Assembly (NCBI RefSeq): GCF_947179165.1
Contig: NC_077238.1
Span: forward strand, 77,033,757 to 77,097,756
DNA from: Solanum dulcamara
Lineage: Eukaryota > Streptophyta > Magnoliopsida > Solanales > Solanaceae
DNA length: 64,000 bases
Direction: 5' to 3'
Within the stretch, counting starts at the first letter, position 1; every line of letters begins with the position of its first letter. The position numbers and the translations under genes are program-made. Below the pieces are notes generated by a model, which was not told where the DNA came from, searched no databases, and saw only the letters and a program-made list of their open reading frames with translations. Of this stretch, positions 1 through 64,000 are shown one piece after another.

Positions 1-491
1 AGTGGGACTTTTCTATATGCAGGTGGAAGCGTTCCTTAGTTTATTTCATAGGTTTGATTAATTCCTTATACTCAGTCATCTAAAACCTACTGAGTATATG
101 TGAATTATACTCACCCCTACTTCTGTGTCCCTTTTTGATGCAGATACTAGTCGGGGTACCCCACGTGGCAGTTAATACTCTAGCGGATTGTGTATTCTCA
201 GATTAGTGGTGAGGTCTCAGAATTCGGATCGTCGCTAGTCTATCTTTATTTTTCAGTCTTTTGTATCATTCAGAGACTTATGTTGTATCTTCAGATTCGA
301 ACCTTGTATTAGATGCTCTTTATACTTATGACACCAGGTTTTGGGATAATTTCTTCATTGTTTTTTTTTTATTTAAATCGTGGCATCACTTTCCCCTTTG
401 GGAGTCTTGTATGAGTTTTATTTTTAGGGTTACACATCAGATTGGGTTTTGAGATGTGTGCCATCATGACCTCAGTTTTTGGGTCGTGACA
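1..491 (+). mobile_element. 3' portion of an LTR, left edge cut by window
   Basis: Non-coding sequence ending in GGGTCGTGACA, the type of terminus that pairs with a TGTCACGACCC start in plant Ty3/gypsy LTRs. The next base begins sequence that aligns with the reverse-transcriptase region of the copia copy at 492-1773, so this LTR was inserted into that coding region. The predicted TSD would be about caata at 492-496, with its partner left of the window. A motif around 140 (GATGCAGATACTAG) resembles the GATGCAGAGACAGG motif in the chromovirus LTRs at 52.7 and 60.2 kb, which suggests a Tekay-like relative. Whether it is a solo LTR or the end of a full element cannot be seen. Confidence 0.6.
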
Positions 492-1773
492 CAATAATTC
501 GAGTGGTCCTGGCAATGTGTGCTATATTTGACTTGTACTTAGAGCAGTTAGATGTCAAAACTGCATTTCTTTATGGAGAGCTTGAAGAAGAAATTTATAT
601 GCTCCGACCAGAAGGTTTTGAAGAACAGGGAAAAGAGAACTTGGTTTGCAGGTTGAAAAAATCTCTATATAGTCTCAAACAGGTGCCGAGATGTTGGTAT
701 AAGAGATTTGATTCCTTCATTATAAGCCTTGGATACAATAGATATAGTTCAGATCCTTGTGTTTATTACAAGAGATTTGGTGATGATGATTTTATTATTT
801 TGCTGTTGTATGTTGATGACATGTTGGTAGCAGGCCCCAACAAAGATCGTCTCACAAATTTAAAGGCACAATTGGCTAGGGAGTTTGAAATAAAGGACTT
901 GGGACCAGCAAACAAGATTCTAGGGATGCAAATTCACCGAGACAGAAATAATAGGAAGATTTGGCTTTCTCAAAAGAACTACTTGAAGAAAATCTTGAGA
1001 CGCTTCAAGATGCAAGAATGTAAGTTAATTTCTACCCCATTTCCTATTAATTTCAAGTTATCCTCAAGTATGAGTTCTAGCAATGAAGAAGAGAGGATGG
1101 AGATGTCTCGAGTACCGTATGCATCAGCAGTGAGAAGTTTAATGTTCGCCATGGTATGTACAAGACCTGACATTGCACAAGACGTGGGAGTGGTTAGTCG
1201 ATACATGGCTAATCCTGGTAGAGAGCATTGGAATAATGTTAAGAGGATCCTGAGATACATCAAGGGTACCTCAGATGTTGCAATGTGTTATGGATGATCA
1301 GACTTTACTGTTAAAGGTTATATTGATTCAGATTATGCAGGTGATCTTGATAAAAGTAAGTCCACCACAAGTTATGTATTTACTCTTGCTGGAGGAGCTG
1401 TAAGTTGGATTTTAAAATTGCAATCTATCGTGGCTACATCTACGACGGAAGCAGAATATGTAGCAGCTACACCAGCTAGCAAAGAGACAATATAGATGCA
1501 GATGTTATCGGAGGAACTCCGGCACAAACAAGAGAAGGTTATTTTGTTTTGTGACAGCTAGAGCGCTTTGCATCTTGCAAAGAATCCGTCATTTCATTAA
1601 AGAACAAAGCACATACGAGTTCAGTATCACTTTGTCCGTGAGAAGATGGAAGAAGGCAGTGTGGATATTCAGAAAATTCACACTAATGACAACCTGACAG
1701 ATATGTTTACAAAGCCAATCAACAGTAACAAGTTCATATGGTGTCGATCTTCTATTGGCCTAGCAGAAACGTA
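492..1773 (+). pseudogene. Ty1/copia pol remnant A1 (RT and RNase H)
   Basis: The reading frame starts in mid reverse transcriptase (VLAMC, DVKTAFL, then YVDDML near 808-825) and runs through the CTRPDIA region to the RNase H tail (TKHIRVQYHF, DNLTDMFTKP), ending at LAET and a TAA at about 1773. Stop codons interrupt it at 1295-1297 and at three places in RNase H near 1495, 1560 and 1600. It belongs to the same family as the minus-strand copies at 17.0-22.7 kb and 23.3 kb, in the Tork/Tnt1 part of copia. Gag, protease and integrase lie left of the inserted LTR, outside the window, or are lost. Confidence 0.85.
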
Positions 1774-1847
1774 ACATTGTAGTAATTGGATAGAAAGGAT
1801 GGTGTGAAGACTTAATTGATTCTCAATTAAATCTTCAAGTGGGAAAA

Positions 1848-2184
1848 TGCAAGATTTTCAAAGTATTCCTGTTTCAAAGTCAAAAAGGAAACAGTACACA
1901 ACTTTTACCAAATGCAAGTTTTTCAAAGTTTGAAAAGGAAACAGTATGCAACTTTTGAAAAGTAAATTTTAAAAGTTAGCAGAAATTATGCGTTGTTTGA
2001 AAAGAAACATTACGCGTTGTTTGAAAATAAAAAACTTGTAGAAATTTAACGCGTTTTTGTTTCCTATAAATAGAGGGCCTCGAGCCCTCATTTAATGCAT
2101 TCCAGAAAGAGAGTAAGAATACAAAGAGAGTTATACACCAAGATAAATATTGTAGTCTTGAGTGTCCTCTTTAGCAGTTGTTCC
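1848..2184 (+). repeat. 3' LTR of copia A1, first part
   Basis: It begins TGCAAG directly after a purine-rich tract (AGTGGGAAAA, candidate polypurine tract). It matches in reverse complement the family's LTRs at 16462-16949 and 22689-23191. It contains a TATA-like TATAAATAGAGGG near 2065. The LTR is interrupted at 2184 by element B, and its remainder resumes at 8639. Confidence 0.75.
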
Positions 2185-3095
2185 TGTTAGTAAACTGTAT
2201 TGTAAATATTAAAACCAGTAACAACAAGTAAAGGTAATAAAACACAGAATCTGGAAAAATTAATGCAGAAACAGAATCGAGCCCACTGAATGCACAGTGT
2301 GTCCTTAAGGAAATTATTCCCCTCAAAGTACCCGAGGTTTTGGAATTTTTCCTCCTAGGATAGAACGATTTACTCACCAAAGTAGAGGTACTGCAAATCT
2401 TTGATGACAGCGAACCACTTGAAGGATGTATATCACACGATTTTAGAAAGTGCAGAAAGAAGAAGAAGAAGATGGTATGTTCAGAATTTCGTATGGAACA
2501 TTCTGAAGATTTACAGATATATATAGACTGTTTATACCTTTTCAGAAAAGGCACCTGTTGGGAAAAGGTTTGCCTGTTGAGAAGGTTTGCAACTTTTCGG
2601 ACAAGGTTGCAACCATTCAAAAATCCGTTGGAAAAAACGGAGGGAAATTTTAAATTAATCCGGGAAGAAATGGGTCGCGGGTTGTGGGTCGCGGGTCGCG
2701 GGTCAGGATTTTTTCCACTTAATTAATTAATTAAATAAATAATATTAATTAATTAAAAATTTAAAGAAAATTTGGTCCAAAAAGATTATCAATCAATCAT
2801 ATCAATTGACCAAATCCAAATCCAAATCCAAATCCAAATCCAAATCCGAAGCCGAAGCCGTAGCCGAAGCCGAAGCCGAGCCGAGCGAGCGACAACGACG
2901 ACGACGCGAGGGGAGACCCTCTTCTTGACCCTTTAGCAACATGAAGGAGTGCTTCTATTTTTAAATAGGAGACTTTTCATTTTCACCACCTATGTGGGAC
3001 CAAAGCTTATTTAATAAAATAAGAGAGAACATATCATTTCCTCTCCACTTCTTTTTCCCTCAATTTCCCATTCAACCTATCAATTAAACCCAACA
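2185..3095 (-). repeat. 3' LTR of element B (911 bp)
   Basis: Nearly identical to 7852-8638 but longer by two repeat expansions: extra GGGTCGC units near 2671-2702 and a long AAATCC/GAAGCC hexanucleotide run at about 2815-2890. The polypurine tract (GTGGGGA in element orientation) abuts its start at 3096-3103. The sequence at 2304-2317 (CTTAAGGAAATTAT) is the reverse complement of the region just inside the 5' LTR. Confidence 0.9.
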
Positions 3096-3678
3096 ATCCC
3101 CACATGAATGGGGAATGTCTACAAGATAAAGGAATGCACGGATAAATGTGTGATATACAAGCGAAGATTAATTGTATCTGGATAAGTAGGTTTCCCTTTG
3201 AACTTTCCATAGTGAACTTATATAGGATATACTCGATCAATCGGTAGATGCGATATCTTTGAACCGTCGAACTTTGTTGTATAACTAGACAACATAAGTC
3301 ACACAATCAATCATCAACCATCTATGGTTCTCACGGTTGTGTTCGTTTCAGCCATGAACACCGCCTGGTTTCGTGAATGCATAGAGAATGGGCCTTTACT
3401 GTCATTCCCCTTGAAGCGGCTTATACTTCACATTCACATAGGTGATTTCTAAACGTGTAGTCCTATAGACACACTATCTAGTTATTTTCCGTCAGATTTA
3501 GATAATCATTAAAAACCCTTTAAAGCTTTATTAACTCATTAAAAGCCTTAAGGTTTTATCCTTTATTTCTGGACATTGTCATCATCACGAGAATGGGTTG
3601 AGTTATTTGACAATGTTGAACCGTCAATCATAACTTTGTTTGATCTCTTTGAACCTAGTTCTTGGGATCTCCAGTCTA
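3096..3678 (-). other. 3' untranslated region of element B
   Basis: About 580 bp between the gag-pol stop (3679) and the 3' LTR, without a convincing reading frame. The short frame at 3034-3306 overlaps the LTR and has no recognisable similarity. The polypurine tract lies at the left end. Confidence 0.7.
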
Positions 3679-6600
3679 CTAGGTAGAGTTACCGCCATGT
3701 TGACTTGTCCTTGGCCTTAACCCCATTCCCCTCGATGATCTTTCAACAGCCTCTCTAGATAAGCCTTTTGTTAGTGGATCCGATATATTATCTCTTGACT
3801 TTACGTAGTCAATAGTGATAACACCACCAGAGAGTAGTTGTCTAACAGTATTGTGTCGCCGTCGAATGTGACGCGATTTTCCATTATACATAACATTTCC
3901 TGCCCTCCCTATTGCCGCTTGGCTATCACAATGTATACATATGGGTGCCAAAGGTTTGGGCCAAAATGGAATATCTTCCAAAATATTTCGAAGCCATTCA
4001 GCTTCTTCACCAGCCTTGTCTAAAGCTATAAATTCAGACTCCATTGTAGAGCGGGCGATGCATATCTGTTTTGATGATTTCCAAGACACTGCTCCTCCAC
4101 CAACGATGAAAACATATCCACTTGTGGATTTAACTTCAGATGATCCGGTGATCCAGTTTGCATCACTATATCCCTCAATTACTGCGGGATATTTATTATA
4201 ATGCAAAGCATAGTTTTGGGTGTGTTTCAAATACCCCAAGACTCGTTTCATTGCCATCCAATGAGTTTGATTAGGATTATTCGTGAATCGACTCAACTTT
4301 CTAATAGCACATGCTATATCTGGTCGTGTACAATTCATAATATACATCAAACTTCCCAAAACTCGTGCATAGTCCAATTGTGAGTCACTTTTACCTTCAT
4401 TCTTTTGAAGTGCAAAACTTACATCAATTGGAGTTTTTGCAACATTGAAATTTAAATATTTAAACTTATCAAGTATATTTTCAATATAATGTGATTGTGA
4501 TAATGCTAGACCTTGTGGAGTTTTATAGATCCTAATTCCTAAGATTAAGTCAGCAACCCCTAAGTCTTTCATGTCAAATTTGCTAGCAAGCATACGCTTC
4601 GTAGCATTTATATTGGCAATGTCTTTACTCATTATCAACATGTCATCAACATATAAACAAATAATGACTTCATGATTTGGAGTATTTTTAATGTAAACAC
4701 ATTTGTCACACTCATTAATCTTAAATCCATTTGCCAACATTGTTTGGTCAAATTTTGCATGCCATTGTTTAGGTGCTTGTTTAAGTCCATAAAGTGACTT
4801 AACAAGTTTGCACACTTTCCTTTCTTTACCTGGAACTATGAAACCCTCAGGTTGTTCCATGTAAATTTCTTCCTCCAATTCTCCATTTAAGAAAGCCGTC
4901 TTAACATCCATTTGATGAATTTCAAGACCATATACAGCTGCAAGTGCCACTAACACCCGAATAGATGTTATTCTTGTTACCGGCGAGTATGTGTCAAAGT
5001 AATCAAGACCTTCTTTTTGTCTATAACCTTTGACCACAAGTCTTGCCTTATATTTATCAATAGTGCCATCAGCTTTCATTTTCCTTTTAAATATCCATTT
5101 TGATCCTAAAGGTTTATTTCCAGGAGGAAGATCAACCAATTCCCATGTATGGTTATTCAAAATTGATTGAATCTCACTATTGATTGCTTCTTTCCAAAAT
5201 GCTGAATCAGAAGAAGACATTGCAGCTTTAAATGTTTGAGGCTCATTTTCAAGCAAGAATGTCACAAAATCTGGTCCAAAGGAAGTAGATATCTTTTGAC
5301 GTTTGCTACGCCTTGGATCCTCTTCGGATGGTTTACTTTCCTTTTGAACTTCTCTTGGTCGTTTAAATCTTTCACTTGAGGATTCACTTTTAGTTTTATA
5401 CGGATAAATATTTTCAAAAAATTCAGCATTATCTGATTCAATTACCGTATTAACATTAATTTCAGGATTGTCCGATTTGTGAACCAAAAATCGACAAGCT
5501 TTGCTATTTGTAGCATAGCCAATAAAAATACAATCCACGGTCTTTGGTCCGATTTTTACCCTTTTGGGCAAAGGAACTTGGACCTTTGCTAAACACCCCC
5601 ACACTTTGAAGTATTTCAAGTTGGGTTTTCTTCCTTTCCATAGTTCATATGGAATAGTTTGTGTTTTGCTGTGGGGTACTCTATTGAGTATTCGATTAGC
5701 TGTAAGGATAGCTTCCCCCCACAAGTTCTGCGGTAAACCGGAACTTATTAATAAAGCATTCATCATTTCTTTTAATGTTCGGTTTTTCCTTTCCGCAACT
5801 CCATTTGATTGAGGTGTGTAGGGGGCAGTAGTTTGATGAATAATTCCATATTCTAAACATATCTTTTCAAAAGGAGATTCGTATTCTCCACCCCTATCAC
5901 TTCTAATCATTTTTATCTTTTTATTCAATTGATTTTCTACTTCGTTCTTGTATTGCTTAAATGCATCAATTGCTTCATCCTTACTATTAAGCAAATATAC
6001 ATAACAATATCGAGTGCAATTGTCAATAAAAGTTATAAAATACTTCTTTCCACCACGAGTTGGTGTAGACTTCATATCACAAATGTCTGTGTGAATCAAT
6101 TCTAAGGGACTAGAATTCCGTTCAATAGATTTATAAGGATGCTTAGCATACTTAGATTCAACACATACTTGACATTTTGATTTATTGCAATCAAAGTAAG
6201 GCAATATATTTAAATTAATCAGTTTTTGCAAGGTTTTATGATTGACATGTCCTAAACGTGAATGCCATAAATTATTTGACTTAAGTAAGTAAGAAGAAGC
6301 TTGAACTTTATTATCATCAACAACCATTACATTTAGTTTGAAAAGACCCTCAGTGAGGTAGCCTTTTCCTAGATACATTTCATTCTTACTGACAACTACT
6401 TTGTCTGAAACTAGAACACACTTGAATCCATTCTTGATAAGAAGGCCGGCAGACACCAAATTCTTTCGCATTTCTGGAACATGATACACTTTGTTCAGCG
6501 TCACCACCTTGCCGGATGTCATTTTCAGAAAAACTCTCCCATATCCTTCAATCTTTGCAGTTGCAGAATTTCCCATATAGATCATCGCATCAGGTGCTGC

Positions 6601-7599
6601 AGGGGAATAAGTAGAGAATGCTTCTCGGACTGCACACACATGCGAAGTAGCTCCTGAATCAAGCCACCATTCTTTGGAATTACCTACTAGGTTGCATTCT
6701 GATAGCATTGCACACAGATCATCAATAGCTTCTTTATTTTCCACCATATTGGCTTGTCCCTTTCTCTTGTCCTTTTTCGGAAGACGACAATCTGGAGCTT
6801 TGTGTCCAACTTTCCCACAATTATAACAATTGCCCTTGAACTTTTTCTTGTTCTGCTCCTGATTCTTTCCAAAAGGTTGCTTCCTTTTCTTATTCTTTGG
6901 AGCAGCATCTTCAACGATGTTCGCTCCCATAATTGCTGAATTTCCACGCAACTTCTTTTCTGCTGTTTTGTTATCTTCCTCAATCTTGAGACGAATCACA
7001 AGATCTTCCAACTTCATTTCCTTACGCTTGTGCTTTAGATAATTTTTGAAATCTCTCCACGAAGGAGGCAATTTTTCTATCATCGCAGCCACTTGAAATG
7101 CTTCATTAACTACCATGCCTTCAGCAATAAGGTCATGAAAAATAAGTTGTAGTTCTTGAACTTGGGTTCCAACAGTTCTGCTATCTATCATTTTATAGTC
7201 TAGGAACTTAGCAACCACAAATTTTTTCAAGCATGCGTCTTCAGTCTTGTACTTCTTCTCAAGTGCATCCCATAATTCTTTAGAAGTTTTCACAGCACTA
7301 TAGACATTGTACAAATCATCATCCAAAGCACTTAGGATGTAGCCCTTGCATAGAAAATCTGCCTGTGTCCATGGCTCAGTAATCATAAATTTTTCATTGG
7401 CCGGCATATCAACAGCAGGCACAGGAGGATCTTCGTTAGTGAACTTCTGCATACCAAGAGTGGTAAGCCAAAAGAACACCCTTTGCTGCCATCCTTTGAA
7501 GTTGGCTCCAGAAAATTTTCCTGGTTTTTCTGCCGGTGGCACAGAAGTGCGGCTTGTTGCAGCAACAGTCGTAGAAGTAGTAGCAGTATCACTTGCCAT
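3679..7599 (-). CDS. Intact copia gag-pol polyprotein (1306 aa)
   Basis: One uninterrupted frame coding all copia functions in order: gag (about residues 25-240); CCHC zinc knuckle CYNCGKVGHKAPDC (258-271); aspartic protease WWLDSGATSH (active DSG 314-316); integrase with an HHCC region (LWHSRLGH and CQVC) and a DDE core visible at HTDICD, SDRGGEY and VAERKNRT; reverse transcriptase with DVKTAFLNGELEEEIYMEQP and catalytic YVDDML; and RNase H (CDSQAAIG, SRHIRRRHNTVRQLL). The product would assemble virus-like particles, copy the element RNA and integrate the cDNA. No stop or frameshift and all catalytic motifs present make this a candidate for a currently competent element. The ATG at 7599 follows an AAAAGAA leader and is the only plausible start. 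Confidence 0.93.
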   Translation of the reverse strand: MASDTATTSTTVAATSRTSVPPAEKPGKFSGANFKGWQQRVFFWLTTLGMQKFTNEDPPVPAVDMPANEKFMITEPWTQADFLCKGYILSALDDDLYNVYSAVKTSKELWDALEKKYKTEDACLKKFVVAKFLDYKMIDSRTVGTQVQELQLIFHDLIAEGMVVNEAFQVAAMIEKLPPSWRDFKNYLKHKRKEMKLEDLVIRLKIEEDNKTAEKKLRGNSAIMGANIVEDAAPKNKKRKQPFGKNQEQNKKKFKGNCYNCGKVGHKAPDCRLPKKDKRKGQANMVENKEAIDDLCAMLSECNLVGNSKEWWLDSGATSHVCAVREAFSTYSPAAPDAMIYMGNSATAKIEGYGRVFLKMTSGKVVTLNKVYHVPEMRKNLVSAGLLIKNGFKCVLVSDKVVVSKNEMYLGKGYLTEGLFKLNVMVVDDNKVQASSYLLKSNNLWHSRLGHVNHKTLQKLINLNILPYFDCNKSKCQVCVESKYAKHPYKSIERNSSPLELIHTDICDMKSTPTRGGKKYFITFIDNCTRYCYVYLLNSKDEAIDAFKQYKNEVENQLNKKIKMIRSDRGGEYESPFEKICLEYGIIHQTTAPYTPQSNGVAERKNRTLKEMMNALLISSGLPQNLWGEAILTANRILNRVPHSKTQTIPYELWKGRKPNLKYFKVWGCLAKVQVPLPKRVKIGPKTVDCIFIGYATNSKACRFLVHKSDNPEINVNTVIESDNAEFFENIYPYKTKSESSSERFKRPREVQKESKPSEEDPRRSKRQKISTSFGPDFVTFLLENEPQTFKAAMSSSDSAFWKEAINSEIQSILNNHTWELVDLPPGNKPLGSKWIFKRKMKADGTIDKYKARLVVKGYRQKEGLDYFDTYSPVTRITSIRVLVALAAVYGLEIHQMDVKTAFLNGELEEEIYMEQPEGFIVPGKERKVCKLVKSLYGLKQAPKQWHAKFDQTMLANGFKINECDKCVYIKNTPNHEVIICLYVDDMLIMSKDIANINATKRMLASKFDMKDLGVADLILGIRIYKTPQGLALSQSHYIENILDKFKYLNFNVAKTPIDVSFALQKNEGKSDSQLDYARVLGSLMYIMNCTRPDIACAIRKLSRFTNNPNQTHWMAMKRVLGYLKHTQNYALHYNKYPAVIEGYSDANWITGSSEVKSTSGYVFIVGGGAVSWKSSKQICIARSTMESEFIALDKAGEEAEWLRNILEDIPFWPKPLAPICIHCDSQAAIGRAGNVMYNGKSRHIRRRHNTVRQLLSGGVITIDYVKSRDNISDPLTKGLSREAVERSSRGMGLRPRTSQHGGNST

Positions 7600-7835
7600 T
7601 TCTTTTCACTGTCAAAATAGACAAACTGTCTTAATATTTCAGAATATCAAACCTTTTACAAAAACAACGACGAAGTTTTTATACTTTTCAAATCGTTGTA
7701 CAAGTATGAACTTTAATATTCCAATGAAGTTTTTATACTCTTCAAATCAGAATATTTATTTCATACGGAGTAGAAAACCACACAGGTTTTAGTCTCCAAA
7801 GACAGAATACAGTTTGGTTAGAAAACAATAATAAT

Positions 7836-7849
7836 ATAATTTCCTTAAG
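7836..7849 (-). promoter_or_regulatory. Candidate (self-)primer binding site of element B
   Basis: Two bases inside the 5' LTR, where the minus-strand primer site normally sits, the element reads CTTAAGGAAATTAT. This is not the usual initiator-tRNA-Met site (TGGTATCAGAGC). It is the exact reverse complement of a 14-mer in the 3' LTR (2304-2317) and matches the 5' LTR (7971-7984) with one mismatch. The transcript could therefore fold back on itself here. Functional meaning is inference. Confidence 0.35.
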
Positions 7850-7851
7850 AT

Positions 7852-8638
7852 TGTTAGTAAACTGTATTGTAAATATTAAAACCAGTAACAACAAGTAAAG
7901 GTAATAAAACACAGAATCTGGAAAAATTAATGCAGAAACAGAATCGAGCCCACTGAATGCACAGTGTGTCCTAAAGGAAATTATTCCCCTCAAAGTACCC
8001 GAGGTTTTGGAATTTTTCCTCCTAGGATAGAACGATTTACTCACCAAAGTAGAGGTACTGCAAATCTTTGATGACAGCGAACCACTTGAAGGATGTATAT
8101 CACACGATTTTAGAAAGTGCAGAAAGAAGAAGAAGAAGATGGTATGTTCAGAATTTCGTATGGAACATTCTGAAGATTTACAGATATATATAGACTGTTT
8201 ATACCTTTTCAGAAAAGGCACCTGTTGGGAAAAGGTTTGCCTGTTGAGAAGGTTTGCAACTTTTCGGACAAGGTTGCAACCATTCAAAAATCCGTTGGAA
8301 AAAACGGAGGGAAATTTTAAATTAATCCGGGAAGAAACGGGTCGCGGGTCAGGATTTTTTCCACTTAATTAATTAATTAAATAAATAATATTAATTAATT
8401 AATATTCAAATCCGAAGCCGAAGCCGAGCGAGCGACGACGACGACGGCGCGAGGGGAGACCCTCTTCTTGACCCTTTAGCAACATGAAGGAGTGCTTCTA
8501 TTTTTAAATAGGAGACTTTTCATTTCCACCACCTATGTGGGACCAAAGCTTATTTAATAAAATAAGAGAGAACATATCATTTCCTCTCCACTTCTTTTTC
8601 CCTCAATTTCCCATTCAACCTATCAATTAAACTCAACA
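7852..8638 (-). repeat. 5' LTR of element B (787 bp)
   Basis: Promoter-bearing LTR. In element orientation a TATA-like CTATATATAT lies near 8185-8195, so transcripts would start roughly at 8155 and run leftwards. It ends ACTAACA at 7852, followed by the internal 5' leader (7600-7851). Confidence 0.9.
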
Positions 8639-8838
8639 GTTCCTTTTACAAGAGAGAAGTTTAATTGTTGTTTTCTCCTTGTATTTGAGAGCAGTGTACT
8701 CCATATTTTTATAGTGATATTCTTCTACCCCGTGGTTTTTTTCCTCTATCAGTTAGAGGGGTTTTCACGTAAAATTCCCGTGTCCAATTTATGTTGATAT
8801 GAATTGTCATATCAAACTTTAGTTGTGGTGCTTCGATA
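8639..8838 (+). repeat. 3' LTR of copia A1, second part
   Basis: Continuation of the LTR broken at 2184, starting with the duplicated gttcc (8639-8643). It aligns in reverse complement with the distal part of the LTRs at 16.5 and 22.7 kb as far as GGTGCTTC. The expected terminus CCTCCCCCA is absent, so the LTR end is lost or diverged at about 8838. Confidence 0.7.
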
Positions 8839-9808
8839 TGTGGTTAGTATGTCGAATCCTCTTCGATTGAATCTTAGAGGAATACGGAATGCATTGGCTT
8901 TTGATTAAATAGAGAATTCGTTATGTTTCTATTTGCTATTAACAGTGGAAGGTGCATATCCGTGCTTCTGTGATTCATGCTACCTACTTTGATTGCATTA
9001 TCAAAAAAATACGGATATTATGGTCCGGAGGGAGGATGGTTTGAAGTGATGCTGCATTCTATGCGTTGGTAAATATTTGCTTACCGCATATATGCTGAAA
9101 GGAAGAGGAATACGAGATTATATTTGTTATACTAGTTATATTTTCTGTAGAGGATCAATTGAATCAAATCGTCACTGCTATGGAGAAACACGAATACTCT
9201 CTTACTAATCTGTGTAAAAGCTTCGGATTTGTTATCTTAATTAGCTAATCTGATATCTGTAAATCAGGACTTTGAGACACATTACTGAAGATAAGGATTT
9301 AAAGATGTGGCGAAACCTACTAGCCTAAGCAGGATAGGAGACCTTTCCTCTGCAGCCATAAGATAGCTTTTGAAAAAGAGCAATGTCTGAAGGAGGCCTA
9401 GCTACTTCTCATAAGGCGTAAGATTTTACTGGTTTTAAAGTCCTTAAACTTCTTGTTTACCTACTGAATTAGTTTTATATGAAATTCAACTCTGAACTTC
9501 TGAGAGACATTGCATTTGGGGAGTTTATAAAACCAGTTGGTTCATATCTTTTACCTTAGCTTTTGCAATACACCAAACAAAGGGGGGAAGCAAAGAAAAA
9601 AGACAACAACAACAATATTGATATGCAAAGAAACTTTTGCAGTAAAATAAGAGTTATATAATTGAAAAAGACTGATCCCCCCCCCCCCCCCCCCAAAACA
9701 TACATACATACAAGAACCTGCCTTTTTTTCTTGTTATGGAACTAAAAACCAAATTAAAACCTACATATTACCCACAACTAGTTGGTCAGCACCTCTTCAG
9801 GCCTTGTT
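8839..9808. other. Intergenic, no gene seen
   Basis: AT-rich sequence between the A1 LTR relic and the permease stop codon. I see no coding potential. The 3' flank of the permease (about 9540-9808) includes a run of 18 C at 9677-9694 and an A-rich patch on the gene strand near 9724-9731. Confidence 0.6.
9677..9694. repeat. C18 homopolymer
   Basis: Eighteen consecutive C on the + strand (G18 in the direction of the permease transcript), about 115 bp past its stop codon. Such a tract is prone to length error in sequencing and assembly. Confidence 0.95.
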
Positions 9809-11209
9809 TTATTTGAAAGGCCAGTAAACTTGTAAATCCGAAACAATTCCAGCAAAAGAACCAACAGCTGCAGCAATTGAGATAACAAGGCAAGCTCCAC
9901 TAAGTAGTTGAAGGCAAATCCACCTTCCACTCCATTTGGGGATATTCTTTTGCACAATGTACATTTTTACTGGGAAGTAGACTGTAAGTGGCCAAAATCC
10001 AAAGGCTCCAAGAATGCCAACGACGTCCTTAAAGAATGACATCAGCATAGATATGACTGTGGTGAAGATCACGAAAATGGTCCTCCAAATCAGACGGAAA
10101 AAGTTGAGCTTGAAGGGCTTACAGCCGAGGATTGGGGTATCAATCTCTTTCGTGATGATTTTGCTGTCTGGGTACCATTCAGCTGCTTTTTTTTCAACAA
10201 AGGCGAAAAGGGGTTGGCAGAAAACTTGGTAATCACCCACTAGGTGGACAACGATGGCCACGTTGGCTATGTCCAGCAGCCAATATGGGTTGTAGAATCC
10301 AAATCCAGTGAGTAGGTTTCCAGGAGATTGGTCTCCAAATGCTGCATAGCCAAAGCAGCCACAAAGCATGTAGAAAACAGTTGTTACTGCCACACTTATT
10401 AGTGATGCCTTCTTCATCGTCTTTGCTTCTGCTGGTGGTGATTTGAGTGTATCCTGAATCTCAATAAGGACCCGGGAGTAAGAATAAGCAAAAGCTATAG
10501 CTCCAAGAGCTTGAAAGCTTTTCCATATCTTGTGGATTTCAGTTCCAGTGCTAACCCCAGTTAGACTTCCTTGTATTTTTCCTGTTTCAGCAACTTTAGC
10601 AACTCCTAAACCAAGACCAATGGTAGAGTAAGTGAAGGACATAACAGCAGCGGCAATAGAAAGCCACGAAATCTGATCAAAATCTGGGATTTGTGACAAG
10701 ATAATTTCCACGACTCCAAACATGATCATGTAGGGTGTGCTTGAAACATAGCAAGCAGCATGATGACCGTGGTTATGGAAACAATTAGACCTTTTGACAG
10801 CAACCATGCTAATAGAAGATGCAATGGTGTAGCCAATTGCAACTCCAACAAGATTAACATATTGAATAACCCCACAAATCTTAACGTGAACCCCACCAAA
10901 ATTGGCTCGGACAACATCCATATAAGTATAGTTTCTTGTTCCAGTAAGTTGGTCTCCTGTACGGTAACAATCGGAGAGTAAAGAAGAAGTGTAGTAAGTA
11001 ACAAAGGAGAAGAGAAGCAATACAGTTGGACCAGCAATCCATCCAAGTTGAGCAGTGGCCCAAGCCAATGATAGAACTCCAGAACCAATCACAGCTGTAA
11101 TTATGTGAGCACTTGCCGTCCAAACAGTCCCTCTTCTTTTCAAACGACCATCATCATCAAAACATTTCGATTCACCTTCATACACATTCACTGAAACATG
11201 ATCTGCCAT
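9809..11209 (-). CDS. Amino acid permease (AAP-type), intronless
   Basis: Encodes a 466-residue plasma-membrane proton/amino acid symporter of the AAP branch of the AAAP family (Aa_trans). The protein opens with the family signature KRRGTVWTASAHIITAVIGS and has about eleven hydrophobic segments, the AYSYS...LIEIQDTLKSPP segment, and the LGAFGFWPLTVYFP segment near the C-terminus. Length is normal for AAPs. The frame opens at 11227 (MCLLKK), but the ATG at 11209 (MADHVSVN) aligns better with the family N-terminus. AAP genes normally have several introns and this copy has none, which suggests a retrocopy. Two positions in the conserved block look unusual (LGAIAF where families usually have D, and SYSRVLIEI with an R in a hydrophobic stretch). 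No stop or frameshift, so it may be functional. Confidence 0.88.
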   Translation of the reverse strand: MADHVSVNVYEGESKCFDDDGRLKRRGTVWTASAHIITAVIGSGVLSLAWATAQLGWIAGPTVLLLFSFVTYYTSSLLSDCYRTGDQLTGTRNYTYMDVVRANFGGVHVKICGVIQYVNLVGVAIGYTIASSISMVAVKRSNCFHNHGHHAACYVSSTPYMIMFGVVEIILSQIPDFDQISWLSIAAAVMSFTYSTIGLGLGVAKVAETGKIQGSLTGVSTGTEIHKIWKSFQALGAIAFAYSYSRVLIEIQDTLKSPPAEAKTMKKASLISVAVTTVFYMLCGCFGYAAFGDQSPGNLLTGFGFYNPYWLLDIANVAIVVHLVGDYQVFCQPLFAFVEKKAAEWYPDSKIITKEIDTPILGCKPFKLNFFRLIWRTIFVIFTTVISMLMSFFKDVVGILGAFGFWPLTVYFPVKMYIVQKNIPKWSGRWICLQLLSGACLVISIAAAVGSFAGIVSDLQVYWPFK

Positions 11210-11306
11210 CTTTTTCAACAAACACAAACTTAGTTCATTAGAATGCTCTTGAGGTTTATTTTAGTAGAAAACTTTAGTAGAATGCTCTTGAATTCCCAGT
11301 TACAAT

Positions 11307-11316
11307 GCTTATATAG
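11307..11316 (-). promoter_or_regulatory. TATA-like element of the permease gene
   Basis: On the minus strand CTATATAAGC lies about 100 bp upstream of the preferred ATG (11209), a normal distance for a plant core promoter. It is the only good TATA in the first 200 bp. If the gene is a retrocopy, this promoter was acquired at the landing site. Confidence 0.45.
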
Positions 11317-11334
11317 AGAGATACCAAGTAGTCC

Positions 11335-12120
11335 CAAGCCTATAAACTTATAAACCAAATCAAACCAATCTAATGTCGATTTTTTGGATTTCGGTTTTAG
11401 TCGGTTCTTTCGATTTTCTCGACCTTTTCAAAAAAAAATTACAATTATACCATGATTGAAAAATAGATCAAACTGAAGAAGTTGTTCCATTGATCGTGTG
11501 ATTTAATGTCGCGCACTGGAAAAAGACTGACGCGACGGGAAATTGGCCACCGACGTTCTGAACCCAGCCCACGTACCGCTTTAATGGGCGAACAGAGTTC
11601 TGCAGAAACGGGCTTAGAAAGGATTGCCTCGACAAGATATTCCCTTCGCGATGGACCTTCAGCCGGTATCATTTCGCTTCGCATTTGAAGTTCTCAATTG
11701 GAGGTTGTTCACTTGCTCGTGTGATTATATTGTTTAATGATATCTCAAAGACACTTAAATAAATAAAATCGAAAAAATAAGATGTACACTGTCATCTTCA
11801 AGACATTGTCTTAGAAAAACATATTAAAAACTCACGAAAAGATACAACACATGTCAATTTTTTTAATCATATTACAAGCTCAAATATGAAATGATATATG
11901 TAAATATTGAAAGTTATTAACTACTTTAAAAGATACTTAAAAAGCATATTATAATAAATAATTTTTTGTATATAAAAAAATAAAATTATATATGTATTAT
12001 GTCGGTTTGGTTTGAATTTGGTTTGACTTTTTCTCTATTAATACCAAATCAAATTAATAATGATCGATTTATTTTTTTAATGCCAAATCATAAGTCGATT
12101 TTTTTATAGGTTTCCTAAAT
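11335..12120. repeat. Possible degenerate repeat with CGGTTTGGTTTGA-like ends
   Basis: The two edges (about 11340-11430 and 11998-12110) carry related, partly inverted strings built on AAACCAAATCAAACC / GTCGGTTTGGTTTGA, a composition common in Solanaceae dispersed repeats. Between them lies a GC-richer insert (about 11490-11700) that holds the rRNA fragment, then AT-rich filler. No TSD found. Confidence 0.3.
11551..11595 (-). pseudogene. Organelle-type 23S/26S rRNA fragment
   Basis: The + strand reads as the antisense of a highly conserved part of the large-subunit rRNA peptidyl-transferase domain (CGACGTTCTGAACCCAGC, then ACGTACCGCTTTAATGGGCG, then AACAG), so the rRNA sense is the minus strand. 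It ends abruptly at 11595, where rRNA similarity stops. The sequence is recognised from bacterial and organellar 23S rRNA in general. The flanks (11500-11690) are GC-richer than the neighbourhood and may be other organellar DNA, but I do not recognise them. Likely a nuclear insertion of mitochondrial or plastid DNA (NUMT/NUPT), non-functional. Confidence 0.7.
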
Positions 12121-15100
12121 ATATAATGGAAACATTTAAGAGAAACTTTTCACACTTCTCAGAGATTTTACAAATATCCAACTAGGTTTTTATTTTCTTT
12201 TTCTCAAATACACGCCTATAGTTTTCAAGCACGTGGCACTCTTTTTAAAGAAAAATATAAGCAATACGAGTGTATTGATACCCACATTAGCATATAAAGT
12301 CTCCGGTCAAAACGTCAACCTTGAGTCTCCGAGGTTAAAATTGAAAATATTAAGTTGATTTAATTCACTTTATTTTTAAAGATTAGGTTGACTCTGGAAA
12401 GCGAAAAATGCACATAAATTTGTGACATTTTTTTTAAAAGAAAAACAGGTGCACCACTAGAAAAAAGTAAATTTTCCAACAATATCTGTCCAAATTTTTT
12501 TCATCGAAACATTTTTAAAAAACTTTTCGCTAGAAATCCTTTAACAATGAGGTAATTTGTGTCGGGATGTTCATCGAAAATTGACTTTTAGCAATAGTGA
12601 TAGTCTAAATCAAGTCATATGTCATTTGTATTACTATAAATCATCTGATTAATAATAAAAAATAAAATTTTAAAATTAAATTATTTCTACATATAAAGAA
12701 GCAACATTCTTTTTTGGGACAAAAAAGAGAAGTGCATCACTTAAATTCAGAAAATAATAGTTAAAGAAAGATATATTCTTAGAGTAAGTTACATTTGGTT
12801 CTTCAAGCTATAAATAACTCGATTGTTCATCCACCAATTCCACAGTCATTTCTACTCCACTAGAAATTGTTTTTTTTTTGTCGCAAGAAAAAAATTCAAT
12901 GTTCTATTTCAATTGTTCTAAAGTGCTTTTTATTTCTTTCTAAATGATGATTTTTTGTTTGTGTAAAATCATACATTAACAAGTACATTTTAATTGTATT
13001 TTCATCCTACATTTCTTCAAGTGTATTTTCACTGTACTATAACAAATGGCTTACATGAATGATCGTCATTTTAGCTACTATTCGTCAAGCTATTTCCTCA
13101 ACATTCTTGGGGACACATAGAAGTTACAATAAATTTTCACGAATTCATCTATCAAGCTTTATACAAATTGGATGAATTTCGTATGTACACTTACAAATAA
13201 AAAGGTGTCAAATCTCTGTAGTCATGACTGAACTTCTTGCCCCTTTACACAAAGGAGAAAAAACATGTCGCCGCGATCCTAAAAAATATAGCTATTTATC
13301 AATTTTTTATCCAGAATATAAAATTCACATCGTGCCTAAAAGGTGATAATTGTGAATTGTGCCACAGAGTTTTCGAGTATTAGATAACATCCAGTGAAAA
13401 ACAAGATTCATTTGTGCAATTCTGACACATCATGTGACAAACACATATTTTCTTCACTCATACACTAAAAGAGATCGTCCTGAGATAAAGTACAATTAAT
13501 GTTATGTACACCAGTATCCTTTGCACACTCAATCTTATCCTGACATTTTAATTAAAAATCAACCAAATAGGAATTGAACGGCCATTCCTTGAAATCATTA
13601 GCTGCCACCACCACCACATGATTAATATTATAGTTCTACTGCTTCTGAATTTGAAAATTTGTCGACTCCTCAACAAATTCCTCAAAATTATATTCCTCAT
13701 CTTCCTTATTCTTCTCAGTGTCAACCAAGTATTGATCAGACGGTTCAAAACGAGAGTGCTTTTTTTTCCTGCCTTTTTTGGCTAGCCATGCAAGATTAGT
13801 TGAGGAGCTGAAGAATTTTGAAATTTAGAGTACTTTTCATGGAAAGGTGAATAAAATGCTTGATGAAAAGGGGAAAAGGCATTTGGAGTTTGAGTTGGAA
13901 GATCAAGAATTTCGAAACATCAATTAGGTTTCTAACTTGTTGGTGGGTGATCTTGGGTTACAAGTTTGTAATATTTTTATATATGATGTATGATAGTAAT
14001 TGATAATTAATTAATTCGATGTCATTTTTAAGAGGACAGTTATGTTAACAACTTGTAACTCTTTTTGGATATCAATGTATGTATGTATTCAATGAAAGCT
14101 GTACTAGAATTATGGTTTTCTCTCATGTACATTCTTCCTCCTTGCCTTTAAAAAAATTTGTTATGTGTTAGGATTCATAGAGTTTTGATGAATGAAAGAC
14201 AAAAGATGAAACATGCAATCAGCATGTTCCAAAGGAACAATGAAATGGATGACTATATGTTTAGGTCTAGCGTATGAAATTAATAAAGATAGAAGTTCAG
14301 ATATCCAGGAATGGATAACTCTGATTCAAGGTGAAACTAAGTAAGTCAAAGCTGAGGAGTTTGAGTCCAACAACAATACTGATAAAGAAAGAATGATGAA
14401 AGGAGGAGTTCAACTCAAAGTAGACCTCAAAAGCAACAGAGGTTGTTTTGATAGAAGAGTTTGTTTTCAACAAGGAGTTTGGGTGAAATGAAATTCTGCA
14501 CAGTAGTGTTTAAATAGAAGTGAAGAGTCTCTGAAAACTTACGCACTCAAATAGCAAAAAGGCAATTGGCATATTGACTTTACTGAGGTGCTGCTGAACC
14601 TTGAAGTAACTCATTGAACAACCCGGTCCTACGACAGAGTTTATATTCTAGGAAGCTTTTCTTTGTGTTTGTAATTTGATATATTGTTAGTTCACTGAAG
14701 TTATAACTGAAATAGAAATATAGTCTTTAAGTTGTGGGAAACTCGAAGACTTTTTTGGGAACACATATTTGGAGAGGTTTGTGCTAGTATAGGGTTTAAC
14801 TTGTTATTCCTTAGGTTTCGTAGTTTGTGTAATCTCTTAATTTTGTGGTAAGGCTTGTTTTCATTTAGTGAAGTTGGGAGTAAATTCCTATTGTGGAACA
14901 GGTCGTGTTTTTTTACACCTTTTGAGTCGGGTGTTTCTCCTTAACTATTGTGTTCTTACTTTACTGTCTTTACCTCTTTAGTTGAAACACGTTAGACAAC
15001 TTGGTTCATTAAGGCAAACGTAAAGATAAGCTACTGAGATTCTAAATCATGTAGAATATCATTATAAATAGAATAAACAAAAGTAGTTATATATTTTTAT

Positions 15101-15283
15101 TGATACAACGGATAAAGCTCATCTTTAATTTAATTTTGTGACTTTACCATACGAGGTAAAGTTCAGCAACCGTGCGTGAAATTAAAGCTCCGAAACTATA
15201 GGCAACATATAGACTCAATATACTGATCAAAATCCAAATATAACATGAAAACAAACATTTTTATGAGTTAACTGATACAAGAG
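12121..15283. other. Gene-poor AT-rich region
   Basis: Contains the small CACTA-type MITE at 12455-12599, a stretch at 12650-12760 resembling the right half of the Stowaway MITE at 48.5 kb, and a plus-strand stretch at about 13600-13780 that translates to a P/Q/S-rich peptide (STPQQIPQNYIPHLPY) without a start or family match. The part at 14600-15010 has the texture of an old LTR, but I could not find its partner. No gene can be supported. Confidence 0.5.
12455..12599. mobile_element. Small CACTA-type MITE
   Basis: Left end CACTAGAAAAAAGTAAATTT and right end, in reverse complement, CACTATTGCTAAAAGTCAAT form imperfect terminal inverted repeats starting with CACTA. Length 145 bp, non-coding. 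The expected 3-bp TSD is not visible. Confidence 0.5.
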
Positions 15284-16461
15284 CTATACAAATGATTCAA
15301 ACACAAACAAAGACTCAATATACTCAAAAGCACCAGCTGTACTAGGGAAATAGACTTGTTCATCTGCACCTTCATAATCACAGAATTTTTCAAAAGTCTT
15401 GTTTATAAGATTGTACCTCATGGCCTTATCATCATTAGGAATTGCTAGAACCAAAAATGCATCCTCTTCTCGTCTACCTCGAACCATAAATAATATCGTG
15501 AAATTATAATTATACAACTCGTCAGGATGTCCAAGATCAACCTTGTACTTAACAAACCATTCAGAATAGTCCCTATTCATCTCGTATACATCAAATCGGA
15601 ATGTGTAAGAAAAAAAATTATAAGGTGCAAATGGTCACAAGATTCACCAAAATATGTTATGGTTGTTCCTTGATAATCTGGCAAAGGTGGCATTGGCATT
15701 ACCCCTAAGCTCTCAAGATCAAGATTGTAACATAAAGAAGTAAAGTTTTCAACAGTGCTTATCCAGTGAATTGATCCACTCCAATAAACCCCATTGGAGA
15801 AATTATCAGCAATGTATGGATTACCTGAAAATATCCATGGACCTGTTTCAAGTTAATTTCACGTGTGATCATTAAACTTTATCCGCTATGACAATAAAAT
15901 AACAGAACTACTTTTTGTCATATTCGCTAAAACTTTATACATTATTATCTCTATTTCATACTAAGATGTATTTTTATATTTTCATTTTATTTCAAATAAG
16001 AGGTGTTTAACATAATTAAGAAGACATCGTTTTTTGTTCTTCTAGTTTTAGCCTTATTTAAATAAAGGGAGTTTTACGTAACCAAGAAACTACTAAAGAA
16101 CTACTTCTTCAAAACACTTAGTTAGTAACAATATGTCATACATTCTAGGAGCAAGTAATTTTTTTAGGGGTTTGCAACAAAAAGGTAGAGTTTATTTACT
16201 TTATTGTGACAAAATATATTTTTGTAACTTTTATAGTTTAGTGACCATTTATGAAATTCACAAACCTGTTTCAGATGAGTAAATTTCAATCTGATAATGC
16301 TGAGGAGACGACACGGAATGACGAACACAAACTACTTTGTAATGAGGAGACTTGGCAGGATCAAAAGCCAAGCTTTTACCATGAATATTGGAATTTTCAG
16401 TTTTTAGAAGTGATTTTGAAAGTGTTGTGTAATGTTTCGTAGTAGGGTTGCAAACATTGCT
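15284..16461 (-). pseudogene. 5'-truncated F-box gene interrupted by a MITE
   Basis: Codes the C-terminal, F-box-associated part of a plant F-box protein (the group with VCNPTTK...YTTL, SPHYKVV, QIEIYSSETG and HLHLI signatures), which would be the substrate-binding part of an SCF ubiquitin ligase. The N-terminal F-box is missing: the frame begins NVCNPTTK next to the end of the copia LTR at 16462, so the retrotransposon cut the gene. The coding sequence runs 16461 to 16266, is interrupted by 15843-16265, and continues in frame from 15842 (GPWIFSGN) to about 15610. There an A/T homopolymer (about 15609-15617) causes a one-base frameshift, after which it continues (FSYTFRFDVYEMNRDYSEW) to the stop at 15284. 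An unspliced read stops within the insert. The paralog at 36.5 kb has no interruption at the matching site. Confidence 0.8.
15851..16263. mobile_element. Mutator-like MITE that acts as a potential intron
   Basis: A 413-bp AT-rich insert flanked by a perfect 10-bp direct repeat ACCTGTTTCA (15841-15850 and 16264-16273). Its ends are imperfect inverted repeats: left AATTTCACGTGTGATCATTA, right in reverse complement AATTTCATAAATGGTCACTA, about 70% alike over 28 bases. TIR plus 8-11-bp TSD is typical of MULE MITEs. On the gene strand the TSD is TGAAACAGGT. Cutting each copy at AG|GT gives a GT...AG intron (15843-16265, 423 nt) whose removal deletes the MITE plus one TSD copy and restores SSETG-PWIFSG exactly. 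Confidence 0.75.
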
Positions 16462-16949
16462 TGGGGGAGGAAGCACCACAACTAAAGTTTGATATGATAA
16501 TAAATAATGAAAATAAATTATACATGAGAATTCTACGTGGAACCCTCGAACAGTTAGAAGGGAAAAACCACGAGGTAGAAGGATTTTACTATGATAATAT
16601 TGGAATACACTGCTCTCAAATATAAGGAGAAAACAACAATAAACACTTCTTTCTTATAAAAGGAACAACTACTAAAGAGGACACTCAAGACTACAATATT
16701 TATCTTGGTGTATAACTTTCTTTGTATTCTTACTCTCTCTTTTTCTGAATAAATTAAATGAGGGAACGGAGCCCTCTATTTATAGGAGGATGAAAACGTG
16801 TAAAAAAAATTATGCATTAATTTTCTACGCATTTTTTCTGTCAAAAATCTTTTTGTCAAAAGAGGCAACGCATAATTTCTGTCAACTTTTAAAAGTTGTT
16901 GCATATTTGTTTTTCTTTCTTTTTACTTTTTCCTTTTTGACTTCTTGCA
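16462..16949 (-). repeat. 3' LTR of copia A2 (488 bp)
   Basis: Reverse complement of the family LTR. In element orientation it starts TGCAAGAAGTC after a purine tract (AGTGAGAGAA) and ends CCTCCCCCA against the F-box coding sequence. A TATA-like TATAAATAGAGGG is conserved with the A1 LTR. Confidence 0.85.
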
Positions 16950-17022
16950 TTCTCTCACTTGAAGATTTAATTGAGAATCAATTAAGTATTCATATCATCC
17001 TTTCTACCCAATTACTGCAATA

Positions 17023-18069
17023 TTACGTTTCTGCTAGGCCAACAGAAGATCGACACCATATAAACTTGTTACTGTTGATCGGCTTCATAAATATATCTGC
17101 TAGGTTGTCATTAATGTGAATTTTTTGAATATCCACACTGCCTTCTTCTACCTTTTCACGAACAAAGTGATACTGAACTCATATGTGCTTTGTCCTTGAA
17201 TGAAATGTCAGATTCTTTGCAAGATGCAAAGCACTCTGACTGTCACAAAAAAGAGCAACCTTCTCTTGTTTGTGCCTGAGCTCCTCTAGTAACATCTGCA
17301 TCCAGAGTGCCTCTTTGCTAGCTTATGTAGTTGCAACATATTCTTCTTCCATTGTAGATGTAGCCACGATAGATTGTAGTTTTGAAACCCAGCTTACAGC
17401 TCCTCCAACAAGAGTAAACACATAACTTGTGGTGGACTTGCTTTTATCAAGATCACCTGCATAATCTGAATCAACATAACCTTTAACAGTAAATTCTGAT
17501 CCTCCATAACACATTGCAACATCTGAGGTACCCTTGATATATCTTAGGATACTCTTAACAGTATTCCAATGCTCTCTACCAGGATTAGCCATGTATCGAC
17601 TAACCACTCCCACTATTTGTGCAATGTCAGGTCTTGTACATACCATGACAAATATTAAACTTTCCACTGCTGATGCTTACGATACTCGAGACATCTCCAT
17701 CCTCTCTGCTTCATTGATAGGACTCATTCTTAAGGATAACTTGAAATTAATAGGAAGTGGGGTAGAAATTGACTTACAGTCTTACATCTTAAAGCGTCAC
17801 AAGATTTTCTTCAAGTAGTTCTTTTGAGAAAGCCAAATCTTCCTATTAATTTTGTCTTGGTGAATTTGCATTCCTAAAATCTTGTTTGCTGGTCCCAAGT
17901 ACTTCATTTCAAACTCCCTAGCCAACTGTGCCTTTAAATTTGTGAGACGATCTTTGTTGGGGCCTGCTACCAATATGTCATCAACATACAACAGGAAAAT
18001 AATAAAATCGCCATCACCAAATCTCTTGTAATAAACACAAAGATCTGAACTATGTCTGTTGTATCCAAG
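17023..18069 (-). pseudogene. Copia A2 pol remnant, C-terminal half
   Basis: Minus-strand frame covering the second half of RT (LYVDDILVAGPNKDRL near 17950-17995; CTRPDIAQ) and RNase H (GYVDSDYAGDLDKS, VATSTMEEEYVA) to the stop at 17023. It contains stops and small disruptions near 17320 and 17670-17800. It joins 21242 directly across the nested solo LTR: SLG on the far side continues with YNRHSSDLCVYYKRFG here. Confidence 0.85.
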
Positions 18070-21000
18070 TGTGACACCCCGAAAATTTTTCGCAAAGACT
18101 CGAACATTTCTTCACGTGTGGGTAGACTCGGACCGGAGGACTTTTAATTGTACACATGATTTAGGATTAATTCCTAAGTATTTTAAGTGTGTTAGATGTG
18201 TTTAGGGGTCATAAGGGATCTCTAACACCAAGTCGAGTCCAAAGAACTCCAATCGACTAAGTTTTCGGACGAATTAGTATAAGGGTCAACTTCAAACGAC
18301 CATATATCCTAGGATATAAAGAACTGGGTGGACCACGACCTACCAAATTAAAGGTCTTTGAGTCTTATTTCCAACTCCACCAAGATTGTAATTTTTGGAG
18401 TTCGAAGTCAAAAGTTATGGCCATTTTACTACGGACTAGTACTGCAGAAATATTCAGGCCTGGGCGAAATTCAGGCTTGGCGCTCCAGTGGCGCCCCACG
18501 CAACTATAACGCCAGAAAATAGCCTCAGTAGTTTGGGGCTTGGCGCGACGCGCCACTATTAGATGTGCAGGGTTTTAAGCCTATTTTGGCTTGGCGCTGC
18601 AGTGGCGCGACGCGCCACTATAGCGCCAGCAAGGTTTTTGCTCAATTTTTCAGATTTTTGAAGAGGGGCAACTTGGACTTTTTCCCTAATTATATATACC
18701 TATCCTTGGACGTTTTGAGACCATATTTTCAGTCCCTCTCTCTCTCTAAAAGCCCTAATATTTTCTCTCTTCTTCTTCTTCTTCTTCTTCCCCAAATCCA
18801 TCTCCAACAAAGGGTGCCTTCCAGAGCTTCAAGAATTTAAGCCTTCCATTGAAGACCTAACATCAAGTTCCTTCAAAGTCTTCAAACAAGGTTTGTAAGA
18901 CTAACCTAAAATATGGATTAAGTTCTTCCATATGCCCATAGATGTGTTGTATAGGAGTTGTGGAAGAGTTGAACCCTCTAAGAAGGTTTTCTCGAAAGTT
19001 TTCCTAAACTATAGAATGTTTTTAAGTACTATTAGTTGATTGATGTTTTTAATGACTTGAGTTACTAAATAGTTATCTTTTATATTATTGATTTCAAATG
19101 TACCTTTGTATATAGATTTATAGATGTTGACGATATTCTTGAGTTGAGTCTTGTTGAGAGTATGGATTCATGTTTCATTCACATGAACCCAAGATGAGAT
19201 TTCTTGTCATAAATGTCTTGAGGTTGAGGTGGATGTTTTTGTGTATATATGTATTGATTGGAATGAAAAGAATGAATTGGTTAGTTAAGAATGTCCATTT
19301 GCTTCTATAAAATGAACATAGGACTATAATAAGGATTTCAGAGTGGATGTTTGACAATGATGTGATGATAATGGTTGATGACGATGTGAATGATGATATT
19401 TGACGATGATGTGAATGAAGAGGTTATGTTGATGAGTATGTTGTGTGATGAAGTGGATTGGAGTCTAATATGATTTTGTGGTATATGATGTGCATAATTT
19501 GAGTTGATTGGAGTCTTAGGAATATTTTAAAAATAAATAATCTTTTGAGGAGGAGCCTTTAAATGAGTTGAGTATTTTTACATTAAAGTATCTATTTTGA
19601 GTTTGAGTTGAGGAGTTGAAATTACATTTTTATGTACATAATATTTTCGGCATTCATTGAGTTGAGATTGTATAAATTTTTTAAAGAGAAGAGTTTGATG
19701 ATTTGAGATGAGTCGATTTGAAAGAAGGTCCAATGAGACTTGTCATTATGAGTTAATTGAGTTAAAATGAGAACAGAGTTGATGAGGTGGCAATGTTCCA
19801 CATGAAACTAGCCGTGAGGGCTTGTTTGAGATGATTGGAGGAGTTTTATGAGCATGGAGTCATGGGAGGAGTATCGAGCACCGAGGCGGGTGAGAGTACA
19901 GTCCATACTCGAACCCCAAAAAACTACGCCGCCAACGTAGGTAGGGATGGAACCGTTAAAGTCGGATGCTTCCCATGGGATCAAACCGTTAAAGTCGGAT
20001 GTTTCCCATTTTTATTGTCTTGAAATGATAGGACTTGACTAATCGATGGTATCCATGATTAGGGAGGCGTTCATGCCCTGGCAAGGTATGGATGGACGTG
20101 GCAACGACGTCTGATTATTGTATTATCACTGGCTCATAAGTGATGGTTGTCGGATAAGAGAAACTCTCATTTAGGTCTTGATAGTGCTCTGAGTCAGTTG
20201 AGTTGAGTGAGTTGCTATATGCTTATGAGTTAGTCTTGTCTAAACTATTTCTTGTTAGACTTAGGACACTCGAGTGAGTTGTTACATATTTATTGAGTTG
20301 AGTCCTTTGAGTTGAATTGTAAAACGTTGCATAATTTAATTTGCATATTTACTGAGTTGAGTTCTTTGAGTAGATTGTATATGGTCGGATTAGAATAGAT
20401 GAATTGTGATTGGATTGAATAGAATGGTATGTGACTAGATTGGATTTGATTATTGAGTTGATTGTTGAGTTGAGTGTATATAATCGGATTGTATATGATT
20501 GAAAGGGATCGAATTGTAAATGATTTGGTTGAACTGTATTATACATAATTGGATTGGATTGTATGGTGTATGATTGGTCTCTTTCTAAACTATATCCTTA
20601 CTTTAGATTTACGACACTTTATTTGAGTCCCTCTTACCTTCTTGAGTTGAGATATTTGAACCAGCGTTACTCTTCCTTAAGGTATGTTTCATTCTGCCAT
20701 ATTACATACTCGTACATTCCACGTACTGATGTTCATTTGGACCTGCATCGTTTCATGATGCAGAGACAGTTTTAAGAGATCGTCAATAAGAGCATCATTG
20801 AGGATCTATTCGCACTCAGCGTATTGGTGAGTCCTCCCCTACTTTCGGAGGACATCGCTTATGAAATCTTGCGTCGAGTTAGACTTTTTATTTTGAGTTG
20901 AGGTAGCCATGAACATGTCATTGGCACCAATTAGATAGTAATGATAGAGGCTTCATAGACTAGATAGTGAAGGGTCGATTGAGTATTTCTTTCCTTAAAT

Positions 21001-21236
21001 TATTCTTGTCAAACTATTTTTAATGACAAATATTTTAGTTGAATTATTGGCCCATGGCCTTTATTCTTTGAGTTAGATTGATGTTTTGAGTTGTCCGCTA
21101 AATTATTCTTTATTTTAAAACTTTCCGCTGATTGAAATAACGGACGGATGTGTGATCAGGCTATGTGGTTCGCTTGGGAGCCAGAAATGGTTTCTGAGTG
21201 CCGATTACATCTAGGGTACCCTCCCGGGGCGTGATA
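18070..21236 (+). mobile_element. Solo LTR of a chromovirus-like element (3167 bp)
   Basis: Begins TGTGACACCCCG and ends CTCCCGGGGCGTGATA. Flanked by a perfect TSD ccaag (18065-18069 and 21237-21241). No internal region, primer site or gag-pol, so it is a solo LTR left by recombination. It is homologous to 31644-34856 (opposite orientation) and more distantly to the 2.44-kb LTRs of the chromovirus at 50.7 and 58.2 kb. It contains GC-rich palindromic TGGCGCGACGCGCCA units at about 18480-18630 and degenerate GATTGGATTG-type repeats at about 20350-20580. Short frames inside are not genes. Confidence 0.92.
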
Positions 21237-21241
21237 CCAAG

Positions 21242-22232
21242 GCTTATAATAAAGGAATCAAATCTCTTATACCAACACCTCGGTGCCTGTTTGAGACCAT
21301 ATAGAGATTTTTTCAACCTGCAAACCAAGTTCTCTTTTCCCTGTTCTTCAAAACCTTCTGGTTGGAGCATATAAATTTCTTCTTCAAGTTCTCCATGAAG
21401 AAATGCAGTTTTGACATCAAACTGCTCCAAGTACAAGTCAAATGTAGCACACATCGCCAGGACCACTCGAATTGTTGTGAGTTGAACCACCAGAGAAAAA
21501 ATCTCATTGAAGTCTATACCTTCTTTCTGAGCGAATCCTTTCACCACTAATCTTGCACGATACTTCTCTACTTGATCATTACCATTGTGTTTGATCTTGT
21601 AGACCCATTTATTTTCAATGGTCTTCTTTCCTTGTGGTAATTGAACAAGATCCCATGTTTTATTTTTATAAAGAGCTTCAATTTCTTCTTGCATTGCTGC
21701 CATCCACAGAGATGATTCTTGGCCTTTCATAGCCTCGTGAAAAGTTGAAGGCTCTCTATCCTCTGTTAATAGACAGTACAACATTGCCCTCCATAGAATA
21801 ATCTGAGTGCTAAGATGGTTCTCTTCTCTCCCTAGTTGACTGTCGAACTTATAGAGCTTCGATCTCAACTTGCTCTTATTCTTCGTGCTCTGGTGCTGCT
21901 TCAGAAGGAACTGGAACTTTTTTTATTTTTTCAACTTCAACTGTAGTAGTCTCTGATTTTTCTTTTGAAGTACTACCTTCTTTTACTTGTATTTTGTTTT
22001 CAACAAATACAACATCCCTACTGATTACCACCTTGCGAGCAATGGGATCCCACAAGCAATACACATTGACTCCATCAGCATACCTTAAGAAAATGCATTT
22101 CCTAGATTTTGGATCCAACTTCAATTTTTCTTGGGTGTTATACGTAACATAAGCAGGACTTCCGAATTTATATAAGCGAGAATAATCAACTGGTTTTCCT
22201 GTCCACATCTCTATTGGCGTTTTTAAGAAGAT
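21242..22232 (-). pseudogene. Copia A2 pol remnant: integrase end and RT start
   Basis: Minus-strand: PIEMWTGKPVDYSRLYKFGS (integrase C-terminal part) from about 22222, CLWDPIARKVVISRDVVF, then the acidic linker ending APEHEE with a stop at 21876, and after a one-base frameshift (about 21780) LLTEDREPSTFHEAMKG, RARLVVKGFAQKEGIDF and DVKTAFLHGELEEEIYMLQP of RT. It ends at the solo LTR and resumes at 18069. Confidence 0.85.
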
Positions 22233-22688
22233 TTTATTATGCAAAAACTTAGCCTCGTACAATCCCGTAAGAGTATCTCATATTTCCTTCCCCGGCTATT
22301 TTTCAGCAACACTAGACAACACTTGATCAGCTAGTGTCAAATGTAGATCAGCAACTACATTACTGTTTATGTCGTTCCACTTGCTGTCATCAGTAAAGTC
22401 TGCCTTCAATTGCAGCTTAGCAAATGTCTTTTCTAAATATCACTCTTATTTTTATTCTTCACGATGAGATATTGGTCCCATTGAATTTTTCAACGTCAAA
22501 CTTTGTTGTACTCGATATTGTTATTTGCTTCACACCCTTCTAGATTATTTCTGAATATTTTTGCGAACAATCGTGACAAACTGTACCATCATCGAAATTT
22601 ACTATTCACGTGAATAATACTTTTACTATTCACAAATAGTACATTCGCATAAAACAGACAGAATAACTGAGGGCTCTGATACCACTGT
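22222..22688 (-). pseudogene. Copia A2 leader and gag N-terminus, fused in frame to integrase
   Basis: From the primer site at about 22686 leftwards is an untranslated leader. A gag start follows near 22480, with stops at once, then KLQLKADFTDDSKWNDINSN and IWDTLTGLYEAKFLHNKIFL-like gag text. At about 22218-22232 gag (HNKIFLK) runs straight into integrase (TPIEMW). The rest of gag, the protease and most of integrase are missing, so a large internal deletion happened here. Confidence 0.7.
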
Positions 22689-23191
22689 TGGGGGAGGAAG
22701 CACCACAACTAAAGTTTGATATAAAAATAAATAATGAAAATAAATTGGACACGAGAATTTTAAGTGGAAACCCTCAAATAGATAGAAGGAAAAAACCACA
22801 AGGTAGAAGGATTTTACTATGATAATATGGGAGTACACTGCTCTCAAATATAAGGAGAAAATAACAATAAACATTTCTCTCTTATAAAAGAAACAACTAC
22901 TAAAGAGGACACTCAAGACTACAATATTTATCTTGGTATATAACTCTTTTTGTATTCTTACTCTCTCTTTTTCTGAATAAATTAAATGAGGGCACGAGAT
23001 CCTCTATTTATAGGAGGATGAAAACGCGTAAAAAAAATTACGCGTTAATTTTCTACGCATTTTTTCTGTTAAAGTTCTTTTTGTCAAAAGAGGCAACGCA
23101 TAATTTCTGTCAACTTTTAAAAGTTGCTTTTCAAAAGTTGCTACATATTTGTTTTTCTTTCTTTTTATTTTTTCCTTTTTGACTTCTTGCA
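22689..23191 (-). repeat. LTR shared by copia A2 (5') and A3 (3')
   Basis: 503-bp LTR of the A family. To its left lies the A2 primer site and gag; to its right lies another copy's purine tract (AAGTGGGAGAA) and RNase H end. One LTR therefore serves two head-to-tail element bodies. Confidence 0.85.
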
Positions 23192-23264
23192 TTCTCCCAC
23201 TTGAAGATTTAATTGAGAATCAATTAAGTCTCCATATCATCCTTTCTACCCAATTACTGCAATG

Positions 23265-23541
23265 TTACGTTTTTGCTAGGTCAACAGAAGATCGACACCA
23301 TATAAACTTGTTACTGTTGATCGACTTCATAAACATATTTGCTAGGTTGTCATTATTTTGAATTTTCTGAATATCCACACTGCCTTCTTCTACCTTCTCA
23401 CAAACAAAGTGATAATAAACTCGTATGTGCTTTGTCCTTGAATGAAATATTGGATTCTTTGCAAGATGCAAAGCGCTCTAACTGTCACAAAAAAGAGCAA
23501 CCTTCTCTTGTTTGTGCCCGAGCTTCTCCAGTAACATCTGA
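23265..23541 (-). pseudogene. Copia A3 RNase H remnant
   Basis: Minus-strand tail of a second A-family element (LAKNPIFHSRTKHIRVYYHF, then VDIQKIQNNDNLANMF), ending LAKT with a stop at 23265. It aligns with 17023-17310. At 23541 the similarity ends abruptly and plus-strand Tnt1-like gag (element C) begins, so the rest of A3 is lost. Confidence 0.8.
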
Positions 23542-24970
23542 GATGGGCATTAAATTTGATGAAGAAATTCAAGGTTTGCTTTTACTTGGTTTCCTACCAG
23601 ACTTTTGGAAAACATTTTGAACTTCATTGTCAAATTCTGCTCCAGATAGTGTGATCTCTATTGATTCTGCCAAGATTAGTGTCTTGAACGAAGAAATGAG
23701 AAAAAAAATTCAAGGTTCTTCTTCTTCATCAAATGTCCTGGTAAATGCTTTTAGGGGGAGAAATAAAAATCGTGGTTCTCAAAATAGGGAACATAGCAAA
23801 AGCAAATCGAGAAGCAGACTTAAGGATATTGAGTGTTATCATTGTGACATGAAAGGACACACAAAGAAGTTCTTTTGGGAATTGAAGAGGGAGAATAAAG
23901 ACAAAGAGGAAAATAAAGAAGATGGCATTGCAAATTGTCTAGCCACCGTCCCCACCGAAGATCTTGTTATCGTTCTTGATACAGACATGATAAATATTTT
24001 TTATGATGAGTCAAGCTAGGTTGTGAACACTGATGCCGCATCTCATGTGACATCAAGGAAGGATTTTTTCTAGTTTTGAATAATGTAAAGCATGCACCTG
24101 ATGTTCGTCTGCACCTAATTTCTATTGGTGTTCTAGATGATGAAGGATATGTTAGTACCAATGGCGGTAGAATGTGGAAACTCATTAAGGGTTTCTTGTT
24201 TGTGGCTCATAGTAAAAAACGTCGTGGTTTATATTAGACTACAACTTCTACTTTTGCCAATATGGTGATGTAGTTAAGAGCGATAACTCTTCAACACTAT
24301 GGCACAAAAGTCTTAGCCACATCAGTGAAAATTGACTTAATATTCTAGCTAAGAAGCACTTGTTGTCAGATTTTCGAAGTGCAAAATTAGAAAAGTGTGA
24401 GCACTGCTTGGCTGAAAAACAAAAGAAAGTTTTTTTAAGTCTAATCCTCCTTTAAAAAAGCCAGAGTTGCTTGAATTGGTGCACTCTGATTTATGCGATC
24501 CAATAAAGATAAGGACTCTGGATGGTGCACTCTACTTTTTCACTTTTATTGATGAATGTTCAAGAAATCTTTGGGTCTATGTGTTGAAGACCTAAAGCTT
24601 AAGCTGTCAGAGGGAGCTATATCATGGCAGTCGAAGTTACAGAAGTGTATTGCACTATCTACAATTTAAGCTGAGTCTATTAGTGCTAATGAAGCTGGCA
24701 AGGAGATGATATGGCTCAAACAATTTCTTGAAGAGCTTGGCTTGCATCAGAAAGAGTATGTCGTCTATTGTGACAGTCAAAGTGCAATATACTTGAGCAA
24801 GAAATCCATGTACCATGCAAGGACGAAACACATAGACGTGAGATATCACTGAATTTAAAAAAATAGAAGATGAATCTACACAGGTTGAAAAAATTCAAAT
24901 AAGAATCCTGCAGATATGCTGATCAAAGTGGTAACAAGGGACAAGTTTTAATTGTGCAAAGAACTTATTG
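23542..24970 (+). pseudogene. Copia C gag-pol remnant
   Basis: Gag C-terminal part from GIKFDEEIQGLLLLGFLPDFW, then a zinc knuckle CYHCDMKGHTKKFFW in which the last Cys is Phe (about 23837-23880), protease-like VVNTDAASHVTSRKDFF, and an integrase zinc region (LWHKSLSHISEN...CEHCL), as far as LWVYVLKT near 24592. Then comes a direct jump to RNase H (ISWQSKLQKCIALST) near 24615, ending ELIGWNSL at about 24985. Many stops and frameshifts. All of RT is deleted. Confidence 0.75.
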
Positions 24971-25034
24971 GCTGGAACTCTCTCTGAGAAGATGAACATA
25001 CTTCTTCTAGTGAATGGGACTGGAGGGGGAGATT

Positions 25035-25574
25035 TGTGGGTTCGAGTCTCCACCTTTTTATAAAAGTCATAATAGGTTGTTGGCAACCTTCTTAGTCAAA
25101 AATGACAGTCTATTCTTCAACAATTTGCAAAGGTTTTGTCAAAAAAGGCAATATTTCGGTGGAAAAGTGACACAAGTGAAATGCAAATTTCACCTATAAA
25201 AGGAGTTCTTCAGCTCCTTATTTAAAACAACCAAGAGGAGAGAAAAAATATTAGAGAGAAAAGTAAGGTATTCCATAGATTATAATAAAATAGTCTGTGA
25301 AGAAAAATAGAGTGTGAGCGATATTTTTAGTAAGGTGGAGATCAAAAGAGTGTTATTCCTTTTGAGTGTGTGGTAGTCATTTTTGAGTATTGTACTTGGT
25401 AGTATCCAGTGTAATTTTTTTTTAACTATAGTGATATCAGTTGTTCCTCTTGGTCCGTGATTTTTTCCTTATTTAAAAGGATTTTCACGTAAAATTCTTG
25501 GTGTCAATATTTTTCCATTTTATTTCATTATTTAGACCATAAATATTTTTATTTTAATTTGCATTTTTCCAACA
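25035..25574 (+). repeat. 3' LTR of copia C (540 bp)
   Basis: Begins TGTGGGTTCGAG after a clear polypurine tract GGAGGGGGAGAT (about 25022-25033) and ends TTTTTCCAACA. Contains TATAAAAGGAG near 25195. No second LTR of this type is in the window. Confidence 0.7.
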
Positions 25575-25939
25575 CAATATTCAAAATTCAGTTGCCTGAT
25601 AAATACTTATTTATGTTGGCTAAATTCACTAAGGGGAATGAAGTGGACCTACAAGAAGTTCTTCATCCTCATAACTAAAATTGAGACTTTTGATTAATAA
25701 TGAAAGGGATTTTACATCCCTCTACACCCCTTCCTTCCCTCACAGTCAGTGGTAAGTTTTAATGTCTCCAATAATTTATGTTTCATCATCATGGTACCAA
25801 TCATTCTATTTTTTTCTTCAAATATTTCATTTGATTAGATTCTTTTAGATCAATCATGGTAAAGTAGACTTCAATGTGGATTTGAAGAAGTTCAAATGGT
25901 TTATATATATATTATATACACTATTTTAGTTTTCATCAA

Positions 25940-26050
25940 CACTACTAAAATAATTATATGAATTTTTTACTGATGTTTTCGTCAAAAATATGAAATTTCG
26001 ACAATTCAGTTTTCAACAAATTCCATTAGAGATTTCTATTTTTATTAGTG
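25940..26050. mobile_element. Possible CACTA MITE
   Basis: 111 bp between CACTACTAAAATAATT and, in reverse complement, CACTAATAAAAATAGAA. Short imperfect inverted ends, no coding capacity, no matching 3-bp TSD seen. Confidence 0.35.
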
Positions 26051-26488
26051 GTATGGTAAATAATATTATTTTTTTGTTTTTATAAGGTTGTATCTGTTAA
26101 GACTAGTTTTTTTTGTTTTGTTTTTTAAAAAAATTGTGACTTTTATTATAGGACTATATCAAATCGATTGTGTGCACAAAAGGCCATGATTAAGAGGGTT
26201 GAATATTTTTTGATTCATTTAATTTCTGTTTGGAAACAATAAATATTTAGGTTTTAAATATTGAAATAAAGTTTATGAGGCATTTTAGAACTCAACGGTG
26301 TGCACAAATATTTTAACGTTTTACGAAGTAAACAAATAAAAAAAATCACAATTATAGATCGAATCATATAAAATTAACTCAAATACATTTATATATTAGT
26401 TGTTCTTGATGAGTTCTTTTAATCCAATTTTCTAATCTGATAAGCCAATTGTACTTCTTTTTTTCAAACAATTATTTGTGGGTTTAAA

Positions 26489-26640
26489 GTAACTAGTAAA
26501 GTTGTTGTCATGTGATTAGGAGGACAACCTCTGACAAAAATGCAAGATAAGGTTGCATATAATAGGCCTTTGTGATCAGACCCTTTTCCAAATTCTGCGC
26601 ATACTAGGAGCTTTAGTACACCGAGCTACATCAGAGTCCT
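26489..26640 (+). mobile_element. Degenerate Solanaceae SINE (TS/SolS-like)
   Basis: The order AGTTGTTGTCATGTGA, then AATGCAAGATAAGGTTGCAT, then ATAATAGGCC, and CGCATACTAGGAGCTTTAGT follows the known body of tRNA-derived Solanaceae SINEs (GCAAGGTAAGGCTGCGTACAA...GCGCATAGCGGGAGC). The region that should hold the B box is shortened. Recognition is from memory of the family, with many substitutions. Confidence 0.6.
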
Positions 26641-27006
26641 AGAAACTCTGTGTGGGTCATGTATTTAACATTTTTGCATTATAATTGTATATACTATACT
26701 ATAACGTTTTGAAATCATTAAAATTCGAATAAGAGATCTTTAGTTTCCCTTAAATTGCATGCTACTGTTCTCGCATTTCATATAGTGGAATATTAATTAG
26801 GCTTATGATTTTACAGAGAATTTAGTAGCCTTTGTGTACTTGCCATAATGTGAATTGATTTATTTGTGAAGATATTTTATTCAGACACTTCTAATTCAAA
26901 AAAGTTGTGTTTTGTGCACATTAATGGAAACTTGGGTCAGTAAAATTCTTTAATGTGCACAAAGTACAATTCATTTTATGCCCCCTTTCCCTATATATAA
27001 TTATAT

Positions 27007-27433
27007 GGGGAATTTTCGCATACAGCCACTCAAAAGTACTTAATTATGCTCCATAGCTATAATTTGATAATTAGAATTCATAGCTATAGTTATAACATTA
27101 TTTGTATAATTCGCGCAACATTTGTATAATTCACTATACAATTCACATTTTTTGTATAACGTTAGTATATTTCACTATACAATTCATGCATAATGTTTGT
27201 ATAATTCGCTATACAATTTGTAGTGTTTGTATATTTCGCTATACAATTCAATTCGCTCACAGCGTTTGTATAAATCGCGTGAATTATACAAACTCAACTG
27301 TATAATCGCGCGAATTATACAAAATTTAAACTATAATTACAGGTAGATGTTTGCCACGATTCATAATTAATTCAAATTATAGCCATATTAGCTAATTAAC
27401 TAGTATATGTTTGCTTATCTACGTAATTTTCCC
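27007..27433. mobile_element. Mutator-like MITE with 9-bp TSD
   Basis: Starts GGGGAATTTTCGCATACAG and ends TACGTAATTTTCCC, flanked by identical taattatat at 26998-27006 and 27434-27442. Inside, 27100-27325 is an array of TTTGTATAATTCGCTATACA-like units, ending in inverted copies (CGCGAATTATACAAA). Non-coding. The TSD length fits MULE-type MITEs. Confidence 0.75.
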
Positions 27434-27531
27434 TAATTATATTATACGGAAAAAGTTTTACTTGTATTAGATACTCAAACAAAGAATTTTACTAGCACAA
27501 AATGACCCAATTCACATGACATAATTTTTTC

Positions 27532-28330
27532 AATTCCACCGACTCAAGTCTTCTCTGAACAATCCCAAATTTTAAATATGAGTTCCTCTCGATGTTTCAA
27601 TTTTTTTGATATATTCTTCACTCCAAACACTTCACGTTCAATAGATGTAAATTGTGAGTTAATCTTCCAGCTCTCTCTGGGAAGCTTTACAGGAACAAGA
27701 AGCAGACATTGCCACCAGAATTCAGTATGAAAACCAAGAACCCCAAAAAAGACTTCAACGAAAAAAGTAGTCATAATACATAAACGTGTCATTTAACTTG
27801 GCATCATCTGGCATTTATGCCCTCCAACTTTGGATGTGCACAAGTACACAGTCAAACTTGTATAGAGTTAAAACAAGTAGACACACGCATCCTTCTTGGC
27901 GTCCTACATGGCAATTTCTGTTCTATATGACAATTTGTGTCCTAAGCGGCATCCTACGTGGTGTCCTACATTTACTAAATTGCGTAGAACGTGTGTGCCT
28001 ACTTGTTCAACTTTGTACAAATTTAAGTGTCTAGTTTGCACACTCAAAATTGGAGGTCATAGATGTTAGGTGAGACCCAAGTTAAATGACATATAGATAT
28101 ATTATGCGTACTTTTTGGGGGGTTCTTGGTTTTCAGACTGAATTCTATTGGCAATGGTTGCTTCTTGTTTCTGTAAAGCTTCCCAGAGAGAACTGGAAGA
28201 TGAGCTCACAACTGACGTCTATTAAATGCGAAGCATTTGGAGTGAATAAATATTAAAAGACCCAAAATATCGAGAGGAGCTCATATCTAAAATTTGGGAC
28301 AGTTTAGAGGAGATTTGAGTAGGTGGGATT
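27532..28330. mobile_element. Foldback (palindromic) element, 799 bp
   Basis: The left arm (27532 to about 27930) and right arm (about 27935 to 28330) are reverse complements throughout, with scattered mismatches: AATTCCACCGACTCAA against AATCCCACCTACTCAA at the tips, CTCTCTGGGAAGCTTTACAG against CTCTCTGGGAAGCTTTACAG at mid-arm, and CATTTAACTTGG in the inner arm. Centre near 27931. The transcript would form a near 400-bp hairpin. No clear TSD. A part-copy of the inner arm lies at 36112-36240. Confidence 0.85.
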
Positions 28331-28577
28331 AAAAAAAACAATATCAACTTGTTGAGGAATATGAACTACTTCAATGTATAAAGATGTATATACATCTCTG
28401 ATGCATAATTATACATCCTATATATATAGACATTGTTATACAATATTGATACATTACATATACATGCTGTCATTTTAGTTGAATTATTTTTTGCCGGTGG
28501 TACATTTACTTAAGAAGCCCTTTTAAAATTAGTGAGAATTAAATGAGTTAGTTACTGACCTCAATTGATTAAAGGCA

Positions 28578-28896
28578 TGTTGTTATTCTCTGATCACTAT
28601 GAAGAATATTTAGGAGGAAAAATAACTCTATTTCATAAGAATAGAATTATAGAAAATTTACACCAAGAATTTCTCTCTAAACCTCACCAAACAATCTCTT
28701 CTTCTCACAATCTCTTCCTGGATTGTATTTTGTGTGTTCATTTACAAGTGAAACATGAGGCTCTATTTATAACCTTAAAAATGTGGTCGGTCATTGAATT
28801 TTCCATTCAACAATGGAGGCTTCAAAGATGGTGGTTAATGGCTTCAATAATTGTGTGCAACTTCTAGAATGGGTTGGTGGACTACTGAACATATCA
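28578..28896 (-). repeat. 3' LTR of copia D (319 bp)
   Basis: Aligns end to end with 35744-36079 with several substitutions and small indels, so the insertion is older than elements B or the chromovirus. Contains CTATTTATAACC (TATA region on the element strand). Confidence 0.85.
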
Positions 28897-28929
28897 ATTC
28901 TCCCCTTCAGCTGCATTCCAACACAGCTA

Positions 28930-31638
28930 CTATCTGAAAGTTATTTCAACTATGTCTCTGCACAGATCTAACTTTTCTTGAGTGACCACCTTTGTCAATA
29001 TGTCTGCTAGATTCTCCTTCGTATGGATCTTCACTAGTTTCAACAGTTGTTGATCCATCACCTCGCGTATCCAGTGATAGCGAATGTCGATATGTTTTGT
29101 CTGAGAATGATATATTGAATTTTTGCTTAAATTAGTGGCACTTTGACTATCACAATGTATCTTATACTCTGTTTGATTCATCCCTAGTTCTTGGAGAAAC
29201 CCCTTTAACCACAACAGTTCTTTACCAACTTCCACTACAGCAATATACTCTTCTTTAGTTGTGGATAGTGCAACACACTTTTGTAATTTTGACTGTCATG
29301 ACACAGTTCCCCCTGCAAAAGTATAAAGATATCCTGAAGTTGATTTTCTACCATCAGGATCTTCGGCCATATCTAAATCTGTATAGCATTCCAACACTGG
29401 ATCAGCTCTCCCAAAGGACAGAATTAATTTTGAAGTACCCTTAAGATACTTGAGAATCCACTTAACTGCCTTCCAATGTTTTTTTCCAGGGTTAGAAAGA
29501 AAACGACTCACCATACCTAACACATGTGCGATATCTGACCTCGTGCAAACCATGGCATACATCAGACTTCCAACTGCTGAAGAATATGGAATTGTAGACA
29601 TCTCCTCAATCTCTTTCTTGGATGAGAGGCACGGACTCTTGCTCAATTTAAAGTGATTTTTCAAAGGGACACCTACCGATTAGGCATTACTCATATTGAA
29701 CCGTTTGATCACCCGTTCAATATAATTTTCTTGAGATATCCATAACTTCTTGTTTCTCTTATCTCAAGTTATTTGCAAACCCAAAATTTGTTGAGCTGGA
29801 CCTAAGTCTTTCATTTCGAAGGACTTAGAGAGTTCTTTCTTCAACTCACTGATTTTTGTTGCATCTTGTCCGACGATCAACATGTCGTCCACATAAAGTA
29901 GAAGTACAACAAAATTCCCATCCAAAAATATCTGAATATAAACACACTAATCTGTAGCAATCCTTTTATATCCTTGACTTATCATGAATGAGTCAAACTT
30001 ATTTTACCACTGCCTCAGTGCTTGCTTCAGGCTATATAAGCTTTTCGTAAGCTTATAGATGAGGTTTTCTTTTCCTAAACCTCAAAACCTTCTGGCTGGT
30101 CCATATAGATTTTTTCATTTAGATTACCATGAAGAAATATTGTCTTGACATCCATTTGTTCAAGCTCCAAATTCAAATTGGCTACCAACCAAAAATGATA
30201 CGGATTTTAGTCAATTTTACAACTGGTGAATATATTTCATCAAAGTCAATTCCTTTTTTCTGTAGGAATCTTTTGACTACTAACCGGGCTTTGTGCTTCA
30301 CCACCTTTCCGCTACCATCTTTCTTGAGTTGAATACCGATGTGCTCTTCAGTGCCTTCTTTCCTTGTGGAAGTTTCACAATCTCATAAGTGTTATTTTTC
30401 CGTAAAGATTTCATCTCTTCGGTCATTGCTTGCAGCCATTTTTATTTATCCTTTTGAGATATAGTTTCATAGAAACTCTCTGGTTCTCCATCTTCAGTAA
30501 GCAGAATATACTCCAATTCTGAGTATCGAGTTGATGGAATCCGACCTCATTTAGATCAACAAAATTGTTGATTATTGGCTTCAGGAGGTGTACCATCATC
30601 GTTCCCCTGCTGAACATCCTCTTTTTCTACTTCTGGTACTGTTTTATTCTCCCCTATGCTATTTGTGGCAAACTACAATGGTAGTGGACCTAGACTAACT
30701 TTTTGGGCTTTGGAATTTCTTTCATGAGATATTGTGGGCTTTTCAATGTCTTCTATTGTCTGGTTTTCGTGGAATACAACATTCCTACGTCTGATCACCG
30801 TCTTCTATATTGGATCCCATAATCTATATCCAAATTCTTCATCTCCATAGCCTTATGAAGATACATGGTATAGTTCTACTATCAAGCTTCTTCCTGATCT
30901 CCTTGGATACATGTGCATATGCTAAACAACTGAATACCCTTAAGTGAGAATATGAGAGATTCTTACCAGGCCATATTTTCTCTAGAATCTCAAAATTCAA
31001 CGGGGATGATGGTGACCGGTTGATTAGGTAGCAGGTGGCATGAACAGCTTCTCCCTAGAATGGCTTAGGTAGCTTTTCCATACTAATTTTCCATGATTGT
31101 CCGATTAATTCTCTCGGCTAATCTATTGTGTAATTGTGGGGTGCGTTGGACTGTCTTCTCTTGTTGAATCCCTTGTCTCTTGCAATAGGAATCGAACTCC
31201 TTGGAAGTATACTCGTCTCCATTATTTGAGTGAAGGCATTTTAATTTCTTTCCCATTTCATTCTCTATCGTGGCATGAAATATCTTAAAATAGTCAAAAG
31301 CCTGGTCCTTTGTCTTTAAGAAGTACACCCACACCGCCAAGTTATTTCTCCTCCATGGGACCACAAATATCAGAGTGTACCAAACTGACTAACTTTGATC
31401 CTCTAGTTGAAGAAAATGTAAATGATACTCTGTGTTTCTTTCCGAATAAGCAATGATTACAAGGGTCTAAAACAACATTCTTGTCCATTTTGATAAGCTG
31501 TTTTTTCGTTAGAATTGATATCCCATTTTCACTCATGTGACCGAGTCTCTGGTGCCACAGGTTTTGAGATACCTTTTTTTCCATAACATTAAGGTTGTCT
31601 GACCATACCTTCACATGAGTTTTATATAAGTTTCCACA
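28930..31638 (-). pseudogene. Copia D integrase, RT and RNase H remnant
   Basis: Minus-strand: integrase (LWHQRLGHMSENGISIL, CNHCLFGKKHRVSF, HSDICGPM; HSNNGDEYTSKEF; LAERINRTIMEN) at about 31614-31083, a linker, then RT (YVDDMLIVGQDA near 29870-29905; SAVGSLMYAMVCTRSDIAH) and RNase H (WLKGFLQELGMNQTEYKIHC, QTKHIDIRYHWIREVM) to the stop at 28930. Several frameshifts and stops, mainly between 31080 and 29660. No product expected. Confidence 0.85.
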
Positions 31639-31643
31639 AATAT

Positions 31644-34600
31644 TGTCACGCCCCGGGAGGGTACCCTAGACGTAACCGGCACTCAAAAACCATTTCTGGC
31701 TCCCAAGCGAACCACATAGCCTGATCACACATCCGTTCATTCATTCAATCAGCGGAAGATTTAAAAATAAAGAAATAATTTGGCGAGCAATCCAAATCAA
31801 CGATCTAACTCAAGAAAAAAAAGGGCCATGAGCCAACAAATCAAACTCCGATCTTTGTCATTTAAAATAGTTCGACAAAAATAATTCAAGAACGGAAAAT
31901 ACTCAATTGACCCATCACTATCTAGTCTATGAAGCCTCTATCACTACTATCTATTTGGTGCCAATGACATGTTCATGGCTACCTCAAACCAAAATAAAAG
32001 GGCTAACTCGATGCAAGAATGATATAAGCGGTGTCCTCCGAATGTAGGGAAGGACTCACCAATACGCTGAGTGTGTATAGATCCTCGATGATGCTCCTAT
32101 TAACGATCTCCTAAACCTGTCTCTGCATCATGAAATGATGCAGGTCCAAATGGACGTCAGTACATGGAATGTACGAGTATGTAATATGGCAGAATGAAAC
32201 ATACCTCAAGGGAGAGTAACGTTGGTTCAAATACCTCAACTCAGAAAGATAAGAAAGACTCAATCAAAGTGTCATAAGTCCAAGGTAAGAATACAATTTT
32301 TTTGACAAAGATCAATCCTATACCATACAATCCAATCCAATCATGTACAATATAATTCAATTAAATCATTCACAATTCGATCCCATCCAGTCATGTATAA
32401 TCTGATTCAATCTAATCATATCGTATATCCAATCCAATAATATACCCTTCCATCGTACACTATCCAATCACATATCATATAATCTAATCCATCGCACATC
32501 ACTTAATCCGGTCATATAGAATCAACTCAACAATCAACTCAATAATCAACTCAACAATCAACTCAAAGGACTCAACTCAATAAATATGCAAATTAAATTA
32601 TGAAATGTTTTACAATCCAACTATATCATCAACCAATCTCAATCGAACCAATTATATCATGCACAAACCACTCAATTTGGGAGTTTCTCTAACCGACAAC
32701 AATCCCACCACCTATATATAGGTGATGCACAATGAGTCACGCCGTTGCTCCGTCCATTCATACTTGCCAAGGTATGAACAGCTCAAACAAATCATGGATC
32801 CGTCAATCAATCAAGTCCTATCATTTCAGGACAATAAAATAGGAAAACATCTGACACGGTACAATCCCTTCCTACGTTGGCGGCGTAGTTTATGGGATTC
32901 GAGTATGGACTATACTCTTACCCAATTCGGTGCTCAATACTCCTCCCAAGACTCAATACACGCATAGTTATTAAGTGAGTAAAATATTTAAAATACTCAT
33001 TTAGCCTCATCAGACTCTTTCAAATCAACTCATTTAGTCTCATTGGACTCTCTTCAAAACTCAATCAAATCTGGCCTCATTGGACCCTCTTTCAAATCGA
33101 CTCATCTCCAATCATCAAACTCTTCTCTTTAAAAATCTATATAAATCTCAAAATTTACATTTTTAAGGAAAATAATGCTCAACTCATTTATACTCCAAAT
33201 ACTCATGTTCAAAAATATTTAAAAGACTTCTCAAACTCAAATCATGCTTAAACTCTTTTTAAATCGTAGATGAAAATAATCATCCTTTAAAACTCAAAAT
33301 AGTGTATAAATAATTTATGCAAAAATGTTCAAAAAAACATTTATTTAAAACTCTTTCTCAAAAGATTATTTATTTTCAAAATATTCGTAAGACTCCAATC
33401 AACTCAAATTATGCACATCACATACCACAAAATCACATTAGACTCCAATCCACTTCATCACACAACATCGTCAAATACCATTATTCACATCGTCATCAAA
33501 CATCATCATCATCACATCATCATCAAACATTATCATCACATCATTGTCAAATATCATCATCACATCAATCGTCAAACATCTACTCCAAGGTCCTTATTTT
33601 AGTCCTATGTTCAATTTATGGAAGCAAAAAGGACATTCTTAACTATCCAATTCATTCTTTTCATTCCAATCAATACATATATACACAAAACCATCCACCT
33701 CAACTCAAGACAAATTATGACCAAAGAAATCTCATCTTGGGTTCATGTGAATGAAACATGAATTCATACTCTCAACAAAACTCAACTCAAGAATATCGTC
33801 AACATCTATAAATCTATATACAAAGATACATTTGAAATCGATAATATAAAAGATAACTATTTAGTAACTCAAGTCATTAAAAACATCAATCAACTAATAG
33901 TCATTAAAAACATCCTATAGTTTAGGAAAACTTTCAAGAAAACCTTCTTAGGAGGTTCAACTCTTTCACAACTCCTATCCAACACATCTATGGGCATATG
34001 GAAGAAATAAATCTATATTTTAGGTTAGCCTTACATACCTTGTGAAGACTTTGAAGATACCTAGTTGTTGGGTCTTCAATGGGAGACTTGAATCCTTGAA
34101 ACTCTTGAAGGCACCCTTTGTTGGAGAAGGATTTGGAGAAGAAGAAGAAGAAGAGAGGAAAAATTTCTAGGGCTTTTTAGAGAGAGAGAGAAGCTGAAAA
34201 TAATGGTCTAAAATGCTCAAGGATGGTGTATATATAATTTGGAAAAAGTCCAAGTTGCCCCTCTTCCAAAAATCTGGAAATTTGGGCAAAAGTCTTGCTG
34301 GCGCTATAGTGGCGCGTCGCGCCACTGCAGCGCCAAGCCAAAATAGGATTAAAACCCTGCACATCTACTAGTGGCGCGTTGCGCCAAGCCCCAAACTACT
34401 GAGGCTGTTTTCTGGCGCTATAGTGGCGTGGGGCGCCACTGGAGCGCCAAGCCTGAATTTTGCCCAGGCCTGAAATTCCTGCAGTACTAGTCTATAGTAA
34501 AATGGCCATAATGTTTGACTCCAAACTCCAAAAATTGCAATCTTGGTGGCGTTGGAAATAAGACTCAAAGACATTTAATTTAGTAGGTCGTGGTCCACCC

Positions 34601-34856
34601 AGTTCATTATATTCTATGAGATATGGTCGTTTGAAGTTTATCCTTATACTAACTCGTCCGAAAACTTAATCGATTGGAGTTCTTTGGACTCGACTTGGTG
34701 TTAGAGATCCCTTATGACCCCTAAACACATCTAAACACTTCGAATACTTAGGAATTAATCCTAACTCATGTGTAAAACTACAAGTCCTTCGGTTCGAGTC
34801 TACACACACGTAAAGAAATGTTTGAGTTTTTGCGAAAAATTTTCCGGGGTGTTACA
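31644..34856 (-). mobile_element. Solo LTR, chromovirus-like (3213 bp)
   Basis: In element orientation (minus) it begins TGTAACACCCCGG and ends CCCGGGGCGTGACA. Perfect TSD aatat at 31639-31643 and 34857-34861. Removing the LTR and one TSD restores a continuous copia frame (LARRHI then CGNLYKTHVKVWSDN). Homologous along its length to 18070-21236, roughly 85-90% by eye. Has GC-rich TGGCGCGTCGCGCCA-type units at about 34300-34450, an AT-rich middle, and degenerate CAATCCAATC-type repeats at 32300-32560. Confidence 0.92.
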
Positions 34857-34861
34857 AATAT

Positions 34862-35560
34862 GTCTTCGAGCGAGAACCATAACTCCTTTCAGCAATTTTC
34901 ATGTGCCTTTTCCAAAATGACTTTCATAACCTTATTTGTTAAGAGCTATACCTGATATTAGGTTTAGCCAAAGATTTGGCACATGACGGACATCCTTCGA
35001 TATCATTATACTTCTGACATTTGTTTGTATTTTGATATCACCAATTCCAACTATCTCACAAGAATAAGTGTTCCCCATCTTCACTACTCCAAAGTCTCCT
35101 GATTTGTATGTTGTGAAGAAATCTTTTGGGGATGTGGCGTGGTATGATACTGCAATATCTATCTCCCATTTGTTGTCTTCTTGACTTGAGACGTAAAGGC
35201 ATGTTTCTTCTTGATGGAACAAATGGCTACCTCTCCATGGGTAGTGACTAATGCATCTTCATCCTTCTCCTTCAACTACCCCTGCCCCTTCTGTAATTTT
35301 TTGTAGTTCTTCTTTAAATGGCCCTTTATTCCATAGTGGTAGCACTCATATGATAGCTTCCTACCATCTGTGGATTTTCCCCAACTCTTGCTTCTGCCTC
35401 TCCTTTTATCTTAACTTCTTCCTTGTTGTCTCCCTCTTTTGATAATAAGGGAATGCGACTCACCATGATCGATGTCCTTTCTTCTGGCTTCTTCATTAAA
35501 TAAGGCATCTTTGACTATAGACATGGTCAAATTTCCATCGGGAGCTGAATCATTAAATAA
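34862..35560 (-). pseudogene. Copia D gag and protease remnant
   Basis: Minus-strand: basic zinc-knuckle region (CYHYGIKGHLKKNYKKL, second Cys replaced by Tyr, near 35290-35345) and protease / GAG-pre text (IDIAVSYHATSPKDFFTTYK, GDFGVVKMGNT, DVRHVPNLWLNLISGIAL) at 34932-35222. The upstream part to 35743 is leader and degraded gag. Frame breaks near 35225 and 35320. Confidence 0.75.
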
Positions 35561-35743
35561 GGCATCTTCATTTTAGCTCCGTTTTGCTCTAGAAAGTTGC
35601 GCTGAATTCGTAGCGACGCAAGGAATCTATGAAGTGATCGCAACACACCGACGATCACGTTTTCAAAGAAATGCAGCTCTGGCTTGAAATTTTCATGTTT
35701 CGATATCTTTCGACGAATATAGAACCAAAAATCCTGTACCACT

Positions 35744-36079
35744 TGTTGTGATTCTGTGATCACTATAAAGAATATTTAGGAGAAAAAAATAACTTTATTT
35801 CACAAGAATAGAATTATAGAGAATTTACACCAAGAATTTCTCTCTACAAAAAAACCTCACCAAACACTCTCTTCTTCTCACAATCTCTTTCTGGATTGTA
35901 TTTTGTGTGTTCATTTACAAGTGAAACATAAAACTCTATTTATAGCCTTAAAAATGTGGTTGGTGGCTGAATTTTTCATTCAACAATGGAGGATTCAAAG
36001 ATGGTGGTTGATGGCTTCAACAATGGTGTGCAGCTTCTAGAATGGGTTAGAATGGGTTGGTGGACTGTTGAACATATCA
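35744..36079 (-). repeat. 5' LTR of copia D (336 bp)
   Basis: Partner of 28578-28896. It carries a local duplication (AGAATGGGTT twice near 36040-36058) and an A-rich insertion (ACAAAAAAACCT) not in the other LTR. Confidence 0.85.
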
Positions 36080-36111
36080 AGGTACACCTCGCTGCTAATT
36101 ATTATTTTAGC

Positions 36112-36240
36112 ATAGTACTGTCTCTTAACTTGGATTCAGCTGGCAGTTATGACCTCTAACTTTACTAGTGCACAAGTAGACACTTTAACTATTCAAAACT
36201 TGAACAAATAGACACATTCGTCCTACACGACATCCTACAT
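36112..36240 (+). repeat. Partial copy of the foldback element arm
   Basis: The text TTAACTTGG, then GCAGTTATGACCTCTAACTT, TGCACAAGTAGACACT and CATCCTACATGGCAAT aligns with about 27790-27925, the inner left arm of the 799-bp palindrome. Only one arm is visible here. Confidence 0.6.
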
Positions 36241-36458
36241 GGCAATATACTGAGTTTGTGAACTAAATTTGTTTGAATTTATCTATAATTTGATCGATAC
36301 CTTGCGAAAAGTGATTTTTAGAGAAGAAAATTGGTTGAATTTAGCTATTTTGATGTTTTGAAAAAAAGTTCCTCTATATTGTTTTGTTGCAACTTGAAAA
36401 AGGAATGAACAAATGAATTGTGTTTTGTGCACATTAATGACTCTGCTGGAAATACAAT

Positions 36459-37561
36459 ATGGACTCTGCTGTAATCTTTATACAAACATTCAACATGTCT
36501 TATAGTGCTGAAAAAATTGAAGGTAGTGATGATCTTTTAACCAAGATTTTACTACTACTCCCTGCTAGACCTCTCTTCAGGTTCAAGCTTGTTTCCAAAC
36601 GGTGGATGTCTCTCGTCTCCGATCCCCGTTTTTCTTCTCTCTGGAAGCCTGAATCTTTCCCAACTGCATTCATTCTGCAGTCGCCTTTTCTCGATTACCC
36701 TTGTTATTACCTTCCTGATAAAACAAAATCTAAGGCTTCTATTATATTCTTTGATTTTATCAAAGATGTTGTAATTTTGAATTGCTGTGGTGGTTTACTT
36801 CTTTGTCGTAAAAGGCTCTATGATAAGTACATTGTGTGTAATCCAACTACAAAGGAATTCCATACTCTTCCGAGTCCAAATGTGGAGTCACTAAACATGA
36901 GTTTGGCTTTTGATCATTCAATATCGCCTCATTACAAAGTTATAAATGTTGGGTTCCATTTCCTGATTCATAAAGAAAGTCTTTGGCATTGTCTCCCTAT
37001 CGAAATATACTCTTCAGATACCAACTCCTGGAGGCGATCTCGAGCCCAGTTTCCAAAAACATTTTAAAGCTATTTAGGACATGGTAAGGGAGTTTTCTTC
37101 AATGGAGCTATCTTTTGGATCTTTAGAGGGATAAATAGCTTTTGTTATTTTGATATTGATAGGGAAATTATCCACTCTTATCAATTGCCTAAATGGCTGA
37201 ACAGTATTACTGTGGATGCATCCGTGGGAATTTACATCTTGTTGGCTCTTGATTCAGTGATTCGCATCATATTAACATATTTGTATTGGGAAATGACTAC
37301 TACTCTTGGAGCCTAAAGTATTGCATTGATCGACGTGAACCAACTTCATGTGCAATTCGAGAAATGATTTGTAGTTCGCCTGGACTTACTTCTCTTGAAT
37401 TTACGTTTGCTGTGCTTTCTCTTATGACAAGTGAAGGGAATAATCAGCTACCAGATTTGATTCCTTACATGCCTTGCAAAGTTGAGTTTACGGTAAAAGG
37501 TAGGACATATGAGAAGTTGCCACTACCGTCAGTTGATCAATTTTTTGACAATCCATTCTGA
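36459..37561 (+). pseudogene. F-box protein pseudogene
   Basis: Starts MDSAVIF or, more likely, at the internal Met at 36495 (MSYSAEKIEGSDD). The F-box is at about residues 24-62 of the longer frame (DLLTKILLLLPARPLFRFKL, VSKRWMSLVSDPRFSS). The F-box-associated part follows (YIVCNPTTKEFHTLP, SPHYKVINVGFHF, IEIYSSDTNSWRRS). A stop at 37065-37067 ends the frame, and similarity continues in the same frame (GHGKGVFFNGAIFWIF). A frameshift near 37220-37260 then leads to a last frame (NIFVLGNDYYSW...LPLPSVDQFFDNPF) ending at 37561. With all segments joined it would be about 365 residues, a normal length. It would have been a substrate receptor of an SCF E3 ligase. No intron at the position where the 16-kb paralog has its MITE. 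Confidence 0.8.
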
Positions 37562-38365
37562 ATAGGAAGCAAATTAAACTGAGTATATAGGCCAGTAGAT
37601 ATATAGGGAATGTGTTTATCACTTCAGTCGGTCCATATTATTCGTAATCACTCAAAATGTAGCACTAAAGTTGGCTCCTTGGCAGCTAGGTGGTTTCTGA
37701 CTGAGAGTAACACTTTGATCGTACAAGTCATTTTATACCTATTGCATAGCTCAAGTTGCTTGTTAACTTAAATGTTGTCTGGCTTCATCTGTAATCAAGC
37801 AATAATATTCTACCTTTCTTTTGAGAACTTTGCCCTCCTAGTATTACCTTCTTTGATTTTTTATTTCACAATGCCCCTTTCAGTTTTTTTTTTCCGACCC
37901 CTTTCAGTTATACTAATGAAATTCTCTCCTGGATTATACTAATGAGTTATGAGGCTCCACTTCTTGAAAGCTTAACCGCTCGATTAGTTATATTATAATG
38001 AGAAAGCTGGATTTCTCCAAGAAAGGGCACTCAAGTTGAAGCCAACTAATCACCTGGCAATGTCTAAATGTTTTGATCTTTTTTTTTCTCATTTGAATTC
38101 TTCAAATCAAGTGTTACAGTATATAGATGAAAATTTTTTCCTACTGTTTAACAGCGTTTGTTGAAGTACAACCTACATGAATAAACTTGAAAAAAAAAAT
38201 CATGAAAATGAGTATCCGATCATATACATTTCTATGTCTATCATATGAACAATGCAAAATGAATGAATCTAGGGAGACTAATCTATCAACTAACCCTAGT
38301 AATTGCATGTACAAGCATAGAGATTCCTGTCTCGAAGAAGCTGAAGAATATAGCTGAAAGTTGTG
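37562..38365. other. Intergenic, no gene seen
   Basis: Between two convergent genes (F-box pseudogene +, U-box kinase -). AT-rich, holds their 3' flanks; no repeat or frame recognised. Confidence 0.6.
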
Positions 38366-41300
38366 TCAATGTTTCCCTGACTTCCACTCTTTGATAGCAG
38401 AGAGAAGTGTATAATTTGGAAGCAGGTGCTTATGTGGTAATGGTAAATTTGTAACTGGTGAATTATCATTGTCTGCGAGCCATGACTCTATTGCCTTCCG
38501 GTCATAAGTGTATCCATCAGCCGCAACACAGGGGTCCTTAATCACTTCCTGTAGCAGAATTTCCTTTAGTAAATGAAGCAAAGAGCAAGTAGTCGTCTTT
38601 GTATACTATGCATAATAGCATCAGGTAAATGAAGTGATTGACGCAATAAAACCTGCAGCAAATTTATCATAATTGTACCTTGAGTAGAGGGCATTTGAAG
38701 TGGCTAGGAGGTGGAGTTTGATTATATTTCAAATGTCGAGCTCTATCAGCAACCTCTTTCAATCTCTCCAAAATAGGGAGAACTTCATCTTTCAGGTCAG
38801 GTCTGTCTCTACGTCGAAGTTCAGTGCATTTTAGAGCAAGTACAGTTAATTCCTTTGTCTCTTCAAGAGGCCATTCACCTGCTTCTTGATCCAGCAACTC
38901 CACCAGTTTATCCTCTTCGGTAGCCATTTCTACCATGTGGGCTAAAGCTATGGCTCGTTTTGCAGTAAGCAACTGCAATATGACCATCCCAAAAGCATAA
39001 ACATCAGATTTTGTAGAGACTAATCCTGTCCTTTGATACTCAGGATCTATATAGCAAAGTGTGCCAACTGGGCTCGTGTCTTTATATGTGGTCATTGGTG
39101 AGGAAGAGTCTGATTGAACCATTGTTGAAAGACCAACATCTCCAATTTTGCTCACCAAGTTATGATCAAGGAGTATGTTAGCTGGCTTTAAATCACGGTG
39201 TATGATCGGTTTTGGCTTCGTGTTATGAAGGAAAACAAGAGCGGAAGCAACTTCCCAAGCTATGCGAACCCTGTCAAACCATGTAAGTGGAGGTGTGTTG
39301 TTTTTCCTTGTCAACCTATCCTCCAAACTTCCATTCTCCATGTACTCGTATACTAGGCAACCGCGTTCAGAGCATGCACCGAGGAGAAATAACAAATGAG
39401 GATGATGTATTTTGCTCAATACTTCAAGCTGTGGAAATAACCAGAAAAAAGGATGTGGTTAGTTTTATTCAAAGCCAAATCCTAGCGGTAGCAGTGGAAT
39501 CACAACTACAGTTGACTGAAGCTAATATGCCATGTACATTACTCAAAACTTATTTTAGTTATTCCTGGAGATTTTGCATACCTCTTGTTGAAATTGCTTA
39601 GTTCTATGAGCCTCAGCGGAATGAAGAACTTTCACTGCTGCAGGTGTATGATGCAAAGAGCACTTGTAGACCATTCCATATGATCCCATTCCTATCTTAA
39701 GATCCTCAGAGAATGATGAGCTAGCCGTCACAATCTCTTCCCACGTGAATTCCTGGTACTGATGCAAAGGTAGTACCAATGATTTCTCTAGCTTTTCTTT
39801 TGTTCTAGCCTCCCGGCTAGCAATTCTCTCTGCTGCTCTTCTTTGCTCAGCTTCTCTTTCGACACATTCCATTGCATAGTCAGCCTCCTTCTTTGCTGCT
39901 TCACATTTTAATTTTTCTTGTTCTGCCAATTCTTTCGCTTCCTCCTCTTTAAGGTTTATCTGCTTAAGTTTATTTGCTTCCTCTACTCGAAGCTTCTGAA
40001 ACTCATTCAGCTGAGAGAAAAGATAGTGTAAGTAAACTTGAAAGCAATGAGAACAGGAACTCATATCATAAGTTGCCACATGAGATCATAACAATTTTAT
40101 GTAATCGCATATTGCTTAAATCTATCACTAATTTACAATTAGTTTTTAGGACAATGCAACTAGAAACAAGGCAATTTTTATGTTTGTGCAAGTCTGATGC
40201 TTCCTCTTTTTACTGATTGGTGTGTTCAGTACTAACTACCATCGGCCATGACTATATTGCTATTTTTCCTGATGATGTTGACATATTTGGAAAGATAAGT
40301 ATGACTAGGTAGAAAGCAGTTGCCTTCTTCGTCAATTATCCAATATGTGCATGACAGAGGTAAGAATGCTTATTGATTTCGTGCTTCTAATAAAAAGAGT
40401 AATAGCATTTTGGGGGTACTATTTTCCACAAATTCAGTTTTAAATAAAAATTACCTTCCGAGAAGCATCTATCGCCTCAGTTTGGGCTATTGCATACATT
40501 CCTTGAATATGTCTGAGCTCAATTCTCAGTTTTTCTAGATCATAATTGATGTTAACCTGCATATATGCACAGACTTTAGTAGCAATTCATGAAATTAAGG
40601 CAATTTTTATGCAACTCCCACAGCATTATATGGTACGTAGAATTTTGAGTCTTTGCATTCTTATGGAGAAGATGTTTTAGCATGAAAAAATAAAATGAAG
40701 GTAAAAACATCAAATCATGCTTAAGTTTCAAACTTGAAATCAGTGTCCCCTTGGCTGTGAATTAAGTTGAATTTCATGTTACTTCTACAGTCACAAAATT
40801 AAAAAATTAGTTAACATCTACTCAAAGTATCACTATTTGTTCCTGAATAAACTTCTCTTAGTTCCTTCTGTAAACATGAGGTTTGGTGTAAGCTTTCTAC
40901 TAACTTTTAGGACTATGCATAAAACTGCGGAACCAAGAAGCTCCTCATATAAGCAAAGTGAATGTATGGCTCTGCATGTTAAATGAAAGAAAAATATGAT
41001 CACCTGACTTCCAGATGAAGAATCTATTGGAACGTCTGAGGTGGAAGACTGGCTTATCGACCATTGTTGATTGTCTACTTTTGCTTTTTTGAAACTTGAA
41101 GCACGATTGTAGATATCAGTAATTCCCGAGCTACTGAAATAGCAATTTTTTTCATCCTCAGCTTCTCCAATAGAAACAGACAGAGCTCTAGGATGGATGA
41201 CTTCATCAAAATTTGCTCTTTTATGCAAAGTAGTATTGCTTTTAATTGAAAGGGCTTGAAATGCTTCTCCAATGTCGATAGATGAACTTCTAGATTGGAT

Positions 41301-43201
41301 TTTTTCGCTGAAATTTGTTCTTTTAGGGAGAAGCGTCTGGAGGGCCTGGTGTACTGGTGATTTAGCTTGATAACGTTGCGGTTGATGTGAAGGAGAGTAC
41401 AAATGAGAGTATGAAGCAGGTGAAGTTGAGCAGTGGTCCGTCTTCTCTGAGAGTTAAAGAACAAGATATTACTATTGTGGCAATGAAACAAGGGGAATAT
41501 TCGGTCCTGCATATACTTGTAGGTATGAATTCTTTCGTTTAAGATTCTTGTTTATGACATATATAGTAATCATCTTCAATTGCTTCTCGGTTCATCATTT
41601 GATCGCCTTGTGTGAATGTAGCTCGTTGTATCCTTTGTTAATGTCTAGGAAAATGAAGAAATATGTGAATAAGAAAGTTATACCTGCTTGTGAGCTAAAG
41701 CTGTGGCCTGTAGAATTGTTGGATGAACTACTTGTATCACTGCTATCATCTATAACGAATCTGTTGTTTTCTGTACTCGAGGAGCGCACTGATGACAGTT
41801 TTCCCTTTGACACAGCATAAACTGTGCAAAAGGTTGGAGCTGTTTCTGAGATACTTGCTGATAAGTTTCTTCCCCTGTGAATCATTCAGTAAGTTATCAC
41901 ATCATCGTGACAATAGTATGCTAATTGCAACAAAGAAATGTCATAATATCCGAATGGACAACCAAAAAAGTTCAATCAAGACATTGATTTTGAGTTATTG
42001 CTATGTGGAGGTCCAAAATATCAAATCTTTTGAGGTTTTTAGTACACAGGCTTGGTATAAACTTCTGGTAATCCTCAAACCGAAATTTTATGCAAGTCGG
42101 TGGCTTCTTTCATCCTCCATGGTGAGTTCAAGTGGCAAAGGTGGAGCGACTTGTGAATTAAGTCTGGTACTTAAGTGGAGAATGGTAGAGGGGCGAGCCC
42201 ATTATTCCCGAGTTCCAAAGGCTATAGTTGGTCCTAAAGTTGGTCCTAGACGGATTTCTCAGTCATCAGACGAGGGAAAAAGCAGGTATGACATAGGAGG
42301 AGACAAGTTTTCTGTCATGAAATCAATTTATTCTTTTTCAAATTTTGAAGGGAAACATAATTGGTACCTTGAAAATAGGCCAGGGTTTGAGGTTCCAATA
42401 ACAAGCTTGTTGATAGAACATTTAGATACTACCCCTGCAATTGCATTTATAACATCTTTTGATTCAAGTTGAACAACTCCTACTTGGACCTGCATTTAGT
42501 TAGACAAAATGAACATTCTTAACCAAGATGTAATTCCTTAAGTATTTCAGGCACGTAGGATATAACTCGAACCTGTCTCCGACTACACATTGTCTTGTAA
42601 GGAAGAAGCTTCTCACTTGCTTGCAATTCAACTTCCTTCCTGAAGGCATCCGCTACATCCTCTCTTACTTGTGCAATAGGAATCAAGTTCCCCACTAGTA
42701 CAAAAATATGTAACAACTTGCAAGTTTAGACTAATTACAAGGCATGTAACAAACTACACTTTCAAGATCCAACTTCTGAACACGTGAACTCCAGAATCAG
42801 GTTAAATGCGTTAGAGGGTGTTTAATAATGAAGTTTTTACATTAGGTATGCCAGAGTATCCGAAGTAATTTATACAGGCATTGATTACTTGCCCGTTCCC
42901 TTAAGGTTTTGGATTGAATACTCAGATTCTTTCACAGCAACAATCCAGACATGTAGCAGAACTACTTTCAACATAATATGTCCTAGATCAAAAACTTACT
43001 AGGAGTTGGAACCGCGGTGATCTCAGGGCGGACATGTAGCAACATGAAATGCTTCTCTCCCTCTGGAATAAACTTCTCCAATGCCCATTTCACCACATAT
43101 CTGCTATTCTTGTTCCCAGTTATGGCTATTGCAACAACTGAAGAAATCGGAGACTGCATTGTTCCTTGCCCTTCCATTTTTGATATATCACTCTCCTCCA
43201 T
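38366..43201 (-). CDS. U-box E3 ligase with USP and protein kinase domains
   Basis: Nine coding exons on the minus strand, all with GT-AG introns and consistent phase: 43201-43000, 42694-42573, 42489-42368, 41874-41684, 41446-41004, 40556-40455, 40010-39582, 39428-38679, 38548-38366. The product is 847 residues. Order: universal-stress-protein domain (about 20-150; SSVVAIAITGNKNSRYVVKW), Ser-rich linker, coiled coil rich in Lys/Glu (about 361-470), kinase (about 490-760) and C-terminal U-box (788-847; DPCVAADGYTYDRKAIESWL). The kinase has GMGSYG (501-506), Lys521, HRDLKPANILL (HRD 614-616) and DVG instead of DFG (634-636), a variation I recall for this plant family. Cytoplasmic, no signal peptide or membrane segment. 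It would phosphorylate and ubiquitinate unknown targets, probably in stress signalling. No disruption seen. A further 5' exon may exist (44070-44131). Confidence 0.92.
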
Positions 43202-43232
43202 ACTCTGCCACTCCTCTTCAGTAATGAAAGTT
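43202..43232 (-). other. Possible coding extension of first exon
   Basis: The exon beginning at 43232, after an acceptor TTGCTGCAG, is open in the frame of the annotated start (TFITEEEWQS then MEESD). It is either 5' UTR or coding if the exon at 44070-44131 is used. Confidence 0.45.
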
Positions 43233-43311
43233 CTGCAGCAATAACAAAAATGTAAGTTCAACTCGTGCATTAACAGAGGCGAGTTTTATGGTTCAAATGA
43301 ACTCATTGCAT

Positions 43312-44035
43312 TCAACTCGAACTATGTATCCATATTCAAAATAGAAAATCAAAATGTGCATTTGTACATATAGATGAGAAGATTATACTCGTTTCGTATT
43401 GGTTGATTATAGATCATGAATTCACGTCTACACACACATCATACATCTTTAAAATACCAAAGAACATAGGACCAGTTTCTATGGTTCAACTCGAACTATG
43501 TATTCATATTCAAAAAATTACTGAAAATGTGTATATGTACATATATATGAGAAGATAATGTTCATTATGTTACGACTGACTCTAGATCATGGATTCACAT
43601 TACACACACATCATACATTCTTGAAATGACCAAGAACATTGGATGAGTTTTATGGCTCATCTCGAACTATGTATTCATATTCAAAAAACACTCATTCTAT
43701 ATTGATTGACTCTAGATCAGAGATTCACATCTACACACACATCATACATCCTTGAAAACGCCCAATAACATGGGATGAATTTTCATGTTTCAACTCGAAT
43801 TATGTATTCATATTTAAAAAACACGTAATTATGTCCTAACTGACTCTAGATCATGGAATTACATTTACACACACATCATACATCCTTGAAAATGCCCATG
43901 AACATGGGACGATTTTTTTATGGTTCAACTCGAACTATGCATTCATATTCAAAAAACACTCATTCTATACTGATTGACTCTAGATTATGAATTCACGTCT
44001 ACTTGCATAAATATACATTCTTGCAAACGCCCCAA
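43312..44035. repeat. Tandem repeat, about five units of 133-174 bp
   Basis: Five successive copies starting with TCAACTCGAACTATGTATTC at about 43312, 43486, 43657, 43790 and 43925 (spacing 174, 171, 133, 135). Each continues with a TTCATATTCAAAA string, a GACTCTAGATCATG string, CACACACATCATACAT and GAACATGGGA. The last unit decays at about 44035. It lies just upstream of the U-box kinase first certain exon, within the intron if the upstream exon is real. Confidence 0.85.
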
Positions 44036-44069
44036 TAAAGGCACAAAAAAGGAACAAAAGAATACTAAC

Positions 44070-44131
44070 TCTTTCCAACTTTGTGCTCTCTTGATGTATT
44101 TTGGACTTCTTATGTAGTTAAAAGTAGGCAT
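44070..44131 (-). other. Candidate first coding exon of the U-box kinase
   Basis: An ATG at 44131 opens 20 codons (MPTFNYIRSPKYIKRAQSWK plus two bases), followed by a GTTAGT donor at 44069. Spliced to the acceptor at 43233 it joins in frame (KETFITEEEWQSMEESD) and would give an 878-residue protein. The in-frame join is suggestive, but there is no family similarity to back it. Confidence 0.4.
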
Positions 44132-45591
44132 CAGTGATATACTTTTGGACCAAGATGAAAATGAGTTTCTTTCCTTGTATCAAACTAAATAAAGAAGGAA
44201 ACGTGATTAAATAGAAGTATCAAAAAGCCCTTTGACATGATCAAAACATTGACTATCTCCTATCATTTGTTGCAAAATTGAAATTAATTTTTAATAGAAG
44301 ATTAGCAAACATGCATTAGCACTAACAAAAATTAGAGAATAGTAAATGTCTATAATTAGGAAATCTTGGCATATTCTTGTGATCATTGCATACTTCATGA
44401 ATTCTATTTTTCTACTTTATAATTTTCAATTGCTTGTTTAAATGAAGTCTTGATCAAGAAGCTGATTAGTCATTTCATTTGTGATGGATTCACTTGTATT
44501 ATTAAAATTAGTACTTATATTATTTACGCTTTTGACTAAGCAGAACAGAAATAGTTGCAGACACGTCCTATGAAGTAAAGTCTTCTAACTATACTAAAGG
44601 AATGTTACTTTGTATTTGGCTTCTTTTTTTTAAAAAGCGGACACTTAAACTGGTTAGGATATTCCATTTAGATATTTGAACTAAACGACGTTGTTCAATT
44701 GTGCATGTCAACTCCTGATGAAGTGTTCCAATTAATTTTGGAGAAAAAATATTGTGTGTTTTCATTCGTCTTTTAGATAGCTAAGTTAATCACATAAAAT
44801 ATGTCATCTTTTTTAATTGAATATTTTTATAGCTATGATTTCACCTACGATAATCATATAATAAACGATGTGTGAATTGTAATTGATTGTGACTTGTGAA
44901 ACCTGTAATAATCAATTTAATACAAAGCAACATTACAAAATATAATCCATGTAGCATGAATTTGAGGAGGGTTTTATTCAATTGCAAAAATAAGACTTTG
45001 GTGGTACAATCTCTTTTTAAAAAATACATATTATAGGAATATCCAGTATCTCCTAGGAATATGGAAGTTGACTCACACCAAGTCCAAGTTTTTTCTTCCT
45101 CTTGAGATTAAATTAATATAGCTAATTTCATACAAAAAAAAAATTAAAAAAAAAACAAATAATACATGTTTGGCAGCTTTTACTCTAATCTAGAACGCAA
45201 TAACACCACAAAAATGTTGAACAAAGTAATTGGATAAAAAATATATATAATTATTGTTTGATCAGCTTATATGCATATCTCGATTAATTTTATAAATATT
45301 TATTATTTCTTATAAAAACACATATCAGTAATTTAATCCATCAATACTTGAACCAATAAAAAGAAATTACGTGATAATTAATTTCTAAGATCAATAGAAA
45401 AAAGATTGCATTAAACAAAAATACATCCTCTGTCCCTTAATAAATTAGGGGATATACAGAACATGAGAGCCAAACATCTTATATTTTCATTCAATTTCAG
45501 TTGGTCAATGTTTGAGAATTATAAAATTATACATTTACAAACTGCTTAAAACTACATTAAAGTAATATACATCACTAATATTTAGAAACTA
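44132..45591. other. Upstream and intergenic AT-rich region
   Basis: The proximal part (44132-44300) is the promoter side of the U-box kinase and has TATA-like CTATTTAATC and TTTATTTAGT on the minus strand. The remainder shows no gene and no repeat I can name. Confidence 0.5.
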
Positions 45592-45972
45592 AGGGTGTGT
45601 GTCGTACGAAGGAACATATTTTTCATTAAAATATTTTCTTAAAAATAAGTAATTTTTCTACTTATTTTCTTGTGTTTGATAATATAAATAAGCAGAAAAT
45701 ATTATCCTAAATATATTTATAAATTTAGGCAAACACTATAGGGGTGGGGTATGTAGGGGTGGTTGGAGTCGGGGCTATGTCTGTGGGTGTGGAGGTGGGG
45801 TGTTTTGGAGGATAGGGAGGAGACAATTAGTCGGAGTACCACCTATTTTATCTATTTTTATTAGGTAAGTGATTTTTCTTCTTTTTACTAGATTTATTTT
45901 CCTAAAAAAAGATTTTGTTCAACCAAATATTTTTTTAAAATAGAAATATTTATGTACCAAACACAATACCCT
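45592..45972. mobile_element. hAT-like MITE with G-rich core
   Basis: Left end AGGGTGTGTGTCGTACGAAG and right end, in reverse complement, AGGGTATTGTGTTTGGTACA are imperfect inverted repeats of the TTTGGTA type common in hAT MITEs. The centre (about 45740-45815) has many GGGG/GGG runs on the + strand, capable of G-quadruplex formation. A matching 8-bp TSD is not clear (flanks share TAGAAA). Confidence 0.6.
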
Positions 45973-46046
45973 GAGTAGAAATATAAATATTGAAATAAGA
46001 TGGTAGACAATCAAGCAAGCAAGCATTATTCCTCAATTCTTTATAT

Positions 46047-46340
46047 TATAAGAATTATGCTTTTGAACTGCCAGTAATTTTATTTTATTGCTTAGTTTTT
46101 GAATAAATTCAAGTTAATAGTTGGTTAGCTAGTTTTTTCTATTTACTAGTAATTAGTTTATTAAGACATTTTGGAGAGATATTCTAGGCTAGTTTACCAT
46201 TATCTTTTTACTGTTTTTGTTCTTATAAATATAGAGTTCAAGAAAGTAAAATAAAATAATTATCTTTGGCCTCATTGCAGAATTTTTCTCTCAAAGTCTT
46301 TCTCTATTATTTTCTTAAGTTCTTTATTGAAAAAACAACA
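46047..46340 (+). repeat. 5' LTR of the Ale-like element
   Basis: 294 bp, aligned with 47740-48032 with roughly 20 differences by eye. Contains TTATAAATATAGAG (TATA region) near 46227. Confidence 0.8.
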
Positions 46341-46373
46341 ATTGATATCTAGAGTTTTTTTCTTGAGGGACCT

Positions 46374-47605
46374 ATGAGTGGAAAAATGGATTCCGAAAAT
46401 AGTTTTTCACGAATGGCTCCTCCTATTTTTGATGATGAGAACTATCAACTATGGGCTGCGAGAATGGAAGTCTACTTGGAGGCTCTTGATCTTTGGGAAG
46501 CCGTGGAAGAGGATTATGAAGTTAAGTCGCTGCCTAATAATCCAATCGTGGCCCAAATCAAGAGTCACAAGAAAAAAAAATCATTAAGTCCAAGGCAAAA
46601 GCAACTTTATTTGTTGTTATTTCAACAACTATTTTTACGAGAATTATGACTCTCGCATCACCAAAATAAATTTGGGACTATCTGAAGAAAGAATATGCTG
46701 GAGATGAAAGAATACGGTGAATGAAGGTATTAAATTTAATAAGGGAATTCGAATTGCAGAGAATGAAAGAGTCAGAAATGGTCAAGGAATACTTTGACAG
46801 ATTGTTTGGTATTGTTAACAAGGTAAGATTGCTAGGCACATAATTTAAAGATTCAAGAATTGTTGAAAAAATTCTTGTAATGGTGCCTGAAAGATATGAA
46901 GCATGTATAACTACTTTGGAAAATACACAAGATCTGTCCAGAATTACCTTAGCAGAATTGTTAAATTCTTTGCAGGCACAGGAACAAAAGAGGCTTATGA
47001 GACAAGATGGCATGGCTGAAGAAGCACTAGCAGCCAACCACAAAACTCAAAGCAAGGACAAATTCTTAAAAAATTACCCACCTTGTCAACACTGTGGCAG
47101 AAATGGACATCCTCCATATAAGTGTTGGAAGAGAACAGATGCACAGTGCAAGATCTGCAAACAACTTGGTCATGAAACTGTAATTTGCAAAATTAAATTT
47201 CAAAAAGATGAAGCAGTTGCCCAAGTCACCACTGAAGAAGAAGAAGACTACTTATTTGTGGCAACGTACTTTTCAACCAAAAAATCTGTTTTTTGGATGA
47301 TTGATAGTGGTTGTACAAACCAAATGACATATGACAGAAATCTTTTTAAAGAGTTTGTGTCTATGAAAAATAAGAAAGTCAGAATTGGAAATGGTGACCA
47401 TATTCATGCAAAAGGGAAAGGGTGTGTTGCAATCAATTCAAGTTCAGTTACAAAAATAATTGAAAATGTTCTTTATGTGCCTAATATTGATAAAAGTTTA
47501 TTGAGTGTTGGTCAGTTAATGGAAAAAAAATTAAATTATTATTTGGGGACAAATAATGTCGGATCTTTAATTCTACTAAGCAAGAGATTTTACAAGTTGA
47601 AATGA
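46374..47605 (+). pseudogene. Gag-protease remnant of the Ale-like element
   Basis: Gag opens MSGKMDSENSFSRMAPPIF, DDENYQLWAARMEVYLEALD (typical copia gag N-terminus). After a stop near 46648 and small disruptions it reads WDYLKKEYAGDERIR and later ILVMVPERYEACITTLENTQ. Two zinc knuckles follow (CQHCGRNGHPPYKC at about 47087-47128; CKICKQLGHETVIC at about 47150-47191), then a protease with DSGCTNQMT near 47302 and NVLYVPNIDKSLLSVGQL. It stops at 47605. The last 130 bp before the 3' LTR (DELTDLFMRSI) look like the end of RNase H, so the deletion joins protease or early integrase to the RNase H tail. Confidence 0.8.
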
Positions 47606-47739
47606 GAGATAAAAGCTTCTCATTTAATCCAACAGAAGATACACACAAGTCTTGCAAGACAAAAGATGAATTGACAGATTTGTTCATGAGGTCAATTCAA
47701 GCCAAGTCTAGAATCTGTAACTTCTCAAGTAAGGAGGAC

Positions 47740-48032
47740 TGTTAGACTTATGCTTTTAAACTGCAATAATTTTATTTTACTGCTTAGTTTTTGAATAAAT
47801 CCAAGTTAATAGTTGGTTAGCTAGTTTTTTCTATTTAATAATAATTAGTTTATTAAGATATTTTGCAAAGATATTCTAGGCTAGTTTGCCATTATCTTTT
47901 TACTGTTTTTGTTTTTATAAATGTAGAGTTCAAGAAAGTAAAATAAAATAATTCTCTTTGGCCTCATTGCAGTATTTTTCTCTCAAAGTCTTTGTCTGTT
48001 ATTTTCTTACGTTCTTTATTGAAAAACCAACA
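47740..48032 (+). repeat. 3' LTR of the Ale-like element
   Basis: 293 bp, starts TGTTAGACTTATGC right after the purine tract and ends ACCAACA. Followed almost directly by the SINE at 48041. Confidence 0.8.
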
Positions 48033-48040
48033 ATAACCAA

Positions 48041-48228
48041 TATCGGTTGTGATTTAGTGGTGGAATTGCTCCATTTTTAACAAGAGGCCTCGGGTTTGAG
48101 CTTTGGGTATGAAGAAAATCTTGTTGGGGATACCACCTCGGATGGGCCTTAGCGCCCTGCAATGCGCAATCCGAATTTAGTCGGAACTTCAATGCAGACT
48201 CCAGACATCAGGTGAAAACCAAAAAACT
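48041..48228 (+). mobile_element. tRNA-derived SINE
   Basis: A-box-like TGTGATTTAGTGG (48049-48061), B-box-like GGTTTGAGCTTTGG (48093-48106), a body with CCTCGGATGGGCC and GAATTTAGTCGGAACTTCAA, ending CAGGTGAAAACCAAAAAA. This layout and the final part match the Solanaceae SolS group as I know it. A TSD is not clear. Confidence 0.7.
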
Positions 48229-48491
48229 CTTTATATTGTAACTGGGGTCATTTGATATAAAGTCTTTTATTTAGAGAAATCAATATAGTTAGAATTATTT
48301 TTACACTTATTGCAACTTTCTTCTTCATCCAGGTTTGGGAATATGGCTACACTTTGTGGAAATTTCATAGTCATATTTACAACTTAATTAAGTACAATTG
48401 TAAATGCATGTCCTGTTAAAATCTCAGTCCATAACTTACTCATCATGTAATTAATATGAATCAGTTAATTGTTTATAGGAATAAGTGAGTA

Positions 48492-48731
48492 CTCCCTCCA
48501 TCTTATTTTATGTGGCATTTTTTTACTTGGTCCGGTGTTTACGGAAAAAAAGAAAGATTTTTAAAATTTGTTGTCTAAAATAATCTGTAGATATTTATGT
48601 TGCTGAGATTCATTTTATTAAGAGTAAAAGGGGAATTTTAAAGTTAAATTATTTTTCATTATAGAAAGATGATATTCTTTTTGGGACAAACTGGAAAAAA
48701 AAGAATGACACATAAAATGAAAAAGAGGGGG
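48492..48731. mobile_element. Stowaway-type MITE
   Basis: 240 bp with a CTCCCTCCATCTTATTTTAT left end and a right end ATAAAATGAAAAAGAGGGGG, flanked by TA on both sides (48490-48491 and 48732-48733). These are the hallmarks of Tc1/mariner Stowaway elements. The right end has diverged from the expected GGAGGGAG. Confidence 0.8.
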
Positions 48732-48733
48732 TA

Positions 48734-49549
48734 ATATTTATTTCAATGAATCATATATATGTTCGATCAATGTATACAAAATAGGCAGCCTACAAAATAT
48801 AAATGTGCATATGCATTCTGATGCTGGTTTTAAGTACGTCCAATCACAAACTACACGAACGTCTCCAGTCATACTTTAGTATCACATCATAGACCTTCAC
48901 CCCAATTCTATCTTTTTTATTATCCCTTTTGTTATGAAAAATTATCCATTACATCGATGCACAAAAAAAGAGAATGAACCAATAATCCCTCACCAAAGGT
49001 TGTGGGGGATGAATATGATTTCTCCCCCCTTAATTATATATATAGATCTCGAATACGAGCTCTGAAAATGGTAAAATTCTTGAGAAAGTAATTTCCTTTT
49101 TAATGAGTAAGTGACACGAATATTAATCGGAACGATAAAACAAACATCGAATGAGATAATCGAAAGAATATACTAACCAATAGTCTAAGGCTGACATATT
49201 GATTTTTTAATTTGTATCACATATGGTACTAGATGTGTGTTTTCACTCTGGGTATATGGACATTACTGGTGTACATTCTCCTGTTTTAAATGAAGTTATA
49301 GCTATAAGTTATTGCTTCAACAAGCTATCTAGCTATAAGAAATACTGATAGGTCAAAAAAAATCATATTTGTCTTTGTAGGGTTGTAACGTTTTACGTTT
49401 TCAATAGCAGCTTCTTACTTTATTTTTTTTCTAAATAAGTCATCAAAATTATTGTTGTAATATTTAGTGATGTCTTGTGGCACTACTCTCTTTCATGGAC
49501 ATTCAAGAAGAAGCAAAGTGCACAAATAATTGATTTTGGAACTATCATT
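48734..49549. other. AT-rich intergenic DNA
   Basis: No gene or repeat recognised between the Stowaway MITE and the Sirevirus LTR. Confidence 0.55.
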
Positions 49550-50371
49550 TAAGTCATACTCACTGATAGAATATTTGAGTCCACCACATGAGTTAGGGGA
49601 ACCAGGTCCCGTGACACAATCAGTTAACAGAATGCTCAAATTAAGTGCAAAAGGTAAAATGACACACAATGTTTACGTGAAAATCTCCTTGCGAGGAAGG
49701 AAAAACCAAGACCTGACCCTTAGGATTTAGCTACCAAACTTTACCAAGGTGCAAGAACAAAGTAAACTATTACAACCTATTGTACCTAGTTACTAACCCT
49801 CTTCACCCCTTTGCTTGCAACATCACTATTACAAGCCTCAAGCCCAAGCAATGTCACTATTGTCCACTACACCATTGCCTCTCAATGATGTAGACTTTTC
49901 AAACACACTTCAAAACTAACTCTAGTAATAAAGTCACAGTAAAATAATACATCAGCAAATAATCAAGATTCCTTTATACATCAACTGATTTTATAATATT
50001 ACACATAAGACTCAAAACTACGATAAAGCTAAAACGAAGAGTATCTTGAGCAGCTCTATTAGGTCCCGTGAAACTTTTTTTGAAGTTTTTCTTTTCTTGA
50101 GAGAGCACCAACATACGTTCTTGATTGTTAATTCTTGGAGAGAAAACTGACTAACTTTATAGTACAAGGTTTTAGTATATTCGTTGGAGATCCACTACCT
50201 AAGATGCATTTGTTTGCTTTAAGTATGCTATCTTAGCTGGTTCTACCAACCACAGTAGAAAATGGCAGCTTTACAACTGGCTAGTATGCAACTTGACTTG
50301 CTCATGGGACCAAGTCGACCAAGTCCGTGTATCATGTCATATAGTTTGTTGATCATCAAAATTAAATAATA
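49550..50371 (-). repeat. 3' LTR of a Sirevirus (approximate limits)
   Basis: In element orientation a purine tract inside TCATCATCAAAAAGAGGGAA (about 50375-50394) precedes the LTR. The ATCATCAAAAAG...GGA sequence before the 3' LTR is typical of SIRE/Maximus copia. LTR text includes GACTTGGTCGACTTGGTCCC and GGGACCTGGTTCCC. The outer (left) boundary is uncertain within about 49540-49615, as no partner LTR is in the window. Confidence 0.6.
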
Positions 50372-50685
50372 TTTTCCCTCTTTTTGATGATGACAAACTA
50401 TGCAAGCCAACAAATGTTCCCCCTATCAACAATATCTTCCCTTGCGTTTGTTTCCCTCTATTCTACTTAGATTGGTCTAGCAGAAAAACACAGAAACTTC
50501 CCATCCTAAGTCAGTCACACACCTTCCCTCTTTTGGAATCATAAAAAAGGAACATAGTAAACCAAACTAGTACAGTCTACAAGCATGTAAATCCATGGCC
50601 ACTAGGGCAACACTGAACATGAGTAGGATCAGTAGAAAGACAAGAATCAGGCAGTAGAACAAACCATCAACAAGTTCATATTAAA
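50372..50685 (-). mobile_element. Sirevirus 3' internal segment
   Basis: Non-coding piece between the Sirevirus 3' LTR and the chromovirus insertion, ending with the TSD ttaaa at 50681-50685. It joins sequence at 60641 onward on the other side of the nested element. Confidence 0.65.
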
Positions 50686-53127
50686 TGTAACACCCCTCAA
50701 ATTTTCCCTAAGATTCGGGCCTTCTTTGTGCACGTGTGGGGCCCATTGTATTTATTTCGAAGTACGTGCTTGAGTTAAAATGAGTCCCTGAGGAGTTTAA
50801 GAGCGTTGGAAGTGATGTGGGTCATTGAGGACCCCTAGGACCGAGCTAAGTCCAAAAGATCCGTCGTGGCTAAGTTTAGGACGAGTTCACATAAGGGTCG
50901 ACTATCAATGACCCTATCGTTTGAACGACTTCAATCCGGGTGGCCCACGACCTATCAAATTAAAGGTCGTCGAGTCTTCTTTCCAACACCACCAAGAACG
51001 TAGATTTTAGAGTTCGAGGCCAAAAGATATGACGATCCGAAGACAAACTAGCACGACAGGGATTTCATTTTGTCCTGGGTTACCACTGCTGGGGAGATGG
51101 CCCTGGCGCCGTAAGGGAGCGACGCGCCACTATCGCACCAGGAACATGCCTCAGTAGTTTGGTCCCTGGTGCGACGCGCCACTAAAAGTGTGCAGGGTTT
51201 TTGGGGCCAAATTCCCAAAATTTGGAACAATAGGCTTGGCGCTGTAAGGGCGCGATGCGCCACTATCGCGCCAGGAACATGCCTCAGTAGTTTGGTCTCT
51301 GGCGCGGCGCGCCACTAAAAGTTGTGCAGGTTTTAGGCGAAATTGGCCTTGGCGCTGTAAGGGCGCGACGCGCCACTATCGTGCCAAGGGCGTTTTAGCC
51401 TATTTTCAGAACATTTTGAGGAGGGGCAATTTGGGAACTTACCCAATTATATATATGTAGCCCTTGGCCTTTTGGGAACTCATTTTGGCAGCCCTCACTC
51501 TCTCTCTAAAAAGCCCTAAGAGCTCCTCTCCCTTCTCTCTACTCTTCTTCTCCATTTCCAACAAAGGAGTCCAAGAAGCTTCAAGATTAGAGTCCTCCAT
51601 TAAAGACCCAACCTCAAGGTTTTCTTCAAGTCTTCACTAAGGTATGTAAGGCTAACCAAAACATGGGTTGAGTCCACCCATGTGCCCTATTCTTGTTATA
51701 AGGTTAGATATCCATGAAAATAGAGTTTCTTTGTATGGTACATGTTTGAATGAGTATTGTTCCCATTTCATTTAATTATTGATGTGTTAATGTTGTTGAG
51801 CTAAGAGGTTCCTAAAATGAGCCCTTATATGAGTATGAGATGATGAAGGAATGAGTTGATAAATATGTTTGTTGGTCTTATTAATTATGTAGATTTGATA
51901 GAGTATACTATCTTCTTAAGCATGTTGCCTATTATAAGAATGTTGATTTGAAGTCTTGAAGATGTGATGAGTCATAAAGATTTTTCTCAAATGGATGGAG
52001 GTAATGATTGATTTTATATCTAGATGATGTGTATATATGCATTTTAACACTTCCTTGAAGATATGATTGAGATTGAGCATTTGAGATTGAGACTTGATTG
52101 TGATAGAGTTGATGAGTTGACAAGGTTGTAATGAAACTTGTCGATGTGATTTGATTGAATTGATTGGATGGAGTTTTATGAGCATTGAGTCTTGGAAGGA
52201 GTATCGAGCACCGAATTGGGCAAGAGTATAGTCCATACTCGAACCCAATAACTGCGTCGCCATACGTAGGAGGGATAGAACCGTTAAAGTCGGATGCTTC
52301 CCCAAGAGATTTGTCCTGACATTATAGGACTTGGTTGGATTGGATCCATGATTTGATGACTCATTCATGCCCTGGCAAGGTATGAGCGGACGCGGCAACA
52401 ACGTCGGTTTGTTGTACTTTCACTGGCTCATAAGTGATGGTTGTCGGTTAAGAGAAACTCCCAAATAGGTGTTGATAGTACTCTGAGTCGGATTGAGTTG
52501 ATTGTGTATGATTGGTCCCGTCTAAATCATATCCTTGTTTAGACTTAGGACATTTGATTAAGTTGTCACCCTTTTGAGATTGAGATCCCGAGTTGATTGA
52601 TTATTTCTTGATGTTCGTTGTATTCGGCCATTTTACATACTCGTACATTCCATGTACTGATGCCATTTGGCCTGCATCGTTTCATGATGCAGAGACAGGT
52701 ACTAGAGATCATCAACCGGCGCTCCGTTGAAGATCCACTTACACTCCAGCCAGTCGGTGAGTCCTCCTAGTTCCCGGAGGATATTGGTCCTTCCTGTACA
52801 GTTTTTGATTGTCTTTTTTTTTTTGTTTTTGGATTGTCGGTAGCCATGGGCTTGTCATTGGCACCTTTTAGACTTGAATAGAGGCTTCATAGACTGAGAT
52901 GTGAGGAGGTCGAGCGGTCATCTTGAGGATTCCTATTTTGATTATCGTCTTGATTGTAAATGTTTGGCCTTCGACCCTTATGATATGAGAAGTATTTTCT
53001 TAAATTGAGTTTTCTGCTAATAGAATGTGCTTGAATGAATGAGTGATTCTACCAAGTGGTTCGCTCGGAGGTCAGAGATGGCCTTCGGGTGCCGGTTACG
53101 TCTAGGGTACCCTCCCGGGGCGTGATA
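50686..53127 (+). repeat. 5' LTR of the chromovirus (2442 bp)
   Basis: Ends TGATA instead of TGACA (a C-to-T change at the final CA). Has four or five GC-rich palindromic GCGCGACGCGCCACTA units at about 51105-51390, a plant-type TATA (ATTATATATATG) near 51445 and a pyrimidine-rich CTCTCTCTC segment at about 51498. Confidence 0.93.
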
Positions 53128-53131
53128 AACA

Positions 53132-53143
53132 TGGTATCAGAGC
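53132..53143 (+). promoter_or_regulatory. Primer binding site (initiator tRNA-Met)
   Basis: TGGTATCAGAGC, four bases after the 5' LTR, complementary to the 3' end of the plant initiator methionine tRNA. Confidence 0.9.
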
Positions 53144-53344
53144 ACAGAGTTCAAGTGTCCTAGGGAGTCTATGAAGCCGTGTCTAGTAGAGTCTGGCTTA
53201 TGGGTGTGTTGTGCACCACACTTATAAGCAGGAGGCTATAGGACATTAGGAATTGTTTCACTTCTTTCATACTCTGAATTCGTGCGATGGAGTTGAACTC
53301 CATGAAACTTCCTTTCTAATTCGTGCGTTCATACGTTACAGATA

Positions 53345-56300
53345 ATGCCTCCTAAACGTACCGCTAGCCAGAGGAATGTGGATAATGCAGGGATGCCACA
53401 GTCAGAGGCACGCCCAGCAAGGGCTAGAGGCCGACCCGCGAGATATGCGGAGGCACCTCAAGTGCCATCTACTCCACCTGCACCCACATCAGAAGCTGAA
53501 TTTCGAGGGGCAATTGCCATGCTCACTCAACTAATGGCCGCCCGAAGCGGCAATCAAAATTCGCCGACTCTCAGCTCTAGTTCCCAGGAGCCATCTGCTG
53601 CCACTAGAATTAGAGACTTTCTGAGGATGAACCCACCGGCATTTACGGGTTCTAAGGTTGATGAAGATCCCCAGAATTTCATTGATGAAATGTGGAAGAT
53701 TCTAAAAGCTATGCACGCTACAGAAATCGAGGGGGTCGAGTTGGTGTCTTATCAACTCAAAGATGTGGCAAATATTTGGTATAACCAATGGGAGCAAAGT
53801 AGGGGTGAAGATGCTGAACCTACTAGATGGGATGAATTCGAGGGGGCTTTTCTTGACAACTTCTTTCCCCGAGAATTGAGGGAAGCGAAGGTGGAGGAAT
53901 TTGTTAATCTAAAGCAGGAAGGTATGTCGGTTAAGGAGTATGGCCTAAGGTTCATCCAGCTGTCCAGGTATGCTCTAGAAATGATTCCTGATGTGAGATC
54001 GAAGATGAGGAAGTTCGTCTCCGGATTAGGGAGGCATGTGAAGAAGGAATGCAAGGCAGCATTGTTGATCTCGGATATGGACCTTTCCAGATTAATGGTG
54101 TATTCTCAACAGGTAGAGGAGGAGAAGAGAAAAGACAGAGAAGAGCACCTGAGCAAAAAGGCAAGGTCATATGGGCAAGAGAATGAGCAGAGGCAGGGCA
54201 ATGGCAACAGGTCTTTCTTCCAGAAGAGGCCTTCCACCTATGCCTCATCTACCGCCAGTGCACCGATGCCGCAGAACAGGTATGATCGGCAGGGACAAAG
54301 TCGCTAGAATTTCAGGCCACGAAGTTCTCAACCCCAAGCTAGCATGGGTCAGGGTGCGCAGGGGAAACCACCATGTGTCAAGTATGGTAAGCTTCACTTG
54401 GGAGAGTGCAGAGTGGGAGGGATGGGCTGTTATAAATACGGCCAGATAGACCATTTTCAGAAAGAGTGCCCAGCATGGGGGAACAGAGCCCGGTCTTCTG
54501 CCACCGCACCCCCAGCTAGGGGTAATTAGAGGGGCACTACTCTAGGTACGAGTGGAGGTACGAACCGCCTATATGCCATGGGTAGCCGCCAAGATCAGGA
54601 GAACTCTCCAAACGTCGTGACGGGTATGATTCGAGTCTCTTCCTTTGATTGTTATGTATTGATGGATCCAGGTGCCACCTTATCTTTTGTAACTCCCTAT
54701 GTGGCTAGTAAGTTCAATAAAATCCCTGAACGTCTTCTTGAGCCCTTTTGTGTGGCCACTCCTGTCGGTGATTCTGTCTTAGCTGAGAGAGTTTATAGAG
54801 ATTGCACTGTGTCAATTCATCACAGGGACACCTTAGCTGACTTGGTTGAGTTAGACATGGTTGATTTCGACGTGATCCTTGGTATGGACTGGCTTTATGT
54901 CTGCTATGCCTCTATTGATTGTAGAACTCAAATTGTCACATTCAGATTCCCGAATGAGGCTGTCATAGTATGGAGGGGTAGTCCTATTGCGCCTAAGGGT
55001 AAGTTTATTTCATACCTTAGGGCCAGGAAACTAATCTCAAAAGGGTGTATCTATCACCTTGTCTGAGTGAAAGATGACAGCATGGAACCTCCATCCCTTG
55101 AGTCAGTTCCGATTGTCAACGAGTTTCCGGATGTCTTTCCTGAAGATCTGCCTGGAGTCCCTCCTGATAGGGAGATCGACTTCGGGGTTGATATTCTTCC
55201 TGATACCCAGCCTATCTCAATTCCCCCATATAGAATGGCTCCGGCCGAGTTGAAGGAGTTGAAGGAGCAGCTGAAGGACTTGTTAGATAAGGGATTCATT
55301 AGGTCGAGTATCTCGCCATGGGGTGCTCCGGTCCTATTTGTGCGGAAGAAGGATGGGTCCCTTAGAATGTGTATCGACTACAGGCAGTTGAATAAAGTCA
55401 CTGTGAAGAACAAATACCCTCTCCCCAGAATAGATGACTTATTCGACCAACTTCAAGGTGCCACTTGTTTCTCAAAGATAGACTTGAAATCCGGCTACCA
55501 CCAGTTGAAGGTGAGAGAATGCGATGTTCCGAAGACTGCTTTCCGGACTCGTTATGGCCACTTTGATTTTTTGGTCATGTCTTTTGGGCTGACTAATGCT
55601 CCTGCTGCTTTTATGGATCTCATGAACTGAGTATTCAAACCGTATCTTGATATGTTTGTGATTGTATTCATAGATGATATACTGGTTTACTCCAAGAATG
55701 AAGAGGAGCACGCCTATCATCTTAGAGTCGTTCTACAAACTTTGAGGGACGAGGTATTGTATGCAAAGTTCTCTAAATGTGAATTTTGGCTTGCATCGGT
55801 GGCCTTCTTAGGCCACATTGTATCTGGAGATGGTATTCAAGTGGATGCTCAGAAAATAGAAGCTGTGAAGAATTGGCCTAGACCCACATCCCCAACAGAG
55901 ATAAGAAGCTTTCTGGGCTTGGCCGGGTACTATCGAAGGTTTGTAGAGGGATTCTCATCCATATCATCACCATTGACTAAGCTGACCCAAAAGAAGGCTA
56001 AGTTCCAATGGTCTAATGCTTGTGAGGAGAGTTTCCAGAAATTGAAGACCAAGTTAACCACTGCTCCTGTTCTAACTTTGCCCGATGGAACAGAAGGTTT
56101 TGTGATTTATTGTGATGCCTCCAGAATTGGTTTGGGTTGTGTGTTGATGCAAAGGGGGAAGGTGATAGCCTATGCTTCAAGACAGCTTAAGCTTCATGAG
56201 AGGAATTACCAAACTCATGACCTTGAGCTAGCAGCTGTGGTGTTTGCACTTAAAATCTGGCGCCACTACCTGTATGGAGTGCATATCGATGTATTCACCG

Positions 56301-58081
56301 ATCACAAGAGCTTGCAATACGTCTTTAGCCAGAAGGAACTCAACCTTAGGCAAAGGAGATGGCTTGAGCTACTCAAGGACTATGATATGAGCATCCTCTA
56401 CCATCCAGGTAAAGCTAATATTGTTGCTGATGCTCTTAGCAGGTTGTCCATGGGTAGCACTAGCCACGTGGAGGAAGGAAGGAGGGAATTGGCGAAGGAG
56501 GTACACAGATTAGCCCGATTGGGAGTTCATCTGGAAGAGAATAATGAAGGCGGAGTTACCATTCAGGATGGCTCTACGTCCTCACTTGTGGCAGAGGTGA
56601 AGGAGAAGCAAGACCAGGATCCCGTCCTTCTCCAATTGAAGGGAGGAGTTCACAAACAAGAGGTAATGGTTTTTACCCAAGGGGGAGATGGTGTGTTACG
56701 GTACCAAAATAGATTGTGCGTGCCGGATGTTGATGAGGTTCGAGAGAGGATTATGGCCGAAGCGCATAGTTCTAGATACTCTATTTATCCGGGTTCCACG
56801 AAAATGTACCATGACTTGAGGGAGATCTACTGATGGAGCGAGATGAAGAAAGATATTGCGGAATTCGTTTCCAAATGCCCGAATTGTCAACAAGTGAAGG
56901 TTGAGCATCAGAGACCATGTGGTCTAGCCCAAAACATAGAAATTCCAGAATGAAAGTGGGAGATGATCAACATGGACTTTATTACAGGCTTGCCGAAGTC
57001 CCGAAAGCAACATGATTCCATTTGGGTAATTGTGGATAGAATGACGAAATCAGCTCACTTCTTGGCGGTTAAGACTACTGACACCGCAGAAGACTATGCG
57101 AAGTTGTACATACAGGAGATCGTTAGATTGCATGGGGTTCCTTTGTCTATCATCTCAGATAGAAGAGCCCAATTCACTTCCCAATTTTGGAAATCCTTTC
57201 AGAAGGGATTAGGTTCGAGAGTGAACTTGAGTACAGCCTTCCACCCCCAGACAGACGGCCAAGCAGAGCGCACAATTCAAACATTAGAGGATATGTTGAG
57301 GGCGTGTGTGCTTGACTTCAAAGGGAATTGGGATGATCACTTGCCTCTCACAGAGTTTGCGTATAACAATAGCTACCATGCAAGCATTCAAATGGCTCCT
57401 TACGAAGCCTTGTATGGGAGGAGGTGTAGATCGCTCATTGGGTGGTTTGAAGTTGGTGAAGCCGAGTTGATTGGGCCTGACCTCGTCCATCAAGCTATGG
57501 AGAAGGTACGAGTTATCCGAGAGAGGCTAAAGACAGCCCAAAGTCGCCAAAAATCGTACACCGATGTGAGGAGAAAAGACTTAGAGTTTGAGGTGGATGA
57601 TCGGGTGTATTTGAAAGTGTCACCCATGAAGGGGGTCATGAGGTTTGGAAAGAAGGGGAAACTTAGTCCTCGATATATTGCCCCGTACCAAATTTTGAGG
57701 CGGATCGGGAGTGTCGCTTATGAGCTGGGCCTACCCTCAGAACTAGCTTCTATTCATCCGGTGTTCCATGTGTCAATGTTGAAAAAGTGCTTGGGCGATC
57801 CCTCGTTGGTAGTCCCTATTGAAAGCGTTGGAATTAAGGATGGCTTATCCTATGAGGAGGTCCCAATCCAAATCCTTGATCGCCAAATCCGCAAATTAAG
57901 GAACAAGGAGGTCGCCTCAGTCAAAGTCCTGTGGAGGAATCAATTTGTTGAGGAAGCCACGTGCGAAGCGGAGGAAGCCATGAAGTCTAAATACCCACAT
58001 CTATTCGTGCCTACCGAGGAGAGCATTGGAGGTAATGACTACTTCCTTGACTCGAATTCATTCGTACCTTTTGAGTTTTGA
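53345..58081 (+). pseudogene. Chromovirus gag-pol with six in-frame stops
   Basis: One frame of 1579 codons from MPPKRTASQRN, interrupted by TAG at 54305-54307 and 54527-54529, and TGA at 55064-55066, 55628-55630, 56831-56833 and 56951-56953. Domains: retrotransposon gag (about 100-250), zinc knuckle CYKYGQIDHFQKEC with the second Cys as Tyr, aspartic protease (LMDPGATLSFV), RT with [12 protein letters not shown], RNase H ([24 protein letters not shown]), integrase zinc region (CPNCQQVK) and core (MDFITGLPKS; SDRRAQF, where Gly is usual; AERTIQT), a GPY/F-like part, and a C-terminal chromodomain (ILDRQIRKLRNKEVASVKVL). Every stop fits a single C-to-T or G-to-A change in a Gln, Arg or Trp codon. 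Not translatable as it stands. Confidence 0.93.
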
Positions 58082-58186
58082 TTGATATTTGATTGAGAAC
58101 TTGATTGATTGAATGACTGAATTTTGATGGTGATTTGTACCCCGAGTCTATTCTTGGCTGCTCGTCATTCGAGGATGAATGATCCC

Positions 58187-58199
58187 AAGGGGGAGATAA
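58187..58199 (+). promoter_or_regulatory. Polypurine tract of the chromovirus
   Basis: AAGGGGGAGATAA immediately before the 3' LTR, the primer for plus-strand DNA synthesis. Confidence 0.85.
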
Positions 58200-60640
58200 T
58201 GTAACACCCCTCAAATTTTCCCTAAGATTCGGGCCTTCTTTGTGCACGTGTGGGGCCCATCGTATTTATTTCGAAGTACGTGCTTGAGTTAAGATGAGTC
58301 CCTGAGGAGTTTAAGAGCGTTGGAAGTGATGTGGGGTCATTGAGGACCCCTAGGACCGAGCTAAGTCCAAAAGATCCGTCGTGGCTAAGTTTAGGACGAG
58401 TTCACATAAGGGTCGACTATCAATGACCCTATCGTTTGAACGACTTCAATCCGGGTGGCCCACGACCTATCAAATTAAAGGTCGTCGAGTCTTCTTTCCA
58501 ACGCCACCAAGAACATAGATTTTAGAGTTCGAGGCCAAAAGATATGACGATCCGAAGACAAACTAGCACGACAGGGATTTCATTTTGTCCTGGGTTACCA
58601 CTGCTGGGGAGATGGCCCTGGCGCCGTAAGGGAGCGACGCGCCACTATCGCGCCAGGAACATGCCTCAGTAGTTTGGTCCCTGGCGCGACGCGCCACTAA
58701 AAGTGTGCAGGGTTTTTGGGGCCAAATTCCCAGAATTTGGAACAATAGGCTTGGCGCTGTAAGGGAGCGATGCGCCACTATCACGCCAGGAACATGCCTC
58801 AATAGTTTGGTCCCTGGCGCGGCGCGCCACTAAAAGTTGTACAGGTTTTAGGCGAAATTAGCCTTGGCGCTGTAAGGGCGCGACGCGCCACTATCGCGCC
58901 AAGGGCGTTTTAGCCTATTTTCAAAACATTTTGAGGAGGGGCAATTTGGGAACTTACCCAATTATATATATGTAGCCCTTGGCCTTTTGGGAACTCATTT
59001 TGGCAGCCCTCACTCTCTTTCTAAAAAGCCCTAAGAGCTCCTCTCCCTTCTCTCTACTCTTCTTCTCCATTTCCAACAAAGGAGTCCAAGAAGCTTCAAG
59101 ATTAGAGTCCTCCATTAAAGACCCAACCTCAAGGTTTTCTTCAAGTCTTCACTAAGGTATGTAAGGCTAACCAAAACATGGGTTGAGTCCACCCATGTGC
59201 CCTATTCTTGTTATAAGGTTAGATATCCATGAAAATGGAGTTTCTTGGTATGGTACATGTTTGAATGAGTATTGTTCCCATTTCATTTAATTATTGATGT
59301 GTTAATGTTGTTGAGCTAAGAGGTTCCTAAAATGAGCCCTTATATGAGTATGAGATGATGAAGGAATGAGTTGATAAATATGTTTGTTGGTCTTATTAAT
59401 TATGTAGATTTGATAGAGTATACTATCTTCTTAAGCATGTTGCCTATTATAAGAATGTTGATTTGAAGTCTTGAAGATGTGATGAGTCATAAAGATTTTT
59501 CTCAAATGGATGGAGGTAATGATTGATTTTATATCTAGATGATGTGTATAGATGCATTTTAACACTTCCTTGAAGATATGATTGAGATTGAGCATTTGAG
59601 ATTGAGACTTGATTGTGATAGAGTTGATGAGTTGACAAGGTTGTAATGAAACTTGTCGATGTGATTTGATTGAATTGATTGGATGGAGTTTTATGAGCAT
59701 TGAGTCTTGGAAGGAGTATCGAGCACCGAATTGGGCAAGAGTATAGTCCATACTCGAACCCAATAACTGCGTCGCCATACGTAGGGGGGATGGAACCGTT
59801 AAAGTCGGATGCTTCCCCAAGAGATTTGTCCTGACATTATACGACTTGGTTGGATTGGATCCATGATTTGATGACTCATTCATGCCCTGGCAAGGTATGA
59901 GCGGACGCGGCAACAACGTCGGTTTGTTGTACTTTCACTGGCTCATAAGTGATGGTTGTCGGTTAAGAGAAACTCCCAAATAGGTGTTGATAGTACTCTG
60001 AGTCGGATTGAGTTGATTGTGTATGATTAGTCCCGTCTAAATCATATCCTTGTTTAGACTTAGGACATTTGATTAAGTTGTCACCCTTTTGAGATTGAGA
60101 TCCCGAGTTGATTGATTATTTCTTGATGTTCGTTGTATTCGGCCATTTTACATACTCGTACATTCCATGTACTGATGCCATTTGGCCTGCATCATTTCAT
60201 GATGCAGAGATAGGTACTAGAGATCATCAACCGGCGCTCCATTGAAGATCCACTTACACTCCAGCCAGTCGGTGAGTCCTCCTAGTTCCCGGAGGATATT
60301 GGTCCTTCCTGTACAGTTTTTGATTGTCCTTTTTTTTGTTTTTGGATTGTCGGTAGCCATGGGCTTGTCATTGGCACCTTTTAGACTTGAATAGAGGCTT
60401 CATAGACTGAGATGTGAGGAGGTCGAGCGGTCATCTTGAGGATTCCTATTTTGATTATCGTCTTGATTGTAAATGTTTGGCCTTCGGCCCTTATGATATA
60501 AGAAGTATTTTCTTAAATTGAGTTTTCTGCTAATAGAATGTGCTTGAATGAATGAGTGATTCTACTAAGTGGTTCGCTCGGAGGTCAGAGATGGCCTTCG
60601 GGTGCCGGTTACGTCTAGGGTACCCTCCCGGGGCGTGACA
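58200..60640 (+). repeat. 3' LTR of the chromovirus (2441 bp)
   Basis: Near-identical partner of 50686-53127, with intact TG...CA termini. Short minus-strand frames found identically in both LTRs (for example 59431-59916) are non-coding LTR sequence. Confidence 0.93.
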
Positions 60641-60839
60641 TTAAACCAGACCAGCATTACATTATATTGAAGAAGAACTACATAAGATTAACACATAAAC
60701 TTCCAACAGAGGAGACAATAACAAGGGGATAAACTGAGGGATTAGGAGGAGGATTTGGGAGCAAGTAACTAAAGAAGGAGAGTCATTCTAGTACTGTCAG
60801 CATGAACCTGAAGTAATGTTGAGTGAGAGTTTTAACCTC

Positions 60840-62790
60840 AGTAGTAAGAGTGGCATTTTAAGCTTTTAACTCAATAATTTCACTTGAACCAGGTCCCTCA
60901 GTCTGAGCTATCACTAATTGGGCATTGAGACTTGAAATCTTAGCATCTCGACTTCCCAGGGTCACTGTCATTTCTTCCAATTCTTTTTTCAATTATTCCT
61001 GCTGCTCTAGGAGATCAGACATCGGAGACTTGGCCTTGATTCCGATTCGACCTTCAACATATTCACACTCCAGAAGGGTGGAGTGGGAGAAAGCTTGCTT
61101 GATATTACCCTTAACACCCTTGCCTGGAGCCACTCCAAAATGCTTGAAGACCAAATTGAGAAAATACCCATAACCTAGCCCATGCTTTCCATCTCTCGCC
61201 CTCATTGTTTTATGAATATGCTCCAGCATAATGGCGGAAAGGTTAATAGGTTCCAGTTTGCTAAGTGTTTCCATCAGAAACAAGTCAACTAAAGATGCAA
61301 CCGTCCTTCTTTCTAATCTGGGCAGAAGAACCTTGTTCACAAACTCAAAGTAGAGTTGATATTGGCCTTTCAAAAAAATTTTAGGAACGCTTGCATCACT
61401 CAAACCTGGTAGCTTACCAGCTTCAAGGATAAAATCTAGTGCGGGAACTGCTTTGTCCATAGATGCAATTCCCTCCTTTGGAACACCAAGAATGTTTCCC
61501 AAAATTTCTTCAGAAAGGTGGAATATGATGCCACCCACTATCGTGCTGAGACTACCATCATCAGAAAAATCCAGATTATAATAAAACTCGCGTACCTTAT
61601 TTTCATGAAGAGTGGGAATATGCCACTCAAATAAAAATGTCCACCTTTGAATTTCAACTTCATCAATCAGGTCTCTCATGCTTGGGAAATCACAGGTTTC
61701 TGGGTAAAAAAAACTCTACCACTCAACACCTTTTGAGTGCGCAGAATTTTGACTCTTCAACCATGCTCAAAACATTGTCCAATTTTTGCCTTGTGTTGGG
61801 CGGACCCAGTTCCTTTTTAGGAAAGAATGCCTCCATACTGACAGGCTTCTTTCCCTTGGTAGTTCTTGTGCGTTTCTTTTGCTCCCCTTTGGACACAACA
61901 ACTGATACTTCACCCCTTCTCTTCTTTGTAGCAGCAACCACATCATCGGAAATGGTATCACTATCCTCAGCAACTACAGACATATTAATTACTTGATCAT
62001 CTAGAGTAGTGTCCTTGGTAGTTCCTACTTGATGTCGTAATTCTCTTTGTTGTAAAGTCTTTGATTTGCTTGCCTCGATGGCATTACTAAGTAACCTCTT
62101 TTGAGTGCTTCGAGTAGCTTTTCTTGGAAACTACAAAATGACTTCATTTTCTTTCTTAGACGTCTTCTCAGATTTCTCGAGGATTATAACTTTTTCTGGA
62201 ACCATAATTTTTTCATCCAATAGATCACTCACAACAGTCTTTTGATGAGTTAGACTCCCTTTGTCTGCCAATTGTTCTTTGTGCTGATTTTTTTGTGCAA
62301 ACCTGGTCAGAAGGGACATCTCATCTTCATCCTTATCTTCTTCGTCAATTGGTACCTTAGGTAACTCTTGCATAGGGGTTTGATCGAAGATGAGCTCTAA
62401 CCCTACAACTGTAACATTGGGTGATTTTTCTTTCTCAGTAGAGAAGAGAGGTTTGATTCCATCTTCTCTCATCTCAGCCATACTTTAGACAACCCATTCT
62501 TCTTCTATGGCCAATATGTTTGACCCAGTGGTGCGTTCAACAGGCAAATCTCCATCAAAAAGGCATTCAAACATATTTGAGGACACTATACCAGGTTGAG
62601 ATGAAGAAGTATTATCAACTGACGGTTCATTCTCAAGGGAGTGAAGATTAGTCCTGACCACAGAATGAATGAAATCCTATGGCGACGACTCTTGAGATTG
62701 AGTGATCACAAGAGTTGGAAAACAGGTGGATGTGCTTTCATGTGAAGGAGAGGATGGGGGAAATATGTATATGCAAGAGGGATTATTTGT
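60840..62790 (-). pseudogene. Sirevirus envelope-like ORF, broken
   Basis: Minus-strand coding text downstream of pol, the place where Sireviruses carry an extra ORF. It starts near 62790 (SHESTSTCFP), has stops at about 62485 and 62131, and reads an acidic/basic N-terminal region (MAEMREDGIKPL; SVVVSKGEQKKRTRTTKGKK). After a frameshift at about 61680-61720 comes a 228-residue globular part (MRDLIDEVEIQRWTFLFEWH, NKVREFYYNLDF, LGNILGVPKEGI) resembling the 'putative plant transposon protein' domain. A coiled-coil-like tail (LKKELEEMTVTLGSRDAKIS) follows. The 'envelope' label is historical; no clear signal peptide or membrane anchor is visible. Function unknown. Confidence 0.7.
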
Positions 62791-63199
62791 TTTGAGAGGA
62801 CTGGAAGGAAGAGAAAGAGAGTGAGCAAAAGTTTGAATTTAGCAGGGGTTATAATGAGATTGAAGAGAAGTGTCTGGTCCCTATGGTGACGTCGCTTGAG
62901 TGTTCCATTTTAAAAGATAGCAAATCAGAAGAGGGGTGTTTGACATATGGAAGTTTTAGCATTTTCTAGAATATAGTTCAAAATCAGTATATAGAGTGCT
63001 AATTGTGAGTAGGGACCTGGTCCCTCTCAAGTTTGAGTGTCGATTGTTTAGATCTATCCTGCCATTTCATTCCCTCATATGATCAACCATGGGTGTATTC
63101 CTGCACAGGTATGAAACTGAATTTAGACCTCATGTATATAGTAGAAATAAGAATACTTGTGTCCTGAATCTAGCCAATAGAAGGGAGTGAGTAAATCAC

Positions 63200-64000
63200 C
63201 TAGTTGGTTAGTTGGGTTTGATTATTCCAAGCTTTAGGCAATTCCTTTCAAAATGATCCCTTCTCAATGCCTTTGTGAAGATGTCAGCAATCTGATCCTC
63301 AGTTTTGTAAAACTTCACACATATATTTCCTTTCTCAACATTATCCCTTAGAAAATGATCTTACATCAATATGCTTCATTCTCTTGTGTTGGATCGGGTT
63401 CTTGGCCATGTTAAGAGCACTTATATTGTCACACATCAACATAATAGTATCAGTGAGTACTCTAAAATCCTCAACCTTCTATTTGATCCACAATAATTGA
63501 GCACAGCAAGAGGCAGCTGCAACATACTCAGCCTCTGCAGTGGATAAAGCAACTGAGTTTTGTTTCTTGGTTCCCCAAGAAATCAGCGAAGATCCTAGAA
63601 AGTCAGCCATTCCTGAGATACTTTTCCTATAAACTAGGTACCCTACATAATCAACATCAGCATATCCCACCAGGTTAAAGTAGTCTAGCCGAATAGTATA
63701 GGACTAGGTCCTCAGTCCCCTTCAAGTACCTTAGAATCCTTTGTGCAGCCTTTAAGTGGAATTCTTTTGGACATGCCTGAAACCTTGCACACATCCCCAT
63801 GCTAAACACAATATAGGTCTACTTGCCATCAGATATAATAGAAATCCAATAATTCCTCTATACATGGTTTCATTAACTGCGGGACTAGGTTCATCAATAT
63901 CAAGTTTTGAATTTTTCCCCATAGGGGTATCAATTGGCCTTGAGTCTGCCACGTGAAACTTCTTCAGGAGATCCTTGATGTACTTCTCTTGATAAATAGA
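63200..64000 (-). pseudogene. Sirevirus RT/RNase H remnant (3' end of pol)
   Basis: From the right edge: IYQEKYIKDLLKKFHVADSR, PIDTPMGKNSKLDIDEPSPA and MYRGIIGFLLYLMASRPILC (end of RT). After frameshifts near 63670-63800 comes RNase H (GYADVDYVGYLVYRKSISGM, VALSTAEAEYVAAASCCAQL; then NISALNMAKNPIQHKRMKHI in another frame). Several frameshifts and stops, non-functional. 5' part outside the window. Confidence 0.8.

Follow-up and report, generated by a model that had tools for sequence, protein, structure and literature searches.

Can a transposon that lands in a coding exon supply its own splice sites and so become an intron? This is the question raised by an interrupted F-box gene in a stretch of 64,000 nucleotides of Solanum dulcamara DNA (the 64-kb window). 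The preliminary description proposed that one 413-bp MITE with imperfect terminal inverted repeats (TIRs) was flanked by a 10-bp target-site duplication (TSD), and that splicing at the AG|GT in each TSD copy would remove the MITE plus one TSD copy. The features concerned are as follows.

15284..15852, minus strand: F-box fragment downstream of the insertion (ETGPW...), in two frames
15841..15850, minus strand: downstream TSD copy; candidate acceptor AG 15844-15843, exon resuming at 15842
15843..16265, minus strand: candidate intron of 423 nt, the insert plus one TSD copy, splicing being predicted
15851..15948, minus strand: outer element, gene-3' part with TIR (reverse complement AGTTAATTTCACGTGTGATCATTAAACTTTA)
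15949..16183, minus strand: nested decayed Stowaway MITE, matching the consensus of 26 genome copies
16184..16263, minus strand: outer inverted-repeat element, gene-5' part with TIR TTGTGAATTTCATAAATGGTCACTAAACTATA, inner limit approximate
16264..16273, minus strand: upstream TSD copy; exon end 16266, candidate donor GT 16265-16264
16264..16455, minus strand: F-box fragment upstream of the insertion (VCNPTTK...YSSETG)
16461..17298, minus strand: copia-type element 3' end (RNase H region and LTR) adjoining the F-box fragment
36441..37561, plus strand: distant F-box paralog, uninterrupted at the site, with one stop and one frameshift

Anatomy of the insert and state of its host

The host is a fragment of an F-box At5g07610-like gene on the minus strand of the window, and fragment and insert together are referred to here as W. 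The direct repeat reads ACCTGTTTCA on the plus strand and TGAAACAGGT on the gene strand. Both copies of the duplication were located with their AG|GT, 413 bp apart at 15841-15850 and 16264-16273, and these are the only two occurrences of the 10-mer in the window. Equal 10-mers at a spacing of 423 were found at one of 63567 window positions. The direct repeat at W is weak evidence by itself, because the window holds 560 pairs of equal 10-mers 100-800 bp apart. A 9-bp duplication, GAAACAGGT, fits W as well as 10 bp once the TIRs are aligned. The TIRs at the insert ends are imperfect, with a local score of 32 that was matched by 4 of 3000 random 413-bp windows. Joining at AG|GT in silico gives SSETG|PWIFSG in a single reading frame, as had been claimed, with GPWIFSG... 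running on the minus strand from 15849 on after the 413-bp gap. The homologous proteins run through the site, those of potato, Anisodus, Nicotiana and Sesamum having no gap there and that of Coffea one extra residue. The perfect join alone is nevertheless no evidence, because any AGGT-bearing TSD restores the frame automatically, and the donor CAG|GTTTGT is by eye not a strong one.

The 413-bp spacing and the TIRs withstood analysis, but the single MITE had to be given up in favour of two nested elements, the repeated core of the insert being a Stowaway. A genome search with the whole insert, in which 40 of 69 candidates were scored, gave at least 40 matches, all of which, except W and a second F-box copy termed L024, fell within insert positions 87-331. 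Twenty-seven copies of this core, W and 26 others out of 30 loci, were aligned, L029 (the L024 copy) and L035 and L041 (common flanks) having been dropped, and a 283-bp consensus was built from the 26 other copies with W left out. The consensus ends in TA plus CTCCCTCC(G/A)TTTCAAAATAAGTGGTG and its TIRs are alike at 36 of 38 bases; from the TA target and the CTCCCTCC-type TIRs of the family consensus we take the nested element to be a Stowaway MITE (Tc1/mariner type). In W its own first ~29 bp are not recognisable. Since the consensus covers insert positions ~81-315, what is left is an outer element of ~160 bp split by the decayed Stowaway. The outer element differs from Stowaway MITEs in its other TIRs and its 9-10 bp duplication, and its family has the marks of a MITE, being short, with TIRs, a TSD and multiple independent copies. 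TSDs of 9-11 bp are the rule in the Mutator superfamily. The duplication measures 9-10 bp at W, exactly 9 bp in a copy in another gene (L061) and exactly 8 bp in a third (L083), and judged by TSD length the outer element appears Mutator-like. No unusually stable DNA fold was found for the insert (z = -0.41).

The W fragment is 80% identical to the potato protein P0001, of which residues 1-141 have no counterpart in W, and it begins where the 3' LTR of the copia-type element ends, at about 16461. The missing N-terminal part was absent from the window (the 36.5-kb paralog aside) and from the 30 kb read beyond its ends. The downstream fragment has a frameshift near 15607-15622, one residue has gone from ADVNF and the C-terminus is changed, with loss of the usual SLCCV. 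Pfam gave no match on the separate F-box pieces, and the joined piece gave a match that stayed below the curated cut-off. To judge from its sequence the host gene is dead, with ~141 codons gone at the copia LTR and its frame shifted. A present-day function was considered and is contradicted by the truncation, the frameshift and the neutral drift described below. The 36.5-kb paralog proved to be uninterrupted at the site, as the preliminary description had it, and is itself broken by the stop and the frameshift.

Several other repeats were noted in the window. The copia-type element at 16461-23540 has an apparent tandem arrangement through a common LTR, in the order RNase H end, LTR and then GTGGTATCAGAGCC, which resembles a primer-binding site. 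At 50684-53125 and 58198-60638 are 2.4-kb direct copies that are 98.6% identical, 7.5 kb apart and similar to other window repeats. A stretch of 813 bp at 27525-28337 matches its own reverse complement at 72% as a fold-back, and 290-bp direct repeats at 46051-46342 and 47744-48034 (93% identical, starts 1.7 kb apart) are perhaps the LTRs of a small element.

The second copy and selection around the gene duplication

L024 is a second F-box pseudogene, 0.7 Mb from W on the same contig. Before its exon, ..AATAG|GTCCTTGG, stand the same outer-element end and the same Stowaway (85%), and a second junction farther upstream (LA), TGAAATTTACTCAATTGAAAGAG|GTTAGTTAATTTC, consists of exon end and element start. 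The AG|GT is kept at both L024 junctions, other TSD bases being altered. When the genome was searched with the W sequence that spans exon end and element start, only W and L024 scored, and since both have the insertion at the same site it is older than the gene duplication. A third F-box pseudogene piece, L025, stops short of the insertion site. Directly after the end of the L024 pseudogene, from L024:7543 onward, is a related TIR, TTTAATTTCACATATGATAG, and a second family member may thus lie in the 3' end of that pseudogene.

Comparison of the downstream exons of W and L024 gave a dN/dS of 0.81 over 156 codons for the time after their split. Simulated neutral evolution with an equal number of changes gave a mean of 0.77, with a probability of 0.64 of a value no higher than that observed. 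Differences at the three codon positions number 26, 19 and 19, private changes in the exon are 18 in W and 18 in L024, and L024 has two in-frame stops. A constraint of 0.5 on both branches would be rejected (P = 0.003), whereas constraint on one branch was compatible with the data at 0.5 (P = 0.11) and marginal at 0.3 (P = 0.04). Five Solanaceae proteins are invariant at 91 columns, of which W departs at 8 and L024 at 12; in a leave-one-out comparison the five proteins themselves depart at 2, 15, 5, 4 and 4. The downstream exon was neutral after the W/L024 split and no selection is visible.

A different picture emerges for the stem before the split. In the stretch of Stowaway kept in both W and L024, 13 of 105 sites have a shared change from the family consensus, the other changes being four in W only, seven in L024 only and three sites that differ in both. 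Four of the 13 shared changes are absent from all, or all but one, of 28 other copies. Part of the 13 may stem from subfamily ancestry, because L056, L030 and L057 have 6, 5 and 5 of them respectively; LA, a short piece, has one of the 8 that it covers. The stem K estimated from the Stowaway, on the basis of about 100 bases, is about 0.04-0.12, with a lower limit of 0.010 if only the strictest 4 changes are used. In the exon stem, by contrast, only one amino-acid change in 157 columns is not found in any of five Solanaceae proteins. At seven columns W and L024 have in common a residue that differs from potato, but at six of these it also occurs in another Solanaceae protein. The two copies share one single-codon gap and no stops or frameshifts. 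Neutral simulation of the exon stem gave on average 17 changes at K = 0.05. The probability of at most one change fell from 0.13 at K = 0.01 to 0.008 at K = 0.02, and from K = 0.03 it was below 0.001. At K = 0.010 neutrality of the exon stem is thus compatible with the data (P = 0.13). The exon was probably under selection before the split, the loopholes being Stowaway changes that are ancestral, the short LA and the estimate from ~100 bases. From the contrast of 13/105 in the Stowaway with 1/157 in the exon the gene therefore seems to have coded with the insertion inside, and a gene that coded with these elements inside would have had them removed from its RNA, with the same loopholes.

Other members of the outer-element family

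A search with the outer element minus its nested part found at least three places, W, L024 and one on C7. The last (L061, about C7:67511687-67512036) is in a TBL19-like (trichome-birefringence-like, PC-Esterase) gene, whose frame is broken by 350 bp with the junctions GGCTGCAG|GTATGATTAATTTCACGTG...GTGAAATTAACGCGTTGTTGCAG|GTATTGTGG. Besides the element, the 350 bp contain the 9-bp duplication TGCAGGTAT and some additional bases. Unspliced, the frame meets a stop after GCRYD; joined, it continues through what remains of the domain and ends at a stop after KQYS, where the tomato protein ends too. The joined query aligns over its full length with tomato TBL19 at 94% identity, and none of the 16 other genome matches is interrupted at the site.

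Searching with the L061 copy gave 22 matches, which besides L061, W and L024 represent 18 places, all of them read. In the partial stretches that align, similarity is 69-93%. Exonic copies number at least two among the 18. One, L083, is in an NB-ARC gene (C4:22561608-22562505, minus strand; element about C4:22562100-22562228), where the junctions ATTACAG|GTTGGGTTAATTTG...GATCAACCCTTACAG|GTATGGGTGGC bound a 129-bp candidate intron of element only in the P-loop region. The joined frame, EREVIAITGMGGIGKTTLAKKAYD, is open over 256 of the 256 codons read and scores as one NB-ARC domain. Among 150 of 151 genome matches listed, the 148 besides its own two halves all cross the site, one of them beginning only two residues before it. 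The other, L087, is in an AMP-binding gene with an in-frame join at CAG|GTACA; its donor copy reads AGGG, and a later stop makes this host too, on its sequence, a pseudogene. The four exonic hosts are therefore two pseudogenes (F-box and AMP-binding) and two genes with open frames (TBL and NB-ARC). AGGT in the TSD, with an ancestral frame restored by removal, was found at W, L061 and L083. No TSD was recovered in most of the 18 copies. Several look like insertions in ordinary introns, with exons nearby that, from their peptides, we take to be UBC-, X8-, ABC- and H+-ATPase-like.

Two further places were noted. At C10:7432290-7432838 (L118 and L150) an element end stands directly before an exon, presumably UDP-glycosyltransferase-like (UGT), at CGTGCAG|GTATTG; the acceptor side is exonic, the 400 bp read yielded no upstream exon, and this candidate was left out of the count. 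At C1:6474611-6474769 (L098) an element follows a coding sequence, presumably lipase-like, that ends CCATCCAG|GTAA.

A suggested search for copies at AGGT thus yielded three more exonic cases at AG|GT (TBL, NB-ARC and the AMP-binding pseudogene) but no preference of the family for that target. When up to 3 mismatches are allowed, the TIR pattern has 91 occurrences in the genome compared with 0 for a reversed control. Of these 60 flanks were read, eight rows being copies already read and three near-identical rows being dropped. AGGT or ACCT occurs in the 13 bases before the TIR in 5 of the 60 flanks, where 5.1 are expected (AGGT 3 and ACCT 2, neighbouring windows predicting 2.6 and 2.5). Some of the 60 are not independent of one another: the flanks of L107 and L110 are nearly the same, and the pairs L101/L127 and L133/L134 each seem to represent a single element seen from both ends; L101/L127, on C2, has by eye an exact 9-bp duplication, TGAGTTCAA, without AGGT. 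Targeting of AGGT by the family was accordingly rejected, and the four exonic AG|GT cases are therefore not due to targeting. In the coding sequences of the four hosts 144 of 3050 9-mers, about 4.7%, contain AGGT, so one such case is unremarkable. Four of four would arise by chance with a probability of about 5e-6, a figure for cases that were noticed rather than sampled and of which two are in pseudogenes. Exonic insertions without AG|GT would be lost by selection, which is the filter to be expected from splicing.

Rival histories and known systems

The anatomy shows an inverted-repeat element that inserted in an F-box exon at an AG|GT site with a 9-10 bp target duplication, and a Stowaway MITE that then inserted into it. 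The duplicated AG|GT pairs would have acted as donor and acceptor, the element being spliced out with one TSD copy, and the ancestral F-box gene would have kept coding thanks to this splicing. The gene was duplicated afterwards, both copies found having lost function and decayed, with that in the window also truncated at the copia element. Splicing at W today, if any, would have no evident coding consequence. Equivalent introns would have arisen independently in the TBL and NB-ARC genes, where the anatomy is visible and removal is predicted. The whole sequence of events, AG|GT insertion, candidate splicing, nested Stowaway, duplication, decay and independent TBL and NB-ARC gains, is the best explanation and is held to be moderately probable. 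For the proposal that W gained its intron by the AGGT mechanism, the result is thus mixed: the family copies and the stem contrast speak for it, the dead gene, the neutral drift and the lack of AGGT targeting against.

These last points are what would be expected had the element hit a dispensable gene, or killed it, with the AG|GT a coincidence and no splicing ever. The F-box host is a pseudogene, its exon was neutral after the split, the family has no AGGT preference, and with AGGT in 144 of 3050 coding 9-mers a single case calls for no explanation. It is harder to reconcile with one amino-acid change in the exon stem while the nested Stowaway has several shared changes, or with the further three AG|GT copies in exons, two of them in open-frame genes, and coincidence is regarded as a doubtful but serious contender. 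An ordinary old intron that was later filled by a MITE is improbable. Protein comparison is blind to introns and potato could have one here, but the duplication adjoins the element ends with nothing left over, and five other relatives in the genome, at C9:13126884, C6:73092094, C6:73086419, C7:5423421 and C2:82054036, span the site open and stop-free, as does the 36.5-kb paralog in spite of its lesions elsewhere. The idea that no transposon is present and that AT-rich sequence is flanked by a direct repeat through chance has in its favour the abundance of 10-mer pairs (560) in the window; the TIR pattern (91 against 0) and independent family copies bounded by direct repeats make it extremely improbable.

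If the preferred history of insertion and splicing is extended to the family, a DNA-transposon family of S. dulcamara would repeatedly have made spliceosomal introns at AG|GT, in hosts that include the F-box gene (later lost), TBL, NB-ARC and perhaps the UGT and lipase-like genes, and such an intron could accept a second MITE while its gene was functional. No target preference is needed for this, because selection would keep only the spliceable exonic insertions. This wider reading is offered tentatively, at somewhat less than even confidence.

The mechanism of intron gain is already published, and the multi-gene setting of one plant family is the interesting part. In the model given in a 2012 review a transposon enters AGGT, the duplicated AGGT serves as donor and acceptor, and the coding sequence is unchanged after removal (PMC3443670). 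The same review tabulates 35 transposon-made introns from Oryza, Drosophila, Oikopleura and Zea (PMC3443670). The present case is like this model in that the duplicated AGGT could give both splice sites. It differs in that a single MITE family has entered several genes of the same species that are unrelated to one another, and in that one of the candidate introns contains a further, nested element (PMC3443670). Introners, according to the portions consulted of a 2022 study, are non-autonomous DNA elements, many with TSDs and TIRs, that occur in many eukaryotes as families of similar introns in many genes, some families taking both splice sites from the target site; among animals and land plants it places them in two groups only, both animals (PMC9860276). 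In contrast to introners so described, the matches to the outer element are only 69-93% alike, partial and few in exons, and have no AGGT preference (PMC9860276). Highly similar introns in many genes were not found, four copies being demonstrably exonic, nor was a bias of insertion to splice-competent sites (5/60 flanks vs 5.1 expected), and the term introner-like was too strong for a diverged family with few exonic copies. Alternative splicing is discussed in a review of plant MITEs from 2025, and the part consulted makes no mention of MITE-made introns (PMC12595863). A literature search made largely outside subscription papers found, among the titles listed, no reports of this outer-element family and none of several plant intron gains from one family.

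Recent intron gains with the source still legible are rare. Some plant introns may be traceable to this mobile-element family, and if the TBL and NB-ARC introns are true a single plant MITE family would have given several independent base-exact gains, including one in the P-loop stretch of a gene of disease-resistance type. To these the F-box gene would add the life cycle of an intron, through gain, second insertion, duplication and loss. In maize, work by Giroux in 1994 reportedly described an intron made by a Ds element, and Menssen in 1990 is said to have found splice sites in the termini of En/Spm. The S. dulcamara elements would resemble both as plant DNA transposons behaving as new introns, but, unlike En/Spm, both candidate splice sites here come from the duplication.
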